From the NCBI RefSeq assembly GCF_004135345.1, contig NZ_CP035495.1, positions 3,472,001 to 3,536,000 of the forward strand: DNA of 64,000 nucleotides. The letters are read 5' to 3'. This document shows, piece after piece, positions 1 through 64,000 of this stretch (position 1 is the stretch's first letter; each line of letters starts with the position of its first letter). This stretch comes from Xylanimonas allomyrinae. GTDB taxonomy: Bacteria; Actinomycetota; Actinomycetes; Actinomycetales; Cellulomonadaceae. Under the pieces are notes generated by a model. It searched no databases. It saw only the letters and a program-made list of their open reading frames with translations, and had not been told where the DNA came from. A program made the position numbers and the translations under genes.

Positions 1-366
1 CAGGCGATCAAGGCGGGCCGGCGCGTCGTCACCGAACGGTTCGGTGTCGACGCCGAGACCTGCACGGGCGACCACGCCTGCATCCGCGTCTCGGGCTGCC
101 CGTCGCTGTCGATCAAGGCCAACCCCGACCCGATGCGGACCGACCCCGTGGCGACCGTGCTCGACTCGTGCGTCGGCTGCGGCGTCTGCGGCGCCAACGC
201 CCACGCGGCGTCCCTGTGCCCGTCGTTCTACCGCAGCGACCTGGTGTTCAACCCGACGCGGCGCGACAGGCTGCTCGCCCGCTGGCGCGCGGTGTGGATC
301 GGCGCCCTGTCACGCGGCGTGGAACGCCGGGCCGCCCGACTCGAACCCGCCGAGGTGAACCGATGA
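1..366 (+). CDS. Indolepyruvate:ferredoxin oxidoreductase, C-terminal ferredoxin part (5' truncated by window)
   Basis: Frame 1 is open from the first base to a TGA at 364-366, so only the last 121 codons are visible. They hold two cysteine clusters, one built around CTGDHACIRVSGCP and the second around CVGCGVCG with a distal LCP. This is the pattern expected for the two [4Fe-4S] clusters at the C-terminus of the large subunit of indolepyruvate ferredoxin oxidoreductase, which oxidatively decarboxylates aryl pyruvates to aryl-CoA and passes electrons to ferredoxin. The stop overlaps the next start as ATGA, so the two subunits are translationally coupled. The thiamine-diphosphate domains lie outside the window. 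Identity rests on the cluster motifs and on the neighbour; other 2-oxoacid:ferredoxin oxidoreductases are possible. Confidence 0.8.
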   Translation, partial: QAIKAGRRVVTERFGVDAETCTGDHACIRVSGCPSLSIKANPDPMRTDPVATVLDSCVGCGVCGANAHAASLCPSFYRSDLVFNPTRRDRLLARWRAVWIGALSRGVERRAARLEPAEVNR

Positions 367-2003
367 GCAGCTGGAGCACGGGCCGCAGGCCCCTCACGAT
401 CGCGATCCTCGCCATGGGCGGCGAGGGCGGCGGCGTCCTCGCCGACTGGATCGTCGCCGTCGGGGAGCGCGCGGGGTACCACGCGCAGAACACCTCGGTC
501 GCGGGCGTCGCCCAGCGCACCGGGGCGACCGTCTACTACGTCGAGCTGTACCCGGGCGGCCAGGCAGGACCGGAGGACACCCGCAGCGAGCCGGTGCTGA
601 GCCTGTTCCCCACGCCCGGGGAGGTCGACGTCGTCATCGCCTCCGAGCTCATGGAGGCCGGGCGGGCGATCCAGAGAGGCTTCGCCACCCCGGACCGCAC
701 GACGCTCATCGCCTCGACCCACCGCGTCTACTCGATGGACGAGAAGCTTGCCCTCGGTGACGGCCGCGTCGACAGCAACACGCTGCTCGAAGCCGCGCAC
801 GGCGGGGCGAAGCGCCTCATCGCGGCAGACTTCATGGCGCTCGCCCTCGAGGCGCGCAGCGTGATCAGCGCCTCGCTGTTCGGTGCGCTGGCCGGCTCGG
901 GCGCGCTGCCGTTCGACAGGGCGGGCTTCGAGGACGCGATCCGGGCCAGCGGGAAGGGCGTCGACGCCTCGCTGGCCGCCTTCGCCGCAGGCCTGGACGC
1001 CGCGCAGCGCCCCGCACCGCGCCCCCTCCCGGCGGAAGGCCGCGGCACCGGACCCGTGCCCGTGACCATCGGCCGCAGCCGGCCCGTGGACGCCACCGAG
1101 GCGGCGGCCGCCGCGGCCGCCGAGCGGCGCGCGGAGCAGGCCGTGCGCGACCCGGCCTCGCTCGTCGGCCCGGGCCTGCAGGACGCGGCCGCCCGGGTCG
1201 CCGCCGACTTCCCCGCCCCCGCGCGCTCGATGCTGCTGCACGGCGTCGTACGCACCGCCGTCCACCAGGACACGCGCTACACCGACACCTACCTTGACCG
1301 TGTCGCACGGTTCGTCGCCCTCGAACGGCCCGACGGCCCGGCCCGGCTGACCACCGAGGCCGCCCGCCACGTGGCGCTGTGGATGTGCTATCAGGACACC
1401 ATCCACGTCGCGCAGCAGAAGATCCGCCGCCGCCGCCTCGACGCCGTGCGCGCCGAGGCCAAGGCGGCACCCGGGCAGCTCCTGAACGTGCGCGAGTACC
1501 TGCACCCGCAGCTCGACGAGATCGCCGACACCCTCCCGACGGCGATCGGCCGGCGCGTGGCCGCGTCCGCCGGGCTCGGCCGCGCCATCGGCCGGGTCAC
1601 CCGCGACGGCATGGTCGTCAACACCACCGGCGTCGTCGGCTTCACGATGCTGTGGGCCATGGCCAGGTTCCGGCCGCTGCGGCCCCGGTCGCTGCGCTTC
1701 GGGCGCGAGCAGGCCGCCATCGAGTCCTGGATCACGCAGGCGCTCGCCGCGGCCGCGGTCGACTACGACCTCGCCTGCGAGATCGTCGAGTGCCAGCGCG
1801 TGCTCAAGGGGTACGGAGCCACGCACCGGCACGGCACGGAGAGCTTCGCGACGCTCCTGGAGGTCGCCGCGGATCTCGTCGGCGATCCGGGAGCTGCCCC
1901 GACCCTGGCCCGCCTGCGCGACGCCGCGCTCGCCGACGAGGACGGTGCCGCGCTCCGTCAGGCGCGCGCCGCGCTCGACGGCGGTGTCGCGCGGGCCGGC
2001 TGA
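363..2003 (+). CDS. Indolepyruvate ferredoxin oxidoreductase beta subunit-like protein (gamma domain plus DUF6537-like C-terminus)
   Basis: The 546-residue product opens with a 2-oxoacid:ferredoxin oxidoreductase gamma-type domain (about residues 10-200; glycine-rich ILAMGGEGGGVLADW, then TSVAGVAQRTGATVYYVE). A long alpha-helical C-terminal half follows, resembling the DUF6537 region found in long actinobacterial and proteobacterial beta subunits. The ATG at 363 overlaps the upstream stop by 4 bp, which fixes the start. It should pair with the upstream ferredoxin-bearing subunit in aryl-pyruvate or branched-chain keto acid oxidation in the cytoplasm. A low-complexity Ala/Glu stretch near residues 240-260 links the domains. 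No frameshift is seen. The exact substrate cannot be read from sequence. Confidence 0.85.
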   Translation: MSSWSTGRRPLTIAILAMGGEGGGVLADWIVAVGERAGYHAQNTSVAGVAQRTGATVYYVELYPGGQAGPEDTRSEPVLSLFPTPGEVDVVIASELMEAGRAIQRGFATPDRTTLIASTHRVYSMDEKLALGDGRVDSNTLLEAAHGGAKRLIAADFMALALEARSVISASLFGALAGSGALPFDRAGFEDAIRASGKGVDASLAAFAAGLDAAQRPAPRPLPAEGRGTGPVPVTIGRSRPVDATEAAAAAAAERRAEQAVRDPASLVGPGLQDAAARVAADFPAPARSMLLHGVVRTAVHQDTRYTDTYLDRVARFVALERPDGPARLTTEAARHVALWMCYQDTIHVAQQKIRRRRLDAVRAEAKAAPGQLLNVREYLHPQLDEIADTLPTAIGRRVAASAGLGRAIGRVTRDGMVVNTTGVVGFTMLWAMARFRPLRPRSLRFGREQAAIESWITQALAAAAVDYDLACEIVECQRVLKGYGATHRHGTESFATLLEVAADLVGDPGAAPTLARLRDAALADEDGAALRQARAALDGGVARAG

Positions 2004-2025
2004 GCGAGGCGGTCCCGCACGTCCG

Positions 2026-3012
2026 TCAGTACACGAGCACCGGCGTCCCGATCGGCATGCCCCATGAGTCCCACAGCCAGTTCATCGCCCCGTTGGAGAC
2101 CCGCACGCACCCGTGCGACGCGGGGTACGGCGGGATCGACCCCGAGCCGTGGACGGCGATGCCGCCCGAGAAGTACTTGGGCCGCCACATGTCGCCCAGC
2201 TCGAGCGTCGAGCTGTGCATGCCGTTGTCCTGGCTGTAGACCTGGAACGAGCCGCGCGGCGTGTGCGCGACGAACTGACCACCCTTGGCCTCGAACGGCT
2301 TGCCGTTGCCGGACGACGCGTTGATGACCTTGGTGACGTGGCCGCCGTCGACGGCCAGCAGGATCTGCCGCTCCAGGTCGATCTCGACGACGTGGCCGGA
2401 CGTCGAACGCGGCGTGGGCCGGTATCCGGCGTCGAGCGCGGCCTGCGTCTGCGGGCCGATGACGCCGTCGCGGCCGAGGCCGGCCGCCTTCTGGAAGGCC
2501 CACACGGCCTGGCGGGTGCTCGAGCCGTAGACACCGTCGGGGTCCACGAGGCCGTAGCCGAGCTCCTGGAGCCGCTGCTGCAGCGCGAGCACCTCGGGGC
2601 CGGTGGACCCGTGCGTGACGTACTGCGGCGCGGGCGGCTCCGTGGGCTCGGGCGTCTCGGCCGGTGGCGGCGTGACGGGAGGCGTCGCCTCCGGGGTCGG
2701 TGCGTCCGCGGCGGGAACCTCGGGCGTCGCCTCCGGCTCGGGCGTCGGTGTCGGTGTCGGTGTCGGCGTCGACGGCGGTGTGCTCGTGCCGGGCGTCGCC
2801 CGGGTCGATGCCGTGGGAGCCGGCGACGACGTGGCCGACGGCGACCCCGCAGACGACGCCGCACCCGCAGGGCTCGCCTCACCGGGCCAGGCGCACCCGG
2901 CCGGGACTGCCACGAGCCCTGCCGCGAGCCCTGCCACGAGTGCGCGGCGGAGCGGGACGCGGGCGCGCCTGTGTCCCGTGCGGGGCCCCGTGCCGGCCGT
3001 GCCGTGCGTCAT
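2026..3012 (-). CDS. Secreted L,D-transpeptidase with peptidoglycan-binding domain
   Basis: The 328-residue product has a basic N-terminus, a hydrophobic segment ending near Cys40 (VPAGC, a weak lipobox because of the Pro), and a Pro/Thr/Glu-rich linker (about 45-120) suited to crossing the wall. Next comes a PG_binding_1 module (about 130-195; VLALQQRLQELGYG) and a C-terminal YkuD domain. The YkuD signature HGSGSIPPYPASHGCVRV places the nucleophile at Cys302 with His300. The family makes 3-3 peptidoglycan cross-links or attaches proteins to the wall and is imipenem-sensitive. The ATG at 3012 is preceded by GGGAGGA at good spacing; longer in-frame extensions have no signal-peptide logic. It converges tail-to-tail with the oxidoreductase operon and appears monocistronic. 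Confidence 0.9.
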   Translation of the reverse strand: MTHGTAGTGPRTGHRRARVPLRRALVAGLAAGLVAVPAGCAWPGEASPAGAASSAGSPSATSSPAPTASTRATPGTSTPPSTPTPTPTPTPEPEATPEVPAADAPTPEATPPVTPPPAETPEPTEPPAPQYVTHGSTGPEVLALQQRLQELGYGLVDPDGVYGSSTRQAVWAFQKAAGLGRDGVIGPQTQAALDAGYRPTPRSTSGHVVEIDLERQILLAVDGGHVTKVINASSGNGKPFEAKGGQFVAHTPRGSFQVYSQDNGMHSSTLELGDMWRPKYFSGGIAVHGSGSIPPYPASHGCVRVSNGAMNWLWDSWGMPIGTPVLVY

Positions 3013-3142
3013 GGATCGTCCTCCCGTGCCATGTCTGAGGTTCAGATGGTGCGCCCACTCTCTCTCACGCACGCGCAACCACCCACGTGGTGCGCCGATC
3101 GTCACGCACTCGTGATGTCGGCCGGCCCGGGCCGGCCGCGAC

Positions 3143-4177
3143 TCACCCGACCGTTCCCCCCTCGGCCCCGAGCCAGGCGTCGACCCCCGCCAGCATGCGC
3201 ACCTTGCTGGCGGGAGTCGCGCGGCTCGCCCGGATCGAGGCGCGCGCCAGATCCGCGAGCTCGGCGTCGTCGAACCCGTGGACGGTGCGCGCGGCCTCGT
3301 ACTGGTCGACGAGCCGCGACCCGAACAGCAGCGGGTCGTCCGCACCGAGCGCCACCTCGGCGCCCGCGTCCACGAGCGCACGCAGGGGCACCGCGGCCGT
3401 GTCCGCATACACCCCGAGCCCCACGTTCGACGCCGGGCAGACCTCGAGGGCGACCCCGCGCGCTACCAGCCTGGCAAGCACTGCCGGATCCTCGCTGGCG
3501 CGCACGCCGTGCCCCAGGCGATCGGGCAGCAGCATCTCGGCCACCGTGCCCACGTGCTCGGGCCCGAGCAGCTCACCGCCGTGCGGCACCGACGCCAGGC
3601 CCGCGTCGCGCGCGATGCGGAACGCGTGCGCGAACGCCTCGGTGTCTCCCGACCGCTCGTCGTTGCTCAGCCCGAACCCGACCACCTCGCCCGGCCCGTG
3701 CCCCGCGTACCGGGCGGCAAGCCGCGCGAGCGTGCGCGCGTCCAGGGGGTGGCGCATGCGGCTTGCCGCGACGACGACGGCGACCTCCAGGCCGTGCGCG
3801 GCGCTCGCAGTCCTCGCGGCATCGAGCACGATCTCGACCGCGGGCGTGATCCCGCCGACGAACTGCGCGTACGACGTCGGGTCGACCTGGAGCTCCAGGC
3901 GCACCGACCCCTCGGCGGCGTCGGCGGCCGCGGCCTCGTCGACGATGCGACGCATGTCGGCCTCCGAGCGCACGCACGCGCGCGCGGCGTCGTACAGGCG
4001 CTGGAACCGGAACCAGCCGCGCTGCGTCGCCGGGACGCGCAGCGGGTCGCCGTCGAGCAGAGCCGACGGCAGGCGCATGCCGCGCTCGTCCGCGATCGCG
4101 CGCAGCGTGGGCACGCTCATCGACCCCGTGAAGTGCAGGTGCAGGTGGGCCTTGGGCAGCCGGGTGAGGTCGCGCAC
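3143..4177 (-). CDS. add: Adenosine deaminase
   Basis: This 344-residue amidohydrolase carries the ADA signatures in order: PKAHLHLHFTGS (metal-binding His13/His15), VPHGGELLGPEHV (catalytic Glu region), DRLGHGVRA, EVCPASNVGLGVY and LGADDPLLFG (metal-binding Asp). It would deaminate adenosine or deoxyadenosine to inosine for purine salvage. The form with HLHLHF and ADDPLLFG is the actinobacterial variant, so action on a related nucleoside cannot be excluded. The GTG start at 4177 has no Shine-Dalgarno, but a GAGACT hexamer lies exactly 6 nt upstream, as in several other genes here that look leaderless. It is separated by 25 bp from the response regulator on the same strand. Confidence 0.85.
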   Translation of the reverse strand: MRDLTRLPKAHLHLHFTGSMSVPTLRAIADERGMRLPSALLDGDPLRVPATQRGWFRFQRLYDAARACVRSEADMRRIVDEAAAADAAEGSVRLELQVDPTSYAQFVGGITPAVEIVLDAARTASAAHGLEVAVVVAASRMRHPLDARTLARLAARYAGHGPGEVVGFGLSNDERSGDTEAFAHAFRIARDAGLASVPHGGELLGPEHVGTVAEMLLPDRLGHGVRASEDPAVLARLVARGVALEVCPASNVGLGVYADTAAVPLRALVDAGAEVALGADDPLLFGSRLVDQYEAARTVHGFDDAELADLARASIRASRATPASKVRMLAGVDAWLGAEGGTVG

Positions 4178-4183
4178 GGGGGC

Positions 4184-4189
4184 AGTCTC
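4184..4189 (-). promoter_or_regulatory. Putative -10 element (GAGACT) for leaderless add
   Basis: GAGACT on the minus strand is followed by 6 nt and then the GTG start of the adenosine deaminase. No ribosome binding site is present. The spacing would put the transcript start at or next to the start codon. This is an inference from spacing and the recurring pattern; no good -35 is evident. Confidence 0.35.
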
Positions 4190-4202
4190 GCACCCAGGCG
4201 CG

Positions 4203-4859
4203 CTACGCCAGCCAGCCGCGGCGCCGCGCTTCGGTCACCGCGCCTGTCCGGTCGTCCACCCCGAGCTTGGCGAACGTGCGCAGCAGGTGGGTCTTGACCG
4301 TCGCCTCGCCGATGAACAGCGCGCGGCCCACCTCGGCGTTGGAGCGCCCCTCGGCGACGAGCGCGAGCACCTGCGCCTCGCGCGCGGTCGGCCGTTCGGC
4401 GGTGCTGCGCATCGAGCCCACCAGGCGGGTCGCGACCGTCGGAGCGAGCACCGTCTGCCCCTGGGCGGCCGCGCGCACGCCCCGCACCAGCGTGTCGCGC
4501 GGCGTGTCCTTGAGCAGGTAGCCCGTGGCCCCGGCCTCGACCGCACGCAGGATGTCTGCGTCGGTGTCGTAGGTGGTCAGCACCAGCACGCGCGGGCCGG
4601 TGCCGGCGATCCGCGCGGTCGCGCCCACGCCGTCGAGCACCGGCATGCGCAGGTCCATGAGCACGACGTCGGGGGTCAGCGAGGCCGCGAGCGCCACCGC
4701 GACCTCGCCGTCCCCGGCCTCGCCGACCACCTCCAGGTCGGGCTCCCCGGCGAGCATCCCCACGAGCCCCGAGCGCACCACGGGGTGGTCGTCGACCACC
4801 AGCACGCGCACGACGGCGCCTGCCGCACCCTCGCCGGCTCCGCCCGCGGCGCCGGTCAC
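4203..4859 (-). CDS. NarL/LuxR-family response regulator
   Basis: The 218-residue product has a receiver domain (about 16-135) with acidic pair Asp23/Asp24, phospho-acceptor Asp69 in PDVVLMDLRMP and a conserved Lys in YLLKDTPRD. A LuxR-type HTH follows (about 150-210; PTAREAQVLALVAEGRSN, then ATVKTHLLRTFAKLGV). The GTG at 4859 overlaps the kinase stop as GTGA, so kinase and regulator are coupled. With the upstream kinase and ABC genes it forms a DesKR-like module in which the regulator probably controls its own exporter operon. The target operator cannot be identified here. Confidence 0.92.
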   Translation of the reverse strand: MTGAAGGAGEGAAGAVVRVLVVDDHPVVRSGLVGMLAGEPDLEVVGEAGDGEVAVALAASLTPDVVLMDLRMPVLDGVGATARIAGTGPRVLVLTTYDTDADILRAVEAGATGYLLKDTPRDTLVRGVRAAAQGQTVLAPTVATRLVGSMRSTAERPTAREAQVLALVAEGRSNAEVGRALFIGEATVKTHLLRTFAKLGVDDRTGAVTEARRRGWLA

Positions 4860-6154
4860 GACGCGCTCCGCGCCGGCAGCCGCACGTGCACGGCCGTCCC
4901 GCCGTCCTCGCGCGGCCCGACGTCGAGAGACCCGCCACCGGCGGTGACCCGTTCGCGCATGCCCCGCAGCCCGAACCCCTCGGCGACGTCGTCGTCGATG
5001 CCGCGCCCGTCGTCGATCACGTCGAGCTCGACGGGCCGGCCCCCGCCGCCGCGCAACGTCACCCGCACGGAGGCGGCGCCCGCGTGGCGGCGCACGTTGG
5101 CCAGGGCTTCCTGGGCGGCGCGCAGCAGCACGACCTCCTCGGCCGGTTCGAGCGCGCCCACGTCGTCGGCGCTCACGGTGGCGCGCGCGCCCGTCTCGGC
5201 GGCCCAGCGGCCGGCCAGGCGGCGCAGCGCGTCCGTGAGCGTCGCACCCTGGAGCGGCACGGGCGCGAAGGCCGCGACGAGGCCGCGCGCCTCGGCGAGG
5301 TTGTCGCGCGCCGTGGTCTCCATGGTCGCCAGGCGCTCGCGGACGGACCCGTCGTCGCCCCGGTCGAGCGCCGCCCCGGCGGCCTGGGCCTGCATGACGA
5401 CGCTCGTGAAGCCCTGGGCGAGGGTGTCGTGGATCTCGCGGGCCAGGCGCTCACGCTCGGCCACCACGCCCGCGGCGTGCTGCGTCGCGGCGAGCTCCGC
5501 CTGCGCGGCCCGTAGGCGGTCGACGAGCCGGGCGTTCTCCTCCGACTGCCGCATCGTGAACGCCACCCACAGGCCGAGCGCGACGACGAACACGAACGTC
5601 ACACCCATCTGCGGGGCGGCCTGGGCGAGCGCGGCGTCCTCCCAGCCGGCCGATCCCCAGATCCCGAGCGTGGTCCCGACGACGAGCGCCGTGACCACCA
5701 CGATGCCGTCGCGCAGGGAGTCGGTCAGCATCCAGGCGTGCGCGAACGCCATGAACAGCAGCGAGACGGCGACGTCGCCCTGCGTGACGGCTCCGGTCGT
5801 CGCGACGACCACGACCGCCAGGTAGGCCAGCGCGCGCGCCCGGTCGCGGGTACGCGCCGCCCGCGCCCCCACCAGCGCGTACGCCAGGGCGATGACGGCG
5901 ACGCACACGAGCTGGACGGCCAGGGCGCGCCCGCGGCTCCCGGCGAGCAGCAGCGAGAGCACGGTCAGCGCGAGCACCGCGTAGGCCGCCACGTCCCACC
6001 ACAGCACGATGCGGTCCCACGCCCAGGGGTCGCGGGGGCCGTCCGTCGCGACGGCGTCGCCGACCGGCACCGTGCCCTGCTCAGCCGTGCCCTGCTCAGC
6101 CGTGCCCTGCTCAGCCGTGCCCTGCTCAACCGTGCCCTGCTCAGCAGTCGTCAC
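4856..6154 (-). CDS. Sensor histidine kinase (HisKA_3/DesK type) with repeat-bearing N-terminus
   Basis: The 432-residue product starts with a hydrophilic cytoplasmic tail made of five EQGT[A/V] repeats (residues 4-28). About five membrane segments follow (roughly 50-71, 76-96, 108-122, 150-165, 183-200), then a coiled linker, the HisKA_3 box REIHDTLAQG with phospho-His242, and a HATPase domain (ALANVRRHAG N-box, DDGRGIDDD G1 box). No extracellular sensor domain is visible, so the signal is likely sensed in the membrane or from the adjacent transporter. The GTG at 6154 is chosen because GGAGG lies 4 nt upstream; it overlaps the permease gene by 14 bp. The C-terminus overlaps the response regulator by 4 bp. 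Confidence 0.9.
   Translation of the reverse strand: MTTAEQGTVEQGTAEQGTAEQGTAEQGTVPVGDAVATDGPRDPWAWDRIVLWWDVAAYAVLALTVLSLLLAGSRGRALAVQLVCVAVIALAYALVGARAARTRDRARALAYLAVVVVATTGAVTQGDVAVSLLFMAFAHAWMLTDSLRDGIVVVTALVVGTTLGIWGSAGWEDAALAQAAPQMGVTFVFVVALGLWVAFTMRQSEENARLVDRLRAAQAELAATQHAAGVVAERERLAREIHDTLAQGFTSVVMQAQAAGAALDRGDDGSVRERLATMETTARDNLAEARGLVAAFAPVPLQGATLTDALRRLAGRWAAETGARATVSADDVGALEPAEEVVLLRAAQEALANVRRHAGAASVRVTLRGGGGRPVELDVIDDGRGIDDDVAEGFGLRGMRERVTAGGGSLDVGPREDGGTAVHVRLPARSAS
6071..6145 (-). repeat. Five tandem 15-bp repeats in the kinase N-terminus
   Basis: Five head-to-tail copies of CGTGCCCTGCTCAGC (plus-strand reading; the fourth copy has AAC in place of AGC) cover 6071-6145. The unit is 15 bp, so copy-number change keeps frame and adds or removes one EQGT[A/V] pentapeptide. 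The last copy also contains the stop codon of the upstream permease gene at 6141-6143. Confidence 0.95.
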
Positions 6155-6998
6155 GCCGCCTCCAGCGGAACGTGCGCAGCCCCACCGCGAGACCCACAAC
6201 CAGCCATACGACCAGTACAACAGCGGTGGCGCCGTGCTGCCACGAGCCGTCCGGTTCGAGCGCGAGCGCGGCGTCGGGCAGGAACACCGAGCGCATGCCC
6301 TGCGCCATCCACTTGAGCGGGAACACCTCGGCCACCTGGCGCAGCCACGCGGGGAGCTGGTCGAGCATGAAGAACACGCCCGAGATGAACTGCAGGACCA
6401 GCACGACGGGCGTCACGACGGCGGTCGCCGAGCGGCCCGAGCGCGGCAGCGACGAGAACGCGACGCCGCACACCGTCCCCGTGGCCGCCCCGAGCAGCAG
6501 CACCCAGGCGAAGGTCCACCAGCGGCCGGGGTCGTCGGGCAGCGGCACGTCGTAGACGAGCGTCGCGACGGCCAGCAGCGCGGCCACCTGCACCACGGTG
6601 ACCGTGAGGATCTGCGCGATCTTCCCCAGGAAGTACGCGGCTGCCGGTGCGGGCGTGGCGCGCAGCCGCTTGAGCGTGCCGTCGTCGCGCTCGACGGCGA
6701 TGGCGATGGCCAGCGACTGGAAGCTCGACAGCATGACGCCCGTGGCGACCATGCCGGGCAGGAAGTACTGCGCGAACCCGACGGCGCGCCCCGCCTCGTC
6801 GGTGATGCCGACGGGGTCGCTGCCGAACACCGTGGCGAAGATGACCAGCATGATCACGGGGTAGGCGAGGATGAAGACGACCGCGTCGCGCTCGCGCAGG
6901 AAGGTACGCAGCTCGACCCCCGCGCGGACGCGCGCGAGCGTGAGCAGGCCCGGCAGGCGTGCGGTGTCGACCGTGGCGGGCGCCGCGGTGGCGGTCAT
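6141..6998 (-). CDS. ABC-2 type transporter permease
   Basis: This 285-residue integral membrane protein has about six hydrophobic segments, a long N-terminal arm, and the typical ABC-2 pattern of a first helix at FILAYPVIMLVIFATVFG and a late GLRTFRWRR tail. It forms the membrane half of an exporter with the ATPase encoded just upstream. The ATG at 6998 overlaps the ATPase stop as ATGA. The 3' end overlaps the kinase start by 14 bp, so ATPase, permease, kinase and regulator form one transcript. Family members export drugs, lipids, peptides or polysaccharide; the substrate is not predictable from sequence. Confidence 0.88.
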   Translation of the reverse strand: MTATAAPATVDTARLPGLLTLARVRAGVELRTFLRERDAVVFILAYPVIMLVIFATVFGSDPVGITDEAGRAVGFAQYFLPGMVATGVMLSSFQSLAIAIAVERDDGTLKRLRATPAPAAAYFLGKIAQILTVTVVQVAALLAVATLVYDVPLPDDPGRWWTFAWVLLLGAATGTVCGVAFSSLPRSGRSATAVVTPVVLVLQFISGVFFMLDQLPAWLRQVAEVFPLKWMAQGMRSVFLPDAALALEPDGSWQHGATAVVLVVWLVVGLAVGLRTFRWRRRDDC

Positions 6999-7900
6999 GA
7001 CGGCTCCTTCGGGGTGATGAGGTCGAGGTAGACGTCCTCGAGGCTCGGCCGGGTCACGGTCAGCCCGGGGACCTCGCCGGCGGGCGCGTTCGCGGCCAGG
7101 CGCGCGACCAGCGCCGTCGGCGTCGTCGTGCGTTCCTCGCGCGGGCGTCCGTCGTCGAGCCACCGCACCACGGGGGTGCGTGCCTGGGGTCCGCCGAGGT
7201 TCTCGGGCGTGCCGAGCGCGACCACCTTCCCGTCGCGCACGACGGCGGCGCGGTCGGCGAGCGCGGCGGCCTCGTCGAGATAGTGCGTCGTGAGCAGGAT
7301 CGTGGTGCCGTCGTCGCGCAGCGAGCGCACCAGCGCCCAGAACGCCCGGCGCGCCTCGGGGTCGAACCCGGTGGTCGGCTCGTCGAGGAAGAGCAGCTCG
7401 GGGCGGCCGACGATGCCGAGCGCGACGTCGAGTCGTCGTCGCTGCCCGCCGGACAGCGCCCGCACGCGCGCGCGCTCCTTCTCGCCGAGCCCCACGGCCG
7501 CGATCACCTCGGCGGGGTCGCGTGGCGCGGGGTAGTAGCGGGCGGTGGCGCGGACCGTCTCCGCGACGGTCAGCTCGGACAGGTCGCGCGAGTCCTGCGC
7601 GACGACGCCGACGCGGGCGCGCCACGCGCGGCCCGCCGTGGCCGGGTCCTGGCCGAGCACGCGCACCTCGCCGCCGTCGCGTGTGCGGAAGCCTTCGAGG
7701 ATCTCGACCGTGGTGGTCTTGCCCGCCCCGTTGGGGCCGAGGACGGCGAAGATCTCCCCGTGGACGACGTCGAGGTCGAGGCCGTCGAGCGCCTGCGTGG
7801 CGCCGTAGCGTTTGCGCAGGCCGCGCACCCGGACGGCGGGCGCGGTGCGGGGCGGCCGCGTCCCGGGCTGGACGGCTGGGGCCGTGTGCGTGCTGGTCAT
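6995..7900 (-). CDS. ABC transporter ATP-binding protein (DrrA/NodI-like)
   Basis: The 301-residue ATPase has Walker A GPNGAGKTT (55-63), Q-loop VVAQDSRDL, signature LSGGQ (149-153), Walker B LLFLDEP (169-175) and H-loop His206. The layout, with the C-terminal extension after residue 220, fits the drug-exporter ABC-2 family. The chosen ATG at 7900 has only a weak AGGTG upstream; a GATGCT box 6 nt before the start suggests a leaderless transcript. It is the first gene of the four-gene exporter/two-component operon running to 4203. Confidence 0.9.
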   Translation of the reverse strand: MTSTHTAPAVQPGTRPPRTAPAVRVRGLRKRYGATQALDGLDLDVVHGEIFAVLGPNGAGKTTTVEILEGFRTRDGGEVRVLGQDPATAGRAWRARVGVVAQDSRDLSELTVAETVRATARYYPAPRDPAEVIAAVGLGEKERARVRALSGGQRRRLDVALGIVGRPELLFLDEPTTGFDPEARRAFWALVRSLRDDGTTILLTTHYLDEAAALADRAAVVRDGKVVALGTPENLGGPQARTPVVRWLDDGRPREERTTTPTALVARLAANAPAGEVPGLTVTRPSLEDVYLDLITPKEPS

Positions 7901-7906
7901 GCACCT

Positions 7907-7912
7907 AGCATC
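7907..7912 (-). promoter_or_regulatory. Putative -10 element (GATGCT) for the ABC/two-component operon
   Basis: GATGCT on the minus strand lies exactly 6 nt upstream of the ATPase ATG, the spacing seen at other probable leaderless genes of this window. No clear -35 is visible, so the call rests on position. Confidence 0.35.
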
Positions 7913-8036
7913 GCCGCCAGGGAGCACGTCGCGCGACGCCCCGACGGCGGGTTCCGGGGTCCACCGAACGGTGGACGACGACGGCGCGGGCCCTCCGGCG
8001 GCCGAGCGCGGGCGGCGCGGTGGCGGCGGGAGGTGG

Positions 8037-8066
8037 TTCGACCCAGGCGCTCTCGTCGCGTACAGT
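8037..8066 (+). promoter_or_regulatory. Putative promoter of tRNA-Trp / secE-nusG
   Basis: TTCGAC (8037-8042) and TACAGT (8061-8066) are separated by 18 bp and lie about 70 bp before the tRNA. This is the best sigma-A-like match in the 237-bp gap between the divergent ABC gene and tRNA-Trp. Confidence 0.5.
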
Positions 8067-8137
8067 TGTCCCTCGGTGGTTGACGGCCGCCATGCTGGTC
8101 CGCGCCCACGCGGCGCGGCGATGGCCGTCGGTCTCAA

Positions 8138-8213
8138 AGGGTAGTGGCGCAATTGGCAGCGCAGCGGTCTCCAAAACCGCAGGTTGCAGGTTCGAGTCCT
8201 GTCTACCCTGCCA
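8138..8213 (+). tRNA. tRNA-Trp (anticodon CCA)
   Basis: The 76-nt gene folds as a standard cloverleaf. The acceptor AGGGTAG pairs with CTACCCT, followed by G and an encoded CCA. The D-arm is GCGC-loop-GCGC, the anticodon stem GCGGT/ACCGC encloses CTCCAAA with CCA as anticodon, and the T-arm has loop TTCGAGT. It sits directly before secE, the classic actinobacterial arrangement. Confidence 0.97.
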
Positions 8214-8306
8214 GGGGTCCCCGCGGCCTCGGTACGCCAGGTGTCAGTGCCGTTCAGCGCCGCCGGCAGGTGGCGCGAACGCTGTCGGAAGATCGAGGTT
8301 GGACGA

Positions 8307-8561
8307 GTGAGCGAGTCGACCGGAGCCGTTCAGGCAGGTGGAGCCAAGGAGCGCGATCACCGCGATCGCAAGGGTCTCTTTGCGCGTATCGCCCTTTTCG
8401 TGCGCCAGGTCGTCGCCGAGCTCAAGAAGGTCGTCTCCCCGACACGCCAGGAGCTTCTGACCTACACGGGCGTCGTGCTCGTGTTCGTGGTGATCGTCAT
8501 GGCCTTCGTGGGGGTTCTGGACTTCCTCATCGGCAAGGGCGTCTTCGCTCTGCTCGGCTGA
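8307..8561 (+). CDS. secE: Preprotein translocase subunit SecE
   Basis: This 84-residue protein has a charged N-terminal half and the conserved amphipathic stretch VRQVVAELKKVVSPTRQELL. It ends in one transmembrane helix (about 50-75; LTYTGVVLVFVVIVMAFVG). SecE clamps SecY in the translocon. The GTG at 8307 (preceded by GAGG at about 8 nt) is preferred over an upstream in-frame start that would overlap the tRNA 3' end. It is followed by nusG 51 bp downstream, as in most bacteria. Confidence 0.93.
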   Translation: MSESTGAVQAGGAKERDHRDRKGLFARIALFVRQVVAELKKVVSPTRQELLTYTGVVLVFVVIVMAFVGVLDFLIGKGVFALLG

Positions 8562-8612
8562 GCGACCACACCTCCAGCAACACCCATCGAGTAGTCGAAA
8601 GCAGGTTCGTTC

Positions 8613-9419
8613 GTGTCCCAGGAGCCTCTGGACCAGGAGAACGTCGACGCCGTCGAGCCCGCGGAGGGCACGGAGGCGGAGCTCGACGCGCCCGAGGACG
8701 CGACCGACGAGAACGCGACCGACGAGAACGTGATCGAGGACGCGACCGACGAGGACGCGACGGGCGAGGACGCGACGGGCGAGGACGCTCCCGCGGAGCC
8801 CGCCGACGAGGCCGACCCGGCCGAGGAGTTCAAGCGCACGCTGCGTTCCCAGATGGGTGACTGGTACGTCATCCACTCCTACGCGGGCTACGAGAACCGT
8901 GTGAAGGCCAACCTGGAGAACCGCATCCAGAGCCTGAACATGGAGGACTACATCTTCCAGATCGAGGTCCCCATGGAGGAGGTGACCGAGATCAAGAACG
9001 CGCAGAAGAAGATCGTCCGCCGCGTGCGCATCCCCGGTTACGTCCTCGTCCGCATGGACCTCACCGACGAGTCGTGGGGCGCCGTACGGCACACGCCCGG
9101 CGTCACGGGCTTCGTGGGCCACACGCACCAGCCGGTGCCGCTGACTCTCGACGAGGTCTTCTCGATGCTCGCCCCGACGATGCTCGAGGCGCCGTCCGCG
9201 GGCAAGCCCGCCGCCGGCGCGGCGAAGGCCAAGGCCGCCACCGTCGTCGTCGACTTCGAGGTCGGCGAGTCGGTCACGGTCACCGACGGCCCGTTCGACA
9301 CGCTGCCCGCCACGATCTCCGAGATCAACATCGAGGCCCAGAAGCTCAAGGTCCTCGTCTCCATCTTCGGCCGGGAGACCCCGGTCGAGCTGTCGTTCAA
9401 CCAGGTCGCCAAGATCTGA
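8613..9419 (+). CDS. nusG: Transcription termination/antitermination protein NusG
   Basis: The 268-residue protein has a highly acidic, repetitive N-terminal extension (about 1-75). The NGN domain starts at [20 protein letters not shown] (res. 82 onward) and a C-terminal KOW domain (about 212-268; [18 protein letters not shown]) ends in SFNQVAKI. NusG bridges RNA polymerase with Rho or the ribosomal S10 protein. Actinobacterial NusG commonly carries acidic extensions of this kind. The GTG at 8613 is chosen from the conserved MSQEP-type start and spacing. Confidence 0.96.
8695..8790 (+). repeat. Short acidic-coding repeats in nusG 5' region
   Basis: Degenerate 15-bp units of the type GACGCGACxGxCGAG encode EDATDEN/EDATGED pentapeptides (residues about 28-59 of NusG). 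The last copies are nearly identical. Unit length is a multiple of three, so length variation would be in frame. Confidence 0.7.
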
Positions 9420-9437
9420 CGGCACGACGGCGCCGAT

Positions 9438-9459
9438 AGCCCGCGGGAGACCGCGGGCT
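9438..9459 (+). terminator. Hairpin between nusG and rplK
   Basis: AGCCCGCGG-GAGA-CCGCGGGCT forms a perfect 9-bp stem with a tetraloop, 18 nt after the nusG stop. There is no strong U-tract, so partial termination or transcript processing are both possible. Confidence 0.6.
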
Positions 9460-9517
9460 TCGGCATGCAACCGGTTCATCGCCCACGGCGTCGGACCACG
9501 AACAGGAAGGAAGGCGC

Positions 9518-9949
9518 ATGCCTCCCAAGAAGAAGGTCGCCGGCCTCATCAAGCTCCAGATCAACGCCGGTGCGGCCACGCCCGCCCCGCCGATCGGCCC
9601 CGCGCTCGGTCAGCACGGCGTGAACATCATGGAGTTCTGCAAGGCGTACAACGCGGCCACCGAGTCGCAGCGCGGCAACGTCGTCCCCGTCGAGATCACC
9701 GTGTACGAGGACCGCTCGTTCACGTTCATCACGAAGACGCCGCCGGCCGCCGAGCTGATCAAGAAGGCCGCGGGCGTCGCCAAGGGCTCCGCCACGCCGC
9801 ACACGGTCAAGGTCGCCTCGCTCACCGCGGACCAGGTCCGCGAGATCGCGCAGACCAAGCTCGAGGACCTCAACGCGAACGACATCGAGGCTGCGATGAA
9901 GATCGTCGCGGGCACGGCGCGCTCGATGGGCATCACCACCGAGCTCTGA
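9518..9949 (+). CDS. rplK: 50S ribosomal protein L11
   Basis: This 143-residue protein is of family length. It shows the N-terminal [20 protein letters not shown] motif and the C-terminal rRNA-binding domain ending in [14 protein letters not shown]11 forms the GTPase-associated centre with 23S rRNA and L10/L12 and is the thiostrepton target region; the Pro-rich switch helix is intact. The ATG is preceded by AAGGAAGG. It lies 98 bp after nusG and 97 bp before rplA. Confidence 0.98.
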
Positions 9950-10046
9950 GCCCGTCCCGGTGGTCGCGCCCGTCGTGACCACCTCAGGTAACACCCACTG
10001 TGGCAGGGCCGTCGGGCCCGCTACGACCACTCAAGGAGAAGCCATC

Positions 10047-10763
10047 ATGGCGAAGCACAGCAAGGCCTACCGGGCCGCTGCCGAGAAGATCGACCGCGAC
10101 GCGCTCTACGCCCCGCTCGACGCGGTGCGCCTGGCCAAGGAGACGTCGACGACCAAGTACGACGCCACCGTCGAGGTCGCGTTCCGTCTCGGTGTCGACC
10201 CGCGCAAGGCGGACCAGATGGTCCGCGGCACGGTCAACCTGCCGCACGGCACGGGCAAGACCGCTCGCGTCCTGGTGTTCGCGAACGGCCCGAAGGCCGC
10301 CGAGGCCGAGGCCGCCGGTGCCGACATCGTCGGTGGCGACGAGCTCATCGAGCGCGTGGCCGCGGGCTTCACGGACTTCGACTCGGCCGTCGCGACCCCG
10401 GACCTCATGGGCAAGGTCGGTCGTCTGGGCAAGGTGCTGGGCCCGCGCGGCCTCATGCCGAACCCGAAGACCGGCACGGTCACGATGGACGTCACCAAGG
10501 CCGTGACGGAGATCAAGGGCGGCAAGATCGAGTTCCGCGTCGACAAGCACGCGAACCTCCACTTCATCATCGGCAAGGTCTCGTTCGACGAGAAGCAGCT
10601 GGTGGAGAACTACGCCGCGGCGCTCGACGAGGTCCTGCGTCTCAAGCCGTCGACGTCGAAGGGCCGCTACATCACCAAGGCGACCGTCGCGACGACGATG
10701 GGCCCGGGCATCCCGGTCGACCCGTCGCGCACGACCAAGCTCACCGAGGAGACCGCCGCCTGA
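10047..10763 (+). CDS. rplA: 50S ribosomal protein L1
   Basis: This 238-residue protein runs from [16 protein letters not shown] and contains the L1 signature region [21 protein letters not shown]1 forms the mobile stalk at the E site and, in many bacteria, represses its own operon. The ATG follows AAGGAG at 8 nt. A strong hairpin ends the unit; the next genes belong to the sigma/CHAT island instead of rplJL. Confidence 0.98.
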
Positions 10764-10777
10764 GGCGGACCACCTCT

Positions 10778-10815
10778 CGACGAAGGCCCGTGCCGTCCGG
10801 CGCGGGCCTTCGTCG
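10778..10815 (+). terminator. Terminator after rplA
   Basis: CGACGAAGGCCCG and CGGGCCTTCGTCG form a perfect 13-bp stem around a 12-nt loop, followed by TTCCC. It lies 15 nt after the rplA stop and isolates the rplKA unit from the accessory genes downstream. Confidence 0.85.
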
Positions 10816-10999
10816 TTCCCGGGGCGCCGTGTATCAGCGCGGGCCCGCACCCCTCTTGTCTCGTGAGAGCAGCCGAGCGCCGGAGGGTGAAATGCGGACG
10901 GTGACGCACCCCGCGCCCGTCGGTGAACGCGCGCGCATCCTAGGCTCGACGCGACCGGACGGGAGCCCGAGGGTTCCGGCGCGAACGCACGAGGACGCG

Positions 11000-11641
11000 A
11001 TGACCACCGACGACGCCCACCGCCAGGACGGGCGTGACGTCGCACGGGACCAGGAGACGCTCGGGGACCGTGCGGCGCGCGCGCTCCTGGAGTACCGCGA
11101 AGGGCGCTCGGCCGCGCTCAGCGCCGTGGTGCGCGAGGCGACGCCGCTGCTGTGGCACACCGTCCGCGCGCAGGGCGTCGACCGTGACACCGCCGACGAC
11201 GTCGTGCAGTCGGTGTGGGCGGCGCTGGTCCGGCACGCGGGGACCATCACGGAGCCGCGCGCCGTGCTCAAGTGGCTCCTGATCACCGCACGCAGGGCCG
11301 CCTGGGAGGCTGCGCGGCGTGCCCGGGAGGACCAGCGGCGGCGCACCGGGCTGCCGGACGACGCACCGGACGCGGTCCACCCGCTGCCCGACCCGCGGCC
11401 CGGCCCGGACCTCCACGTCCTGACCGACGAGCGCGACCGCGCGGTGTGGCGGGCGCTCGCGCTCCTGCCGCAGCGGTGCCAGGAGCTGTTGCGGCTCGTG
11501 TCGCTCGCCGACCGCCCGGACTACCGGATGATCTCGGCCGCGATCGGCATGCCGGTCGGCAGCATCGGTGCCACCCGGGGACGGTGTCTCGCGAAGCTGC
11601 GGACCGCGCTCGACGACATGGCGGAGGACCCATGGACATGA
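11000..11641 (+). CDS. ECF-like sigma-70 family RNA polymerase sigma factor
   Basis: The 213-residue product has region 2 at about 42-108 (TPLLWHTVRAQGVDRDTADD, then VVQSVWAALVRH) and region 4 at about 150-205 (LALLPQRCQELLRLVSLAD, MISAAIGMPVGSIGATRGRC). A Pro/Asp-rich linker joins them and there is no region 1.1 or 3. These are hallmarks of ECF sigma factors, which direct a specialised regulon. ATG 11000 with GAGG 5 nt upstream is preferred over longer in-frame starts. The stop overlaps the next gene, so sigma and the small partner protein are coupled. Being first in a sigma/partner/CHAT set suggests control by the partners rather than by a membrane anti-sigma factor. The target promoters are unknown. 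Confidence 0.88.
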   Translation: MTTDDAHRQDGRDVARDQETLGDRAARALLEYREGRSAALSAVVREATPLLWHTVRAQGVDRDTADDVVQSVWAALVRHAGTITEPRAVLKWLLITARRAAWEAARRAREDQRRRTGLPDDAPDAVHPLPDPRPGPDLHVLTDERDRAVWRALALLPQRCQELLRLVSLADRPDYRMISAAIGMPVGSIGATRGRCLAKLRTALDDMAEDPWT

Positions 11642-12120
11642 CACCAGCACCGGATGCGCCGTTCGACGAGCGCGACGCAGCGGTCCTTGCCGTCCTGGGC
11701 CGAGCGGTCGCCCTGCTCGACCCCGTGCCGGACGGACTGGTCGAACGCTCGCTGTTCGCGATGACCCTTGCCTCGCTCGAAGCCGAGGTGATGTCGATGC
11801 GGCACGTCGGCACTCCTGCCGGTGCCGTCCGCGGTGACGCGGCTCCCGTCGAGGCCCGGACCATCACGTTCACGCACGACTCGTTGACCGTCATGGTCGC
11901 CCTGTCGGCGTCGGGCGACGGCCAGGTGCGGATCGACGGGTGGCTGAGCCCGGCGGCGCCCCTGGTGGTCGAGCTGCGCCAGCCGTCCGGCGACCGGTCC
12001 ACGATGGCCGACGGCGACGGCAGGTTCTCGTTCGACCCGGTCGATCGCGGCCCGGCAAGCCTGCTGGTGCGCCCGGCCGACGACGCGGCGCCCGTCGTGA
12101 CTCCCGTCGTCGAGCTGTGA
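11632..12120 (+). CDS. Small protein of sigma/CHAT locus; helical N-terminus and carboxypeptidase-regulatory-like beta-sandwich
   Basis: I do not recognise a named family for this 162-residue soluble protein. An acidic amphipathic helical part (about 10-57; VLGRAVALLDPVPDGLVERS, then LFAMTLASLEAEV) precedes a beta-rich part (about 70-162). The pattern RIDGWLSPAAPLVVELRQPS, then DGRFSFDPVDRGPASLLVR, resembles carboxypeptidase-regulatory-like sandwich folds. There are no membrane segments and no zinc-binding anti-sigma motif. It overlaps the sigma gene by 10 bp (ATG 11632) or 4 bp (ATG 11638); the first has GGAGG at 4 nt. Position suggests a sigma-binding regulator, possibly a substrate of the CHAT protein. 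This is inference only. Confidence 0.75.
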   Translation: MDMTPAPDAPFDERDAAVLAVLGRAVALLDPVPDGLVERSLFAMTLASLEAEVMSMRHVGTPAGAVRGDAAPVEARTITFTHDSLTVMVALSASGDGQVRIDGWLSPAAPLVVELRQPSGDRSTMADGDGRFSFDPVDRGPASLLVRPADDAAPVVTPVVEL

Positions 12121-12268
12121 CGCCGGCACCTCGGCCCCGCTCGTCTCGCCGGCGGAGTGGGCGCCGGGCCCCTGCGCCGTAGCGCGCGGGCCGGGGGCGG
12201 CATCGCACGCCGGTGCCGAGCGGGTGAAGTCTCGCCCGCTCGCCTGCCCGCGCGCCTCGCCGCGGACG

Positions 12269-12274
12269 TACTCT
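12269..12274 (+). promoter_or_regulatory. Putative -10 element (TACTCT) before the CHAT gene
   Basis: TACTCT is followed by 6 nt and then the GTG at 12281, with no ribosome binding site. This suggests a leaderless transcript starting separately from the sigma gene and favours the 12281 start over the upstream GTG at 12224. Confidence 0.4.
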
Positions 12275-12280
12275 CCGGTG

Positions 12281-14887
12281 GTGCCCGGGGTTCTGGCGCG
12301 CGCCCGCGCGCTGTACGAGGACGCCCACCAGGCGGACGTGGCCGAGCGGTTCGACGACGCGCTGGAAGGCTTCCGCGCGCTCCTCGACCTGCTCGACGGC
12401 GCCGACCTCGGACCCGCCCTCAGCCCGGACCATCGCGCCGGCGCCGCGCTGCGAGTGCGCGCGCTGCTGGGGATCGCGCGCGCCCGCTACGAGTCGACGG
12501 GCGACCTGCGCGGCGCGATGGCGGCCGTGGACGGCGCGGAGCGGTACGCGCTCGCCGGCGGGCTGGAGCCCGAGGCCTTCGCGGTCCAGGGCGAGCGGGG
12601 TCGCCTGCTCCTGCGGTCGGGCGACGTCGAGGCCGCGCTGGCGGCGTTCGACACGGTCCTCCGCGGAGCCGACGTGCCGCCGACGCGCGACCTCGCCGTG
12701 GCGCTGCTGCATCACGGCTCGCTGCACCTCGACTACGGCGACCCGCGGAGAGCCGACGCCGACCTGCGCGCCAGCGCCGAGGTCGCCGTCCGGCTGGGGG
12801 AGCGCGACCTGGAGGCGATGGCCCGCCACCGCCTCGGTCTGCTGCGGTTCGTCCAGGGCGACCTGCCGGCCGCGCTGCGCGCCATGGGCGAGGCCGCGCG
12901 GATCGGCGGCACGCCCGAGCCTGTCGCCCTCCTCGACAAGGCTCGCGTGCTGGCGGACGCGGGACTCGTGGGCGACGCGGTCGAGGCACTCGAGCAGGCG
13001 GCAGTGATGGTCCGGGACGGGTCGTTGCTGGTGCGTGCCGAGGTCGAGCTCACCCTCGCGGCGTGCCTCATGGACCTGCGCCGGCACGACGAGGCCGTCG
13101 AGGCGGCGCGGGCGGCCGCGGCGGCGTTCGCGCGGTGCGGCAACGCGCTCTGGGCGGCGCGCGCACAGGTCGCGATGCTCGAGGCCCTGCTCGGCGCCGA
13201 CCGGTGGATGCGCTCTCGCGTGCCGCGCGCGACGCTGCGGCGTCGGGCGGAGCGCGCGCTCGCGCTCGCGGACGGCGCGGACGGCCGGGGCAGCAGCGGC
13301 GGCGTCGCAGACCGGATGGCCGTCGTCTACCCGGCTCTCCTCGCGGCCGCCGAGTGGTGCGCGCTCGCGGGCGACCTCACCGCCGCGCGCGCCTACCTCG
13401 CGCGTGTCCCGGCCGACCTGGGGACGGCTCCGCTGTCGTTGCGCCTGGGCAGACCGGCCGTCGTGGCGCGCATCGCGTTTGCGGCGGGCCACCGTTCGGC
13501 GGGCGTGCGCGCGGTCCAGCACGGCCAGCGCATGCTCGCCGCACACCGGGGGCTCGGGTCGGTCGAGGCGGCGGCGGCCAGCGGCGTCCACGCGATGCGG
13601 CTCAACCTCGTCGACACGCAGGCGGCGCTGGCCACGGGGGATCCCGCGGCGGTCTTCGACGCGCTCGAGCGCGGGCGCGCCGCGGCGGCGGGTGCCGCGC
13701 GGGTCGTGCCGCCCGACGACCCCGAGCTCGCGATGCTGCTGGAGCAGGCGCGGGCGGCGCACCAGGCGGCGCTCGCGCTCGGGCCCACGTCGACGCCGGA
13801 GGGTCTGCGGGCCAAGCGCCAGCACCTGGTCCAGGCGCGCCGACTGCAGGACCGCGCGCGCGAGCGGTCCTGGCAGGTCGAGGGCGAGCGTCGCCCCGTC
13901 CGGCCGACGACGGCACGCGAGCTGCGTGCCGCGCTGCGCGGGCTTGCCGCGCACGGCGGCGCCCCGGTGGTCGCCTCCTACGTGTCGATCGGCAGCAGGG
14001 TGCTCGCCGTGCGGCTCGACGGCGGGGGTCAGCGCCTGCTGCGGCTCGGGGAGCGTGCCGAGATCGACGAGCTGGTGCGCCGGACCCGGGCGGACCTCGC
14101 CGTCGTCGCGAACTCGCTCATCCCGCAGCGGCTGCGCGCGGCCGCCGCCGCGTCGCTGCGCCACGCGCTCGGTGCTCTCGACGCGCTGCTGGTGGTGCCG
14201 CTCGACGCCCCGGGCGACCTTCACGTGGCCGCCCGGGGCGGGCTGCTGACGCTGCCGTGGTGCGCGCTGCCCTCGCGCTCCGGCCTGCGCACCTGGGTCG
14301 GCGACCGCGTCGATCTGCGGACCGGGGGCGGGGCCGGTGCCGCGCGGCCGGGCGGCGTCGTCGTCCTCGCAGGGCCGGGAACCGACGGGGCCGTGCGCGA
14401 GGCGCGGGCCGTGGCCGCCGTCTGGCCGGGCTCGTCCCTGCACACGGGCGCGGGCGCGACGACGAGGGTCGCGCTCGACGCGCTCGCCAAGGCCCGTGTC
14501 GTGCATCTCGCCGCGCACGGCGGCCACGTGGAGGACAACGCGCTGTTCTCGTCGCTGCGCCTCGCGGACGGCCCGCTGTTCGCGCACGAGCTCGACGGCC
14601 TCGACCTCGCGGACGCCGTCGTCGTGCTGTCGGCGTGCGAGCTCGGGCTGTCGGTCTCCGACGTCGGGGGAGAGGCGCTCGGGTTCGCGAGCGTGCTGCT
14701 GCGGCACGGGGCGCGCGCCGTGGTGGCCGCGGTCGCGCCCCTGCGCGACGACCTCGCGGTGCGGGTCATGCCGCGGCTGCACGAGGGTCTGCGGGCCGGG
14801 CTGCCGCCTGGGGCTGCGCTCGCGGCGGCGACGCGCTCCGAGCGCGACCCGGTGCCGCTCGTGTGCTTCGGGCCGCTGCCCGTGTGA
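12281..14887 (+). CDS. TPR-CHAT protein (caspase-like peptidase domain)
   Basis: This 868-residue soluble protein has about 420 residues of Ala/Leu-rich helical repeats with TPR spacing (ALEGFRALLDLLDG, YESTGDLRGAMAAVDGAERY, AVEALEQAAVMVRDG). A helical linker (about 430-570) leads to a C-terminal CHAT domain (about 585-868). The catalytic dyad is intact: His746 in VVHLAAHGGH and Cys786 in VVLSACELG, 40 residues apart as expected for CHAT peptidases. CHAT proteins are caspase/separase relatives; some are CRISPR-linked or gasdermin-linked proteases. The GTG 12281 start is supported by a TACTCT box 6 nt upstream; GTG 12224 is an alternative. It lies 160 bp after the small beta-sandwich gene. The substrate is unknown. 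Confidence 0.88.
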   Translation: MPGVLARARALYEDAHQADVAERFDDALEGFRALLDLLDGADLGPALSPDHRAGAALRVRALLGIARARYESTGDLRGAMAAVDGAERYALAGGLEPEAFAVQGERGRLLLRSGDVEAALAAFDTVLRGADVPPTRDLAVALLHHGSLHLDYGDPRRADADLRASAEVAVRLGERDLEAMARHRLGLLRFVQGDLPAALRAMGEAARIGGTPEPVALLDKARVLADAGLVGDAVEALEQAAVMVRDGSLLVRAEVELTLAACLMDLRRHDEAVEAARAAAAAFARCGNALWAARAQVAMLEALLGADRWMRSRVPRATLRRRAERALALADGADGRGSSGGVADRMAVVYPALLAAAEWCALAGDLTAARAYLARVPADLGTAPLSLRLGRPAVVARIAFAAGHRSAGVRAVQHGQRMLAAHRGLGSVEAAAASGVHAMRLNLVDTQAALATGDPAAVFDALERGRAAAAGAARVVPPDDPELAMLLEQARAAHQAALALGPTSTPEGLRAKRQHLVQARRLQDRARERSWQVEGERRPVRPTTARELRAALRGLAAHGGAPVVASYVSIGSRVLAVRLDGGGQRLLRLGERAEIDELVRRTRADLAVVANSLIPQRLRAAAAASLRHALGALDALLVVPLDAPGDLHVAARGGLLTLPWCALPSRSGLRTWVGDRVDLRTGGGAGAARPGGVVVLAGPGTDGAVREARAVAAVWPGSSLHTGAGATTRVALDALAKARVVHLAAHGGHVEDNALFSSLRLADGPLFAHELDGLDLADAVVVLSACELGLSVSDVGGEALGFASVLLRHGARAVVAAVAPLRDDLAVRVMPRLHEGLRAGLPPGAALAAATRSERDPVPLVCFGPLPV

Positions 14888-15161
14888 CGCCGGGGCCGGA
14901 GGCATGTCCCGGGGCCCGGTTTCCGTGGGACCCGTGGACTCGTGTACGCTGTGCAGGTAACCCAAGACCGCCGGTCGTCTCCGGCTGCCCTTCCGAGTTT
15001 CTCGAGGGGTGGCTGAGGACCGAAGTCCCGCCACGACGGCGGGGGCCTGCGCAGGTGACACCGTTCGTTCTTCGAGCCCCGGTGCGCCTGCGCCGGGGCT
15101 CCTTCCGTGTTCGGGCCTTCGCCATCCTGGAGCCGGTGGTACCACCACCGGAAGGATTGCC
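14888..15161 (+). promoter_or_regulatory. rplJ leader region (L10-type leader candidate)
   Basis: This 274-bp gap holds no convincing gene. A weak promoter-like pair (TTCCGT near 14920, TACGCT near 14945) is followed by a structured leader before rplJ. L10 leaders in many bacteria bind the L10-L12 complex for autoregulation; the position and the long paired segments fit this, but I cannot confirm the conserved kink-turn by eye. Confidence 0.5.
15074..15101 (+). terminator. Hairpin in rplJ leader, possible attenuator
   Basis: GAGCCCCGG and CCGGGGCTC form a perfect 9-bp stem with a 10-nt loop, followed by CTTCCGTGTTC, 61 nt before the rplJ start. Its place in the leader suggests a regulated stop or the binding stem for the L10-L12 complex. 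Confidence 0.6.
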
Positions 15162-15686
15162 ATGGCGAGGCCGGACAAGGCAGCCGCCGTCGCGGAGGTC
15201 GCGGAGAAGTTCCGCGAGTCGAACGCGGCCGTGCTGACCGAGTACCGCGGGCTCACCGTCAAGCAGCTCAAGGAGCTGCGTCGGTCGCTCGGCGGCAACG
15301 CAACCTACGCCGTGGTGAAGAACACGCTCACCCAGATCGCGGCCAGGGAGGCGGGTGTCGAGGGTCTCGACGCCGACCTCAAGGGCCCGTCCGCCATCGC
15401 GTTCGTGACCGGGGACCCGGTCGAGGCCGCGAAGGGTCTGCGTGACTTCGCCAAGGCGAACCCCGCGCTGGTCATCAAGGGCGGTGTCCTCGACGGACGC
15501 GCCCTGACCGCGGCGGAGGTCACCAAGCTCGCGGACCTCGAGTCCCGCGAGGTGCTGCTGGCCAAGGCGGCCGGTGCCATGAAGGCCAAGCTGTTCCAGG
15601 CTGCCTACATGTTCACCGCGAACACCGCCCAGGCTGCTCGCGTCATCGATGCCCTGCGTCAGAAGCAGGAGTCGGCCGCTGCCTGA
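15162..15686 (+). CDS. rplJ: 50S ribosomal protein L10
   Basis: This 174-residue protein starts [20 protein letters not shown] and contains the L10 motif [19 protein letters not shown] with TYAVVKNTL. The C-terminal helix ([20 protein letters not shown]) is where L12 dimers bind. The ATG is preceded by GGAAGGA. rplL follows 90 bp downstream. The usual rplKAJL order is interrupted upstream by the sigma/CHAT genes. Confidence 0.98.
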
Positions 15687-15776
15687 TCCGCACCGCGGAT
15701 CGCAGCGCACCCACACATCCCCCTCTGCTTCTGACGGGCCTGACGCCCACGAAGCGTGAACGAAAGGAACGCCATC

Positions 15777-16166
15777 ATGGCGAAGCTCACCACCGAGGAG
15801 CTCATCGAGCAGTTCAAGGGTCTGACCCTCATCGAGCTGTCGGAGTTCGTCAAGGCCTTCGAGGAGACCTTCGAGGTCACCGCCGCCGCCCCCGCCGCCG
15901 TCGCCGTTGCCGCCCCCGCGGGTGGCGCCGGTGAGGCTGCCGCCGAGGAGGAGAAGGACGAGTTCGACGTCATCCTCACCGCCGCCGGCGACAAGAAGAT
16001 CCAGGTCATCAAGGAGGTGCGCGCCCTGACGTCCCTCGGCCTGAAGGAGGCCAAGGACCTCGTCGACGGCGCCCCCAAGCCCGTCCTGGAGCACGTCAAC
16101 AAGGAGACGGCCGAGAAGGCCAAGGCGCAGCTCGAGGGCGCCGGCGCCACCGTCGAGCTCAAGTGA
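15777..16166 (+). CDS. rplL: 50S ribosomal protein L7/L12
   Basis: The 129-residue protein has the N-terminal dimerisation helix ([20 protein letters not shown]), an Ala-rich flexible hinge (about 35-60) and the C-terminal factor-binding domain ([35 protein letters not shown]). It recruits translational GTPases to the ribosome. The ATG follows AAAGGAA at 8 nt. A strong terminator lies just after the gene. Confidence 0.98.
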
Positions 16167-16196
16167 CGCTCGCGGCGTAGCCGCTTCATCTCCGAG

Positions 16197-16229
16197 CGAG
16201 GCCCCGTACCCCCAGGGTGCGGGGCCTCG
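16197..16229 (+). terminator. Terminator after rplL
   Basis: CGAGGCCCCG and CGGGGCCTCG make a perfect 10-bp stem around a 13-nt loop, 30 nt after the rplL stop. It separates rplJL from the rpoBC promoter. Confidence 0.85.
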
Positions 16230-16394
16230 CCCGTCCTCGCGGGGGTATACTCCTGCGCACCGCTGTTCTTGGGCGGCATATGGCGGCCACCGAGACAACG
16301 CCTCGCACCCTTCCGGTCCGCGAGATCGACCCCGTCGATCTTGCGCCGATATCGACCGGCTCGGCCTGGCGTCTACTGTCGCGCCCTCGTGCAG

Positions 16395-16423
16395 TAGACA
16401 AACGGGTCAGGGCCGACTATGCT
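16395..16423 (+). promoter_or_regulatory. Promoter for rpoBC
   Basis: TAGACA (16395-16400), a 17-bp spacer and TATGCT (16418-16423) form one of the best consensus matches in the window. It is placed after the rplL terminator and gives a leader of about 160 nt. Confidence 0.75.
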
Positions 16424-16592
16424 AACGCTTTGCGCTCGCGTGTGTCCGCCTCACCTTCCCCGACCGCCATCAGCCGCCACTCGTCACCCACGTACTCCGT
16501 GGCGACGTCGTGGGTGTCCGATGCCCGGACGGTCCTGTGCGGGGCACACGAAAGCGTACAGCGTGCCATCGAACTGCAGGGAAGGACCCCTC

Positions 16593-20093
<3,501 letters not shown>

Positions 20094-20110
20094 TCTCAGC
20101 TCAACGCTGA

Positions 20111-24027
<3,917 letters not shown>

Positions 24028-24039
24028 CCAACCTGCACA

Positions 24040-24081
24040 CGACGCAGCCCTCGCCGCCCCAGGGTGGCGGGGGCTGCGTCG
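24040..24081 (+). terminator. Terminator after rpoC
   Basis: CGACGCAGCCCTCGCC pairs with GGCGGGGGCTGCGTCG over 16 bp (one T-G pair), 12 nt after the rpoC stop. Confidence 0.85.
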
Positions 24082-24091
24082 CGTGCAGGGG

Positions 24092-24158
24092 GTGTTCGAG
24101 CATTCGGTGCGTCTTCGAGCCCTCGGGCGCTCGAAGACACCCCCGAATGCTCGAACAC
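24092..24158. repeat. Nested inverted repeat (67 bp)
   Basis: Outer arms GTGTTCGAGCATTCGG (24092-24107) and CCGAATGCTCGAACAC (24143-24158) are perfect 16-bp complements. Inner arms GTCTTCGAGC (24111-24120) and GCTCGAAGAC (24129-24138) are perfect 10-bp complements. Only 3-4 nt separate outer and inner stems. TTCGAGC occurs in both 5' arms, so the arms are also related to each other. It could be an extra terminator, a protein-binding site or a small mobile repeat. Confidence 0.85.
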
Positions 24159-24189
24159 CGGCGAGCGACCCACGTCACACCCTTCCGTT

Positions 24190-24218
24190 TTGCCCATACC
24201 CGGCGTGGCGGGTAGTCT
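24190..24218 (+). promoter_or_regulatory. Promoter for rpsL-rpsG-fusA
   Basis: TTGCCC (24190-24195) and TAGTCT (24213-24218) with a 17-bp spacer follow the rpoC terminator and inverted repeat. This gives a leader of about 265 nt before rpsL. Confidence 0.65.
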
Positions 24219-24490
24219 TGGCGACCGTGCCCGTGCCGTCGCGCGTGCCCGCCGCGAGTCCGCCTGAGCGTGGATTGGCAGCAGGCGCCGCGATGTGAGT
24301 GCCCGGGCATCCCGTGATCCGCTGCTGGCGTCCGCCGCCGCGGCCGGTCCGGGCCATCGAGCCGGTGGTAAGTGGCGTTGCGGTCCCTCCGTAGTGGGGC
24401 TGCGTGCCTCCTGCTGTCGGCACGCACAGCCTGATACCACCCGCGGAGGCCGGCCGGCCTCCGTGAGCTCAAGAAGACGACGGAGACGTA

Positions 24491-24865
24491 GTGCCTACGA
24501 TCCAGCAGCTCGTCCGCAAGGGCCGGACCTCGAAGGCCGGGAAGTCGAAGACTCCCGCCCTCAAGGGTTCCCCGCAGCGGCGCGGCGTGTGCACCCGCGT
24601 GTACACCACCACCCCCAAGAAGCCGAACTCGGCCCTGCGCAAGGTCGCCCGTGTGAAGCTGTCCTCGCAGATCGAGGTCACCGCGTACATCCCCGGCGTC
24701 GGCCACAACCTGCAGGAGCACTCGATCGTGCTCGTGCGCGGCGGCCGTGTGAAGGACCTCCCGGGTGTCCGCTACAAGATCGTCCGCGGCGCGCTCGACA
24801 CGCAGGGCGTGAAGAACCGCAAGCAGGCCCGTAGCCGCTACGGCGCGAAGAAGGAGAAGGCCTGA
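24491..24865 (+). CDS. rpsL: 30S ribosomal protein S12
   Basis: This 124-residue protein is family length and starts at GTG ([12 protein letters not shown]). It helps maintain decoding accuracy. Streptomycin-determining positions are wild type: Lys43 in TPKKPNS and Lys88 in [12 protein letters not shown], so no rpsL-type resistance is predicted. The stop overlaps the rpsG ATG by one base. Confidence 0.98.
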
Positions 24866-25335
24866 TGCCTCGTAAGGGTCCGGCCCCCAAGCGGCCGCTC
24901 ATCGCCGACCCGGTCTACGGGTCCCCTGTCGTCACCCAGCTGATCAACAAGGTTCTGCTGGACGGCAAGAAGTCCACGGCCGAGGCCATCGTCTACGGCG
25001 CCCTCGAGGGCGTCCGCACCAAGACGGACCAGGACCCGGTCGTCGTTCTCAAGCGCGCGCTCGAGAACGTCCGCCCGGCCCTCGAGGTCCGCTCCCGCCG
25101 TGTCGGTGGCGCGACCTACCAGGTCCCGGTCGAGGTGCGCCCCACCCGCTCGACGACGCTGGCCCTGCGCTGGCTGACCGACTTCTCGCGAGCTCGCCGC
25201 GAGAAGACGATGACCGAGCGCCTCATGAACGAGATCCTCGACGCCTCGAACGGCCTTGGTGCCGCGGTCAAGCGCCGCGAGGACATGCACAAGATGGCCG
25301 AGTCGAACCGCGCGTTCGCACACTACCGCTGGTAA
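24865..25335 (+). CDS. rpsG: 30S ribosomal protein S7
   Basis: This 156-residue protein begins [20 protein letters not shown] and has the conserved [13 protein letters not shown] and ALRWL segments. It nucleates assembly of the 30S head. It overlaps the rpsL stop by one base, showing tight coupling. A hairpin lies between it and fusA. Confidence 0.98.
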
Positions 25336-25343
25336 TCGTCGTC

Positions 25344-25372
25344 GGCCCTGGGGGTGACCTGCCCCCGGGGCC
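25344..25372 (+). terminator. Hairpin between rpsG and fusA
   Basis: GGCCCTGGGGG and CCCCCGGGGCC form an 11-bp stem (one T-G pair) with a 7-nt loop, 9 nt after the rpsG stop. It may lower read-through into fusA or stabilise the rpsL-rpsG transcript. Confidence 0.55.
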
Positions 25373-25411
25373 GCAGGCGTACCGCCCTCCACCGACAAGG
25401 GGTACACCACC

Positions 25412-27514
25412 GTGGCACTTGACGTGCTGACCGACCTCAACAAGGTCCGGAACATCGGCATCATGGCGCACATCGATGCCGGCAAGACGACGACGACCGA
25501 GCGGATCCTGTTCTACACGGGCGTCAACTACAAGATCGGCGAGACCCACGACGGTGCCTCGACGACCGACTGGATGGAGCAGGAGCAGGAGCGTGGCATC
25601 ACGATCACGTCCGCTGCTGTGACCGCGTTCTGGAACAAGAACCAGATCAACATCATCGACACCCCCGGTCACGTGGACTTCACGGTCGAGGTCGAGCGCT
25701 CGCTGCGCGTCCTCGACGGTGCGGTTGCCGTCTTCGACGGCAAGGAGGGCGTGGAGCCGCAGTCCGAGACTGTGTGGCGCCAGGCGGACAAGTACGAGGT
25801 CCCGCGCATCTGCTTCGTCAACAAGATGGACAAGCTGGGCGCCGACTTCTACTTCACGGTCGACACCATCGTCAACCGCCTCAAGGCCCGCCCGCTGGTC
25901 ATCCAGCTCCCGATCGGCGCAGAGAACGACTTCGAGGGCGTCGTCGACCTGGTCGAGATGCGCGCGATCGTGTGGCGCGGCGAGACCAAGATGGGCGCCG
26001 AGTACACGGTCGAGGCGATTCCGGCCGACCTGCAGGAGAAGGCGGAGCAGTACCGCGCCGAGCTCCTCGAGGCCGTCGCCGAGACCGACGACGACCTGCT
26101 GGAGAAGTTCCTCGGTGGCGAGGAGCTGACGGTCGCCGAGATCAAGGGCGGCATCCGCAAGCTCACCGTCGCCGGCGAGGCCTTCCCGGTCCTGTGCGGC
26201 TCGGCGTTCAAGAACAAGGGCGTCCAGCCCATGCTCGACGCCGTCATCGACTACCTGCCCTCGCCCCTCGACGTCCCGGCCATCAAGGGCCACGACGCCA
26301 AGGACCCCGAGCTCGTGGTCGAGCGTCACCCGGACGCCACGGAGCCGTTCTCGGCTCTTGCGTTCAAGATCGCCGCGCACCCGTTCTTCGGCAAGCTCAC
26401 CTTCATCCGCGTCTACTCGGGCAAGGTGTCGCAGGGCGCCCAGGTCGTGAACTCGACCAAGGGCAAGAAGGAGCGCATCGGGAAGATCTTCCAGATGCAC
26501 GCCAACAAGGAGAACCCGGTCGACGAGGCGTCGGCGGGCCACATCTACGCGTTCATCGGTCTGAAGGACGTCACCACCGGTGACACCCTGAGCGACGCGA
26601 ACGCGCAGGTCATCCTCGAGTCGATGACCTTCCCCGAGCCTGTCATCGACGTGGCCATCGAGCCCAAGACGAAGGCCGACCAGGAGAAGCTCTCGACGGC
26701 GATCCAGAAGCTCGCCGAAGAGGACCCGACCTTCCGCGTCAAGCTCGACGAGGAGACCGGCCAGACCGTCATCGGCGGCATGGGCGAGCTTCACCTCGAC
26801 ATCCTCGTGGACCGCATGCGCCGCGAGTTCAAGGTCGAGGCGAACGTCGGCAAGCCGCAGGTCGCCTACCGCGAGACCATCCGCCGCAAGGTGGAGAAGG
26901 TCGAGTACACGCACAAGAAGCAGACCGGTGGTTCGGGTCAGTTCGCCAAGGTCCAGGTGACCTTCGAGCCGCTCGACACGGCCGAGGGCGAGCTCTACGA
27001 GTTCAACAACGCCGTCACCGGTGGTCGCATCCCGCGCGAGTACATCCCGTCGGTCGACGCGGGTATCCAGTCCGCCCTTCAGCAGGGTGTGCTCGCGGGC
27101 TTCCCGCTCGTGGGTGTCAAGGCCACGCTCATCGACGGCGCGTACCACGAGGTCGACTCGTCCGAGATGGCGTTCAAGATTGCCGGCTCGATGGTCCTCA
27201 AGGAGGGCGTCAAGCGGGCTGACCCGGTTCTGCTCGAGCCGGTCATGGCCGTCGAGGTGCGTACGCCCGAGGAGTACATGGGCGACGTTATCGGCGACAT
27301 CAACTCGCGCCGTGGCATGATCCAGTCCATGGAGGACGCGACCGGCGTCAAGGTCGTGCGCGCCCAGGTGCCGCTCAGCGAGATGTTCGGTTACATCGGT
27401 GACCTGCGGTCGAAGACGCAGGGTCGCGCGGTGTACTCGATGCAGTTCGACAGCTACGCCGAGGTTCCTCGCAACGTTGCTGACGAGATCATCAAGAAGA
27501 CCCGGGGCGAGTGA
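25412..27514 (+). CDS. fusA: Elongation factor G
   Basis: This 700-residue translocase starts at GTG ([20 protein letters not shown]). G1 is [14 protein letters not shown]2 [12 protein letters not shown]3 DTPGHVDF and G4 NKMDKLGAD, followed by domains II-V ending in [10 protein letters not shown]. It drives tRNA-mRNA movement and, with ribosome recycling factor, splits ribosomes. It is cotranscribed with rpsLG and lies 126 bp before tuf. Confidence 0.98.
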
Positions 27515-27578
27515 GTCCCCACAGGTCGACCAGCTCCACCATCAACCTGTAGGAAGAACCCCGTCGCCCCGCGGGATG

Positions 27579-27584
27579 TAGGCT
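27579..27584 (+). promoter_or_regulatory. Possible -10 element (TAGGCT) for tuf
   Basis: TAGGCT lies 56 bp before the tuf start in the fusA-tuf gap, in the context ATGTAGGCTC. No convincing -35 exists at 16-18 bp, so a separate tuf promoter is only suggested. Confidence 0.35.
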
Positions 27585-27640
27585 CTTCAGCCGAGTCTCG
27601 CAACGTTCGGGAACAACTACCGAGTCCCAGGAGGACCCCA

Positions 27641-28846
<1,206 letters not shown>

Positions 28847-28902
28847 TCTGGTGAGCTGAGCTCCTTCGGCGCCGCCGGCCCTGCCGGCGGGCTGAGCACG
28901 CG

Positions 28903-28934
28903 AGGCCCGGGTTCCCGCGAGGGAGCCCGGGCCT
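28903..28934 (+). terminator. Terminator after tuf
   Basis: AGGCCCGGGTTCCC and GGGAGCCCGGGCCT form a 14-bp stem (one T-G pair) with a GCGA tetraloop, followed by TCGTG, 56 nt after the tuf stop. Confidence 0.88.
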
Positions 28935-28990
28935 TCGTGCGCCCAGAGCACGGAGCGGTGGCGCTGGGTGCGGCGTCACAGGCCGTGGGC

Positions 28991-29019
28991 TTGGGATCCG
29001 GCAGACCCTGTGGCACACT
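28991..29019 (+). promoter_or_regulatory. Putative promoter of the S10 operon
   Basis: TTGGGA (28991-28996), a 17-bp spacer and CACACT (29014-29019, in GGCACACTTGTCAGG) lie about 360 bp before rpsJ. Confidence 0.5.
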
Positions 29020-29378
29020 TGTCAGGTTGCCTGTCACGGGCGCGTTCTTTCTCGTGTCGAACAGTGTGTTGTGCCGCAGCCGCGCGGAACCCCGGGGATC
29101 ACCCCCGCGGACCGCGTCAGTGCTGGAGCGGGTCCCCCTCATGCAGGGGTTCGCGGGGTGCCGTCTGTTCTCACGCTGAGCGCCCCGCACGACCGAGCTC
29201 CCGGTGGGACACACGTCCTCGTGGAGAGGGTTCGACAGGCCAGACATACGTCGTGGTCGGCCCACCCGGGCGGATCACAATTCAACGGCCTCCTGGCCTT
29301 CGAGCGTGTCACGCAAGCGACACGCCCGAGCGCGGGGGTCGGACAGTAGCGGTTCGAGAGAGAGAGTCAGACGACGCC

Positions 29379-29687
29379 ATGGCGGGACAGAAGATCCGCA
29401 TCCGGCTCAAGTCCTATGACCACGAGGTCATCGACAGCTCGGCGCGCAAGATCGTGGACACGGTCACGCGTGCCGGTGCGACTGTTGTGGGCCCGGTGCC
29501 GCTCCCGACGGAGAAGAACGTCTTCGTCGTGATCCGGTCGCCTCACAAGTACAAGGACAGCCGCGAGCACTTCGAGATGCGTACGCACAAGCGGCTCATC
29601 GACATCATCGATCCCACGCCGAAGGCCGTCGACTCGCTCATGCGTATCGACCTGCCTGCCGACGTGAACATCGAGATCAAGCTCTGA
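29379..29687 (+). CDS. rpsJ: 30S ribosomal protein S10
   Basis: This 102-residue protein begins [20 protein letters not shown] and ends in VNIEIKL, the family length. Besides its place in the 30S head it serves as NusE in antitermination, partnering NusG. It is the first gene of the S10 operon. Confidence 0.98.
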
Positions 29688-29701
29688 GGCAGGTGACTGA
29701 G

Positions 29702-30355
29702 ATGAGCAACCTGCAGAAGAACGTGACCGCAGTGCTGGGCACCAAGCTGGGCATGACGCAGCTGTGGGACGAGGCCGGGCGCCTCGTGCCCGTCACGGTC
29801 GTCGCGGTGGACACCAACGTGGTGACCCAGGTCCGCACGGCCGAGACCGACGGCTACAGCGCCGTCCAGCTGGCCGCCGGCCAGATCGACCCCCGCAAGG
29901 TCACCAAGCCGCTGAAGGGCCACTTCGAGAAGGCCGGCGTCACGCCGCGCCGTCACGTGGCCGAGATCCGCACCGCTGACGCCGCCGACTACGCGGTCGG
30001 CCAGGAGATCACCGCCGCCGCCTTCGAGGCGGGCGCCGTGGTCGACGTCGTCGGTACGACCAAGGGCAAGGGCACGGCCGGTGTCATGAAGCGCCACGGC
30101 TTTGCCGGTGTGAGCGCCTCGCACGGTTCGCACCGCAACCACCGCAAGCCGGGCTCGATCGGCGGCGCATCGACGCCGTCGCGCGTGTTCAAGGGCCTGC
30201 GCATGGCCGGCCGGATGGGCAACGCCCGTCAGACCACCCAGAACCTGACCGTCCACGCGGTCGACGCCGAGAAGGGTCTGCTGCTCGTCAAGGGCGCGGT
30301 TCCCGGCCCCAAGGGCGGCGTCGTCGTCGTGAAGACTGCCGCGAAGGGTGCGTGA
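29702..30355 (+). CDS. rplC: 50S ribosomal protein L3
   Basis: This 217-residue protein has N-terminal [20 protein letters not shown] and the central loop with [18 protein letters not shown] that reaches toward the peptidyl transferase centre. ATG 29702 is chosen because AGGCAGG lies 8 nt upstream; an in-frame GTG at 29693 is a weaker option. It lies 14 bp after rpsJ and 7 bp before rplD. Confidence 0.97.
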
Positions 30356-30362
30356 CAGCATC

Positions 30363-31064
30363 ATGACCGCTCAGATCGTTGACGTTCTCGACGCCAAGGG
30401 CAAGAAGGCCGGCACCGCCGAGCTTCCTGCCGAGGTGTTCGACGTCGTGACCAACGTCCCGCTGATCCACCAGGTCGTCGTCGCCCAGCGCGCCGCTGCT
30501 CGCCAGGGCACGCACGCGACGAAGACCCGCGGCGAGGTCCGCGGTGGTGGCCGCAAGCCGTACAAGCAGAAGGGCACCGGCCGCGCCCGCCAGGGTTCGA
30601 CCCGCGCTCCGCAGTTCGCCGGCGGTGGCACCGTCCACGGCCCGCAGCCGCGCTCGTACGACCAGCGCACCCCGAAGAAGATGAAGGCCGCCGCGCTGCG
30701 CGGTGCCCTGTCCGACCGCGCCCGCGCCGGGCGTGTCCACGTCGTGGCCGGTTTCGGAGTCGACGGCACGCCGTCGACCAAGACCGCGCTCAAGACCCTG
30801 TCGGCCCTGACCGAGCGTCCCCACGTCCTCGTGGTGACCGAGCGCGCGGACGAGGCGACGATCCTGTCGCTGCGCAACGTGCCGACGGTCCACCTGCTCG
30901 CAGCCGACCAGCTCAACACGTACGACGTGCTCGTCTCCGACGACGTCGTCTTCACGCAGGGCGCGCTCGCCGCGTTCCTCGCCGGGCCCGCCAAGGGCGC
31001 GAAGGCGATCGCGACCGAGTCCGACGCCGCGTCCGAGGCCGCAGTCGAGGAGGCCACCAAGTGA
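30363..31064 (+). CDS. rplD: 50S ribosomal protein L4
   Basis: This 233-residue protein has the exit-tunnel loop [20 protein letters not shown] and [20 protein letters not shown], where macrolide resistance changes occur in other species; the loop looks wild type. The acidic tail ([14 protein letters not shown]) is typical of actinobacteria. Its stop overlaps the rplW GTG by 4 bp. Confidence 0.98.
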
Positions 31065-31363
31065 CCACCGTGCAGAAGGACCCGCGCGACATCCTGCTCG
31101 CGCCGGTCGTCTCCGAGAAGAGCTACGGCCTCCTCGACGAGGGCAAGTACACCTTCGTCGTGGACCCGCGGGCCAACAAGACCGAGATCAAGATCGCGGT
31201 CGAGCAGGTCTTCGGCGTCAAGGTCGACTCGGTGAACACGATCAACCGCAAGGGCAAGGCGCGTCGCACGCGTTTCGGCCTGGGCAAGCGCAAGGACACG
31301 AAGCGCGCGATCGTCACCCTCCGTGAGGGGTCGATCGACATCTTCGGCGGTCCGGTCGGCTGA
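31061..31363 (+). CDS. rplW: 50S ribosomal protein L23
   Basis: This 100-residue protein has [20 protein letters not shown] and the extended hairpin [19 protein letters not shown]. It sits at the tunnel exit and docks trigger factor and SRP. The GTG start overlaps the rplD stop as GTGA, so the two are translationally coupled. Confidence 0.98.
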
Positions 31364-31394
31364 CCCGGACAGAGCAGATCGAGGACTGAATCCC

Positions 31395-32231
<837 letters not shown>

Positions 32232-32246
32232 TAAGGAGCCTGGAAC

Positions 32247-32528
32247 ATGCCTCGCAGCCTGAAGAAGGGCCCCTTCGTCGACGGCCACCTGCAGAAGAAG
32301 GTGGACGTGCAGAACGAGAAGGGGACCAAGAACGTCATCAAGACCTGGTCCCGTCGGTCGGTCATCACGCCCGACTTCCTCGGTCACACCTTCGCCGTGC
32401 ATGACGGTCGCAAGCACACGCCGGTCTTCGTGACCGAGTCGATGGTCGGCCACAAGCTCGGCGAGTTCGCTCCCACGCGGACCTTCCGCGGCCACGTGAA
32501 GGACGACAAGAAGGGTCGTCGTCGCTGA
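32247..32528 (+). CDS. rpsS: 30S ribosomal protein S19
   Basis: This 93-residue protein begins [18 protein letters not shown] and contains the signature [14 protein letters not shown]. It binds 16S rRNA in the head next to S13. The ATG follows AAGGAG at 9 nt. Confidence 0.98.
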
Positions 32529-32583
32529 GCCCCCGGCTCGCGACCGACACCCTGACTGTCTGAGAAAAGGAAGCAGGACAGCA

Positions 32584-32952
32584 ATGGAAGCCAAGGCGCA
32601 GGCGCGGTTCGTCCGCGTGACGCCGATGAAGGCCCGGCGCGTCGTGGACCTCATCCGTGGCAAGCAGGCCGGCGAGGCCGTCGCGGTGCTGAAGTTCGCA
32701 CCGCAGGCCGCCGCCGAGCCGGTGCGCAAGGTCGTGGAGTCCGCGATCGCCAACGCCCGGGTGAAGGCCGACCGCGCGAGCGAGCGCTTCGACGAGCAGG
32801 AGCTCGTCGTCGCCGCGGCGTTCGTCGACGAGGGCCCGACCCTGAAGCGGTTCCGTCCGCGTGCTCAGGGCCGTGCCGCCCGCGTGCTCAAGCGCACGTC
32901 GCACATCACCGTGGTGGTTGCACCGCGCGAGAAGAAGGAAGGGGCCCGATAG
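32584..32952 (+). CDS. rplV: 50S ribosomal protein L22
   Basis: This 122-residue protein contains the conserved [16 protein letters not shown] and the tunnel hairpin [20 protein letters not shown] with HITVVV. The hairpin lines the exit-tunnel constriction next to L4. The TAG stop shares its last base with the GTG of rpsC. Confidence 0.98.
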
Positions 32953-33800
32953 TGGGGCAGAAGGTTCACCCGCACGGGTACCGCCTCGGCATCACCACCG
33001 ACCACCGGTCGCGCTGGTTCGCCGACAGCACCAAGCCCGGTCAGCGGTACCGCGACTACGTCCGTGAGGACGTCCAGATCCGCAAGCTCATGGGCACCGG
33101 CCTCGAGCGTGCGGGCATCGCCAAGGTTGAGATCGAGCGCACCCGCGACCGCGTCCGCGTGGACATCCACACGGCGCGCCCGGGCATCGTGATCGGCCGC
33201 CGTGGCGCCGAGGCCGACCGCATCCGCGGCGAGCTCGAGAAGCTCACGGGCAAGCAGGTCCAGCTGAACATCCTCGAGGTGAAGAACGCCGAGATCGAGG
33301 CACAGCTGGTCGCCCAGGGCATCGCCGAGCAGCTCGCATCGCGCGTCTCGTTCCGCCGTGCCATGCGCAAGGGCATCCAGTCCGCGCAGCGCGCCGGCGC
33401 GAAGGGCATCCGCGTGCAGGTCTCGGGTCGTCTCGGCGGCGCCGAGATGAGCCGGTCGGAGTTCTACCGTGAGGGTCGCGTGCCGCTGCACACGCTCCGC
33501 GCGAACATCGACTTCGGCTTCTTCGAGGCCCGCACCACCTTTGGCCGCATCGGCGTCAAGGTGTGGATCTACAAGGGCGACATGACCGAGAAGGAGTTCG
33601 CCGCACAGCAGGCCGCTGCGGCTCCGCGTCAGGGCCGTGGCCCCCGCGGCGAGCGTGGCGAGGGCCGTGGCGAGCGCGGTGACCGCCGTGGCGGTCGCCG
33701 TAACGAGCGTCCGGCTGCTCCTGCCGCCGAGAACACCGCGGCCCCCGCGGCTGACTCGGCTGCGGAGGCGTCGGCCACCGAGACCGGAACGGAGGCCTGA
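32952..33800 (+). CDS. rpsC: 30S ribosomal protein S3
   Basis: The 282-residue protein has the KH domain ([20 protein letters not shown]) and the C-terminal S3 domain ([20 protein letters not shown]) ending near residue 215. After this comes an actinobacterial extension: an Arg/Gly-rich stretch ([20 protein letters not shown]) and then an Ala/Glu-rich acidic tail. S3 lines the mRNA entry channel, so the basic stretch may touch incoming mRNA (inference). The start overlaps the rplV stop by one base. Confidence 0.97.
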
Positions 33801-33802
33801 GC

Positions 33803-34222
33803 ATGCTGATCCCTCGCAGGCTCAAGCACCGCAAGCAGCACCACCCCGGCCGCTCCGGCGCGTCGAAGGGTGGCAACTCGATCGCGTTCGGTGAGTACGG
33901 CATCCAGGCTCTTGAGCCCGCCTACGTCACCAACCGCCAGATCGAGGCTGCGCGTATCGCGATGACCCGCCACATCAAGCGTGGCGGCAAGGTCTGGATC
34001 AACATCTACCCGGACCGCCCCCTGACCAAGAAGCCCGCCGAGACCCGCATGGGTTCCGGTAAGGGCTCGCCCGAGTGGTGGGTCGCCAACGTCAAGCCCG
34101 GCCGCATCGTCTTCGAGCTGGCCGGCGTCCCGGAGCCCCTGGCTCGCGAGGCCATGCGTCGTGCGATCCACAAGCTCCCGATGAAGTGCCGTTTCGTGGT
34201 GCGCGAGGGTGGTGCGATCTGA
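33803..34222 (+). CDS. rplP: 50S ribosomal protein L16
   Basis: This 139-residue protein begins [19 protein letters not shown] and has [20 protein letters not shown], the L16 signature. It positions A-site tRNA. It lies 2 bp after rpsC, and its stop overlaps the rpmC ATG by one base. Confidence 0.98.
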
Positions 34223-34458
34223 TGGCTATCGGTACCAAGGGCCTGGCCCCGACCGACCTGGACGGTTTCGACGACGAGAAGCTTGTCGCCGAGCTGAAGA
34301 AGGCCAAGGAGGAGCTCTTCAACCTCCGTTTCCAGTCGGCCACCGGCCAGCTGGAGTCGCACGGCCGCATCAAGGCCGTCAAGCGCGACATCTCGCGGAT
34401 CTACACGATCCTGCGGGAGCGCGAGCTCGGCATCCGTACGGCTCCGAGCGCTGAGTGA
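34222..34458 (+). CDS. rpmC: 50S ribosomal protein L29
   Basis: This 78-residue, two-helix protein has [19 protein letters not shown] and the signature [19 protein letters not shown]. It lies beside L23 at the tunnel exit. ATG 34222 shares a base with the rplP stop. Confidence 0.97.
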
Positions 34459-34466
34459 GGCAACTG

Positions 34467-34760
34467 ATGAGCATCGAGAACAACACAGCGACCGAGTCCG
34501 CTGCTGCTGAGCGTGGCATCCGCAAGGTGCGCCGCGGTTACGTGGTCAGCGACAAGATGGACAAGACCATCGTCGTCGAGGTCGAGGACCGCGTGAAGCA
34601 CCCGCTCTACGGCAAGGTCATGCGCCGCACGACCAAGGTCAAGGCCCACGACGAGCAGAACAGCGCCGGCATCGGCGACCTGGTCGTCATCATGGAGACC
34701 CGCCCGCTGTCCGCGACCAAGCGGTGGCGCCTGGTGGAGATCCTCGAGAAGGCCAAGTGA
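34467..34760 (+). CDS. rpsQ: 30S ribosomal protein S17
   Basis: This 97-residue OB-fold protein has [20 protein letters not shown] and the late [23 protein letters not shown] 34467 with GAGG 7 nt upstream is preferred to an in-frame GTG at 34455 that overlaps rpmC. It is the last gene before a 201-bp gap with a strong hairpin, marking a break between the S10 and spc groups. Confidence 0.96.
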
Positions 34761-34781
34761 CATCCAGAGAGTGATCTTCGT

Positions 34782-34809
34782 CGCCCGGGTCCCTGACGGG
34801 ACCTGGGCG
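34782..34809 (+). terminator. Hairpin between rpsQ and rplN
   Basis: CGCCCGGGTCCC and GGGACCTGGGCG form a 12-bp stem (one G-T pair) with a TGAC tetraloop, 22 nt after the rpsQ stop. It is followed at once by TAGACT (34813-34818), a possible -10 for the rplN group, though no -35 fits at 16-18 bp. Confidence 0.75.
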
Positions 34810-34961
34810 GCGTAGACTCTCCCATTGGTCTGCCCGCGGCGTGACACACGTATGCGAGCGGGTGACCGCAACCATCAATCCGTTCGGCCAGGCTCCTTCG
34901 CCTGTCTGCGTGCTGTCACGCGGACGCGCGGGAGAACCAGCTCGACGACAGGAGCATTTGA

Positions 34962-35330
34962 ATGATCCAGCAGGAGTCGCGACTCCGGGTCGCCGACAAC
35001 ACGGGTGCCAAGGAGATCCTTTGCATCCGCGTTCTCGGTGGTTCCGGCCGTCGCTACGCCGGTATCGGTGACGTCATCGTCGCCACCGTCAAGGACGCCA
35101 TCCCGGGCGGCAACGTGAAGAAGGGCGACGTGGTCAAGGCCGTCGTCGTCCGGACCGCCAAGGAGCGCCGTCGTCCGGACGGTTCCTACATCAAGTTCGA
35201 CGAGAACGCTGCCGTCATCCTCAAGAACGACGGTGAGCCCCGTGGAACCCGCATCTTCGGCCCGGTCGGTCGCGAGCTTCGCGACAAGCGGTTCATGAAG
35301 ATCATCTCGCTCGCGCCGGAGGTGCTCTGA
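34962..35330 (+). CDS. rplN: 50S ribosomal protein L14
   Basis: This 122-residue protein begins [20 protein letters not shown] and has the signature region [21 protein letters not shown]14 contacts 16S rRNA in bridge B8. It follows a 201-bp gap with its own possible promoter, and rplX follows after 2 bp. Confidence 0.98.
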
Positions 35331-35332
35331 CC

Positions 35333-35674
35333 ATGGCCAAGATCAAGAAGGGCGACCAGGTCGTCGTCATCTCGGGTCGCGACAAGGGCAAGACGGGCCG
35401 CGTGCTCGAGGTCCTGACCGAGACCGACCGCGTCGTCGTCGAGGGCGTCCAGCGTGTGACCAAGCACGTCAAGGCCGGCCAGACCGCTCGCGGCACCCGC
35501 ACGGGTGGCATCGAGACCATCGAGGCCCCGATCCACGTCTCCAACGTCATGCTCGTCGACCCGGAGACCAAGAAGGGCACGCGCGTCGGCTACCGCGTCG
35601 AGCAGGTCGAGCGCGACGGCAAGACCAAGACGGTTCGCGTCCGCGTCGCGAAGCGCTCCGGGAAGGACATCTGA
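35333..35674 (+). CDS. rplX: 50S ribosomal protein L24
   Basis: This 113-residue KOW protein has [20 protein letters not shown] and a C-terminal extension with [20 protein letters not shown]. It starts assembly of the 50S subunit. The stop shares a base with the rplE ATG. Confidence 0.98.
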
Positions 35675-36258
35675 TGACCGAGACGACTCTCGAGGCCACC
35701 TCGAACGCAGTCGCGCCGCGGCTGAAGACCCGTTACCGCGAGGAGATCCTTCCCGCGCTCCGCGAGGAGTTCGGCTACGCGAACGTCACCCTGGTTCCCG
35801 GTCTGACCAAGATCGTCGTGAACATGGGTGTCGGCGACGCCGCCAAGGACTCGAAGCTCATCGAGGGCGCGATCCGCGACCTGACCGCGATCACCGGTCA
35901 GAAGCCGCAGGTCACCAAGGCCCGCAAGTCCATCGCTCAGTTCAAGCTGCGCGAGGGCATGCCGATCGGCGCCCACGTGACGCTGCGCGGTGACCGCATG
36001 TGGGAGTTCCTCGACCGTCTGCTGTCGATCGCCCTGCCCCGTATCCGTGACTTCCGCGGTCTGTCGGGCAAGCAGTTCGACGGCCACGGCAACTACACGT
36101 TCGGTCTCACGGAGCAGTCGATGTTCCACGAGATCGACCAGGACAAGATCGACCGCGTCCGCGGTATGGACATCACGGTCGTGACCACGGCGAACACCGA
36201 CGACGAGGGCCGTTCGCTGCTTCGCCGTCTCGGCTTCCCCTTCAAGGAGGAGAACTGA
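35674..36258 (+). CDS. rplE: 50S ribosomal protein L5
   Basis: This 194-residue protein has the signature [20 protein letters not shown] and the mid-domain [20 protein letters not shown]. It binds 5S rRNA and P-site tRNA. It is one base overlapped with rplX and 1 bp from rpsN. Confidence 0.98.
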
Positions 36259-36259
36259 C

Positions 36260-36445
36260 ATGGCGAAGAAGGCCCTGATCAACAAGGCCGCCGCGAAGCC
36301 CAAGTTCGCGGTTCGCGCCTACACCCGGTGCCAGCGCTGCGGCCGGCCCCACTCGGTCTACCGCAAGTTCGGCCTGTGCCGTATCTGCGTCCGGGAGATG
36401 GCCCACCGTGGCGAGCTCCCTGGCGTGACCAAGAGCTCCTGGTAA
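36260..36445 (+). CDS. rpsN: 30S ribosomal protein S14, zinc-binding type
   Basis: This short 61-residue protein (type Z) has Cys24, Cys27, Cys40 and Cys43 in a CxxC-x12-CxxC ribbon. This is the C+ form; many bacteria hold a longer zinc-free paralogue under Zur control elsewhere. A 108-bp gap precedes rpsH. Confidence 0.98.
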
Positions 36446-36553
36446 TCACCGCGCAGCTGGTACCACCTACGACGTCGCAGGTCCGCCCGGGACCCCAGGA
36501 CGGGTTCCTGGAGAGCCGCGCGGAAACCGCGACGAGGAAGGGCAAGAGCCCAC

Positions 36554-36952
36554 ATGACGATGACTGACCCGATCGCAGACATGCTGACGCGTCTGCGGAA
36601 CGCCAACTCGGCGCACCACGACTCCGTGACGATGCCGTCCTCCAAGCTGAAGCTCCACATCGCGGAGATCCTTCAGAAGGAGGGCTACATCGCCGGATTC
36701 GTCGTCGAGGACGCGAAGGTGGGCAAGAGCCTCACCATCACCCTGAAGTACGGCCCGAACCGCGAGCGCGCCCTGTCGGGCATCCGCCGCATCTCGAAGC
36801 CCGGTCTTCGCAAGTACGCGAAGTCGACGGAGCTGCCCAAGGTCCTCGGTGGCCTTGGCGTCGCGATCCTGTCGACCTCCTCCGGCCTCCTCACCGACCG
36901 CCAGGCTCAGGCCAAGGGCGTCGGTGGCGAGGTCCTCGCCTACGTCTGGTAA
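36554..36952 (+). CDS. rpsH: 30S ribosomal protein S8
   Basis: This 132-residue protein begins [20 protein letters not shown] and ends in [11 protein letters not shown], as in the family. It binds helix 21 of 16S rRNA and in Gram-negatives represses the spc operon. rplF follows after 20 bp with GGAAGGGAG upstream. Confidence 0.98.
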
Positions 36953-36972
36953 TCGGAAGGGAGATACAAGCC

Positions 36973-37509
36973 ATGTCTCGAATCGGCAAGATCCCCGTCC
37001 CGGTGCCTGCCGGCGTGGACGTCACCATCTCGGGCGCGCTCGTGACGATCAAGGGCCCCAAGGGCTCCCTTGAGCACCGCGTGCCTGCCCCCATCACGGT
37101 CGCGCAGGAGGACGCCACGCTGGTCGTGTCGCGCCCGAACGACGAGCGTGACTCCCGTGCGCTGCACGGCCTCACCCGCACGCTGCTGGCGAACATCGTC
37201 ACCGGCGTCACGCAGGGCTACGAGAAGAAGCTCGAGATCGTCGGCACGGGTTACCGCGTCACGGCCAAGGGCTCCGACCTCGAGTTCGCCCTCGGCTTCA
37301 GCCACCCGGTGCTCGTGAAGGCCCCCGAGGGCATCACGTTCGCCGTCGAGGCCCCCACCAAGTTCTCGGTGTCGGGCATCGACAAGCAGCAGGTCGGCGA
37401 GGTCGCGGCGAACATCCGCAAGATTCGCAAGCCCGAGCCGTACAAGGGCAAGGGTGTGCGGTACGCCGGCGAGGTCGTCCGCCGCAAGGTCGGAAAGGCT
37501 GGTAAGTGA
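36973..37509 (+). CDS. rplF: 50S ribosomal protein L6
   Basis: This 178-residue protein has the duplicated L6 fold and the C-terminal signature [15 protein letters not shown]. It lies near the sarcin-ricin loop. The stop TGA shares a base with the rplR ATG at 37509. Confidence 0.98.
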
Positions 37510-37880
37510 TGGCTATCAAGATCCTGGGCAAGGGCAAGGCCGTCGCCCGTCAGCGCCGCCACCTGCGCCTGCGCAAGAAGATCACCGGCACGGCGGCGCG
37601 TCCGCGCCTCGTCGTCACACGGTCGAACCGCCACATGGTGGCGCAGATCGTCGACGACACCGTGGGCAAGACCGTCGCGTCCGCCTCGACCCTCGAGGCC
37701 GACCTGCGCGCCTTCGACGGCGACAAGGTCGCCAAGGCCCGCAAGGTCGGCGAGCTCGTCGCCTCGCGTGCCAAGGCAGCCGGCGTCGAGTCCGTGGTCT
37801 TCGACCGCGGTGGCAACAAGTACCACGGTCGAGTGGCCGCCGTCGCAGACGGTGCCCGCGAGGCGGGGCTGGCGCTGTGA
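37509..37880 (+). CDS. rplR: 50S ribosomal protein L18
   Basis: This 123-residue protein has [20 protein letters not shown] and [20 protein letters not shown]. It binds 5S rRNA with L5. ATG 37509 is preferred over the in-frame GTG 37506. Its stop overlaps an 11-codon mini-ORF that leads into rpsE. Confidence 0.97.
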
Positions 37881-37915
37881 TGACGACCAACGCACGGAAG
37901 ATGAGGAACCTCTGA
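37880..37915 (+). CDS. Possible 11-residue coupling peptide between rplR and rpsE
   Basis: ATG at 37880 overlaps the rplR stop as TGATG and encodes [11 protein letters not shown], ending in a TGA at 37913-37915 that overlaps the rpsE ATG in the same TGATG form. Translation of it would carry ribosomes from rplR directly onto rpsE. It could be a chance ORF, but the double stop-start overlap is unusual. Confidence 0.4.
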
Positions 37916-38586
37916 TGGCTGCAGGGCAGCGCACCGGCGCCCCCCAGGGCGCCAACGAGAGCAACAACGACGGACGTCGCAGCAACCGCCGCGACGACCG
38001 CCGCAACGACCGCCGCGAGGCGGAGAAGTCCGCGTTCGTCGAGCGCGTCGTCACGATCAACCGCGTGGCGAAGGTCGTCAAGGGCGGCCGCCGCTTCAGC
38101 TTCACCGCGCTCGTCGTGGTGGGCGACGGCGACGGCACCGTGGGCGTCGGCTACGGCAAGGCCAAGGAGGTGCCCGCGGCGATCGCCAAGGGTGTCGAGG
38201 AGGCGAAGAAGAACTTCTTCCGCGTTCCCCGCATCCAGGGCACCATCCCTCACCCCACCCAGGGTGAGGCCGCTGCCGGTGTCGTGTTCCTGCGTCCGGC
38301 CTCGCCGGGTACCGGTGTGATCGCCGGTGGTCCGGTGCGCGCCGTGCTGGAGTGCGCGGGCATCCACGACGTCCTGAGCAAGTCGCTCGGCTCGTCGAAC
38401 TCGATCAACATCGTCCACGCGACGGTGCAGGCGCTCAAGCAGCTCGAGGAGCCGGCCGCCGTGGCCGCGCGTCGTGGGCTGCCGCTGGAGGACGTGGCTC
38501 CGGCCGCGCTCCTGCGTGCGCAGGCCGCCGGCGTCGCCGCCAAGAAGGACGCTGCCGGCTCCGACTCGGTGAAGGTGGGTGCGTGA
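37915..38586 (+). CDS. rpsE: 30S ribosomal protein S5
   Basis: This 223-residue protein has a hydrophilic N-terminal extension rich in Arg/Asp/Asn (about 1-40). The double-stranded RNA-binding S5 domain ([37 protein letters not shown]) and the C-terminal domain ending near residue 205 follow. The spectinomycin loop region is intact. It overlaps rpmD by one base. Confidence 0.98.
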
Positions 38587-38768
38587 TGGCTCGCCTGAAG
38601 GTGACCCAGACCAAGTCCGCCATCGGCGGCAAGAAGAACCAGCGCGAGACGCTGCGGACCCTGGGCCTCAAGCGGATCGGTGACACCGCCGTCAAGGAGG
38701 ACCGTCCCGAGATCCGCGGCATGGTCAACACGGTCTCGCACCTGGTGACCGTCGAGGAGGTCGACTGA
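38586..38768 (+). CDS. rpmD: 50S ribosomal protein L30
   Basis: This 60-residue protein has [20 protein letters not shown] and [20 protein letters not shown], the L30 signature. ATG 38586 overlaps the rpsE stop; rplO follows 2 bp later. Confidence 0.97.
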
Positions 38769-38770
38769 TC

Positions 38771-39259
38771 ATGGCCGAGGCCAAGAAGACCGGCGAGGCC
38801 GTGGCCTCTGCCCCGGTCAAGCCGCTCAAGGTCCACCACCTGCGTCCCGCCCCTGGGGCCAAGACCGCCAAGACCCGCGTGGGTCGCGGTGAGGGCTCGA
38901 AGGGCAAGACGGCGGGTCGTGGTACCAAGGGTACGAAGGCTCGCTACCAGGTTCCCGAGCGTTTCGAGGGCGGGCAGATGCCTCTGCACATGCGCCTTCC
39001 GAAGCTGCGCGGGTTCAAGAACCCGTTCCGCGTCGAGTACCAGGTCGTCAACCTGGACAAGCTCTCCGCGCTGTACCCCGAGGGTGGCTCCGTCACCGTC
39101 GAGGACCTCGTCGCCAAGGGCGCGGTCCGCAAGGGTCAGCTCGTGAAGGTGCTCGGCACGGGTGAGATCACCGTCAAGCTGGACGTCGCGGTCGACGCGC
39201 TGTCCGGCTCCGCCAAGGAGAAGATCCTGGCGGCCGGCGGCTCGATCTCGGAGGACTGA
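38771..39259 (+). CDS. rplO: 50S ribosomal protein L15
   Basis: This 162-residue protein has [20 protein letters not shown], the Gly/Lys-rich [15 protein letters not shown] and a C-terminal domain with [10 protein letters not shown]15 is a late assembly protein in the 50S core. It is the last gene before the rplO-secY hairpin and promoter. Confidence 0.98.
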
Positions 39260-39268
39260 CACGACACG

Positions 39269-39303
39269 CAGGGCCGGAGGCGCGGTTGGTGCCCCCGGCC
39301 CTG
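39269..39303 (+). terminator. Terminator after rplO
   Basis: CAGGGCCGG and CCGGCCCTG form a perfect 9-bp stem around a 17-nt loop, 10 nt after the rplO stop. It separates the spc ribosomal genes from secY. Confidence 0.7.
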
Positions 39304-39353
39304 TGTGCTGTCATGTGTTGCGACAGTGTGGCGTACGCGGTGTCGCTTCCACG

Positions 39354-39359
39354 TAGAAT
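39354..39359 (+). promoter_or_regulatory. -10 element (TAGAAT) for secY-adk-map
   Basis: TAGAAT, five of six consensus positions, lies 172 bp before secY and after the rplO terminator. No strong -35 is present at 16-18 bp. Confidence 0.5.
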
Positions 39360-39531
39360 CCCTTGCGGTCCGGCCTTGCCTGTGGGCGTGGTCAGTGGCT
39401 CGGGTCGGCAGACCCGTCCCGGACCTCGTCCATCCGGCGCCGTGAGACAGTTCAGCCAGAAGTCGCGTCGCCACTTCTCGCCGGGGTGACCCGGCGACAC
39501 GAGAACCCGCCTCGGCGGGCCAGGAGGATAG

Positions 39532-40830
39532 GTGCTCAGCGCATTCGCCCGGGCTTTCCGGACGCCCGACCTGCGGCGCAAGCTGCTGTTCACGATCGCG
39601 ATCATGGCGATCTTCCGCGTCGGTTCGTTCATCCCGACGCCGGGCGTGAACTACCCCAACGTCCGCCAGTGCATCGACCAGGCCGCCGGCGGCACGTCGC
39701 TCCTGGGTCTCGTCAACACGTTCAGCGGTGGCGCGCTCCTGCAGCTGTCCGTCTTTGCGCTGGGGATCATGCCGTACATCACGGCGAGCATCATCATCCA
39801 GCTGCTGCGTGTGGTGATCCCCCGTTTCGAGGTCCTCTACAAGGAGGGGCAGGCGGGCCAGGCGAAGCTGACGCAGTACACGCGCTACCTGACCATCGCC
39901 CTCGCGATCCTCCAGTCGACGACCGTCATCACGACGGCGCGCGCCGGTGCGCTCTTCCAGAACTGCACGCTCGACGTCATCGCTGACGGCAGCATCGTCA
40001 CCATCCTGCTCATGGTCATCACCATGACGGCCGGTACCGGCCTCATCATGTGGCTGGGTGAGCTCATCACCGAGCGCGGCGTCGGCAACGGCATGTCGCT
40101 GCTGATCTTCACCTCGATCACCGCGAGCTTCCCTGCGGGTCTGGGCTCGGTCATCGGCGGCAGCAACGGCATCCGCAACATCGTCATCCTGCTCGCGGTC
40201 ATCATCGTCGTGATCGGCCTGGTCGTGTACGTCGAGCAGTCGCAGCGCCGGGTGCCGGTCCAGTACGCGAAGCGCATGGTGGGCCGACGCATGTACGGCG
40301 GCACGAGCACGTACATCCCGATCAAGATCAACATGGCCGGTGTGATCCCGGTGATCTTCGCGTCGTCGCTGCTGGCGATCCCGACCCTCATCGCCCAGTT
40401 CGGAAACGACTCGGCCGGGTGGGTCCGGTGGATCACCCAGCACCTGGCCATGCCGTCGTCGCCCGTGCACATCACGCTGTACGCGCTCCTGATCCTGTTC
40501 TTCTGCTTCTTCTACACCTCGATCACGTTCAACCCCGACGAGGTCGCGGACAACATGAAGAAGTACGGCGGCTTCATCCCGGGCATCCGTGCCGGCCGCC
40601 CGACCGCGGAGTACCTGGACTACGTGATCACCCGTATCACCTCGGCCGGATCTCTCTACCTCGTGGTCATCGCACTGATCCCGACGCTGATGGTCGTGGC
40701 TCTGGGTCTCACCCACAACCTGCCGTTCGGCGGCACGTCGATCCTGATCATGGTGGGCGTGGGGCTGGAGACCGTGAAGCAGATCGACTCCCAGCTGCAG
40801 CAGCGTCATTACGAAGGGTTCCTCCGTTGA
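39532..40830 (+). CDS. secY: Preprotein translocase subunit SecY
   Basis: This 432-residue membrane protein has ten hydrophobic helices. It has the plug/TM2 region with FSGGALLQLSVFALGIMPYI, the cytosolic QRRVPVQYAKRMVGRR loop and FNPDEVADNMKKYGGFIPGI, which are SecY signatures. It forms the protein-conducting channel with SecE and SecG. It starts at GTG with CAGGAGG upstream. adk follows directly. Confidence 0.98.
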   Translation: MLSAFARAFRTPDLRRKLLFTIAIMAIFRVGSFIPTPGVNYPNVRQCIDQAAGGTSLLGLVNTFSGGALLQLSVFALGIMPYITASIIIQLLRVVIPRFEVLYKEGQAGQAKLTQYTRYLTIALAILQSTTVITTARAGALFQNCTLDVIADGSIVTILLMVITMTAGTGLIMWLGELITERGVGNGMSLLIFTSITASFPAGLGSVIGGSNGIRNIVILLAVIIVVIGLVVYVEQSQRRVPVQYAKRMVGRRMYGGTSTYIPIKINMAGVIPVIFASSLLAIPTLIAQFGNDSAGWVRWITQHLAMPSSPVHITLYALLILFFCFFYTSITFNPDEVADNMKKYGGFIPGIRAGRPTAEYLDYVITRITSAGSLYLVVIALIPTLMVVALGLTHNLPFGGTSILIMVGVGLETVKQIDSQLQQRHYEGFLR

Positions 40831-40889
40831 CAGAGAGCTCCGTCCCCTCACGGCACGACCTGCACCCGACCCCCGGGCCCGAGTCCCGT

Positions 40890-41465
40890 GTGACCCGGCT
40901 GCTGATCATGGGTCCGCAGGGCTCCGGCAAGGGCACGCAGGCCGCGCGGCTCGCCGAGGTCTTCGGCATCCCGGCGGTCTCGACCGGTGACATCTTCCGC
41001 GCCAACATCAAGGGCGGCACAGAGCTGGGCCGGCTCGCGCAGGAGTACACGAACAAGGGCGAGCTCGTTCCCGACGAGGTCACCGACCGCATGGTCCGTG
41101 AGCGCCTGGGCGACGACGACGCGCAGGCCGGCTTCATCCTCGACGGCTACCCGCGCAACGGCAGCCAGGTCAAGGCGCTCGACGGCGTGCTCGAAGACAA
41201 GGGCTGGCAGCTCGACGGCGTCATCGAGCTCACCGCGGACCGGGCCGAGCTGCTGGCGCGCATCTCCAAGCGGGCCGAGCTGGAGGGCCGCGACGACGAC
41301 ACCGAGGAGGCGATCGCGCGTCGCCTCGACATCTACGCGGAGCAGACTGCTCCGCTCACCTCTGCATACGGGGAGCGCGGTCTGCTGGTGCAGGTCGACG
41401 GCATCGGCGAGGTCACCGAGGTGACCGACCGCATCGTCGCCGGTCTCGCGGCTCAGCTCGGCTGA
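40890..41465 (+). CDS. adk: Adenylate kinase
   Basis: This 191-residue protein has P-loop GPQGSGKGTQ, AMP-binding STGDIFRANI, the hallmark GFILDGYPRNGSQ, and a short LID (RISKRAELEGRDDDTEEAIA) without zinc cysteines, the actinobacterial short form. It balances ATP, ADP and AMP. GTG 40890 (MTRLLIMGPQG) is chosen from conservation. A TTG at 40827 would overlap the secY stop as TTGA and add 21 non-conserved residues; it remains possible. Confidence 0.95.
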   Translation: MTRLLIMGPQGSGKGTQAARLAEVFGIPAVSTGDIFRANIKGGTELGRLAQEYTNKGELVPDEVTDRMVRERLGDDDAQAGFILDGYPRNGSQVKALDGVLEDKGWQLDGVIELTADRAELLARISKRAELEGRDDDTEEAIARRLDIYAEQTAPLTSAYGERGLLVQVDGIGEVTEVTDRIVAGLAAQLG

Positions 41466-41496
41466 CGCTGGTGCGGCGTCGGCCCTGGGGGGCCTC

Positions 41497-42362
41497 ATGC
41501 GGGTAGGGCGTGAGCGTGTCGAGCTGAAGACGCCTGAGCAGGTGCGCGTCATGAGACGGGCCGGGCTCGTGGTTGCCGACGTGCTGGCCGCGGTCCGTGC
41601 GGGTGCTCGCCCGGGCATGACGACGGCGGATCTGGACGGCATCGCGCGTCGGGTCATCGCCGAGGCAGGGGCGACGTCCAACTTCCTGGGCTACCACGGG
41701 TTCCCGGCGACCGTGTGCGTCTCGGTCAACGACGAGGTCATCCACGGCATCCCCGGCTCACGTGAGCTTCAGGTCGGTGACGTCGTGTCGGTGGACGCGG
41801 GCGCCGTCGTCGACGGTTGGCACGGTGACTCGGCGGCGACGTTCATCCTCGGCGCCGGCGGCGCGCTCGCGCCAGGGTCGCCGGACGTGGACCCCGGCGA
41901 CGACGCCCTCGTGCGCGCGACCGAGGCGGCCATGTGGGCGGGCATCGCCGCGCTCGCGCAGCGCGGGAGGCTCAACGACGTCGGGCGCGCGGTCGAGGCC
42001 GCGCTCGATGTCGCCGCCCGGGCGACGGGGGAGGAGCTCGGCATCGTCGAGGAGTACGTGGGCCACGGGATCGGCACCGCGATGCATCAGCCGCCCGACG
42101 TCCTCAACTATGCGACGTCGTCGCGTGGCATCGCGGTGAAGGCCGGGATGTGCCTGGCGGTCGAGCCGATGGTGACGCGGGGAGCGGGGAGACGCGCGAG
42201 CTCGCGGACGGCTGGACGGTCGTGACCGTGGACGGTTCGCGCGCGGCTCACTGGGAGCACACGGTCGCGATCCTCGAGGGCGGCATCAGCGTGCTCACGG
42301 CGCCCGATGCGGGCGCGGACCGGCTCGCGGCGCTCGGCGTCGACGTCGTGCGCGTGGACTGA
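41497..42362 (+). CDS. map: Type I methionine aminopeptidase (apparent frameshift at about 42179)
   Basis: The first 230 residues give the M24A fold with metal ligands Asp100 (VVSVDAG), Asp111 (WHGDSAAT), His190 ([10 protein letters not shown]) and Glu223 (LAVEPM). The last ligand, in HWEHTVA, lies in another frame. A G is missing from the run at 42178-42182 (CGGGGAGC where CGGGGGAGC would keep frame), so the sequence as given ends early at 42225. Restoring one base gives a normal 288-residue enzyme that removes N-terminal Met after Def action. As map is essential, a sequence error is likely. Confidence 0.92.
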
Positions 42363-42705
42363 GCCGCGCGGCGGTGTGTCCTGGGCGCGAACCGGTGCGC
42401 GTGAGCGAACCCACTCTCGCTCCGGCTTTCCCCTCGTGGCGCCTTCCGGTAGGCTGGCACGTCGGGTGTAGTCCGTCCGCGCCCATCTCCGGACACTGAT
42501 CTTCGGTCAGTCGTCTTGCGGTCACCGTCTCTCGACAGTGCTCGCTGGACGACGGCCTTCGGATCGTCCGCAGACGGCCGGACGGCAGCACGCGACATCC
42601 CACGTCCCACCATCGGTGTCACGCCGTCGGCCCCATGCCGCGCGGTGCGGCCGGGTTCGCCCGGGGGCGCACGGGAGAAGTCAGGACGAAGAGTTAGCGG
42701 AGGAC
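42363..42705 (+). other. map-infA intergenic region
   Basis: This 343-bp region has no supported gene. It contains the infA promoter candidate at 42427-42455 followed by a leader of about 240 nt ending in AGCGGAGGAC before infA. Confidence 0.7.
42427..42455 (+). promoter_or_regulatory. Putative promoter of infA-rpmJ-rpsM-rpsK-rpoA-rplQ
   Basis: TTTCCC (42427-42432), a 17-bp spacer and TAGGCT (42450-42455) lie about 250 bp before infA in the only sizeable gap upstream of the alpha operon. Confidence 0.55.
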
Positions 42706-42927
42706 ATGGCAAAGAAGGACGGTGTCATCGAGATCGAGGGCAGCGTGGTCGAGGCCCTGCCGAACGCGATGTTCCGCGTGGAGCTGGCCAACGGCCACAA
42801 GGTGCTTGCCCACATCTCCGGCAAGATGCGTCAGCACTACATCCGGATCCTCCCCGAGGACCGGGTGGTGGTGGAGCTGAGCCCGTACGACCTGTCCCGT
42901 GGCCGGATCGTCTACCGCTACAAGTAG
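42706..42927 (+). CDS. infA: Translation initiation factor IF-1
   Basis: This 73-residue OB-fold protein begins [20 protein letters not shown] and ends RGRIVYRYK, matching the family in full. It blocks the A site during initiation. The ATG has GGAGGAC 3-8 nt upstream. rpmJ follows after 69 bp. Confidence 0.99.
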
Positions 42928-42996
42928 TCCGTCCCCCACCCGATACCGACCCAGCCGCAGTCACGCGCCCGCGCGTGCCGAGGCGAAGGAAGACTC

Positions 42997-43110
42997 ATGA
43001 AGGTCAAGCCGAGCGTCAAGAAGATCTGCGACAAGTGCAAGGTGATCCGCCGGCACGGTCGCGTCATGGTGATCTGCGAGAACCTGCGCCACAAGCAGCG
43101 CCAGGGCTGA
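42997..43110 (+). CDS. rpmJ: 50S ribosomal protein L36
   Basis: This 37-residue protein [15 protein letters not shown]... has zinc ligands Cys11, Cys14, Cys27 and His32, the C+ form. The ATG follows GAAGGAAG. It sits in the conserved place between infA and rpsM. Confidence 0.98.
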
Positions 43111-43283
43111 TCGCACACACCGCGACACCTGGGTGACGTCAGTCGCCCGCCAGCGCACCACCACGAAGCCGCGCACCCCCTCGGGGAGCGTGGTGGAACC
43201 CCCGGTCCGGAGGCCGGGGCCCGTCGTTCCGCGGGAGGGTGGTGCGGAAGACCTCCGGGCGAAGTACAGGAGCCGTCAGGCAC

Positions 43284-43658
43284 ATGGCACGTCTTATCGG
43301 CGTCGACCTCCCCCGCGAGAAGCGGGTCGAGATCGCGCTCACCTACATCTACGGCGTGGGCCGTACTCGCGCGTCGCAGACGCTGGACGCCACGGGGATC
43401 AGCCCCGACGTCCGCGTCAAGGACCTTGACGACGCGCAGCTGGTCGCCCTCCGCGACTACCTCGAGGGCAACTACAAGCTCGAGGGTGACCTCCGCCGCG
43501 AGGTTGCCGCCGACATCCGCCGCAAGGTCGAGATCGGTACCTACCAGGGTCTGCGTCACCGTCGCGGGCTGCCGGTGCGCGGTCAGCGCACCAAGACCAA
43601 CGCGCGTACCCGCAAGGGTCCGAAGCGCACCGTCGCGGGCAAGAAGAAGGCCCGCTGA
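43284..43658 (+). CDS. rpsM: 30S ribosomal protein S13
   Basis: This 124-residue protein begins [20 protein letters not shown] and has the [21 protein letters not shown]-terminal motif contacting P-site tRNA. ATG 43284 is chosen from conservation and the GGAGCC upstream. rpsK follows after 44 bp. Confidence 0.98.
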
Positions 43659-43702
43659 TAGCCGTCCGGCAGTCAGTACCCCAGGTTTAGGAAAGAGCGA
43701 GA

Positions 43703-44110
43703 ATGCCTCCCAAGACTCGTGCCGCCGCCGGCACGCGCAAGCCGCGCCGCAAGGACAAGAAGAACGTCCCGGTCGGCCAGGCGCACATCAAGAGCACCTT
43801 CAACAACACGATCGTCTCGATCACGGACCCGACCGGTGCCGTGATCTCGTGGGCCTCGGCCGGCCACGTCGGCTTCAAGGGGTCGCGCAAGTCGACGCCG
43901 TTCGCCGCGCAGCTCGCCGCCGAGTCGGCCGCGCGCCGCGCCCAGGAGCACGGTGTGAAGAAGGTCGACGTCTTCGTCAAGGGCCCGGGGTCCGGTCGTG
44001 AGACCGCCATCCGCTCCCTGCAGGCGACCGGCCTCGAGGTCGGCTCGATCCAGGACGTCACGCCGCAGGCCCACAACGGCGTTCGCCCGCCGAAGCGCCG
44101 TCGCGTCTGA
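43703..44110 (+). CDS. rpsK: 30S ribosomal protein S11
   Basis: This 135-residue protein has [20 protein letters not shown] and the C-terminal [18 protein letters not shown]. It lines the platform at the E-site mRNA path. The next gene is rpoA; rpsD, often placed here, is absent. Confidence 0.98.
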
Positions 44111-44249
44111 CTCTTCTCGGCCGGCCGGACCCTCGGGACCGGCCGGCTGAACCCCTGCCCGGGTGGACAGACCCCACCCGGGCGTGCGAGTGATCGCCGA
44201 TCCACCGTGATGCGTCATATGGCGGACGCACACCGAAAGGACAAACACA

Positions 44250-45272
44250 GTGCTGATCGCACAGCGCCCCACACTGACCGAAGAGGTCGTCACCGGCGAC
44301 GAGAACAACGAGTACCGCCGTCGGTTCGCCTTCGAACCGCTGGAGCCGGGCTTCGGCTACACGCTCGGCAACTCGCTGCGCCGCACCCTGCTGTCGTCCA
44401 TCCCGGGCGCGGCTGTCACCTCCATCCGCATCGACGGTGTGCTCCACGAGTTCACCACCGTGCCGGGGGTGAAGGAGGACGTCACCGAGATCATCCTCAA
44501 CATCAAGAACCTCGTCGTCTCCTCGGAGAACGACGAGCCGGTCGTCATGTACCTGCGCAAGCAGGGCGCGGGGGCCGTCACCGCGGCGGACATCGTCCCG
44601 CCGGCGGGTGTCGAGGTGCACAACCCCGGTCTGCACATCGCCACGCTCAACGACAAGGGCCGGCTCGAGATCGAGCTGACCGTCGAGCGTGGCCGTGGCT
44701 ACGTGTCGGCAGCGCAGAACAAGTCGGTGGACGCCGAGATCGGCCGGATCCCGGTCGACTCGATCTACTCACCGGTGCTCAAGGTCACCTACAAGGTCGA
44801 GGCCACCCGTGTCGAGCAGCGCACCGACTTCGACAAGCTGATCGTCGACGTCGAGACGAAGCCGGCCATCACGCCGCGCGACGCTCTCGCCTCGGCAGGC
44901 AAGACGCTCGTCGAGCTGTTCGGTCTCGCCCGCGAGCTGAACGTCGAGGCCGAGGGCATCGAGATCGGCCCGTCGCCGACGGACTCCGCGCTCGCCGCGG
45001 ACCTCGCGCTGCCGATCGAGGAGCTCAACCTCACGATCCGTTCGTACAACTGCCTCAAGCGTGAGGGCATCCACCAGGTGGGTGAGCTCGTCGCGCGCAG
45101 CGAGGCGGATCTGCTCGACATCCGCAACTTCGGCGCCAAGTCGATCAACGAGGTCAAGGAGAAGCTGGCCGAGCTCGGTCTGGCGCTCAAGGACTCGCCG
45201 CTCGACTTCGACCCGTCCGCGTCGTTCTACGACGGCGGCGACGACACGGCCTACGACGAGCAGTCGTACTGA
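44250..45272 (+). CDS. rpoA: DNA-directed RNA polymerase alpha subunit
   Basis: This 340-residue protein has the N-terminal dimerisation domain ([20 protein letters not shown]) and, after a linker, the C-terminal domain ([39 protein letters not shown]) that binds UP elements and activators. It ends in an acidic tail typical of actinobacteria. The GTG start has GAAAGGA upstream. It lies 139 bp after rpsK and 78 bp before rplQ. Confidence 0.99.
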
Positions 45273-45350
45273 CATTCCCTGCTTCGCGCAGCCTCGCCGC
45301 GCGGCCTTGGTGCCGCGGTGGCGAGGAATCCCCTCAAGGAGAACCCGAAA

Positions 45351-45917
45351 ATGCCTACCCCCACCAAGGGTCCGCGGCTCGGCGGTGGCCCGGCTCACGA
45401 GCGTCTGATCCTCGCGAACCTCGCCACGGCGCTCTTCGAGCACGGCCGCATCACCACCACCGTGACCAAGGCGAAGCGCGTCCAGCCGCTCGCCGAGCGT
45501 CTCATCACGTTCGCGAAGCGCGGCGACCTGCACGCGCGCCGTCGCGTCCTGACCGTGGTGCGCGACAAGGGCGTGGTGCACACGCTGTTCACCGAGATCG
45601 CCCCGGCCGTGGCCGAGCGCAACGGTGGCTACACGCGCGTGACGAAGATCGGCAACCGTAAGGGCGACAACGCCCCCATGGCCGTCATCGAGCTCGTGAC
45701 CGAGCCCGTCAGCCCGAAGCAGGCCGTCGTCAAGGAGGCCGAGAAGGCCACCAAGAAGGCCGCGCCGAAGAAGGCTGAGAAGGTCGAGGAGCCCGTGGTC
45801 GAGGAGACCGTCGAGGCCGTCGAGACCGTCGAGGCCGACGTCGTCGAGACCGCCGCCGACGCCCCCGAGGCGCCGGCTGCCGCCGACGAGAAGCCCGAGG
45901 AGACCAAGGAGGCCTGA
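45351..45917 (+). CDS. rplQ: 50S ribosomal protein L17
   Basis: The core (about 1-120) has [20 protein letters not shown] and the [20 protein letters not shown] end. A 65-residue tail rich in Ala/Glu/Lys/Val ([20 protein letters not shown]) follows, a low-complexity extension seen in many actinobacterial L17 proteins. It sits on the solvent side of the tunnel exit. It ends the alpha operon at a very strong terminator. Confidence 0.97.
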
Positions 45918-45931
45918 GCCTCCCCGCGTCT

Positions 45932-45975
45932 CGCGCGAGGGCCCCGCACCGCTGCCGGTGCGGGGCCCTCGCGCG
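45932..45975 (+). terminator. Terminator after rplQ
   Basis: Arms 45932-45950 and 45957-45975 form a perfect 19-bp stem (core GCGCGAGGGCCCCGCACC) with a 6-nt loop GCTGCC, 14 nt after rplQ. It is the longest uninterrupted stem in the window and closes the ribosomal block. Confidence 0.93.
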
Positions 45976-46128
45976 TGCGGCACCTCGACGGGCGCCGTGC
46001 GCGCGGGGACTCGCGCGCGGAGGCCTCTGCGAGCACGGAGCCGCCGCCGGTGCCACAGTGGTGGGACCCGGCGCGCGGGAACGCCACGAGGACGATTCCT
46101 GGGCCGGGCGAGCGGAGCGGAGGCCGGC

Positions 46129-46947
46129 GTGCGGCAAGGGCAGGAGCAGGTTCCGGTCCTGCTCGTGCACGGAGCGCGCACCTCGCGCACGATGTGGCGC
46201 CGTCAGGTCGAGATCCTCGACGCCGCAGGCGTCCCCGCGCTCGCCGTCGACCTGCCCGGCCACGGCACGCGCATGGCCGAGCGGTTCACGCTCGCCGGCG
46301 CCGTCGCGGCGGTGGACGACGGCGTCGCGGCCCTCGGCGGGCGGGCACTGGTCGTCGGGCTCTCGCTCGGCGGGTATGTCGGCATCGAGCACCGGGCCCG
46401 GTACCCCGAACGGTCGGCGGGACTCGTGGCGTCGTCGTGCTGCACGCCCCCGCAGACGCGGGTGCGCGACGCGTGGCTGCTGGCCATGCGGCTGGTCGAG
46501 TCACGGCCCGACCACGGTGCGCGCCTCAACGACCTGCTCGCCGGGCTCGCGCTCGACCCGCAGTCGGCGCGCGACGTCGCCGAGGGCGGCTACGCGCTCG
46601 AGGTCATGGTCGACGTGCTGCGCGAGGTCGCGGCGAGCGACACGCTGACGGCGCTGGCCGCAGGCACGAGCCCGGTGTGGCTCCTCAACGGCCGGTGGGA
46701 CCACTTCCGCGGCCGGGAACGGTCGATGCTCGCCGCCGCCCGGTCGGGCGGGACTCCGGCGCGCCTCGTCGTCGTCCCGCGGGCCACGCACCTGGTGAGC
46801 CTCGACGCACCCGTGGCGTACGCGCGTGTCGTGCTCGAGGCCGTCGCCGCGGTGAGCGAGGGCGCGGGCGCCCTCATCCCCAGGTCTCGCGCGGCAGCTC
46901 CCACGCTCGGGCCCCGCCGACGAGAGCCGCTGAGTTCGGCACGATGA
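46129..46947 (+). CDS. Alpha/beta hydrolase
   Basis: This 272-residue protein has HG at the oxyanion hole (VLLVHGARTSRTMWRRQ), nucleophile elbow GLSLGGY, acid-bearing GRWDHFR and catalytic His in PRATHLVSLDAP. The layout fits the alpha/beta-hydrolase_6 esterase/lipase group. The substrate is unknown. The GTG start is taken from GGAGG 6 nt upstream; longer in-frame starts run into the rplQ terminator. Its 3' end overlaps the convergent ROK gene by 74 bp, so the last roughly 25 codons of each are antisense to each other. Confidence 0.83.
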   Translation: MRQGQEQVPVLLVHGARTSRTMWRRQVEILDAAGVPALAVDLPGHGTRMAERFTLAGAVAAVDDGVAALGGRALVVGLSLGGYVGIEHRARYPERSAGLVASSCCTPPQTRVRDAWLLAMRLVESRPDHGARLNDLLAGLALDPQSARDVAEGGYALEVMVDVLREVAASDTLTALAAGTSPVWLLNGRWDHFRGRERSMLAAARSGGTPARLVVVPRATHLVSLDAPVAYARVVLEAVAAVSEGAGALIPRSRAAAPTLGPRRREPLSSAR

Positions 46948-47641
46948 CGACGTCGTCGCCCAGCCGGGCGAGCGCGGCCGGCGTGATGCGGCGTGAGTTG
47001 CCGCCGCCGACGTAGAGGCGGTCCCACCAGAACACGGGACGCAGTCCGTCGACCATCGTCACGACGCGGCGCGACCACAGGCCGTCACCGAGGCGGCGGC
47101 GTTCGGGCTCGCCGATGTACTCGTCGTATGTCGCGCCACGGCGTACCGGCGCGCGCGACCACTCCAGGTGCGGCGCGAGGCGGCCGCCGTCGAACGTCGC
47201 GGAGCCGAGGCCTGTGCCGAGCGTCAGGACGAGTTCCAGGCCAGACCCGGCGATGACCCCGGCGCCGTGGACCTCGGCGTCGTTGAGCACCATCACGGGC
47301 ACCCCGAGCCGTTCGGTCACGGCGGCGCGCATGTCGAAGCTGGACCACGCGTCCACGAGGTCGGGCTCGACGCGCGAGCGCGGGCCGGAGCGCGTGATGT
47401 AGTGCGGCGTGTGCACGACGACGCCGTGGCGGATCATGCCGGGCATGCCGACGGTCGCACGGTGTGCGCGCGGCAGCGAGCGCGCGATGCCCGCGATGGT
47501 CTCGACGAGCAGGGCGGGCGCGAGCGGGTAGGGCGTCGCGACGCGGACGGGCGCGGCGTGCGCGGTGCCCGCCTCGTCGAGCACGGCGGCCTTGATGCCG
47601 CCGCCACCACAGTCGACGGCGAGGGTGAGCGTCTCTGGCAC
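46874..47641 (-). CDS. ROK-family protein, polyphosphate glucokinase-like
   Basis: This 255-residue protein has the N-terminal phosphate-binding DCGGGGIKAAVLDEAG, the middle VMVLNDAEVHGAGVIAG and LTLGTGLGSATFDGGRLAPH, and the late YVGGGNSRRITPAAL. These are the ASKHA features of the ROK/PPGK group. Strict polyphosphate glucokinases have a few residues different, so the phosphoryl donor is uncertain. The GTG start has GATGAT 6 nt upstream and no ribosome binding site, which suggests a leaderless transcript. truA is divergent, 49 bp away. Confidence 0.78.
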   Translation of the reverse strand: MPETLTLAVDCGGGGIKAAVLDEAGTAHAAPVRVATPYPLAPALLVETIAGIARSLPRAHRATVGMPGMIRHGVVVHTPHYITRSGPRSRVEPDLVDAWSSFDMRAAVTERLGVPVMVLNDAEVHGAGVIAGSGLELVLTLGTGLGSATFDGGRLAPHLEWSRAPVRRGATYDEYIGEPERRRLGDGLWSRRVVTMVDGLRPVFWWDRLYVGGGNSRRITPAALARLGDDVVIVPNSAALVGGARAWELPRETWG

Positions 47642-47647
47642 CGTGCC

Positions 47648-47653
47648 ATCATC
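47648..47653 (-). promoter_or_regulatory. Putative -10 element (GATGAT) for the ROK gene
   Basis: GATGAT on the minus strand stands exactly 6 nt before the GTG start in the 49-bp divergent gap with truA. A GAGAAT on the plus strand (47678-47683) lies 7 nt before truA and may serve it in the same leaderless fashion. Confidence 0.35.
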
Positions 47654-47690
47654 GCGTGATTTCGCCGGTCCGTCCGTGAGAATGGGGGCC

Positions 47691-48617
47691 GTGAACGACG
47701 TCGAGACCGTGCGTGTACGCCTCGACCTGGGCTATGACGGCACCGGGTTCTCGGGCTGGGCGCGCCAGCCCACGCTGCGCACCGTGCAAGGTGCCATCGA
47801 GGAGGGGCTCGAACGCGTGCTGCGGCTGGGGCCGCTCGGCCTGCCGGCGCCGCGCCTGACCGTCGCCGGGCGCACCGACGCGGGCGTGCACGCGCGCGGT
47901 CAGGTCGCGCACGTCGACATCCCGCTCGCGCGCTGGCAGGCGCTGCCGGGACGGTCGGACCGCGCGCCGGGGGAGTCCCTCGTGACGCGGCTGGCCGGGG
48001 TGCTGCCGCCCGACGTCGTCATCTACCGTGCGCGGCTCGCTCCCGCCGGCTTCGATGCGCGCTTCAGCGCGCTGTACCGGCGCTACGCCTTCCGCATCGC
48101 CGACGACGCCGGCCTGCGCGACCCGCTGCGCCGCACGCACGTGCTGTGGCACCGGCGCCCGCTCGACGTGGCCGCGATGCACGACGCCGCGCAGCCGCTG
48201 CGCGGGGTGCGCGACTTCGCGGCCTTCTGCAAGCCGCGGCCTGGGGCGACGACGATCCGCGAGCTCAAGGAACTGTCATGGACGCGTACGGCGGACGGGC
48301 CCGACGCGGGCCTCGTCGTCGCGCGTGTGGTGGCGGACGCGTTCTGCCACAACATGGTGCGCTCGCTCGTGGGCGCGTCGATCGCCGTGGGGGAGGGGCG
48401 CAGGCCCGTGGCCTGGCCGGCCGAGGTGCTGGCCTCGCGGCGGCGCGAGCTCAACGCCGCCGTCGTCCCCGCGCACGGGCTGGTCCTGGAGGAGGTCGTC
48501 TACCCGCCCGACGCCGACCTGGCGACCCGCGCGACGCGCGTGCGGGCGCTGCGCATGGACGAAGACGTCTGCGACCCCCCGCCGCTGCGCGCCTTCCCCG
48601 AGGCGCCCGCGCAGTAG
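47691..48617 (+). CDS. truA: tRNA pseudouridine(38-40) synthase TruA
   Basis: This 308-residue enzyme has LDLGYDGTGFSGWARQP, catalytic Asp63 in AGRTDAGVHARGQ, RYAFRI and FCHNMVRSLVGA, the TruA motifs. It makes pseudouridines in the anticodon stem-loop. In many bacteria truA follows rplQ; here two accessory genes are inserted between them. The GTG at 47691 is close to the divergent ROK gene. Confidence 0.95.
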   Translation: MNDVETVRVRLDLGYDGTGFSGWARQPTLRTVQGAIEEGLERVLRLGPLGLPAPRLTVAGRTDAGVHARGQVAHVDIPLARWQALPGRSDRAPGESLVTRLAGVLPPDVVIYRARLAPAGFDARFSALYRRYAFRIADDAGLRDPLRRTHVLWHRRPLDVAAMHDAAQPLRGVRDFAAFCKPRPGATTIRELKELSWTRTADGPDAGLVVARVVADAFCHNMVRSLVGASIAVGEGRRPVAWPAEVLASRRRELNAAVVPAHGLVLEEVVYPPDADLATRATRVRALRMDEDVCDPPPLRAFPEAPAQ

Positions 48618-48632
48618 GGCGCTCCGGTGCGC

Positions 48633-48655
48633 CCAGGAACGGTCACGGTTCCTGG
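48633..48655. terminator. Bidirectional terminator between truA and DUF5709 gene
   Basis: CCAGGAAC and GTTCCTGG form a perfect 8-bp stem with a 7-nt loop in the 25-bp convergent gap. The loop contains the TGA stop of the minus-strand gene (48643-48645). Confidence 0.7.
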
Positions 48656-49059
48656 ACCCAGTGGACGGCCGCCTCCTCAGCCGAGGCGCCCGCGCCGTCG
48701 ACTCCGGCGTCGTCGCCGTAGACGTCGTTCGAGCGCGGGCTGCCCTCCTCGTCGGGGTCCGCGTCGTTGTCGGCGACGAGGCGGCCCGCGCGGGTGCGGT
48801 CCGCGGGTGGGCGGCGGTCCTCCTCCCACCAGTCGGGCTCCTCGGCTGCCAGGCGGGAGTCGAGCGGCTCGTCGCGAGCCTGCTCCCAGGCGGTCTCGCC
48901 CCAGTGGTTGGCGCGATCACGCTCGGGCGGCGAGACGCCTTCGTCGAGCGGGTCGTAGTCGCCGCGGTCGAACAGGATGTCGTCCGCCGAGAGCTGGTCG
49001 CCGTCGCCCTCGGCTCCGGACTCGGGATCGGGTGCCGTCCCCGGGATGTCGTCGCTCAT
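48643..49059 (-). CDS. DUF5709 domain-containing acidic protein
   Basis: This 138-residue, highly acidic, probably disordered protein has the DUF5709 core LFDRGDYDPLDEGVSPPERD, then WGETAWEQARDEPLDSRLAA and EEPDWWEED. Related proteins are widespread in actinobacteria with no known function. No signal peptide or membrane segment is seen. The ATG at 49059 lacks a good ribosome binding site; CATCGT lies 6 nt upstream. Confidence 0.85.
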   Translation of the reverse strand: MSDDIPGTAPDPESGAEGDGDQLSADDILFDRGDYDPLDEGVSPPERDRANHWGETAWEQARDEPLDSRLAAEEPDWWEEDRRPPADRTRAGRLVADNDADPDEEGSPRSNDVYGDDAGVDGAGASAEEAAVHWVQEP

Positions 49060-49244
49060 GCGACCACGATGGTCCCCCTGCAGCGGCCGCGCAGCCTGAG
49101 AGGCGTCGAACGAACACGACGAACGTCGGGCGGGGTGAGCGGACGTCGCGCGGCGGGCAGCGTCGCCGAGCGCGGCGCGCGAGCCGGAGCTACCGTCGAT
49201 CCAGGCGTGCCGCCACGCACGCCCCGGACGTGACGGAGCCGACC

Positions 49245-49822
49245 ATGGCTGGACTCGACGACCTGCTCAAGGCGCTGCCGCTGGATCAGATTGCGGGCAG
49301 CCTCGGTATCGACCCGGGCACCGCGCAGTCTGCGGCGGGCGGCCTGCTCCCGGCGATCTTCGGCGGCCTTCAGGCCAACGCCGGCGACCCGGCCGGCGCG
49401 GCCTCGCTCGGCGAGGCGCTCGCGCAGCACGGCCCGGCGCTCGTCGAGGGGGCATCAACCTCGACGACGTCGACACCGACGACGGCGCGAAGATCGCCGG
49501 CCACATCTTCGGGGCGCAGCAGGAGCAGGTGGTCGCGAAGGTCGCCGAGACGACGGGCGCCGAGACCGGGATCCTCCAGAAGCTGCTGCCGGCGCTCGCT
49601 CCCATCGCGCTGTCCTTCCTGTCGAAGCAGCTTCAGGGGAAGGCGGCCGCACCGCAGCCCGGAGCGACCACCGCGCAGGGCGCGTCGGCGCCCGAGGAGG
49701 GCGGCGGTCTCGGCGGGCTCCTCGGCGGGCTCCTCGGGGGTGCGGGCGGTTCCGGCGGCGGGCTCGACGTCGGGTCGGTCCTGGGTGGCCTCGGCGGGCT
49801 TCTGGGCGGCGGTCGCCGCTGA
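49245..49822 (+). CDS. DUF937 domain-containing protein (apparent frameshift at about 49450)
   Basis: The N-terminal part (MAGLDDLLKALPLDQIAGSL then GIDPGTAQSAAGGLLPAIFG) runs in frame 3 and the rest (VAKVAETTGAETGILQKLLP, LAPIALSFLSKQLQ) in frame 2. Adding one G to the run at 49449-49453 joins them through GGINLDDVDTDDGAKIAGH. The C-terminus is glycine/leucine-rich ([13 protein letters not shown] repeats). DUF937 proteins have no established function, and some resemble YidB. The restored length is 192 residues. The shift sits in a homopolymer, so a sequence error is likely, though a true mutation cannot be excluded in this non-essential gene. Confidence 0.82.
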
Positions 49823-49894
49823 GGGCGGGCGCCGAGCGGCGACGGGCGCCGAGCGGTGACGGGCGCCGTCGGATCGACGGTGAGCGAACTCGCT

Positions 49895-49924
49895 TTGGCG
49901 ATCGGTTGGTGCCCAGGCTAGACT
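49895..49924 (+). promoter_or_regulatory. Promoter for rplM-rpsI
   Basis: TTGGCG (49895-49900) and TAGACT (49919-49924) are separated by 18 bp and lie about 170 bp before rplM, the expected place for this separate two-gene operon. Confidence 0.68.
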
Positions 49925-50093
49925 GGTGAGTCGTTGTGCTGTAACTCCGACGTCCCGCGATTCTCAGCGCGCCCACTCGCACCGAGTCTCGCATGGCCTG
50001 GACGTCATCCATGGAGCCTCCCGCGCACAACGCCTGACTCATCGGGCGCCGCTTCTAGCCCGACGACTACCGAACACGAAAAGGTTACGAACC

Positions 50094-50543
50094 GTGCGTA
50101 CGTACACCCCGAAGCCCGGCGACGTCCAGCGCGACTGGTACGTCATCGACGCGACCGACGTCGTCCTGGGCCGCCTGGCGACTCACGTTGCCACCCTCCT
50201 GCGCGGGAAGCACAAGCCGACCTTCGCCCCGCACGTCGACGGAGGTGACTTCGTCATCGTCATCAACGCCGACAAGGTCGCCCTGTCGGGCAACAAGCGG
50301 GCCACGAAGCTGGCCTACCGCCACTCCGGTTACCCGGGTGGTCTGCGTTCCGTCGCCTACGGCGAGCTTCTCGAGAAGAACCCTGAGCGCGCGATCGAGA
50401 AGGCCGTCCGCGGGATGATCCCCAAGACGTCCCTCGGCCGTCAGCAGCTCGGCAAGCTGAAGGTCTACCGCGGCGCGGAGCACCCGCACGCGGCCCAGCA
50501 GCCCCAGCCGTTCGAGATCACCCAGGTTTCGCAGCAGGCCTGA
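50094..50543 (+). CDS. rplM: 50S ribosomal protein L13
   Basis: This 149-residue protein begins [20 protein letters not shown] and has [20 protein letters not shown] and the signature [20 protein letters not shown]. It is an early 50S assembly protein. GTG 50094 is chosen from conservation. rpsI follows after 35 bp, as in most bacteria. Confidence 0.98.
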
Positions 50544-50578
50544 GCCGCTGCTGAAGACGACACCAAAGGAATCGCAAA

Positions 50579-51073
50579 GTGGCAGAGACCACCGTCGACA
50601 CCATCGACACCGAGCTGGACGAGACGCCCAGCACCTACACGACGGAGACCGAGGCGCCCGTCGCCAACCGCGGTCAGTCCATCACCGCCCCCGGCCAGGC
50701 CCTGGGCCGCCGCAAGGAGGCCGTGGCGCGCGTGCGCCTCGTCCCCGGCACCGGCCAGTGGAAGATCAACGGCCGCACCCTCGAGGAGTACTTCCCGAAC
50801 AAGGTGCACCAGCAGCTCGTCAACTCGCCGCTCAAGCTGGTCGAGGTCGAGGGGCGCTTCGACGTCGTCGCCCGCATCACGGGTGGCGGCTCGTCCGGCC
50901 AGGCCGGCGCACTGCGCCTGGGCATCGCCCGCGCGCTCAACGAGATCGACCGCGACGCCAACCGCGCCGCGCTGAAGAAGGCCGGCTTCCTGACCCGCGA
51001 CGCGCGCGTCGTCGAGCGCAAGAAGGCCGGTCTCAAGAAGGCCCGCAAGGCCCCGCAGTACTCGAAGCGCTGA
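50579..51073 (+). CDS. rpsI: 30S ribosomal protein S9
   Basis: This 164-residue protein has an acidic actinobacterial N-terminal extension (about 1-38; [20 protein letters not shown]) before the S9 core ([19 protein letters not shown]). It ends in APQYSKR, whose tail reaches P-site tRNA. The GTG start has AAAGGAA upstream. A strong terminator follows. Confidence 0.98.
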
Positions 51074-51096
51074 TCGGCCCGATCACCGCTGCACGC

Positions 51097-51129
51097 ACGG
51101 CCCCGCCGGACTCGGTCCGGCGGGGCCGT
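51097..51129 (+). terminator. Terminator after rpsI
   Basis: ACGGCCCCGCCGGA and TCCGGCGGGGCCGT form a perfect 14-bp stem with a CTCGG loop, 23 nt after the rpsI stop. Confidence 0.92.
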
Positions 51130-51274
51130 CGCCGTCCGCGGCACCGCTGCGGCGCCTGCCGCGTCACGGCGCGCTGACGACGGCGGACCGGCTGCGGTCT
51201 GGGTGGCGGGCGCCGCGCGGCCGCCTCCCTGGGGAGGTCTACGATTCGGGTGGCATCGTCCGAGGAGGATATTC

Positions 51275-52638
51275 ATGGCACGTCTGTTCGGCACCGACGG
51301 AGTGCGGGGGCTCGCCAACCGCGACGTGACCGCGGAGCTGGCCCTGGCGCTCGGCAGCGCGGCCGCGCACGAGCTCGCGGCCGCCCCGCACTCGCCGGGC
51401 CACCGCCCGCGGGCCGTCCTGGGGCGCGACCCCCGCGCGTCAGGTGAGTTCCTGGGTGCTGGCGTGACCGCGGGGCTCGCCAGCGCGGGCGTCGACGTCG
51501 TCGACCTGGGCGTCCTGCCGACCCCGGCCCTGGCGTATCTCGTCAGCGAGCTCGACTGCGACCTCGGCGTCATGATCTCGGCGTCGCACAACCCGATGCC
51601 CGACAACGGCATCAAGTTCTTCCAGCGCGGCGGGCTCAAGCTCGACGACGCCGTCGAGGACCGCATCGAGGCGTGGATCCAGGAGTCGTGGGAGCTGCCC
51701 ACCGGGGCGATGGTCGGGCGCGTCCGTGTCGACAACGGAGCCGCCGTGGACCGCTACGTCGAGCACCTGGTCGCGAGCATCGGCACGACGGCGGACCACC
51801 GCCCCTCGAAGGGCTGCGGATCGCCGTCGACGCCGCGAACGGCGCCGCGAGCGCCGTCGGCCCCGAGGCGCTGCGGCAGGCCGGCGCCGACGTCGTCGTG
51901 ATGAACGCCAGCCCGGACGGGCGCAACATCAACGAGAAGGCCGGGTCGACGCACCCCGAGCAGCTTCAGGCCGTCGTGGTCGCGGCGGAGGCGGACTTCG
52001 GCGTCGCGTTCGACGGCGACGCCGACCGCTGCCTCGCGGTCGACCACGCCGGCGCGCTGGTCGACGGCGACCAGATCCTCGGCATCCTCGCGCGCGCCAT
52101 GAAGGCAGAGCAGCGACTGCCCAACGACACGCTCGTCGTGACCGTGATGAGCAACCTCGGCCTGCTGATCGCCATGAAGGAGTCGGGCATCACCACGGTG
52201 CAGACCGGGGTGGGCGACCGGTACGTGCTCGAAGAGATGCGCGCGCACGGGCACGGCATCGGTGGGGAGCAGTCGGGGCACATCATCCTGGCCGAGCACG
52301 CGACCACGGGCGACGGCGTCCTGACGGCGCTGCACCTGGCGGCCGAGGTCAAGCGGTCCGGCCAGCGCCTGGCCGAGCTCGCCGCGCAGATCCCGCGTCT
52401 GCCGCAGACGCTCGTGAACGTCAAGGGTGTCGACAAGGCTCGCGCGGGCAGCGACGAGGGCGTGCTCACGGCCGTCGCGGCAGCCGAGGCGCTGCTGGGG
52501 GAGACCGGGCGGGTGCTGCTGCGCTCGTCGGGTACCGAGCCGCTCGTGCGCGTCATGGTCGAGGCGGCGACTCAGCAGCAGGCCGACGGTGTCGCCGAGT
52601 CGCTCGCCGCCGTCGTACGCGAGCGGCTCGCGCTATGA
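51275..52638 (+). CDS. glmM: Phosphoglucosamine mutase (apparent frameshift at about 51803)
   Basis: This enzyme interconverts glucosamine-6-phosphate and glucosamine-1-phosphate for cell-wall precursor synthesis. The N-terminal part has [17 protein letters not shown] and active Ser104 in [12 protein letters not shown]. The metal loop FDGDADRC and the C-terminal [12 protein letters not shown] are in another frame. One C is missing from the run at 51802-51805 (GCCCCTC where GCCCCCTC would keep frame), otherwise giving [14 protein letters not shown] and a normal 454 residues. GlmM is essential, so this is probably a sequence error. ATG 51275 has GAGGAGG upstream. def overlaps its stop as ATGA. 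Confidence 0.94.
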
Positions 52639-53306
52639 GCACCCCGGGGTTCGCCGGACCTGTCGACGCAGGGCTGCGCGCCGAGGTCGCGGACCGGCTC
52701 GCGGCGGCCGGTGCGAACGGCACGCTGCCCATCGTCCAGTCCGGTGACCCGGTGCTGCGCACCCCCGCGGCCACCTACACCGGGCAGCTCGGCGACCTGC
52801 TGATCCCGCTCGTCGCCGCGATGCGCCGCACCATGCACGCGGCCCCCGGCGTGGGCCTGGCGGCGCCGCAGATCGGCGTCGGCCTGGCGCTCGCCGTCGC
52901 GGAGGACGCCGGTGCGGCGCAGGACCCGCGCGAGCGCGCACCGCTGGCGTTCCGGGTGCTGGTCAACCCCCGGTACGAGCCCCTGGGGGAGGAGGACGGC
53001 GGCCCCGCCCGGCACGCGTCCTTCTTCGAGGGATGCCTGTCGATCGAGGGGTGGCACGCGCTCGTCCCCCGGCACCACCGCGTGCTCCTGACCGGGCAGG
53101 ACGAGACGGGTGCCGCCGTCGAGGAGGCGTTGACCGGCTGGCCGGCGCGGATCATCCAGCACGAGACGGACCACCTGCGCGGCGAGCTGTACCTGGACCG
53201 TGCGGTGCCCCGGTCGTTCTCGAGCAATGCGAACCTGGTGCGACTGTGGGGCGGAGCGCTCGACCCGGTGCCGGTGTCGGAGGCGCTCGGTTTCGAGGTT
53301 CCCTGA
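52635..53306 (+). CDS. def: Peptide deformylase
   Basis: This 223-residue metalloenzyme has motif 1 GVGLAAPQIG, motif 2 EGCLS with metal Cys134, and motif 3 HETDH with His176, Glu177 and His180. It removes the formyl group from nascent proteins before Map acts. A 30-residue N-terminal extension is seen. The ATG overlaps the glmM stop as ATGA, showing coupling with glmM. Confidence 0.95.
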   Translation: MSTPGFAGPVDAGLRAEVADRLAAAGANGTLPIVQSGDPVLRTPAATYTGQLGDLLIPLVAAMRRTMHAAPGVGLAAPQIGVGLALAVAEDAGAAQDPRERAPLAFRVLVNPRYEPLGEEDGGPARHASFFEGCLSIEGWHALVPRHHRVLLTGQDETGAAVEEALTGWPARIIQHETDHLRGELYLDRAVPRSFSSNANLVRLWGGALDPVPVSEALGFEVP

Positions 53307-53524
53307 CCGTGGCCGTGCGTGCGCGCCGAGCGTGCGCGACGACGCCCGTTCCCTGCGCGGGGAGCCCGCGTGCGGGGCGAGCGGCGGGGAGGCCGTGAAC
53401 CCGCGGTGAAGGTTCGCGGAACCAGGGTCGGGCCAGGGGAATCCCCGGAGACCCGAGGCGGCGCGCCCCTCTAGTCTGGTCCGGGGCGCCACACCGGCCC
53501 CCGCCGACGAGAGGACACCAGCGC

Positions 53525-54301
53525 GTGGATCTGCTGACGATCCTGGACCAGCTCGAGAGCTGGATCCTCGCGCTGTCCGGCGCGACCTGGGTCTACCCCG
53601 TGATGTTCGCGCTCGCCTTCATCGACGGGTTCTTCCCGCCGCTGCCGAGCGAGTCCGTCATCATCACGCTTGCCGTGGCGTCCGTGGCGACCGGCTCGCC
53701 GTGGCTGGTCGGCGTGCTGATCGCCGCGGTGCTCGGCGCGTGGTGCGGCGACCAGATCGCCTACCAGATCGGCCGGTCGATCGGCACGGAGCGTGTCGCG
53801 ATCCTGCGAACCAGGCGCGGCCGGTCGACGGTCGCCTGGGCGCGCCGCGCGCTCGCTCGTCGCGGGGCGTCGTTCATCATCGCCGCCCGGTACGTGCCCA
53901 TCGGCCGCGTCGCGGTCAACATGACTGCGGGTGCCGTCGGGTATCCGCGGCGGCAGTTCATGGGCTACTCGGCCATCGCCGCCGTGGTCTGGGGCCTGTA
54001 CTCGCTGGCCGTGGGCATGACCGCGGGCGCGTGGCTCGAGGACGTGCCGCTGCTCGCGATGGCGGTCGGCATCGTCGCGGGCGTGCTGGTCGGCGTCGTG
54101 CTCGATCGCGTGGTCCGCGCCGTCCTGCGCCACCGCGGCGAGGCGGTCGACGAGGCGTTCGCGGAGGAGATCGGCGACGTCGCGGGCTCTGGCGCGGGCC
54201 TGTGGGGTGCGGCGGACGCACAGGCCCCCGAGCTGCCGGCCGGCATCGTGGGACGTGTGCCGACCAGGTCGGCCGACGCCGCGAGCGACGTGTCCGTCTG
54301 A
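53525..54301 (+). CDS. DedA/VTT-family membrane protein
   Basis: This 258-residue protein has the DedA hallmarks: a re-entrant start (FALAFIDGFFPPLPSESVII), GAWCGDQIAYQIGR, and the conserved Arg-rich RGASFIIAARYVPIGRVAVN with NMTAGAVGYP. Three or four further helices follow, then a soluble acidic tail (about 200-258). Members move undecaprenyl phosphate or phosphatidylethanolamine across the membrane and affect cell-wall growth and antimicrobial peptide tolerance. The GTG at 53525 has GAGGACACC upstream; a TAGTCT box at 53472 may be its -10. Confidence 0.88.
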   Translation: MDLLTILDQLESWILALSGATWVYPVMFALAFIDGFFPPLPSESVIITLAVASVATGSPWLVGVLIAAVLGAWCGDQIAYQIGRSIGTERVAILRTRRGRSTVAWARRALARRGASFIIAARYVPIGRVAVNMTAGAVGYPRRQFMGYSAIAAVVWGLYSLAVGMTAGAWLEDVPLLAMAVGIVAGVLVGVVLDRVVRAVLRHRGEAVDEAFAEEIGDVAGSGAGLWGAADAQAPELPAGIVGRVPTRSADAASDVSV

Positions 54302-54613
54302 GGCTCGGTGCCTCGCGGCGGACACTCGCCGCACACGGCCGGACGGGGACGTGCCGTCGCTCAGTGGGCGCGGGCCTTCTGGCGCGGGCCGGAGCCGGTG
54401 GCGTCGCGGCTGCGAGGTCGCTGGCCCTGCCAGAGCCTGGCTGGCGGTTCCGGCAGCTGGACGCGCGCTACTACCGACCTCTGTGTGCGGTCCTGGGCGC
54501 GTTCGCCCTCGTGGTGCGCGCCGCACCTGAGACCACGTGATCGCACGGCGGGCCGTGACGGCGCCGGCGCGTGCGGTCGCCGCCGGGGTGGGATCTCGCT
54601 CCGCGCCCGCCCG
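54302..54613. other. Convergent gap between DedA gene and coaA
   Basis: This 312-bp gap separates two gene ends. A short GCGGCG/CGCCGC hairpin near 54315-54332 could be a weak terminator for the DedA gene. I see no ORF with family features and no other structure. Confidence 0.6.
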
Positions 54614-55636
54614 TCAGAGCTTGCGCAGGCGGACGCGCTGGACGGAGTGGTCGGCACCCTTGGTGAGCACGAGCGTCGCCCGCCCGCGCGTGGGCAGGAT
54701 GTTCTGCTCCAGGTTGGGGGCGTTGATGGCATCCCAGATGGACAGCGCGCGCGCGGTCGCCTGCTCGTCGGTGAGGTCCGCGTACCGGCGGAAGTAGCTC
54801 TCGGGCCGGGAGAACGCCGTCTGGCGCAGGTTGAGGAACCGGTCGACGTACCACTGGCGGATGCTGCGCGTGCGGGCGTCGACGAAGATCGAGAAGTCGA
54901 AGAAGTCGCTCACCGCGACGATGGAGTCCTCCGCGGCGCCCGGCCGGGCCGGCTGGAGCACGTTGAGCCCCTCGACGATGAGGACGTCGGGCCGGCGCAC
55001 GACGACCTCCTCGCCGGGCAGGATGTCGTAGGTGACGTGCGAGTACACGGGGGCGCGCACCTCGGCCTGGCCGGCCTTGACGCGGGAGACGAACCGCACC
55101 AGCGCCCGCCTGTCGTACGACTCGGGGAAACCCTTGCGTTCCATGAGCCCGCGGCGCTGGAGCTCGGCGTTCGGGTAGAGGAACCCGTCGGTGGTCACCA
55201 GCTCGACGTGCGGGGTCTCGGGCCAGCGCGCCATCATCTCGCGCAGGATGCGCGCCACCGTCGACTTGCCGACGGCGACCGATCCCGCGACGCCGATGAC
55301 GTACGGAGTGCGGGGCCCGCCCTCGCGCAGGAACGTCGACGTCGCCCGGTGCAGGCCTGCCGTCGCGGTGACGTAGAGGTTGAGCAGCCGGGACAACGGG
55401 CGGTAGACGGCGTCGACCTCGGCGAGGTCGATCGGGTCCCCGAGGCCGCGCAGGCGGCGCACGTCGTGGTTCGTCAGGGGCAGCGGCGTCGACTCCGACA
55501 GGCGGCTCCACGCGGCACGGTCGAGGTCGACGTAGGGCGACGACGAGGACCGGCCGGTGAGCGAGAACGACGGCTCGTGCGACGCGTCGGTGGAGGGGAG
55601 GGCGCCGTCGTCGGCGTGTCCGGACAGTGCTGGCAC
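54614..55636 (-). CDS. coaA: Type I pantothenate kinase
   Basis: This 340-residue kinase has P-loop [29 protein letters not shown] and the substrate-lid [10 protein letters not shown], with the late [19 protein letters not shown]. It catalyses the first step of CoA synthesis. The start is uncertain: GTG 55636 gives [10 protein letters not shown] with GAGG too close upstream, and ATG 55702 would overlap the glmS start codon. The first roughly 35 residues are not conserved. The gene is divergent from glmS. Confidence 0.92.
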
Positions 55637-55687
55637 GCCTCGATTGTGCCGTACGCGGGGACGGGGCTGGGTGGGTCCGGGCCCGGA

Positions 55688-55693
55688 TAGACT
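55688..55693 (+). promoter_or_regulatory. -10 element (TAGACT) for glmS, probably leaderless
   Basis: TAGACT lies 7 nt upstream of the glmS ATG, and no ribosome binding site is present between them. A transcript starting at or near the A of ATG is the simplest reading. Confidence 0.5.
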
Positions 55694-55700
55694 CCTGCGC

Positions 55701-57596
55701 ATGTGTGGAATCGTCGGGTACGCAGGTCTGGGTCTGACCGAAGGAGGCGCTGCCGGCACGCCGGCCGCGACGCGGCATCCGCTCGAGGTGGCCCTGGAGG
55801 GCCTGCGGCGGTTGGAGTACCGCGGCTATGACTCGGCGGGCGTCGCGCTCGCCGGCCCGGGGCAGGCGCGCATCGCGTTCGCCAAGAAGTCGGGCAAGCT
55901 CAACAACCTCGTCGGCGAGCTCGACGCGCACCCGCTGCCCGACGCCACCGCCGCGATCGGCCACACCCGTTGGGCTACCCACGGCGGCCCCACGGACGTC
56001 AACGCCCACCCGCACCTGGCCGACGACGACAAGCTCGCCGTCATCCACAACGGCATCATCGAGAACTTCGCCCAGCTCAAGGCCGAGCTGCTGGCCGACG
56101 GTGTCTTCTTCCGCAGCGAGACCGACACCGAGGTCGCGGCCGCGCTGCTCGCCCGCGAGTACGCGTCGACGAAGGACCTCACCGCAGCCATGGCTGCCAC
56201 CGCCCGGCGGCTGGAGGGCACGTTCACGCTGCTGGCCGTGCACGCGGACGACCCGCTGACGGTCGTCGGCGCGCGTCACGACTCGCCGCTCGTCGTCGGG
56301 CTCGGCGACGGGGAGAACTTCCTCGGCTCCGACGTCGCGGCGTTCATCGCCTTCACCAAGGAGGCGCTCGAGCTCGGGCAGGACCAGATCGTCACGATCA
56401 CCCCGACGTCGGTCACCGTCACCGACTTCCACGGCAAGCCCGCCGACGCCAAGCGCTTCACGGTCGACTGGGACGCGGCCGCGGCCGAGAAGAGCGGCTT
56501 CGACTCCTTCATGGACAAGGAGATCCACGACCAGCCGCACGCCGTCGCGGACACGCTGCTGGGGCGCACCGACCTCGACGGGCGCCTGACGCTCGACGAG
56601 ATCCGCATCGACGAGTCGGTGCTGCGCTCGATCGACAAGATCATCGTGATCGCCTGCGGCACCGCCGCGTACGCGGGGCACGTGGCCAAGTACGCGGTCG
56701 AGCACTGGTGCCGCATCCCTGTCGAGGTCGAGCTCGCGCACGAGTTCCGCTACCGCGACCCGATCGTCAACGAGAAGACGCTCGTCGTCGCGATCTCGCA
56801 GTCGGGCGAGACCATGGACACCCTCATGGCCGTGCGGCACGCGCGCGAGCAGGGCGCCAAGGTGCTGTCGATCGTCAACACGCAGGGTTCGACGATCCCG
56901 CGCGAGTCCGACGCCGTGCTCTACACGCACGCCGGGCCGGAGATCGCCGTCGCCTCGACCAAGGCGTTCCTCTCCCAGATCACCGCGGCCTACCTGCTGG
57001 GCCTGTACCTCGCGCAGCTGCGCGGCAACAAGTTCCCCGACGAGATCGCGGCGCTGCTGAACGAGCTGCGCGGGCTGCCCGCCAAGGTGCAGACCGTCAT
57101 CGAGCGCGGCGAGTACGTGCGCGCCACGGCACGGTCGATGAAGGACGCGACGTCGGTGCTGTTCCTCGGGCGGCACGTGGGCTTCCCCGTCGCGCTGGAA
57201 GGCGCGCTCAAGCTCAAGGAGCTGGCGTACATCCACGCCGAGGGCTTCGCGGCCGGTGAGCTCAAGCACGGGCCCATCGCGCTCATCGACGAGGGTCAGC
57301 CGGTGTTCGTCGTCGTGCCCTCGCCGCGCTCGCGCGACGGGCTGCACTCCAAGGTGGTCTCGAACATCCAGGAGATCCGTGCGCGCGGCGCGCGCACCCT
57401 CGTCATCGCCGAGGACGGCGACGACGAGGTGCGCAAGTACGCCGACGAGATCTTCTGGATCCCCGCGGCGCCGACGCTGCTGCAGCCGCTGCTCGCCGTG
57501 GTGCCGCTGCAGATCTTCGCGATGGCGCTGGCGACGGCCAAGGGCCTGGACGTGGACCAGCCGCGCAACCTGGCCAAGTCCGTCACCGTCGAGTGA
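55701..57596 (+). CDS. glmS: Glutamine-fructose-6-phosphate aminotransferase
   Basis: This 631-residue enzyme has an N-terminal glutaminase with Cys2 nucleophile (MCGIVGYAG), [16 protein letters not shown] and HNGIIENF. Two SIS sugar-isomerase domains follow ([33 protein letters not shown]) ending in NLAKSVTVE. It commits fructose-6-phosphate to amino sugar synthesis and feeds GlmM. acpS follows after 23 bp. The transcript is probably leaderless. Confidence 0.98.
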
Positions 57597-57607
57597 GGCC
57601 GCCTGCG

Positions 57608-57613
57608 TAGGGT
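57608..57613 (+). promoter_or_regulatory. Putative -10 element (TAGGGT) for acpS
   Basis: TAGGGT lies exactly 6 nt before the acpS ATG with no ribosome binding site between, so acpS may have its own leaderless transcript although it is close behind glmS. Confidence 0.4.
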
Positions 57614-57619
57614 GGCCGC

Positions 57620-57970
57620 ATGATCATCGGCGTGGGCATCGACGTCGTCGACGTCGCGCGGTTCGTCGCGACGCTCGAGCGCACGCCGCGGCTGCGCGAG
57701 AAGCTGTTCACGCCGCAGGAGCGGGACCTGCCCGCCAACTCCTTGGCCGCGCGGTTCGCGGCCAAGGAGGCGATCGCCAAGGCGCTCGGCGCCCCTGGCG
57801 ACCTGCGCTGGCAGGACGCGACGATTCACCGCACCGTCGGCGGCCCGCCCCACGTCGAGCTGCGCGGCACGGTCCTGGCCCGCGCCCAGGCGCTGGGCGT
57901 GCGCACCTGGCACGTCTCGATCAGCCACGACGCCGGCATCGCGTCGGCGTTGGCAATCGCCGAGTCCTGA
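57620..57970 (+). CDS. acpS: Holo-[acyl-carrier-protein] synthase
   Basis: This 116-residue protein is of AcpS type, with metal Asp8 in [24 protein letters not shown] and a C-terminal HVSISHD. It transfers 4'-phosphopantetheine from CoA to ACP, linking it to the nearby coaA. A convergent LLM oxidoreductase gene begins 33 bp after it. Confidence 0.95.
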
Positions 57971-58003
57971 CGCGCGAGCCGCGCGGCACCGTCCGGCGGG
58001 GTC

Positions 58004-59053
58004 CTATCGAGCGGGGCTCGCGGTGCCGCTGAGCGCGGGGACGACCTCGCGGGCGAACAGGTCGAGCTGGTCGCGGTCCGCGGCGGCGTTCGGGAAGTAG
58101 CCGATCGTGTAGGCGAGGCCGGCGGCCTGGAACTGCGCCAGCGTCTCCGTGATCTGCTCCGGGGTCCCGCGCAGCGGCGTCGACCGCCAGCCTTCCAGCT
58201 CCGCGTCGGCCTTCTGGGGGGTGTGCTTGCGGTAGACCGACGCCAGCCAGGCCTCCTTGTCGGCGATCTCCTTCGCCGAGCCGATGAGCACGTTGAAGTT
58301 CGCCGAGCGGGTGATCTCGGCGAAGTCGCGGCCGATGGCGTCGCAGTGGGTGCGGAGCACCTGCGACTTGTGGACGAAGGTCTCCAGGTCACCACCGAAG
58401 TTGGTGTACTGCGCGTACTTGGCCGCCGTCAGCAGCGTCTTGCGCTCGCCGCCGCCCGCGATCCACAGGGGGATCGACGGCTTGTCCTCGCCGTCGACAG
58501 GAACGGTCTGCCGGGGCTGCGGGTAGCACAGGGCGCCGTCGACCTGATAGCGCTTGCCGGCGAACGTGCCCGAGGAGCCGGTGCGCCACATGTTCGCCAT
58601 GATCTGCACGCCCTCGTCGAGGGCGAGCAGCCGCTCGCCGGCGCGCGGGAAGCCGTAGCCGTAGGCGCGCCACTCGTGCTCGTACCAGCCGGCGCCGATG
58701 CCCATCTCGGTGCGGCCACCGGAGATTGCGTCGACCGTGGCGGCGACCTTCGCGAGGTACGTGGGCTCGCGGTAGGCCATGCAGGTGCACATCTGGCCCA
58801 GGCGCACGCGTTCCGACGACGCCGCGAACGCGGCCATGAGGGTCCAGGCCTCGTGCGTCGCCTGGTCGGTCGGGGCCGGGACGGAGTGGAAGTGGTCGTA
58901 GACCCACGCCGACTCGAACGCGAACGCGCCCGTCGGGGTGGTGGCCGTGTCTGCGTGCTGAAGGAGGGAGCGCATCGTCCCCCAGTGGTTCTCGGGCGCC
59001 ACCTCGGTGAGGTCGAGACGCCAGCCCTGCGGGATGAAGAGGCCGAATCGCAT
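58004..59053 (-). CDS. LLM-class F420-dependent oxidoreductase
   Basis: This 349-residue TIM-barrel protein has ESAWVYDHFHSVP, RVRLGQMCTCMAYREPTYLA, GRTEMGIGAGWYEHEWRAYG and IPLWIAGGGERKTLLTAAKY, typical of the luciferase-like group. Actinobacterial members of this subgroup generally use F420, but the substrate is unknown. The ATG has TAGGTT exactly 6 nt upstream and no ribosome binding site. It is divergent from the NAD(P)HX repair gene. Confidence 0.87.
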   Translation of the reverse strand: MRFGLFIPQGWRLDLTEVAPENHWGTMRSLLQHADTATTPTGAFAFESAWVYDHFHSVPAPTDQATHEAWTLMAAFAASSERVRLGQMCTCMAYREPTYLAKVAATVDAISGGRTEMGIGAGWYEHEWRAYGYGFPRAGERLLALDEGVQIMANMWRTGSSGTFAGKRYQVDGALCYPQPRQTVPVDGEDKPSIPLWIAGGGERKTLLTAAKYAQYTNFGGDLETFVHKSQVLRTHCDAIGRDFAEITRSANFNVLIGSAKEIADKEAWLASVYRKHTPQKADAELEGWRSTPLRGTPEQITETLAQFQAAGLAYTIGYFPNAAADRDQLDLFAREVVPALSGTASPAR

Positions 59054-59059
59054 GCCGTC

Positions 59060-59065
59060 AACCTA
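59060..59065 (-). promoter_or_regulatory. Putative -10 element (TAGGTT) for the LLM oxidoreductase gene
   Basis: TAGGTT on the minus strand is followed by 6 nt and then ATG at 59053. It is one of the clearest leaderless arrangements in the window. Confidence 0.45.
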
Positions 59066-59240
59066 CTCGCGGGGTCGAAACGCTGCGAGCAGCTGTCAGC
59101 CCCAGGCGGCCGTCTGACGTGACGCCGCGCGGCGCGAGGCCCCCCGCCTCGGCCGAGCAGGAGGCGCGGCCTGGGGCCCCGCCGCGACAGGCCGCACCGG
59201 CCGGCCCGCCCGCCCGCCGCGAACCGTCCATGATGGGGGC

Positions 59241-60875
59241 ATGATCCAGGCCTGGTCCGCCGACGACGTCCGTGCCGCCGAGGAGCCCCTGCTCGCCGCC
59301 GGGGTGCCGCTCATGCAGCGGGCCGCGTTCGCGCTGGCCGCCGTCGTCCGCAGGGACCTGGCCCGGCGGCGAGCCGTGGCAGGACCCGACGGCGAGCTGC
59401 GCGACGGCTCGGTTCGCGGGGCGCGGGTCGCGCTGCTCGTGGGCGCCGGCAACAACGGCGGTGACGCGCTGCACGCCGGGGCGTTCCTCGCCCGCCGCGG
59501 GCTCGCCGTGACCGCCTACCTCGCCGCGTCACGCGTCCACGAGGGCGGGCTTGCCGCGCTGGACGCCGCAGGCGGGCGCGTGGTCGCGCTCACCGCGGCG
59601 GACGGCGGAGCGGCCCCGCAGCCGGGCGCGGCACGGAGACCGACGGTCGGCGTCACGACGGCTGCGGCTGCGGCGTCCGGTGCCGACGTGATCATCGACG
59701 GCCTGCTCGGGATCGGCGCCCAGGGGCCGATGCGCGGCATGGGCGGCGCGCTGGTCGACGAGCTGAGCCGGATCCTTCCCCCGCCCGGGGGCACAGGACG
59801 TCCCTGGGTCGTCGCCGTCGACGTCCCGTCGGGCGTCGGCGTCGACGACGGGACGCTGCCCGGGCCGGTGCTGCCCGCCGACCGCACCGTGACGTTCGGC
59901 GCCGCCAAGCCGGGCCTGCTGCTGCCGCCCGCGACCCACCTGACCGGGGCGGGCGCCGTGATCGACATCGGGCTGGCCCTGCCGCCCGCCGCACGAACGG
60001 GCGGCAGGCCCGCCGTCGTGCGCCTCGAGGACGCCGACGTCGCCGCTGCCTGGCCGGTGCCCGGGCCGCAGGACCACAAGTACACGCGCGGCGTCGTCGG
60101 GGTCGTCGCCGGCACGACCACGTACCCGGGCGCGGCCGTGCTCACCGCGGCCGCCGCCGTGCGCGCCGGTGCGGGCATGGTCCGCTACCAGGGACCCGAC
60201 GACGTCGCGCGCGCCGTCGTCGCCGCACGGCCCGAGGTCGTCCCCGCCGACGGGCGCGTGCAGGCGTGGGTGCTCGGTCCGGGGCTGCCGGCCGACGGCG
60301 TCGACGACGGGCAGCGCGGGCGGGCGCGGGCGGCGCTCGCGGCGGCGTCGGGTCTGCTCGCGGGCACGCAGGACCCGGTGCCTGCGGTGGTCGACGCCGG
60401 TGCGCTCGCGCTGCTCGACCGCCCCTGCCCGGCGTGGGTCGTGCTCACGCCGCACGCGGGCGAGCTTGCGGCGCTGCTCGTCGCCCACGGCGAGGACGTG
60501 GAACGGGTGGGCGTCGAGGCAGAGCCGTTGCGCTGGGCGCGGCGCGCGCACGAGCTCACGGGGGCGACCGTGCTGCTCAAGGGGGGAGCGACCGTCGTCG
60601 TCGGGCCCGGGGTCACATACGCGCAGGCCGACGCGCCCGGGTGGCTTGCGACGGCGGGCGCGGGGGACGTGCTTGCCGGGCTGCTCGGCGCGATGCTCGC
60701 CGCGCGATCCGCCGAGGTGGTGGCACACCCCGAGCGGGCGGCGGCGGTGGCCGCGGCCGCGGCGCTCGTCCACGGCCGGGCGGCCGAGCGGGCCACGCCG
60801 GGCGGGCCCGTGGCGGCGCTTGCGGTGGCCGACGCGATCCCGGGCGTGGTCGCCGGGCTCCTCGCCGCGCGCTGA
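59241..60875 (+). CDS. nnr: Bifunctional NAD(P)H-hydrate epimerase / ADP-dependent NAD(P)H-hydrate dehydratase
   Basis: This 544-residue fusion has an N-terminal YjeF_N epimerase (VALLVGAGNNGGDALHAG, then VIIDGLLGIGAQGPMRG and VAVDVPSGVGVDDG). The C-terminal ribokinase-like dehydratase has GVVGVVAGTTTYPGAAVLTA, VVLTPHAGELAALL, ATVLLKGGATVVV and TAGAGDVLAGLLGAML. It repairs hydrated NADH and NADPH. The ATG has CATGAT 6 nt upstream and no ribosome binding site. In many actinobacteria it lies by alr and tsaE; here glmS and acpS are nearby instead. The TGA stop is the loop of a strong hairpin. Confidence 0.95.
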   Translation: MIQAWSADDVRAAEEPLLAAGVPLMQRAAFALAAVVRRDLARRRAVAGPDGELRDGSVRGARVALLVGAGNNGGDALHAGAFLARRGLAVTAYLAASRVHEGGLAALDAAGGRVVALTAADGGAAPQPGAARRPTVGVTTAAAAASGADVIIDGLLGIGAQGPMRGMGGALVDELSRILPPPGGTGRPWVVAVDVPSGVGVDDGTLPGPVLPADRTVTFGAAKPGLLLPPATHLTGAGAVIDIGLALPPAARTGGRPAVVRLEDADVAAAWPVPGPQDHKYTRGVVGVVAGTTTYPGAAVLTAAAAVRAGAGMVRYQGPDDVARAVVAARPEVVPADGRVQAWVLGPGLPADGVDDGQRGRARAALAAASGLLAGTQDPVPAVVDAGALALLDRPCPAWVVLTPHAGELAALLVAHGEDVERVGVEAEPLRWARRAHELTGATVLLKGGATVVVGPGVTYAQADAPGWLATAGAGDVLAGLLGAMLAARSAEVVAHPERAAAVAAAAALVHGRAAERATPGGPVAALAVADAIPGVVAGLLAAR

Positions 60876-60892
60876 GCGCGCGGCGAGGAGCC
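60856..60892. terminator. Bidirectional terminator overlapping the nnr 3' end
   Basis: GGCTCCTCGCCGCGCGC (60856-60872) and GCGCGCGGCGAGGAGCC (60876-60892) are perfect 17-bp complements. The 3-nt loop TGA is the nnr stop codon. It lies 4 bp from the end of the convergent esterase gene and can serve both strands. Confidence 0.92.
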
Positions 60893-60896
60893 GCCG

Positions 60897-62809
60897 TCAG
60901 TGGTCGGCGAAGAACGCGACGGGTTCGTCGTCGAGCGTGAAGCCGGAGAACCGGATGGTCGGGTCGGGCGTGGTGTACGTGCCCTTCGACGCGAGCACCC
61001 CCACCTTGAGCTCGGTGGTCGGGTCGAGCATGGTGTTGGTGACCGCCGGGGAGACGGGGGTCCACGCCGTGCCGTCCTGGCTGAAGGACACGGTGACCTG
61101 CGTGCCGACGCGCTGCAGGCGCAGCCTCAACGGCCCCGTGCCCGGGTCGGGAACCTCCCGCTCGGCCAGGCCGCCGTTGGTCTCGTTGAGGAGCCGCACG
61201 CGGGGCGTGCCGTAGTTGCTGCGCAGGATCGCGACGTAGGAGTTGTCGTCGAGGTAGACCACGAGGCCGGCGCCGGTCGCGTAGGTGGCGGGCCGGTTCT
61301 CCACGGTGACCGTGGCCGTGAAGTCGCGCGTGCCGACGTCGCGGACGAGCACGTTGGCGGCGTTGTTGTTGGCGGCGCGCAGGTCGCCCCACTGACTGGT
61401 GATCGCCAGCACGTCGCCGGGCTCCTCGGCCACGGCGGCCGACGAGGGGCGGACGGTCTGCCAGCCGGCCGCGTACGCAGGCAGCGAACCGGGGGTGAAG
61501 TCGATCCACTCGACCGACGCGAGCTCGAGCGACGGCGGCGAGGACGGCCGGTCGAACGACAGGTAGAGGTCCTGGGGCCGGTGCCGACGTCCGCGAGCGT
61601 GATCGGGACGGTCTTCCATGAGGCGAGGCCGCCGGTCTGCGCGACCTTGACCGCCGCGAGGACGGTGCCGGTCGGCGAGCCGGCGCGGATCGTGAGCGTC
61701 GTGTTGTCGTAGGGAACCGCGAGGCGCACGTGGATCGCCGGTGAGGGTCCCGGGTCGAGGGTCACGTTCGAGAAGGAGACCCAGTCGCCCGCGTTGACCG
61801 ACCGCAGGGCCGGGAGACCGGACCGGTCGTTCGAGCCGTACAGGTACGCGCCCTTCTCGTCGGTCAGGCTCGTGACCATGGTCTTGCGGGAGTGCGCGGC
61901 CCGCGTGTCGCCGACAAGCTGGGTGCGGACGTTGACCGCCAGCTCGGTCGAGCCCTCGTTGCCCGGGTGGACGCCGTCGCCGTACAGGGCCTTGCTGTCG
62001 GCCGTGAACGTGTGGTTGTCGATGATCGTGACGTCCTGGAACTCGGGCGTCGACATGGCGTCCAGGATGCGCTTGTTGACGTCGAGGAGGTTGGTCTCGT
62101 CGATGCCGTAGGCGGTCGAGAAGACCGTGGGCGGCAGTGCGACGAAGACGACGGGCGCGGAGGGAAGGCTGAGGTAGGACCGCACCAGTGCCCGGTAGTC
62201 GTCCACGAAGTCGCTGATGTACCGGTAGTTCCACGACTTGGTGTCGTTGGTGCCGAGCTGGAACACGACGACGTCGGGGTTGAGTGCCCGGCTCTGCGTG
62301 TACTGCGTCGTGCGCGCATAGGGCAGGTCGCCGCGAGTCATGACGGTGTAGCCCGAGATGCCGAAGTTCTTGACCGAGAACGCGTCGCCGAGCATCGACT
62401 GGAGCTGGGCGGGGTAGGAGCTGGTCTCGGTGCCCGAGGTGTTCATGCCGTAGGTGATGCTGTCACCGACGGCCGCGACGCTGAGCGTCTGGTTGCGTGC
62501 GCCGACGGTGACGACGCCGGTCACGGACGCGCCCGTGTCGGTCACCTCGCCGGTCACGGTGTGCGTGCCGGGATCGGTGAAGATCCCGGGGTCGAGCGCG
62601 GGCCACCGCACCGCGTGCGTGACGGGTGTGCCGTCGTCGGACACGACGACCTGGGCGGGGAGCTGCGCGGTCTGACCGTAGGGAACGACGACGTTGACGT
62701 CGTGCGGGCTCGACGGGGCGCCGGACGCGACGGGGGCGCCCACGGCGGCCGTGAGCGCCACGGCCGCGGTCAGGCCCAGCACCAGCCGCGCGGTCGGGAT
62801 GGCTCTCAC
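60897..62809 (-). CDS. Secreted SGNH/GDSL esterase with Ig-like, CBM6-like and lectin-like modules (apparent frameshift at about 61575)
   Basis: A signal peptide (MRAIPTARLVLGLTAAVALT, cleaved near VASGAPS) leads to a bacterial Ig-like module (about 35-110; VVVSDDGTPVTHAVRWPALD). The SGNH domain has block I VGDSITYGM, block III GTNDT and GDGVHPGNEG as the catalytic Asp/His block. A CBM6-like sandwich (AIHVRLAVPYDNTTLTIRAG) and a C-terminal concanavalin-like domain (FTATVTVENRPATYATGAGL) follow. The last roughly 220 residues are in another frame: one base is missing in the G-run 61574-61577 (C-run on the coding strand), where ADVGTGPQDLYLSF would restore 637 residues. It probably deacetylates plant polysaccharide. 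GTG 62809 has GAAGGAG upstream. Confidence 0.88.
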
Positions 62810-62991
62810 AGGATCGCTCCTTCCCGGTGTTCACCGGTGGCGGCCGAACCTGGAAGGCCGCACGTCGGGGCGAGCAGGGGCCTTCACGGGCGCCCTCGGC
62901 CGGGGCCGCCACGCGGTGCTCATGGTGGCGGCACGCGCGCCGCGGAGTGGCCCGGTGACGGGTTTTGGCCAGCCGCCCGGTCGCGCCCGCT

Positions 62992-63057
62992 CGCCGGACC
63001 GCCCGCTCGCCGGACCGCCCGGGGCGCCGGACCGCCCGGGGCGCGGGCGGTCCGGCG
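62992..63057. repeat. GC-rich direct repeats leading into a hairpin
   Basis: Three tandem copies of about 16 bp built on GCCGGACCGCC span roughly 62992-63037. The last copy pairs with the inverted GGGCGGTCCGGCG at 63045-63057. Confidence 0.75.
63025..63057 (-). terminator. Terminator for the MFS gene
   Basis: CGCCGGACCGCCC (63025-63037) and GGGCGGTCCGGCG (63045-63057) form a perfect 13-bp stem with a 7-nt loop, 5 nt after the MFS stop on the minus strand. Confidence 0.82.
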
Positions 63058-63062
63058 GTGCC

Positions 63063-64000
63063 TCAGGAGCCGGCGCGGACCTCGGCGACCTCGGCGGCAG
63101 CGGGCCCGCCTGCGGCCTGCGCGGCCGCCCTGCGGCGGAAGAGCAGTCCTGTCAGCACGGACCCACCCGCGAAGATGAGCGCGGAGACGCCGAACGCCGT
63201 CGTGTAGCTGTCGATCGCCGCGCGCGCGAGCACGCCGCCGGCGGGTGGGTTCGTGGTCGCGTGGGCCGTCACGTAGGCGCTGGCGGCCGATGTCGCGATG
63301 GTGTTGAGCACCGCGGTTCCGAGGGCGCCGCCGACCTGCTGGCTCGTGGAGACGACGGCGGAGGCGACCCCCGCGTGGTCGCGGTCGACGCCGAGCGTGG
63401 CCGTCTGGATCGCGGCGGGCATGGCCGTGCCCATGCCCGCGCCCATGATCATGAGGCCCGGGAGGACGTCGGCCACGAAGGTCGACTGAAGGTCGATCCG
63501 GGTGAGCATCGCCAGGCCGACCGCGGCGAGGCCCAGGCCGATCGGCACCATGACCTTGGGCCCGAAGCGTGGCAGGAAGATGTTGGTGCACAGCTGGGCG
63601 CACGTGGCCAGGACGAGGATCTGCGGCAGGAACGCCAGGCCCGTCTCCCACGGGCTGTAGCCGAGCTGGGTCTGCAGGTAGAACGTGCCGAAGAGGAACG
63701 CACCGAACATGCCCGCGCCCGCGACGAGGATCGCGAGGAACGACGCTCCGCGGTTGCGGTCGAGGACGACGCGCAACGGCAGCAGGGCGTCGTGCCCGGC
63801 GGCGCGCTGCCGCAGCACGAAGGCGGTCAGCAGGACGGCCGACGCGACCAGCGGCCCCCACGTCCAGAGTGATCCCCAGCCCTCGGGCTCGGCGCGCGAG
63901 AAGCCGTAGACCAGCGCGAACAGCCCGGCCCCGCCCAGCGCGGCCCCGGCGACGTCGAGCCGCTGCGCGCGCCCTCGCGTGGCGTGCAGGAACGTCAGGC
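63063..64000 (-). CDS. MFS transporter, DHA2 (EmrB/QacA) type, C-terminal part (truncated by window)
   Basis: The minus-strand frame is open to the window edge with no stop, so the start lies beyond 64000. The visible 311 residues have about seven hydrophobic segments, including FLAILVAGAGMFGAFLFGTF, LGYSPWETGLAFLPQ and GLMIMGAGMGTAMPAAIQTA. The motif GVASAVVSTSQQVGGALGTA is the motif-C-like late helix of 14-TMS drug:H+ antiporters. It probably exports a drug or metabolite. Only the last half is seen, so the exact family is provisional. Confidence 0.87.
   Translation of the reverse strand, partial: LTFLHATRGRAQRLDVAGAALGGAGLFALVYGFSRAEPEGWGSLWTWGPLVASAVLLTAFVLRQRAAGHDALLPLRVVLDRNRGASFLAILVAGAGMFGAFLFGTFYLQTQLGYSPWETGLAFLPQILVLATCAQLCTNIFLPRFGPKVMVPIGLGLAAVGLAMLTRIDLQSTFVADVLPGLMIMGAGMGTAMPAAIQTATLGVDRDHAGVASAVVSTSQQVGGALGTAVLNTIATSAASAYVTAHATTNPPAGGVLARAAIDSYTTAFGVSALIFAGGSVLTGLLFRRRAAAQAAGGPAAAEVAEVRAGS

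Follow-up and report, generated by a model that had tools for sequence, protein, structure and literature searches.

An ECF54-type sigma factor unit with a TPR-CHAT protease between rplKA and rplJL of Xylanimonas allomyrinae: a possible protease-gated switch

We analyzed a 64,000-nt stretch of the Xylanimonas allomyrinae chromosome (the window), in which rplA and rplJ are separated by consecutive genes for a sigma factor, a small protein and a TPR-CHAT protein, all on the forward strand. The ORF list and translations reproduce the reading frames and gene order of the original prediction; Pfam, NCBIfam and PADLOC scans covered all three proteins. The first gene (10892..11641) encodes an ECF-type sigma factor, as had been proposed, with matches to Sigma70_r2 (Pfam, E 3e-6) and sigma70-ECF (NCBIfam, E 2.9e-16, residues 39-204 of the protein counted from 11000). 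Its stop lies at 11641; the start had been placed at 11000, and the ATG at 10892 is the better choice, in frame, preceded by GGAGG and 35 nt past a promoter motif, with a reading frame that is open in the window and in all four aligned congeners. The small gene (11632..12120) overlaps the sigma stop, and its alternative ATG at 11638 would form an ATGA overlap. The TPR-CHAT gene (12278..14887) starts with GTG at 12278 or 12281, with an alternative start at 12224. A search of Rfam over 9000-17000 of the window returned nothing at gathering thresholds.

The small protein had matches at E<=0.01 in 25 of 59 genomes, the source genome included, which, together with the repeating gene order, argues that the locus is more than a chance arrangement. 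In all 80 named loci of relatives, a sigma factor homologue is directly upstream of the small gene, which starts within 200 nt of the end of the sigma match, and a CHAT gene is next in line in 79, the exception (L099) being a contig end. The predicted conservation of the three-gene set thus holds in 79 of 80 named loci, but not in three regions (L047, L333 and L334) in which sigma factor and small protein are present and neither CHAT nor S8 was found near the pair in the 10-19 kb fetched per region. The original prediction had the sigma factor, small protein and CHAT genes right and overlooked the usual fourth gene, an S8 subtilase, present in 68 of the 80 named loci and missing in 12. At the window locus, the ORF listing leaves no room for an S8 gene. 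Five S8 matches elsewhere in the same genome were considered as the missing partner and rejected, being weakly similar at best.

Just before the predicted sigma promoter, a terminator-like hairpin (10778..10815), identified by RNA folding, would end the rplK-rplA unit; the fold of 10776-10820 has a free energy of -37.7 kcal/mol (z -8.6), and simple scans of 10700-15200 found no T-run terminators and no sigma-70 consensus. The hairpin is followed by a predicted autoregulatory promoter, GTATCA-N16-CTCT (10831..10856), present in a single copy in the window. GTATCA occurs within 340 nt upstream of the sigma gene in 48 of 85 loci, and the letters C, T and C follow it after 16 nt in 45, 44 and 44 of these 48. 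This bipartite promoter ahead of the unit, GTATCA-N16-CTCY, is newly described here. Its spacing is fixed at 16 nt, with no enrichment of an N17 variant, and it is found also at cassettes in other orders. The exact motif is missing from 37 of the 80 named loci, including all ten from Promicromonospora and three (L125, L127 and L131) in which an S8-first operon starts at the contig edge. Going by the observed motif, the unit is apparently self-activated, with the encoded sigma factor as the presumed user of this promoter.

The same features bear on a suggestion that placement between the stalk-protein genes links the unit to ribosome state, such that it would sense ribosome assembly. The position is an old one: rplK and/or rplJ adjoin 68 of the 80 named loci, rplA adjoins one more (L118), and the rpl-flanked loci include MAGs labelled Frankiales and Pseudonocardiales. 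However, the hairpin closes rplKA, the unit has a promoter motif of its own that was not found before rplJ in the window, nine named loci whose sequence extends far enough on one or both sides lie away from rpl genes, and cassettes outside the rpl location carry the same genes. We therefore reject the ribosome link, which we consider highly improbable.

The TPR-CHAT protein consists of helical repeats up to about residue 556 followed by a CHAT domain (Pfam, E 1.4e-22), and its AlphaFold model (pLDDT 88.0, pTM 0.85) finds human separase and Csx29 as its best Foldseek matches. Separase, the top match (9hma, E 1.1e-13), likewise joins a helical repeat arm to a caspase-like domain; it is eukaryotic, and the two align at 13% identity with a TM-score, taken over the query, of 0.32. 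Separase cuts after Arg and is regulated by securin and CDK. The intact catalytic dyad previously numbered His746/Cys786 from 12281 is confirmed as His747 (14516..14518) and Cys787 (14636..14638) when counted from 12278, and is present in all 87 CHAT sequences spanning it among 89 aligned, which, with the caspase-like fold of the model, fits a CHAT protease of clan CD. The NCBIfam Csx29 model, whose cut-off is 300 bits, gives it just 17.9 bits (E 0.0011). PADLOC gave a single weak match for the three proteins, to BovA (E 0.0019), on the CHAT protein.

The 162-aa small protein, for which a helical N-terminus had been correctly foreseen, is modelled by AlphaFold (mean pLDDT 89.2) as two helices (13-29 and 36-59) and a beta-sandwich with strands between residues 76 and 147. 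They are joined by an interdomain linker (residues 60-74; 11809..11853), in which residues 60-67 form the sole stretch of the protein with pLDDT<50. Inside this stretch lies Arg67 (11830..11832), invariant in all 81 aligned small proteins, and in all 22 further sequences viewed by eye an Arg follows V, A, I or L at the equivalent place. The modelled build supports the predicted role of a cleavable two-part holder, with Arg67 as the candidate cut site and P1 residue for CHAT; its conservation could instead reflect folding or contact with the sigma factor. In its position directly after the sigma gene, the small gene is placed as anti-sigma genes are, and searches of Pfam, NCBIfam and PADLOC and a PDB profile search found no similarity to a known anti-sigma domain. 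The small protein has a CarboxypepD_reg match below the Pfam gathering score (E 0.0066) and zero NCBIfam matches up to E 1. Like the lack of similarity to a known anti-sigma domain, its having only two predicted helices counts against a holder role.

CalpL-CalpT-CalpS of type III CRISPR, in which a SAVED-domain Lon-type protease frees an ECF-type sigma factor from its holder, resembles the proposed switch in just this step; CalpL is gated by cyclic oligoadenylate and lacks a TPR-CHAT architecture. The original prediction was right that a precedent for protease-freed sigma factors exists, but the one it named, CalpL, is not the nearest. Closer, and the closest working precedent as described in PMC10028731, is type III-E CRISPR, where the TPR-CHAT protease Csx29 was shown to cut Csx30, which holds CASP-sigma. 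That system and the window have in common a TPR-CHAT protease, an ECF-like sigma factor and sigma motifs in their own locus; type III-E uses a separate sigma-binding protein, the part for which the small protein is proposed here. Csx30 has 565 aa and is cut at residues 427-429 (PMC10028731), whereas the small protein is much shorter, would be cut after Arg, and has no detected similarity to Csx30: a profile built from 62 small proteins reached E 0.19 at best in the PDB, with no Csx30 among its matches. By Foldseek, Csx29 structures are among the matches of the window CHAT model. EACC2 caspase systems, which include ECF sigma and TPR genes and for which PMC8195603 predicts that a caspase-like peptidase is coupled to an ECF sigma factor in conflict systems, differ in their EACC2 and DUF1822 domains and, in the passages describing them, in having no beta-sandwich partner or S8.

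The unit is not new in kind. The description of ECF54 sigma factors in PMC8999054, which cites Casas-Pastor 2021 and Huang 2015, lists neighbors with carboxypeptidase, subtilase and CHAT domains, proposes proteolytic control and characterizes the mechanism as mainly actinobacterial. Judged by this neighborhood description, the window locus has the ECF sigma factor and the CHAT neighbor, contains a beta-sandwich protein whose sub-threshold CarboxypepD_reg match makes it a possible carboxypeptidase-type neighbor, and lacks the subtilase. The promoter motif, candidate cut site and possible regulon are added here.

Under the published ECF54 proposal, the proteases would destroy the sigma factor and keep it off until a signal stops them, the small protein serving as adaptor or chaperone. 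The shared neighborhood and the lack of a recognized anti-sigma factor in that account (PMC8999054) speak for this version, which we regard as unlikely but serious. Against it, a disordered linker with a single invariant residue is a feature of the small protein and not of the sigma factor. Between positions 144 and 184, the sigma2-sigma4 linker contains zero fully invariant residues, which favors the small protein as the substrate. Moreover, the nearest characterized TPR-CHAT cuts a sigma holder, according to PMC10028731, and the 12 loci without S8, together with the window, imply that at least S8 is not needed to keep the sigma factor off.

In our preferred reading, which is tentative, drawn from sequence and models and, we consider, quite possible, the unit is a sigma switch of ECF54 type that is gated by a protease and amplifies itself. 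The sigma factor would start its own operon from the bipartite promoter, and the two-helix N-terminus of the small protein would hold it inactive. When the TPR arm meets a trigger, the Cys787/His747 site would become active on the small protein and cut it in the disordered linker, most likely after Arg67; the helical part would then let go or be degraded, setting the sigma factor free. The freed factor would raise expression of the operon and of a small number of lineage-specific genes predicted from promoter sites. In the window genome this would be a borosin-type methyltransferase fusion gene, and in one congener a patatin gene, a TIR-SLATT set and a contractile-injection-type cluster. In most relatives an S8 protease would probably finish or amplify the cut, since it is missing in 12 named loci and CHAT only at one contig end.

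The three regions that retain the pair and the linker Arg without a nearby CHAT weaken the cut-site idea; two of the 22 further Arg-bearing sequences come from regions without CHAT. Together with the variable arrangement of the proteases in S8-first and divergent cassettes, they would suit a scheme in which the pair is the actual switch with a trigger other than CHAT, Arg67 is structural or contacts the sigma factor, and CHAT and S8 are frequent operon products. The near-constant place of CHAT next to the pair and the Csx29-Csx30 precedent (PMC10028731) argue against this, and we hold it to be distinctly improbable. Alternatively, the order may be reversed: the sigma factor mainly makes the proteases, CHAT is an executioner that cuts many proteins of the host, as in death by caspases, and either CHAT or the sigma factor is restrained by the small protein. 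The motif ahead of the operon fits this, as do its occurrence ahead of S8 in some S8-first cassettes and, in three Cellulomonas loci without S8, its presence at a divergent gene that in L101, the one of the three scanned, is Trypsin_2/Nal1_C-like at scores under the Pfam cut-offs. Reversal leaves the non-protease targets of the congener unexplained, and the invariance of Arg67 in the linker suggests that the substrate is the small protein; we rate it improbable.

Beyond the unit, the 23 genomes carrying it have 67 motif sites versus 22 control sites and, with the 18 self sites removed, 49 versus 22 (p 0.0009); the 36 genomes without the unit show no enrichment (62 versus 82). Of the 49 motif sites, 21 lie no more than 130 nt upstream of a gene on the same strand, versus 2 of the 22 controls, in a test that excluded the 18 of 67 self sites beforehand and relied on a crude gene caller of our own, which missed at least one true promoter case (L202, scored inside a gene). 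In the congener G010, each of the three extra N16 sites stands 37-50 nt ahead of a gene, and together they precede genes of cell-killing type, namely its contractile-injection-type cluster, TIR-SLATT set and patatin gene; in the window genome a promoter-type site precedes the borosin-type fusion gene. From ten genomes of other orders, 40 stretches were chosen out of 174 counted sites; by eye, on the starts of up to four genes each, an evident effector lay behind none of the 12 promoter-like sites among 41 in this sample, which weakens an effector regulon as a general rule. In five g48 loci, CHAT is followed by a further copy of the motif, with no convincing ORF there.

A wider reading, which we find rather doubtful, makes the unit a chromosomal, putatively CRISPR-free counterpart of Csx29-Csx30-CASP-sigma, in which a separase-like CHAT would cut at Arg in a small sigma holder, as a general danger switch of Actinobacteria whose very small regulon would combine self-amplification with exchangeable effectors of death or immunity. 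The effectors named in it are a contractile injection system, TIR-SLATT, patatin and Tle1-like phospholipases, AAA-type nuclease genes and proteases, to which a borosin-type peptide N-methyltransferase fusion is added for the window genome. Should the effector targets prove right, the protease-freed sigma circuit of one CRISPR type would also be a stand-alone death or defense switch in Actinobacteria. ECF54-type control, a mode proposed from gene neighborhood (PMC8999054), becomes directly testable through the promoter motif, the conserved Arg in the linker and the protease with its resemblance to separase.

Some further sites stand apart. Those before recR/DUF5063 in G000, G012 and G036 are probably conserved coding sequence and were set aside. 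A borosin-type gene in G002 has the N17 spacing despite the lack of N17 enrichment. Two genes recur but lie far from their site: an AbiEi-like one, by our reading, in Oerskovia-type genomes (+212) and a SigE-type one in genus g14 (+121).

We confirmed, in ORFs and order, the three genes that the original prediction had placed at this locus. Pfam and NCBIfam identify an ECF-type sigma factor in the first product and a CHAT domain in the third, the sole match of the small protein being a sub-threshold one to CarboxypepD_reg. Two starts are corrected: the sigma gene probably begins at ATG 10892, an in-frame codon preceded by GGAGG, from which the reading frame runs uninterrupted in the window and in all 4 congeners aligned, and the small-protein gene may begin at ATG 11638, the ATGA there overlapping the stop codon of the sigma gene. 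The dyad reported as His746/Cys786 is present, but its numbering depends on the start, becoming His747/Cys787 when counted from GTG 12278.

At E≤0.01, 25 of the 59 genomes gave a match to the small protein. We retrieved 20 regions around the stronger of these matches; 19 showed sigma, small protein and CHAT together (the exception is locus L047; in L045, CHAT extends into the contig end), and rplK, rplA or rplJ adjoins 17 of the 20. A scan of named genomes gave 191 relatives, of which the best 80 were retained; its pattern preset residues 30-33, 36 and 39, so that conservation there is not independent evidence. Among these best 80, the sigma gene lies immediately upstream of the small-protein gene in every case, and CHAT follows in 79, the other (L099) ending at a contig edge. 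rplK and/or rplJ adjoin 68 of them; of the other 12, L118 lies next to rplA, the sequences of L055 and L112 do not extend far enough for a judgement, and 9 are located elsewhere. The rplA-rplJ junction (window 9518-16166) also carries the unit in L114, L117-L120, L123 and L131, MAGs titled Actinomycetota, Frankiales, Pseudonocardiales and Jatrophihabitans, and the location is therefore old; beyond this old, shared location, the proposed link to ribosome state found no support.

The usual fourth gene of related units encodes an S8 subtilase. All 14 inspected gaps of gene-sized length between the small-protein and CHAT genes contain an S8 subtilase-type ORF, and the spacing leaves no room for one in L030, L041, L042, L044 and the window. 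Of the best 80 named relatives, 57 carry S8 downstream and 11 carry it upstream of sigma. The other 12, every one titled Cellulomonas, have no S8 on the same strand; one of them (L103) has it in a divergent neighbouring cassette. The window genome has a single CHAT gene and five S8 matches, which cluster at 0.34-0.35 Mb and show weak similarity at most to the operon S8. Among the 62 S8 sequences whose match exceeds 400 aa, 30 contain perfect tandem copies of a short peptide such as PYTQPF, and in the operon subtilases of L053-L129 the repeats (PYTQPF, PFTTH, PYTDPH and similar) vary between species.

Every CHAT sequence that spans the catalytic site (87 of 87; 89 aligned, second copies included) has the His/Cys dyad. 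CHAT genes are paired in tandem in L035, L037, L039 and most Promicromonospora loci (L078-L095), with the dyad retained in those copies that were aligned. An AlphaFold model of TPR-CHAT, built on 29 sequences, predicts both the helical-repeat arm and the CHAT domain with confidence (pLDDT 88.0, pTM 0.85), and its best Foldseek matches are human separase (9hma, E 1.1e-13, query TM 0.32) and then Csx29 (8eey chain B, E 3.8e-13, query TM 0.36). A sequence profile searched against PDB chains matched TPR proteins, with neither Csx29 nor separase among the 53 matches listed at E≤0.001.

The small-protein model, built on 62 aligned sequences (mean pLDDT 89.2), comprises helices 13-29 and 36-59, a linker, and a beta-sandwich with strands between residues 76 and 147. 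Foldseek returned no PDB match at E≤0.001 for the model. Residues 60-67 of the linker are the only segment with pLDDT <50. Arg67 is invariant among 81 aligned small proteins, flanked by V66 in 66, G68 in 52 and D69 in 48; by eye, an Arg preceded by V, A, I or L occupies the equivalent place in 22 further homologues. Because this invariant residue lies in a low-pLDDT linker, and no position in the sigma2-sigma4 linker is fully invariant, the alignments and model point to the small protein as a likelier substrate than sigma, and to Arg67 as the likeliest P1 residue. Against this reading, the Arg is retained in L047, L333 and L334, where sigma and small protein are present and custom profiles (E≤0.01) found neither CHAT nor S8 within the 10-19 kb of each; sigma and small protein can thus occur without CHAT nearby.

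According to a 2022 review (PMC8999054), proteolytic enzymes have been proposed to control ECF54 sigma factors, on the basis of carboxypeptidase, subtilase and CHAT domain proteins conserved in their context; the gene set is therefore already known. The accessible portion of PMC8103513 does not mention ECF54. Open-literature searches that paired the CHAT domain with subtilisin, or combined it with sigma factor, TPR and Actinobacteria, returned nothing; pairing it with ECF sigma led to PMC10028731. That paper describes the closest demonstrated circuit, in which Csx29 cuts Csx30, which binds and inhibits CASP-sigma. The unit may work in a similar mode: the small protein would bind sigma, CHAT would cut it after Arg67, the cut would release sigma, and the freed sigma would control effector genes. 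No sequence similarity between Csx30 and the small protein was detected.

Alignment of upstream sequences revealed conserved blocks ahead of sigma. Of 85 loci, 48 have GTATCA no more than 340 nt ahead of sigma, followed after 16 nt by C (45/48), T (44/48) and C (44/48). The exact two-box motif lies ≤400 nt from the sigma match in 39 of the best 80 named relatives and ahead of an S8-first operon in 4 more; it is missing in 37, in three because the operon starts at a contig edge. The window copy (10831-10856) follows a strong hairpin at a distance of 15 nt and is separated from ATG 10892 by 35 nt. In other orders, the motif accompanies many cassettes, ahead of sigma or S8, sometimes as divergent pairs. 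Five loci of genus g48 (L322-L325, L328) carry a second GTATCA-N16-CTCY on the same strand, 15-52 nt past the CHAT stop, with no convincing ORF behind it; what follows is possibly a small RNA. In L326 (4420-4734) and L327 (4582-4896), CHAT is followed by a 105-aa protein whose gene has a good ribosome-binding site and carries a motif of its own at +47/+33; the L326 copy has no Pfam match. In L093, L101 and L111 (Cellulomonas, without S8), a divergent gene carries its own motif, its L101 product being Trypsin_2/Nal1_C-like, below cut-offs.

Genome-wide, the 23 genomes with the unit (22 having a small-protein match at E≤1e-10, plus G029) contain 67 GTATCA-N16-CTCY sites, whereas the reversed pattern occurs 22 times; in 36 genomes without the unit the counts are 62 versus 82. 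Excluding 18 sites of the unit itself leaves 49 versus 22 in the former set (binomial p 0.0009). At class level, self sites included, the counts are 174 versus 116 in 51 of 54 genomes holding the small protein, three previously searched genomes being omitted. Of the 49 non-self sites, 21 are followed within 130 nt by a same-strand gene and 19 fall inside genes, against 2 and 16 of the 22 control sites (Fisher p 0.004).

The congener G010 contributes candidate targets at its N16 sites; it also has two N17 sites. A BTAD regulator at +38 of the motif heads a contractile-injection-type cluster (L287, G010:C1:2111000-2125500), continuing with Pvc16_N and further genes that we read as sheath and spike, the sheath match being below the Pfam cut-off; this target is noteworthy because contractile injection systems are reported to mediate cell death in Streptomyces (PMC10020575, PMC10066040 and PMC12237407). 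A TIR_2 gene lies at +50, its product also matching PADLOC TIR models (best SAVED_TIR, E 9e-8); after it come a SLATT_3 protein, weakly matched, and a SLATT_1 protein. At +37 of another site lies a Patatin-DUF3376 gene. The only other relative of this patatin at E≤1e-60 among 160 family genomes is in G005, which has neither the unit nor an N16 site.

Elsewhere, the motif precedes a Tle1-like phospholipase (+71, genome G020) and, in genome G048, an AAA_21/AAA_15 gene (+70), with a patatin-like gene, below cut-off, ~0.9 kb further on the same strand. The 21 gene-proximal sites include those of G010, G020 and G048, one before a cassette S8 gene (L209) and the window-genome site described below; the remainder precede ordinary or unclear genes (BTAD-AAA regulator, MarR, MoxR, MFS, FAD protein, ATP synthase epsilon, secreted proteins). 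Against a general effector regulon, 40 stretches chosen from ten other-order genomes held 41 sites, of which 12 looked promoter-like, with no evident effector behind these 12. An effector regulon is likely in G010, plausible in the window's genus, and no more than possible elsewhere.

In the window genome itself, the motif precedes a gene (L133/L195, G000:C1 about 234.7-236.2 kb) that reads with a frameshift; its intact homologue in G002 (L196:8022-10436), where the motif spacing is N17, has a borosin-type alpha-N-methyltransferase domain at its C-terminal end (dbOphM, E 8e-66). This bacterial fusion protein is ~805 aa long, with the methyltransferase domain from about residue 546 and a front part without an identified domain.
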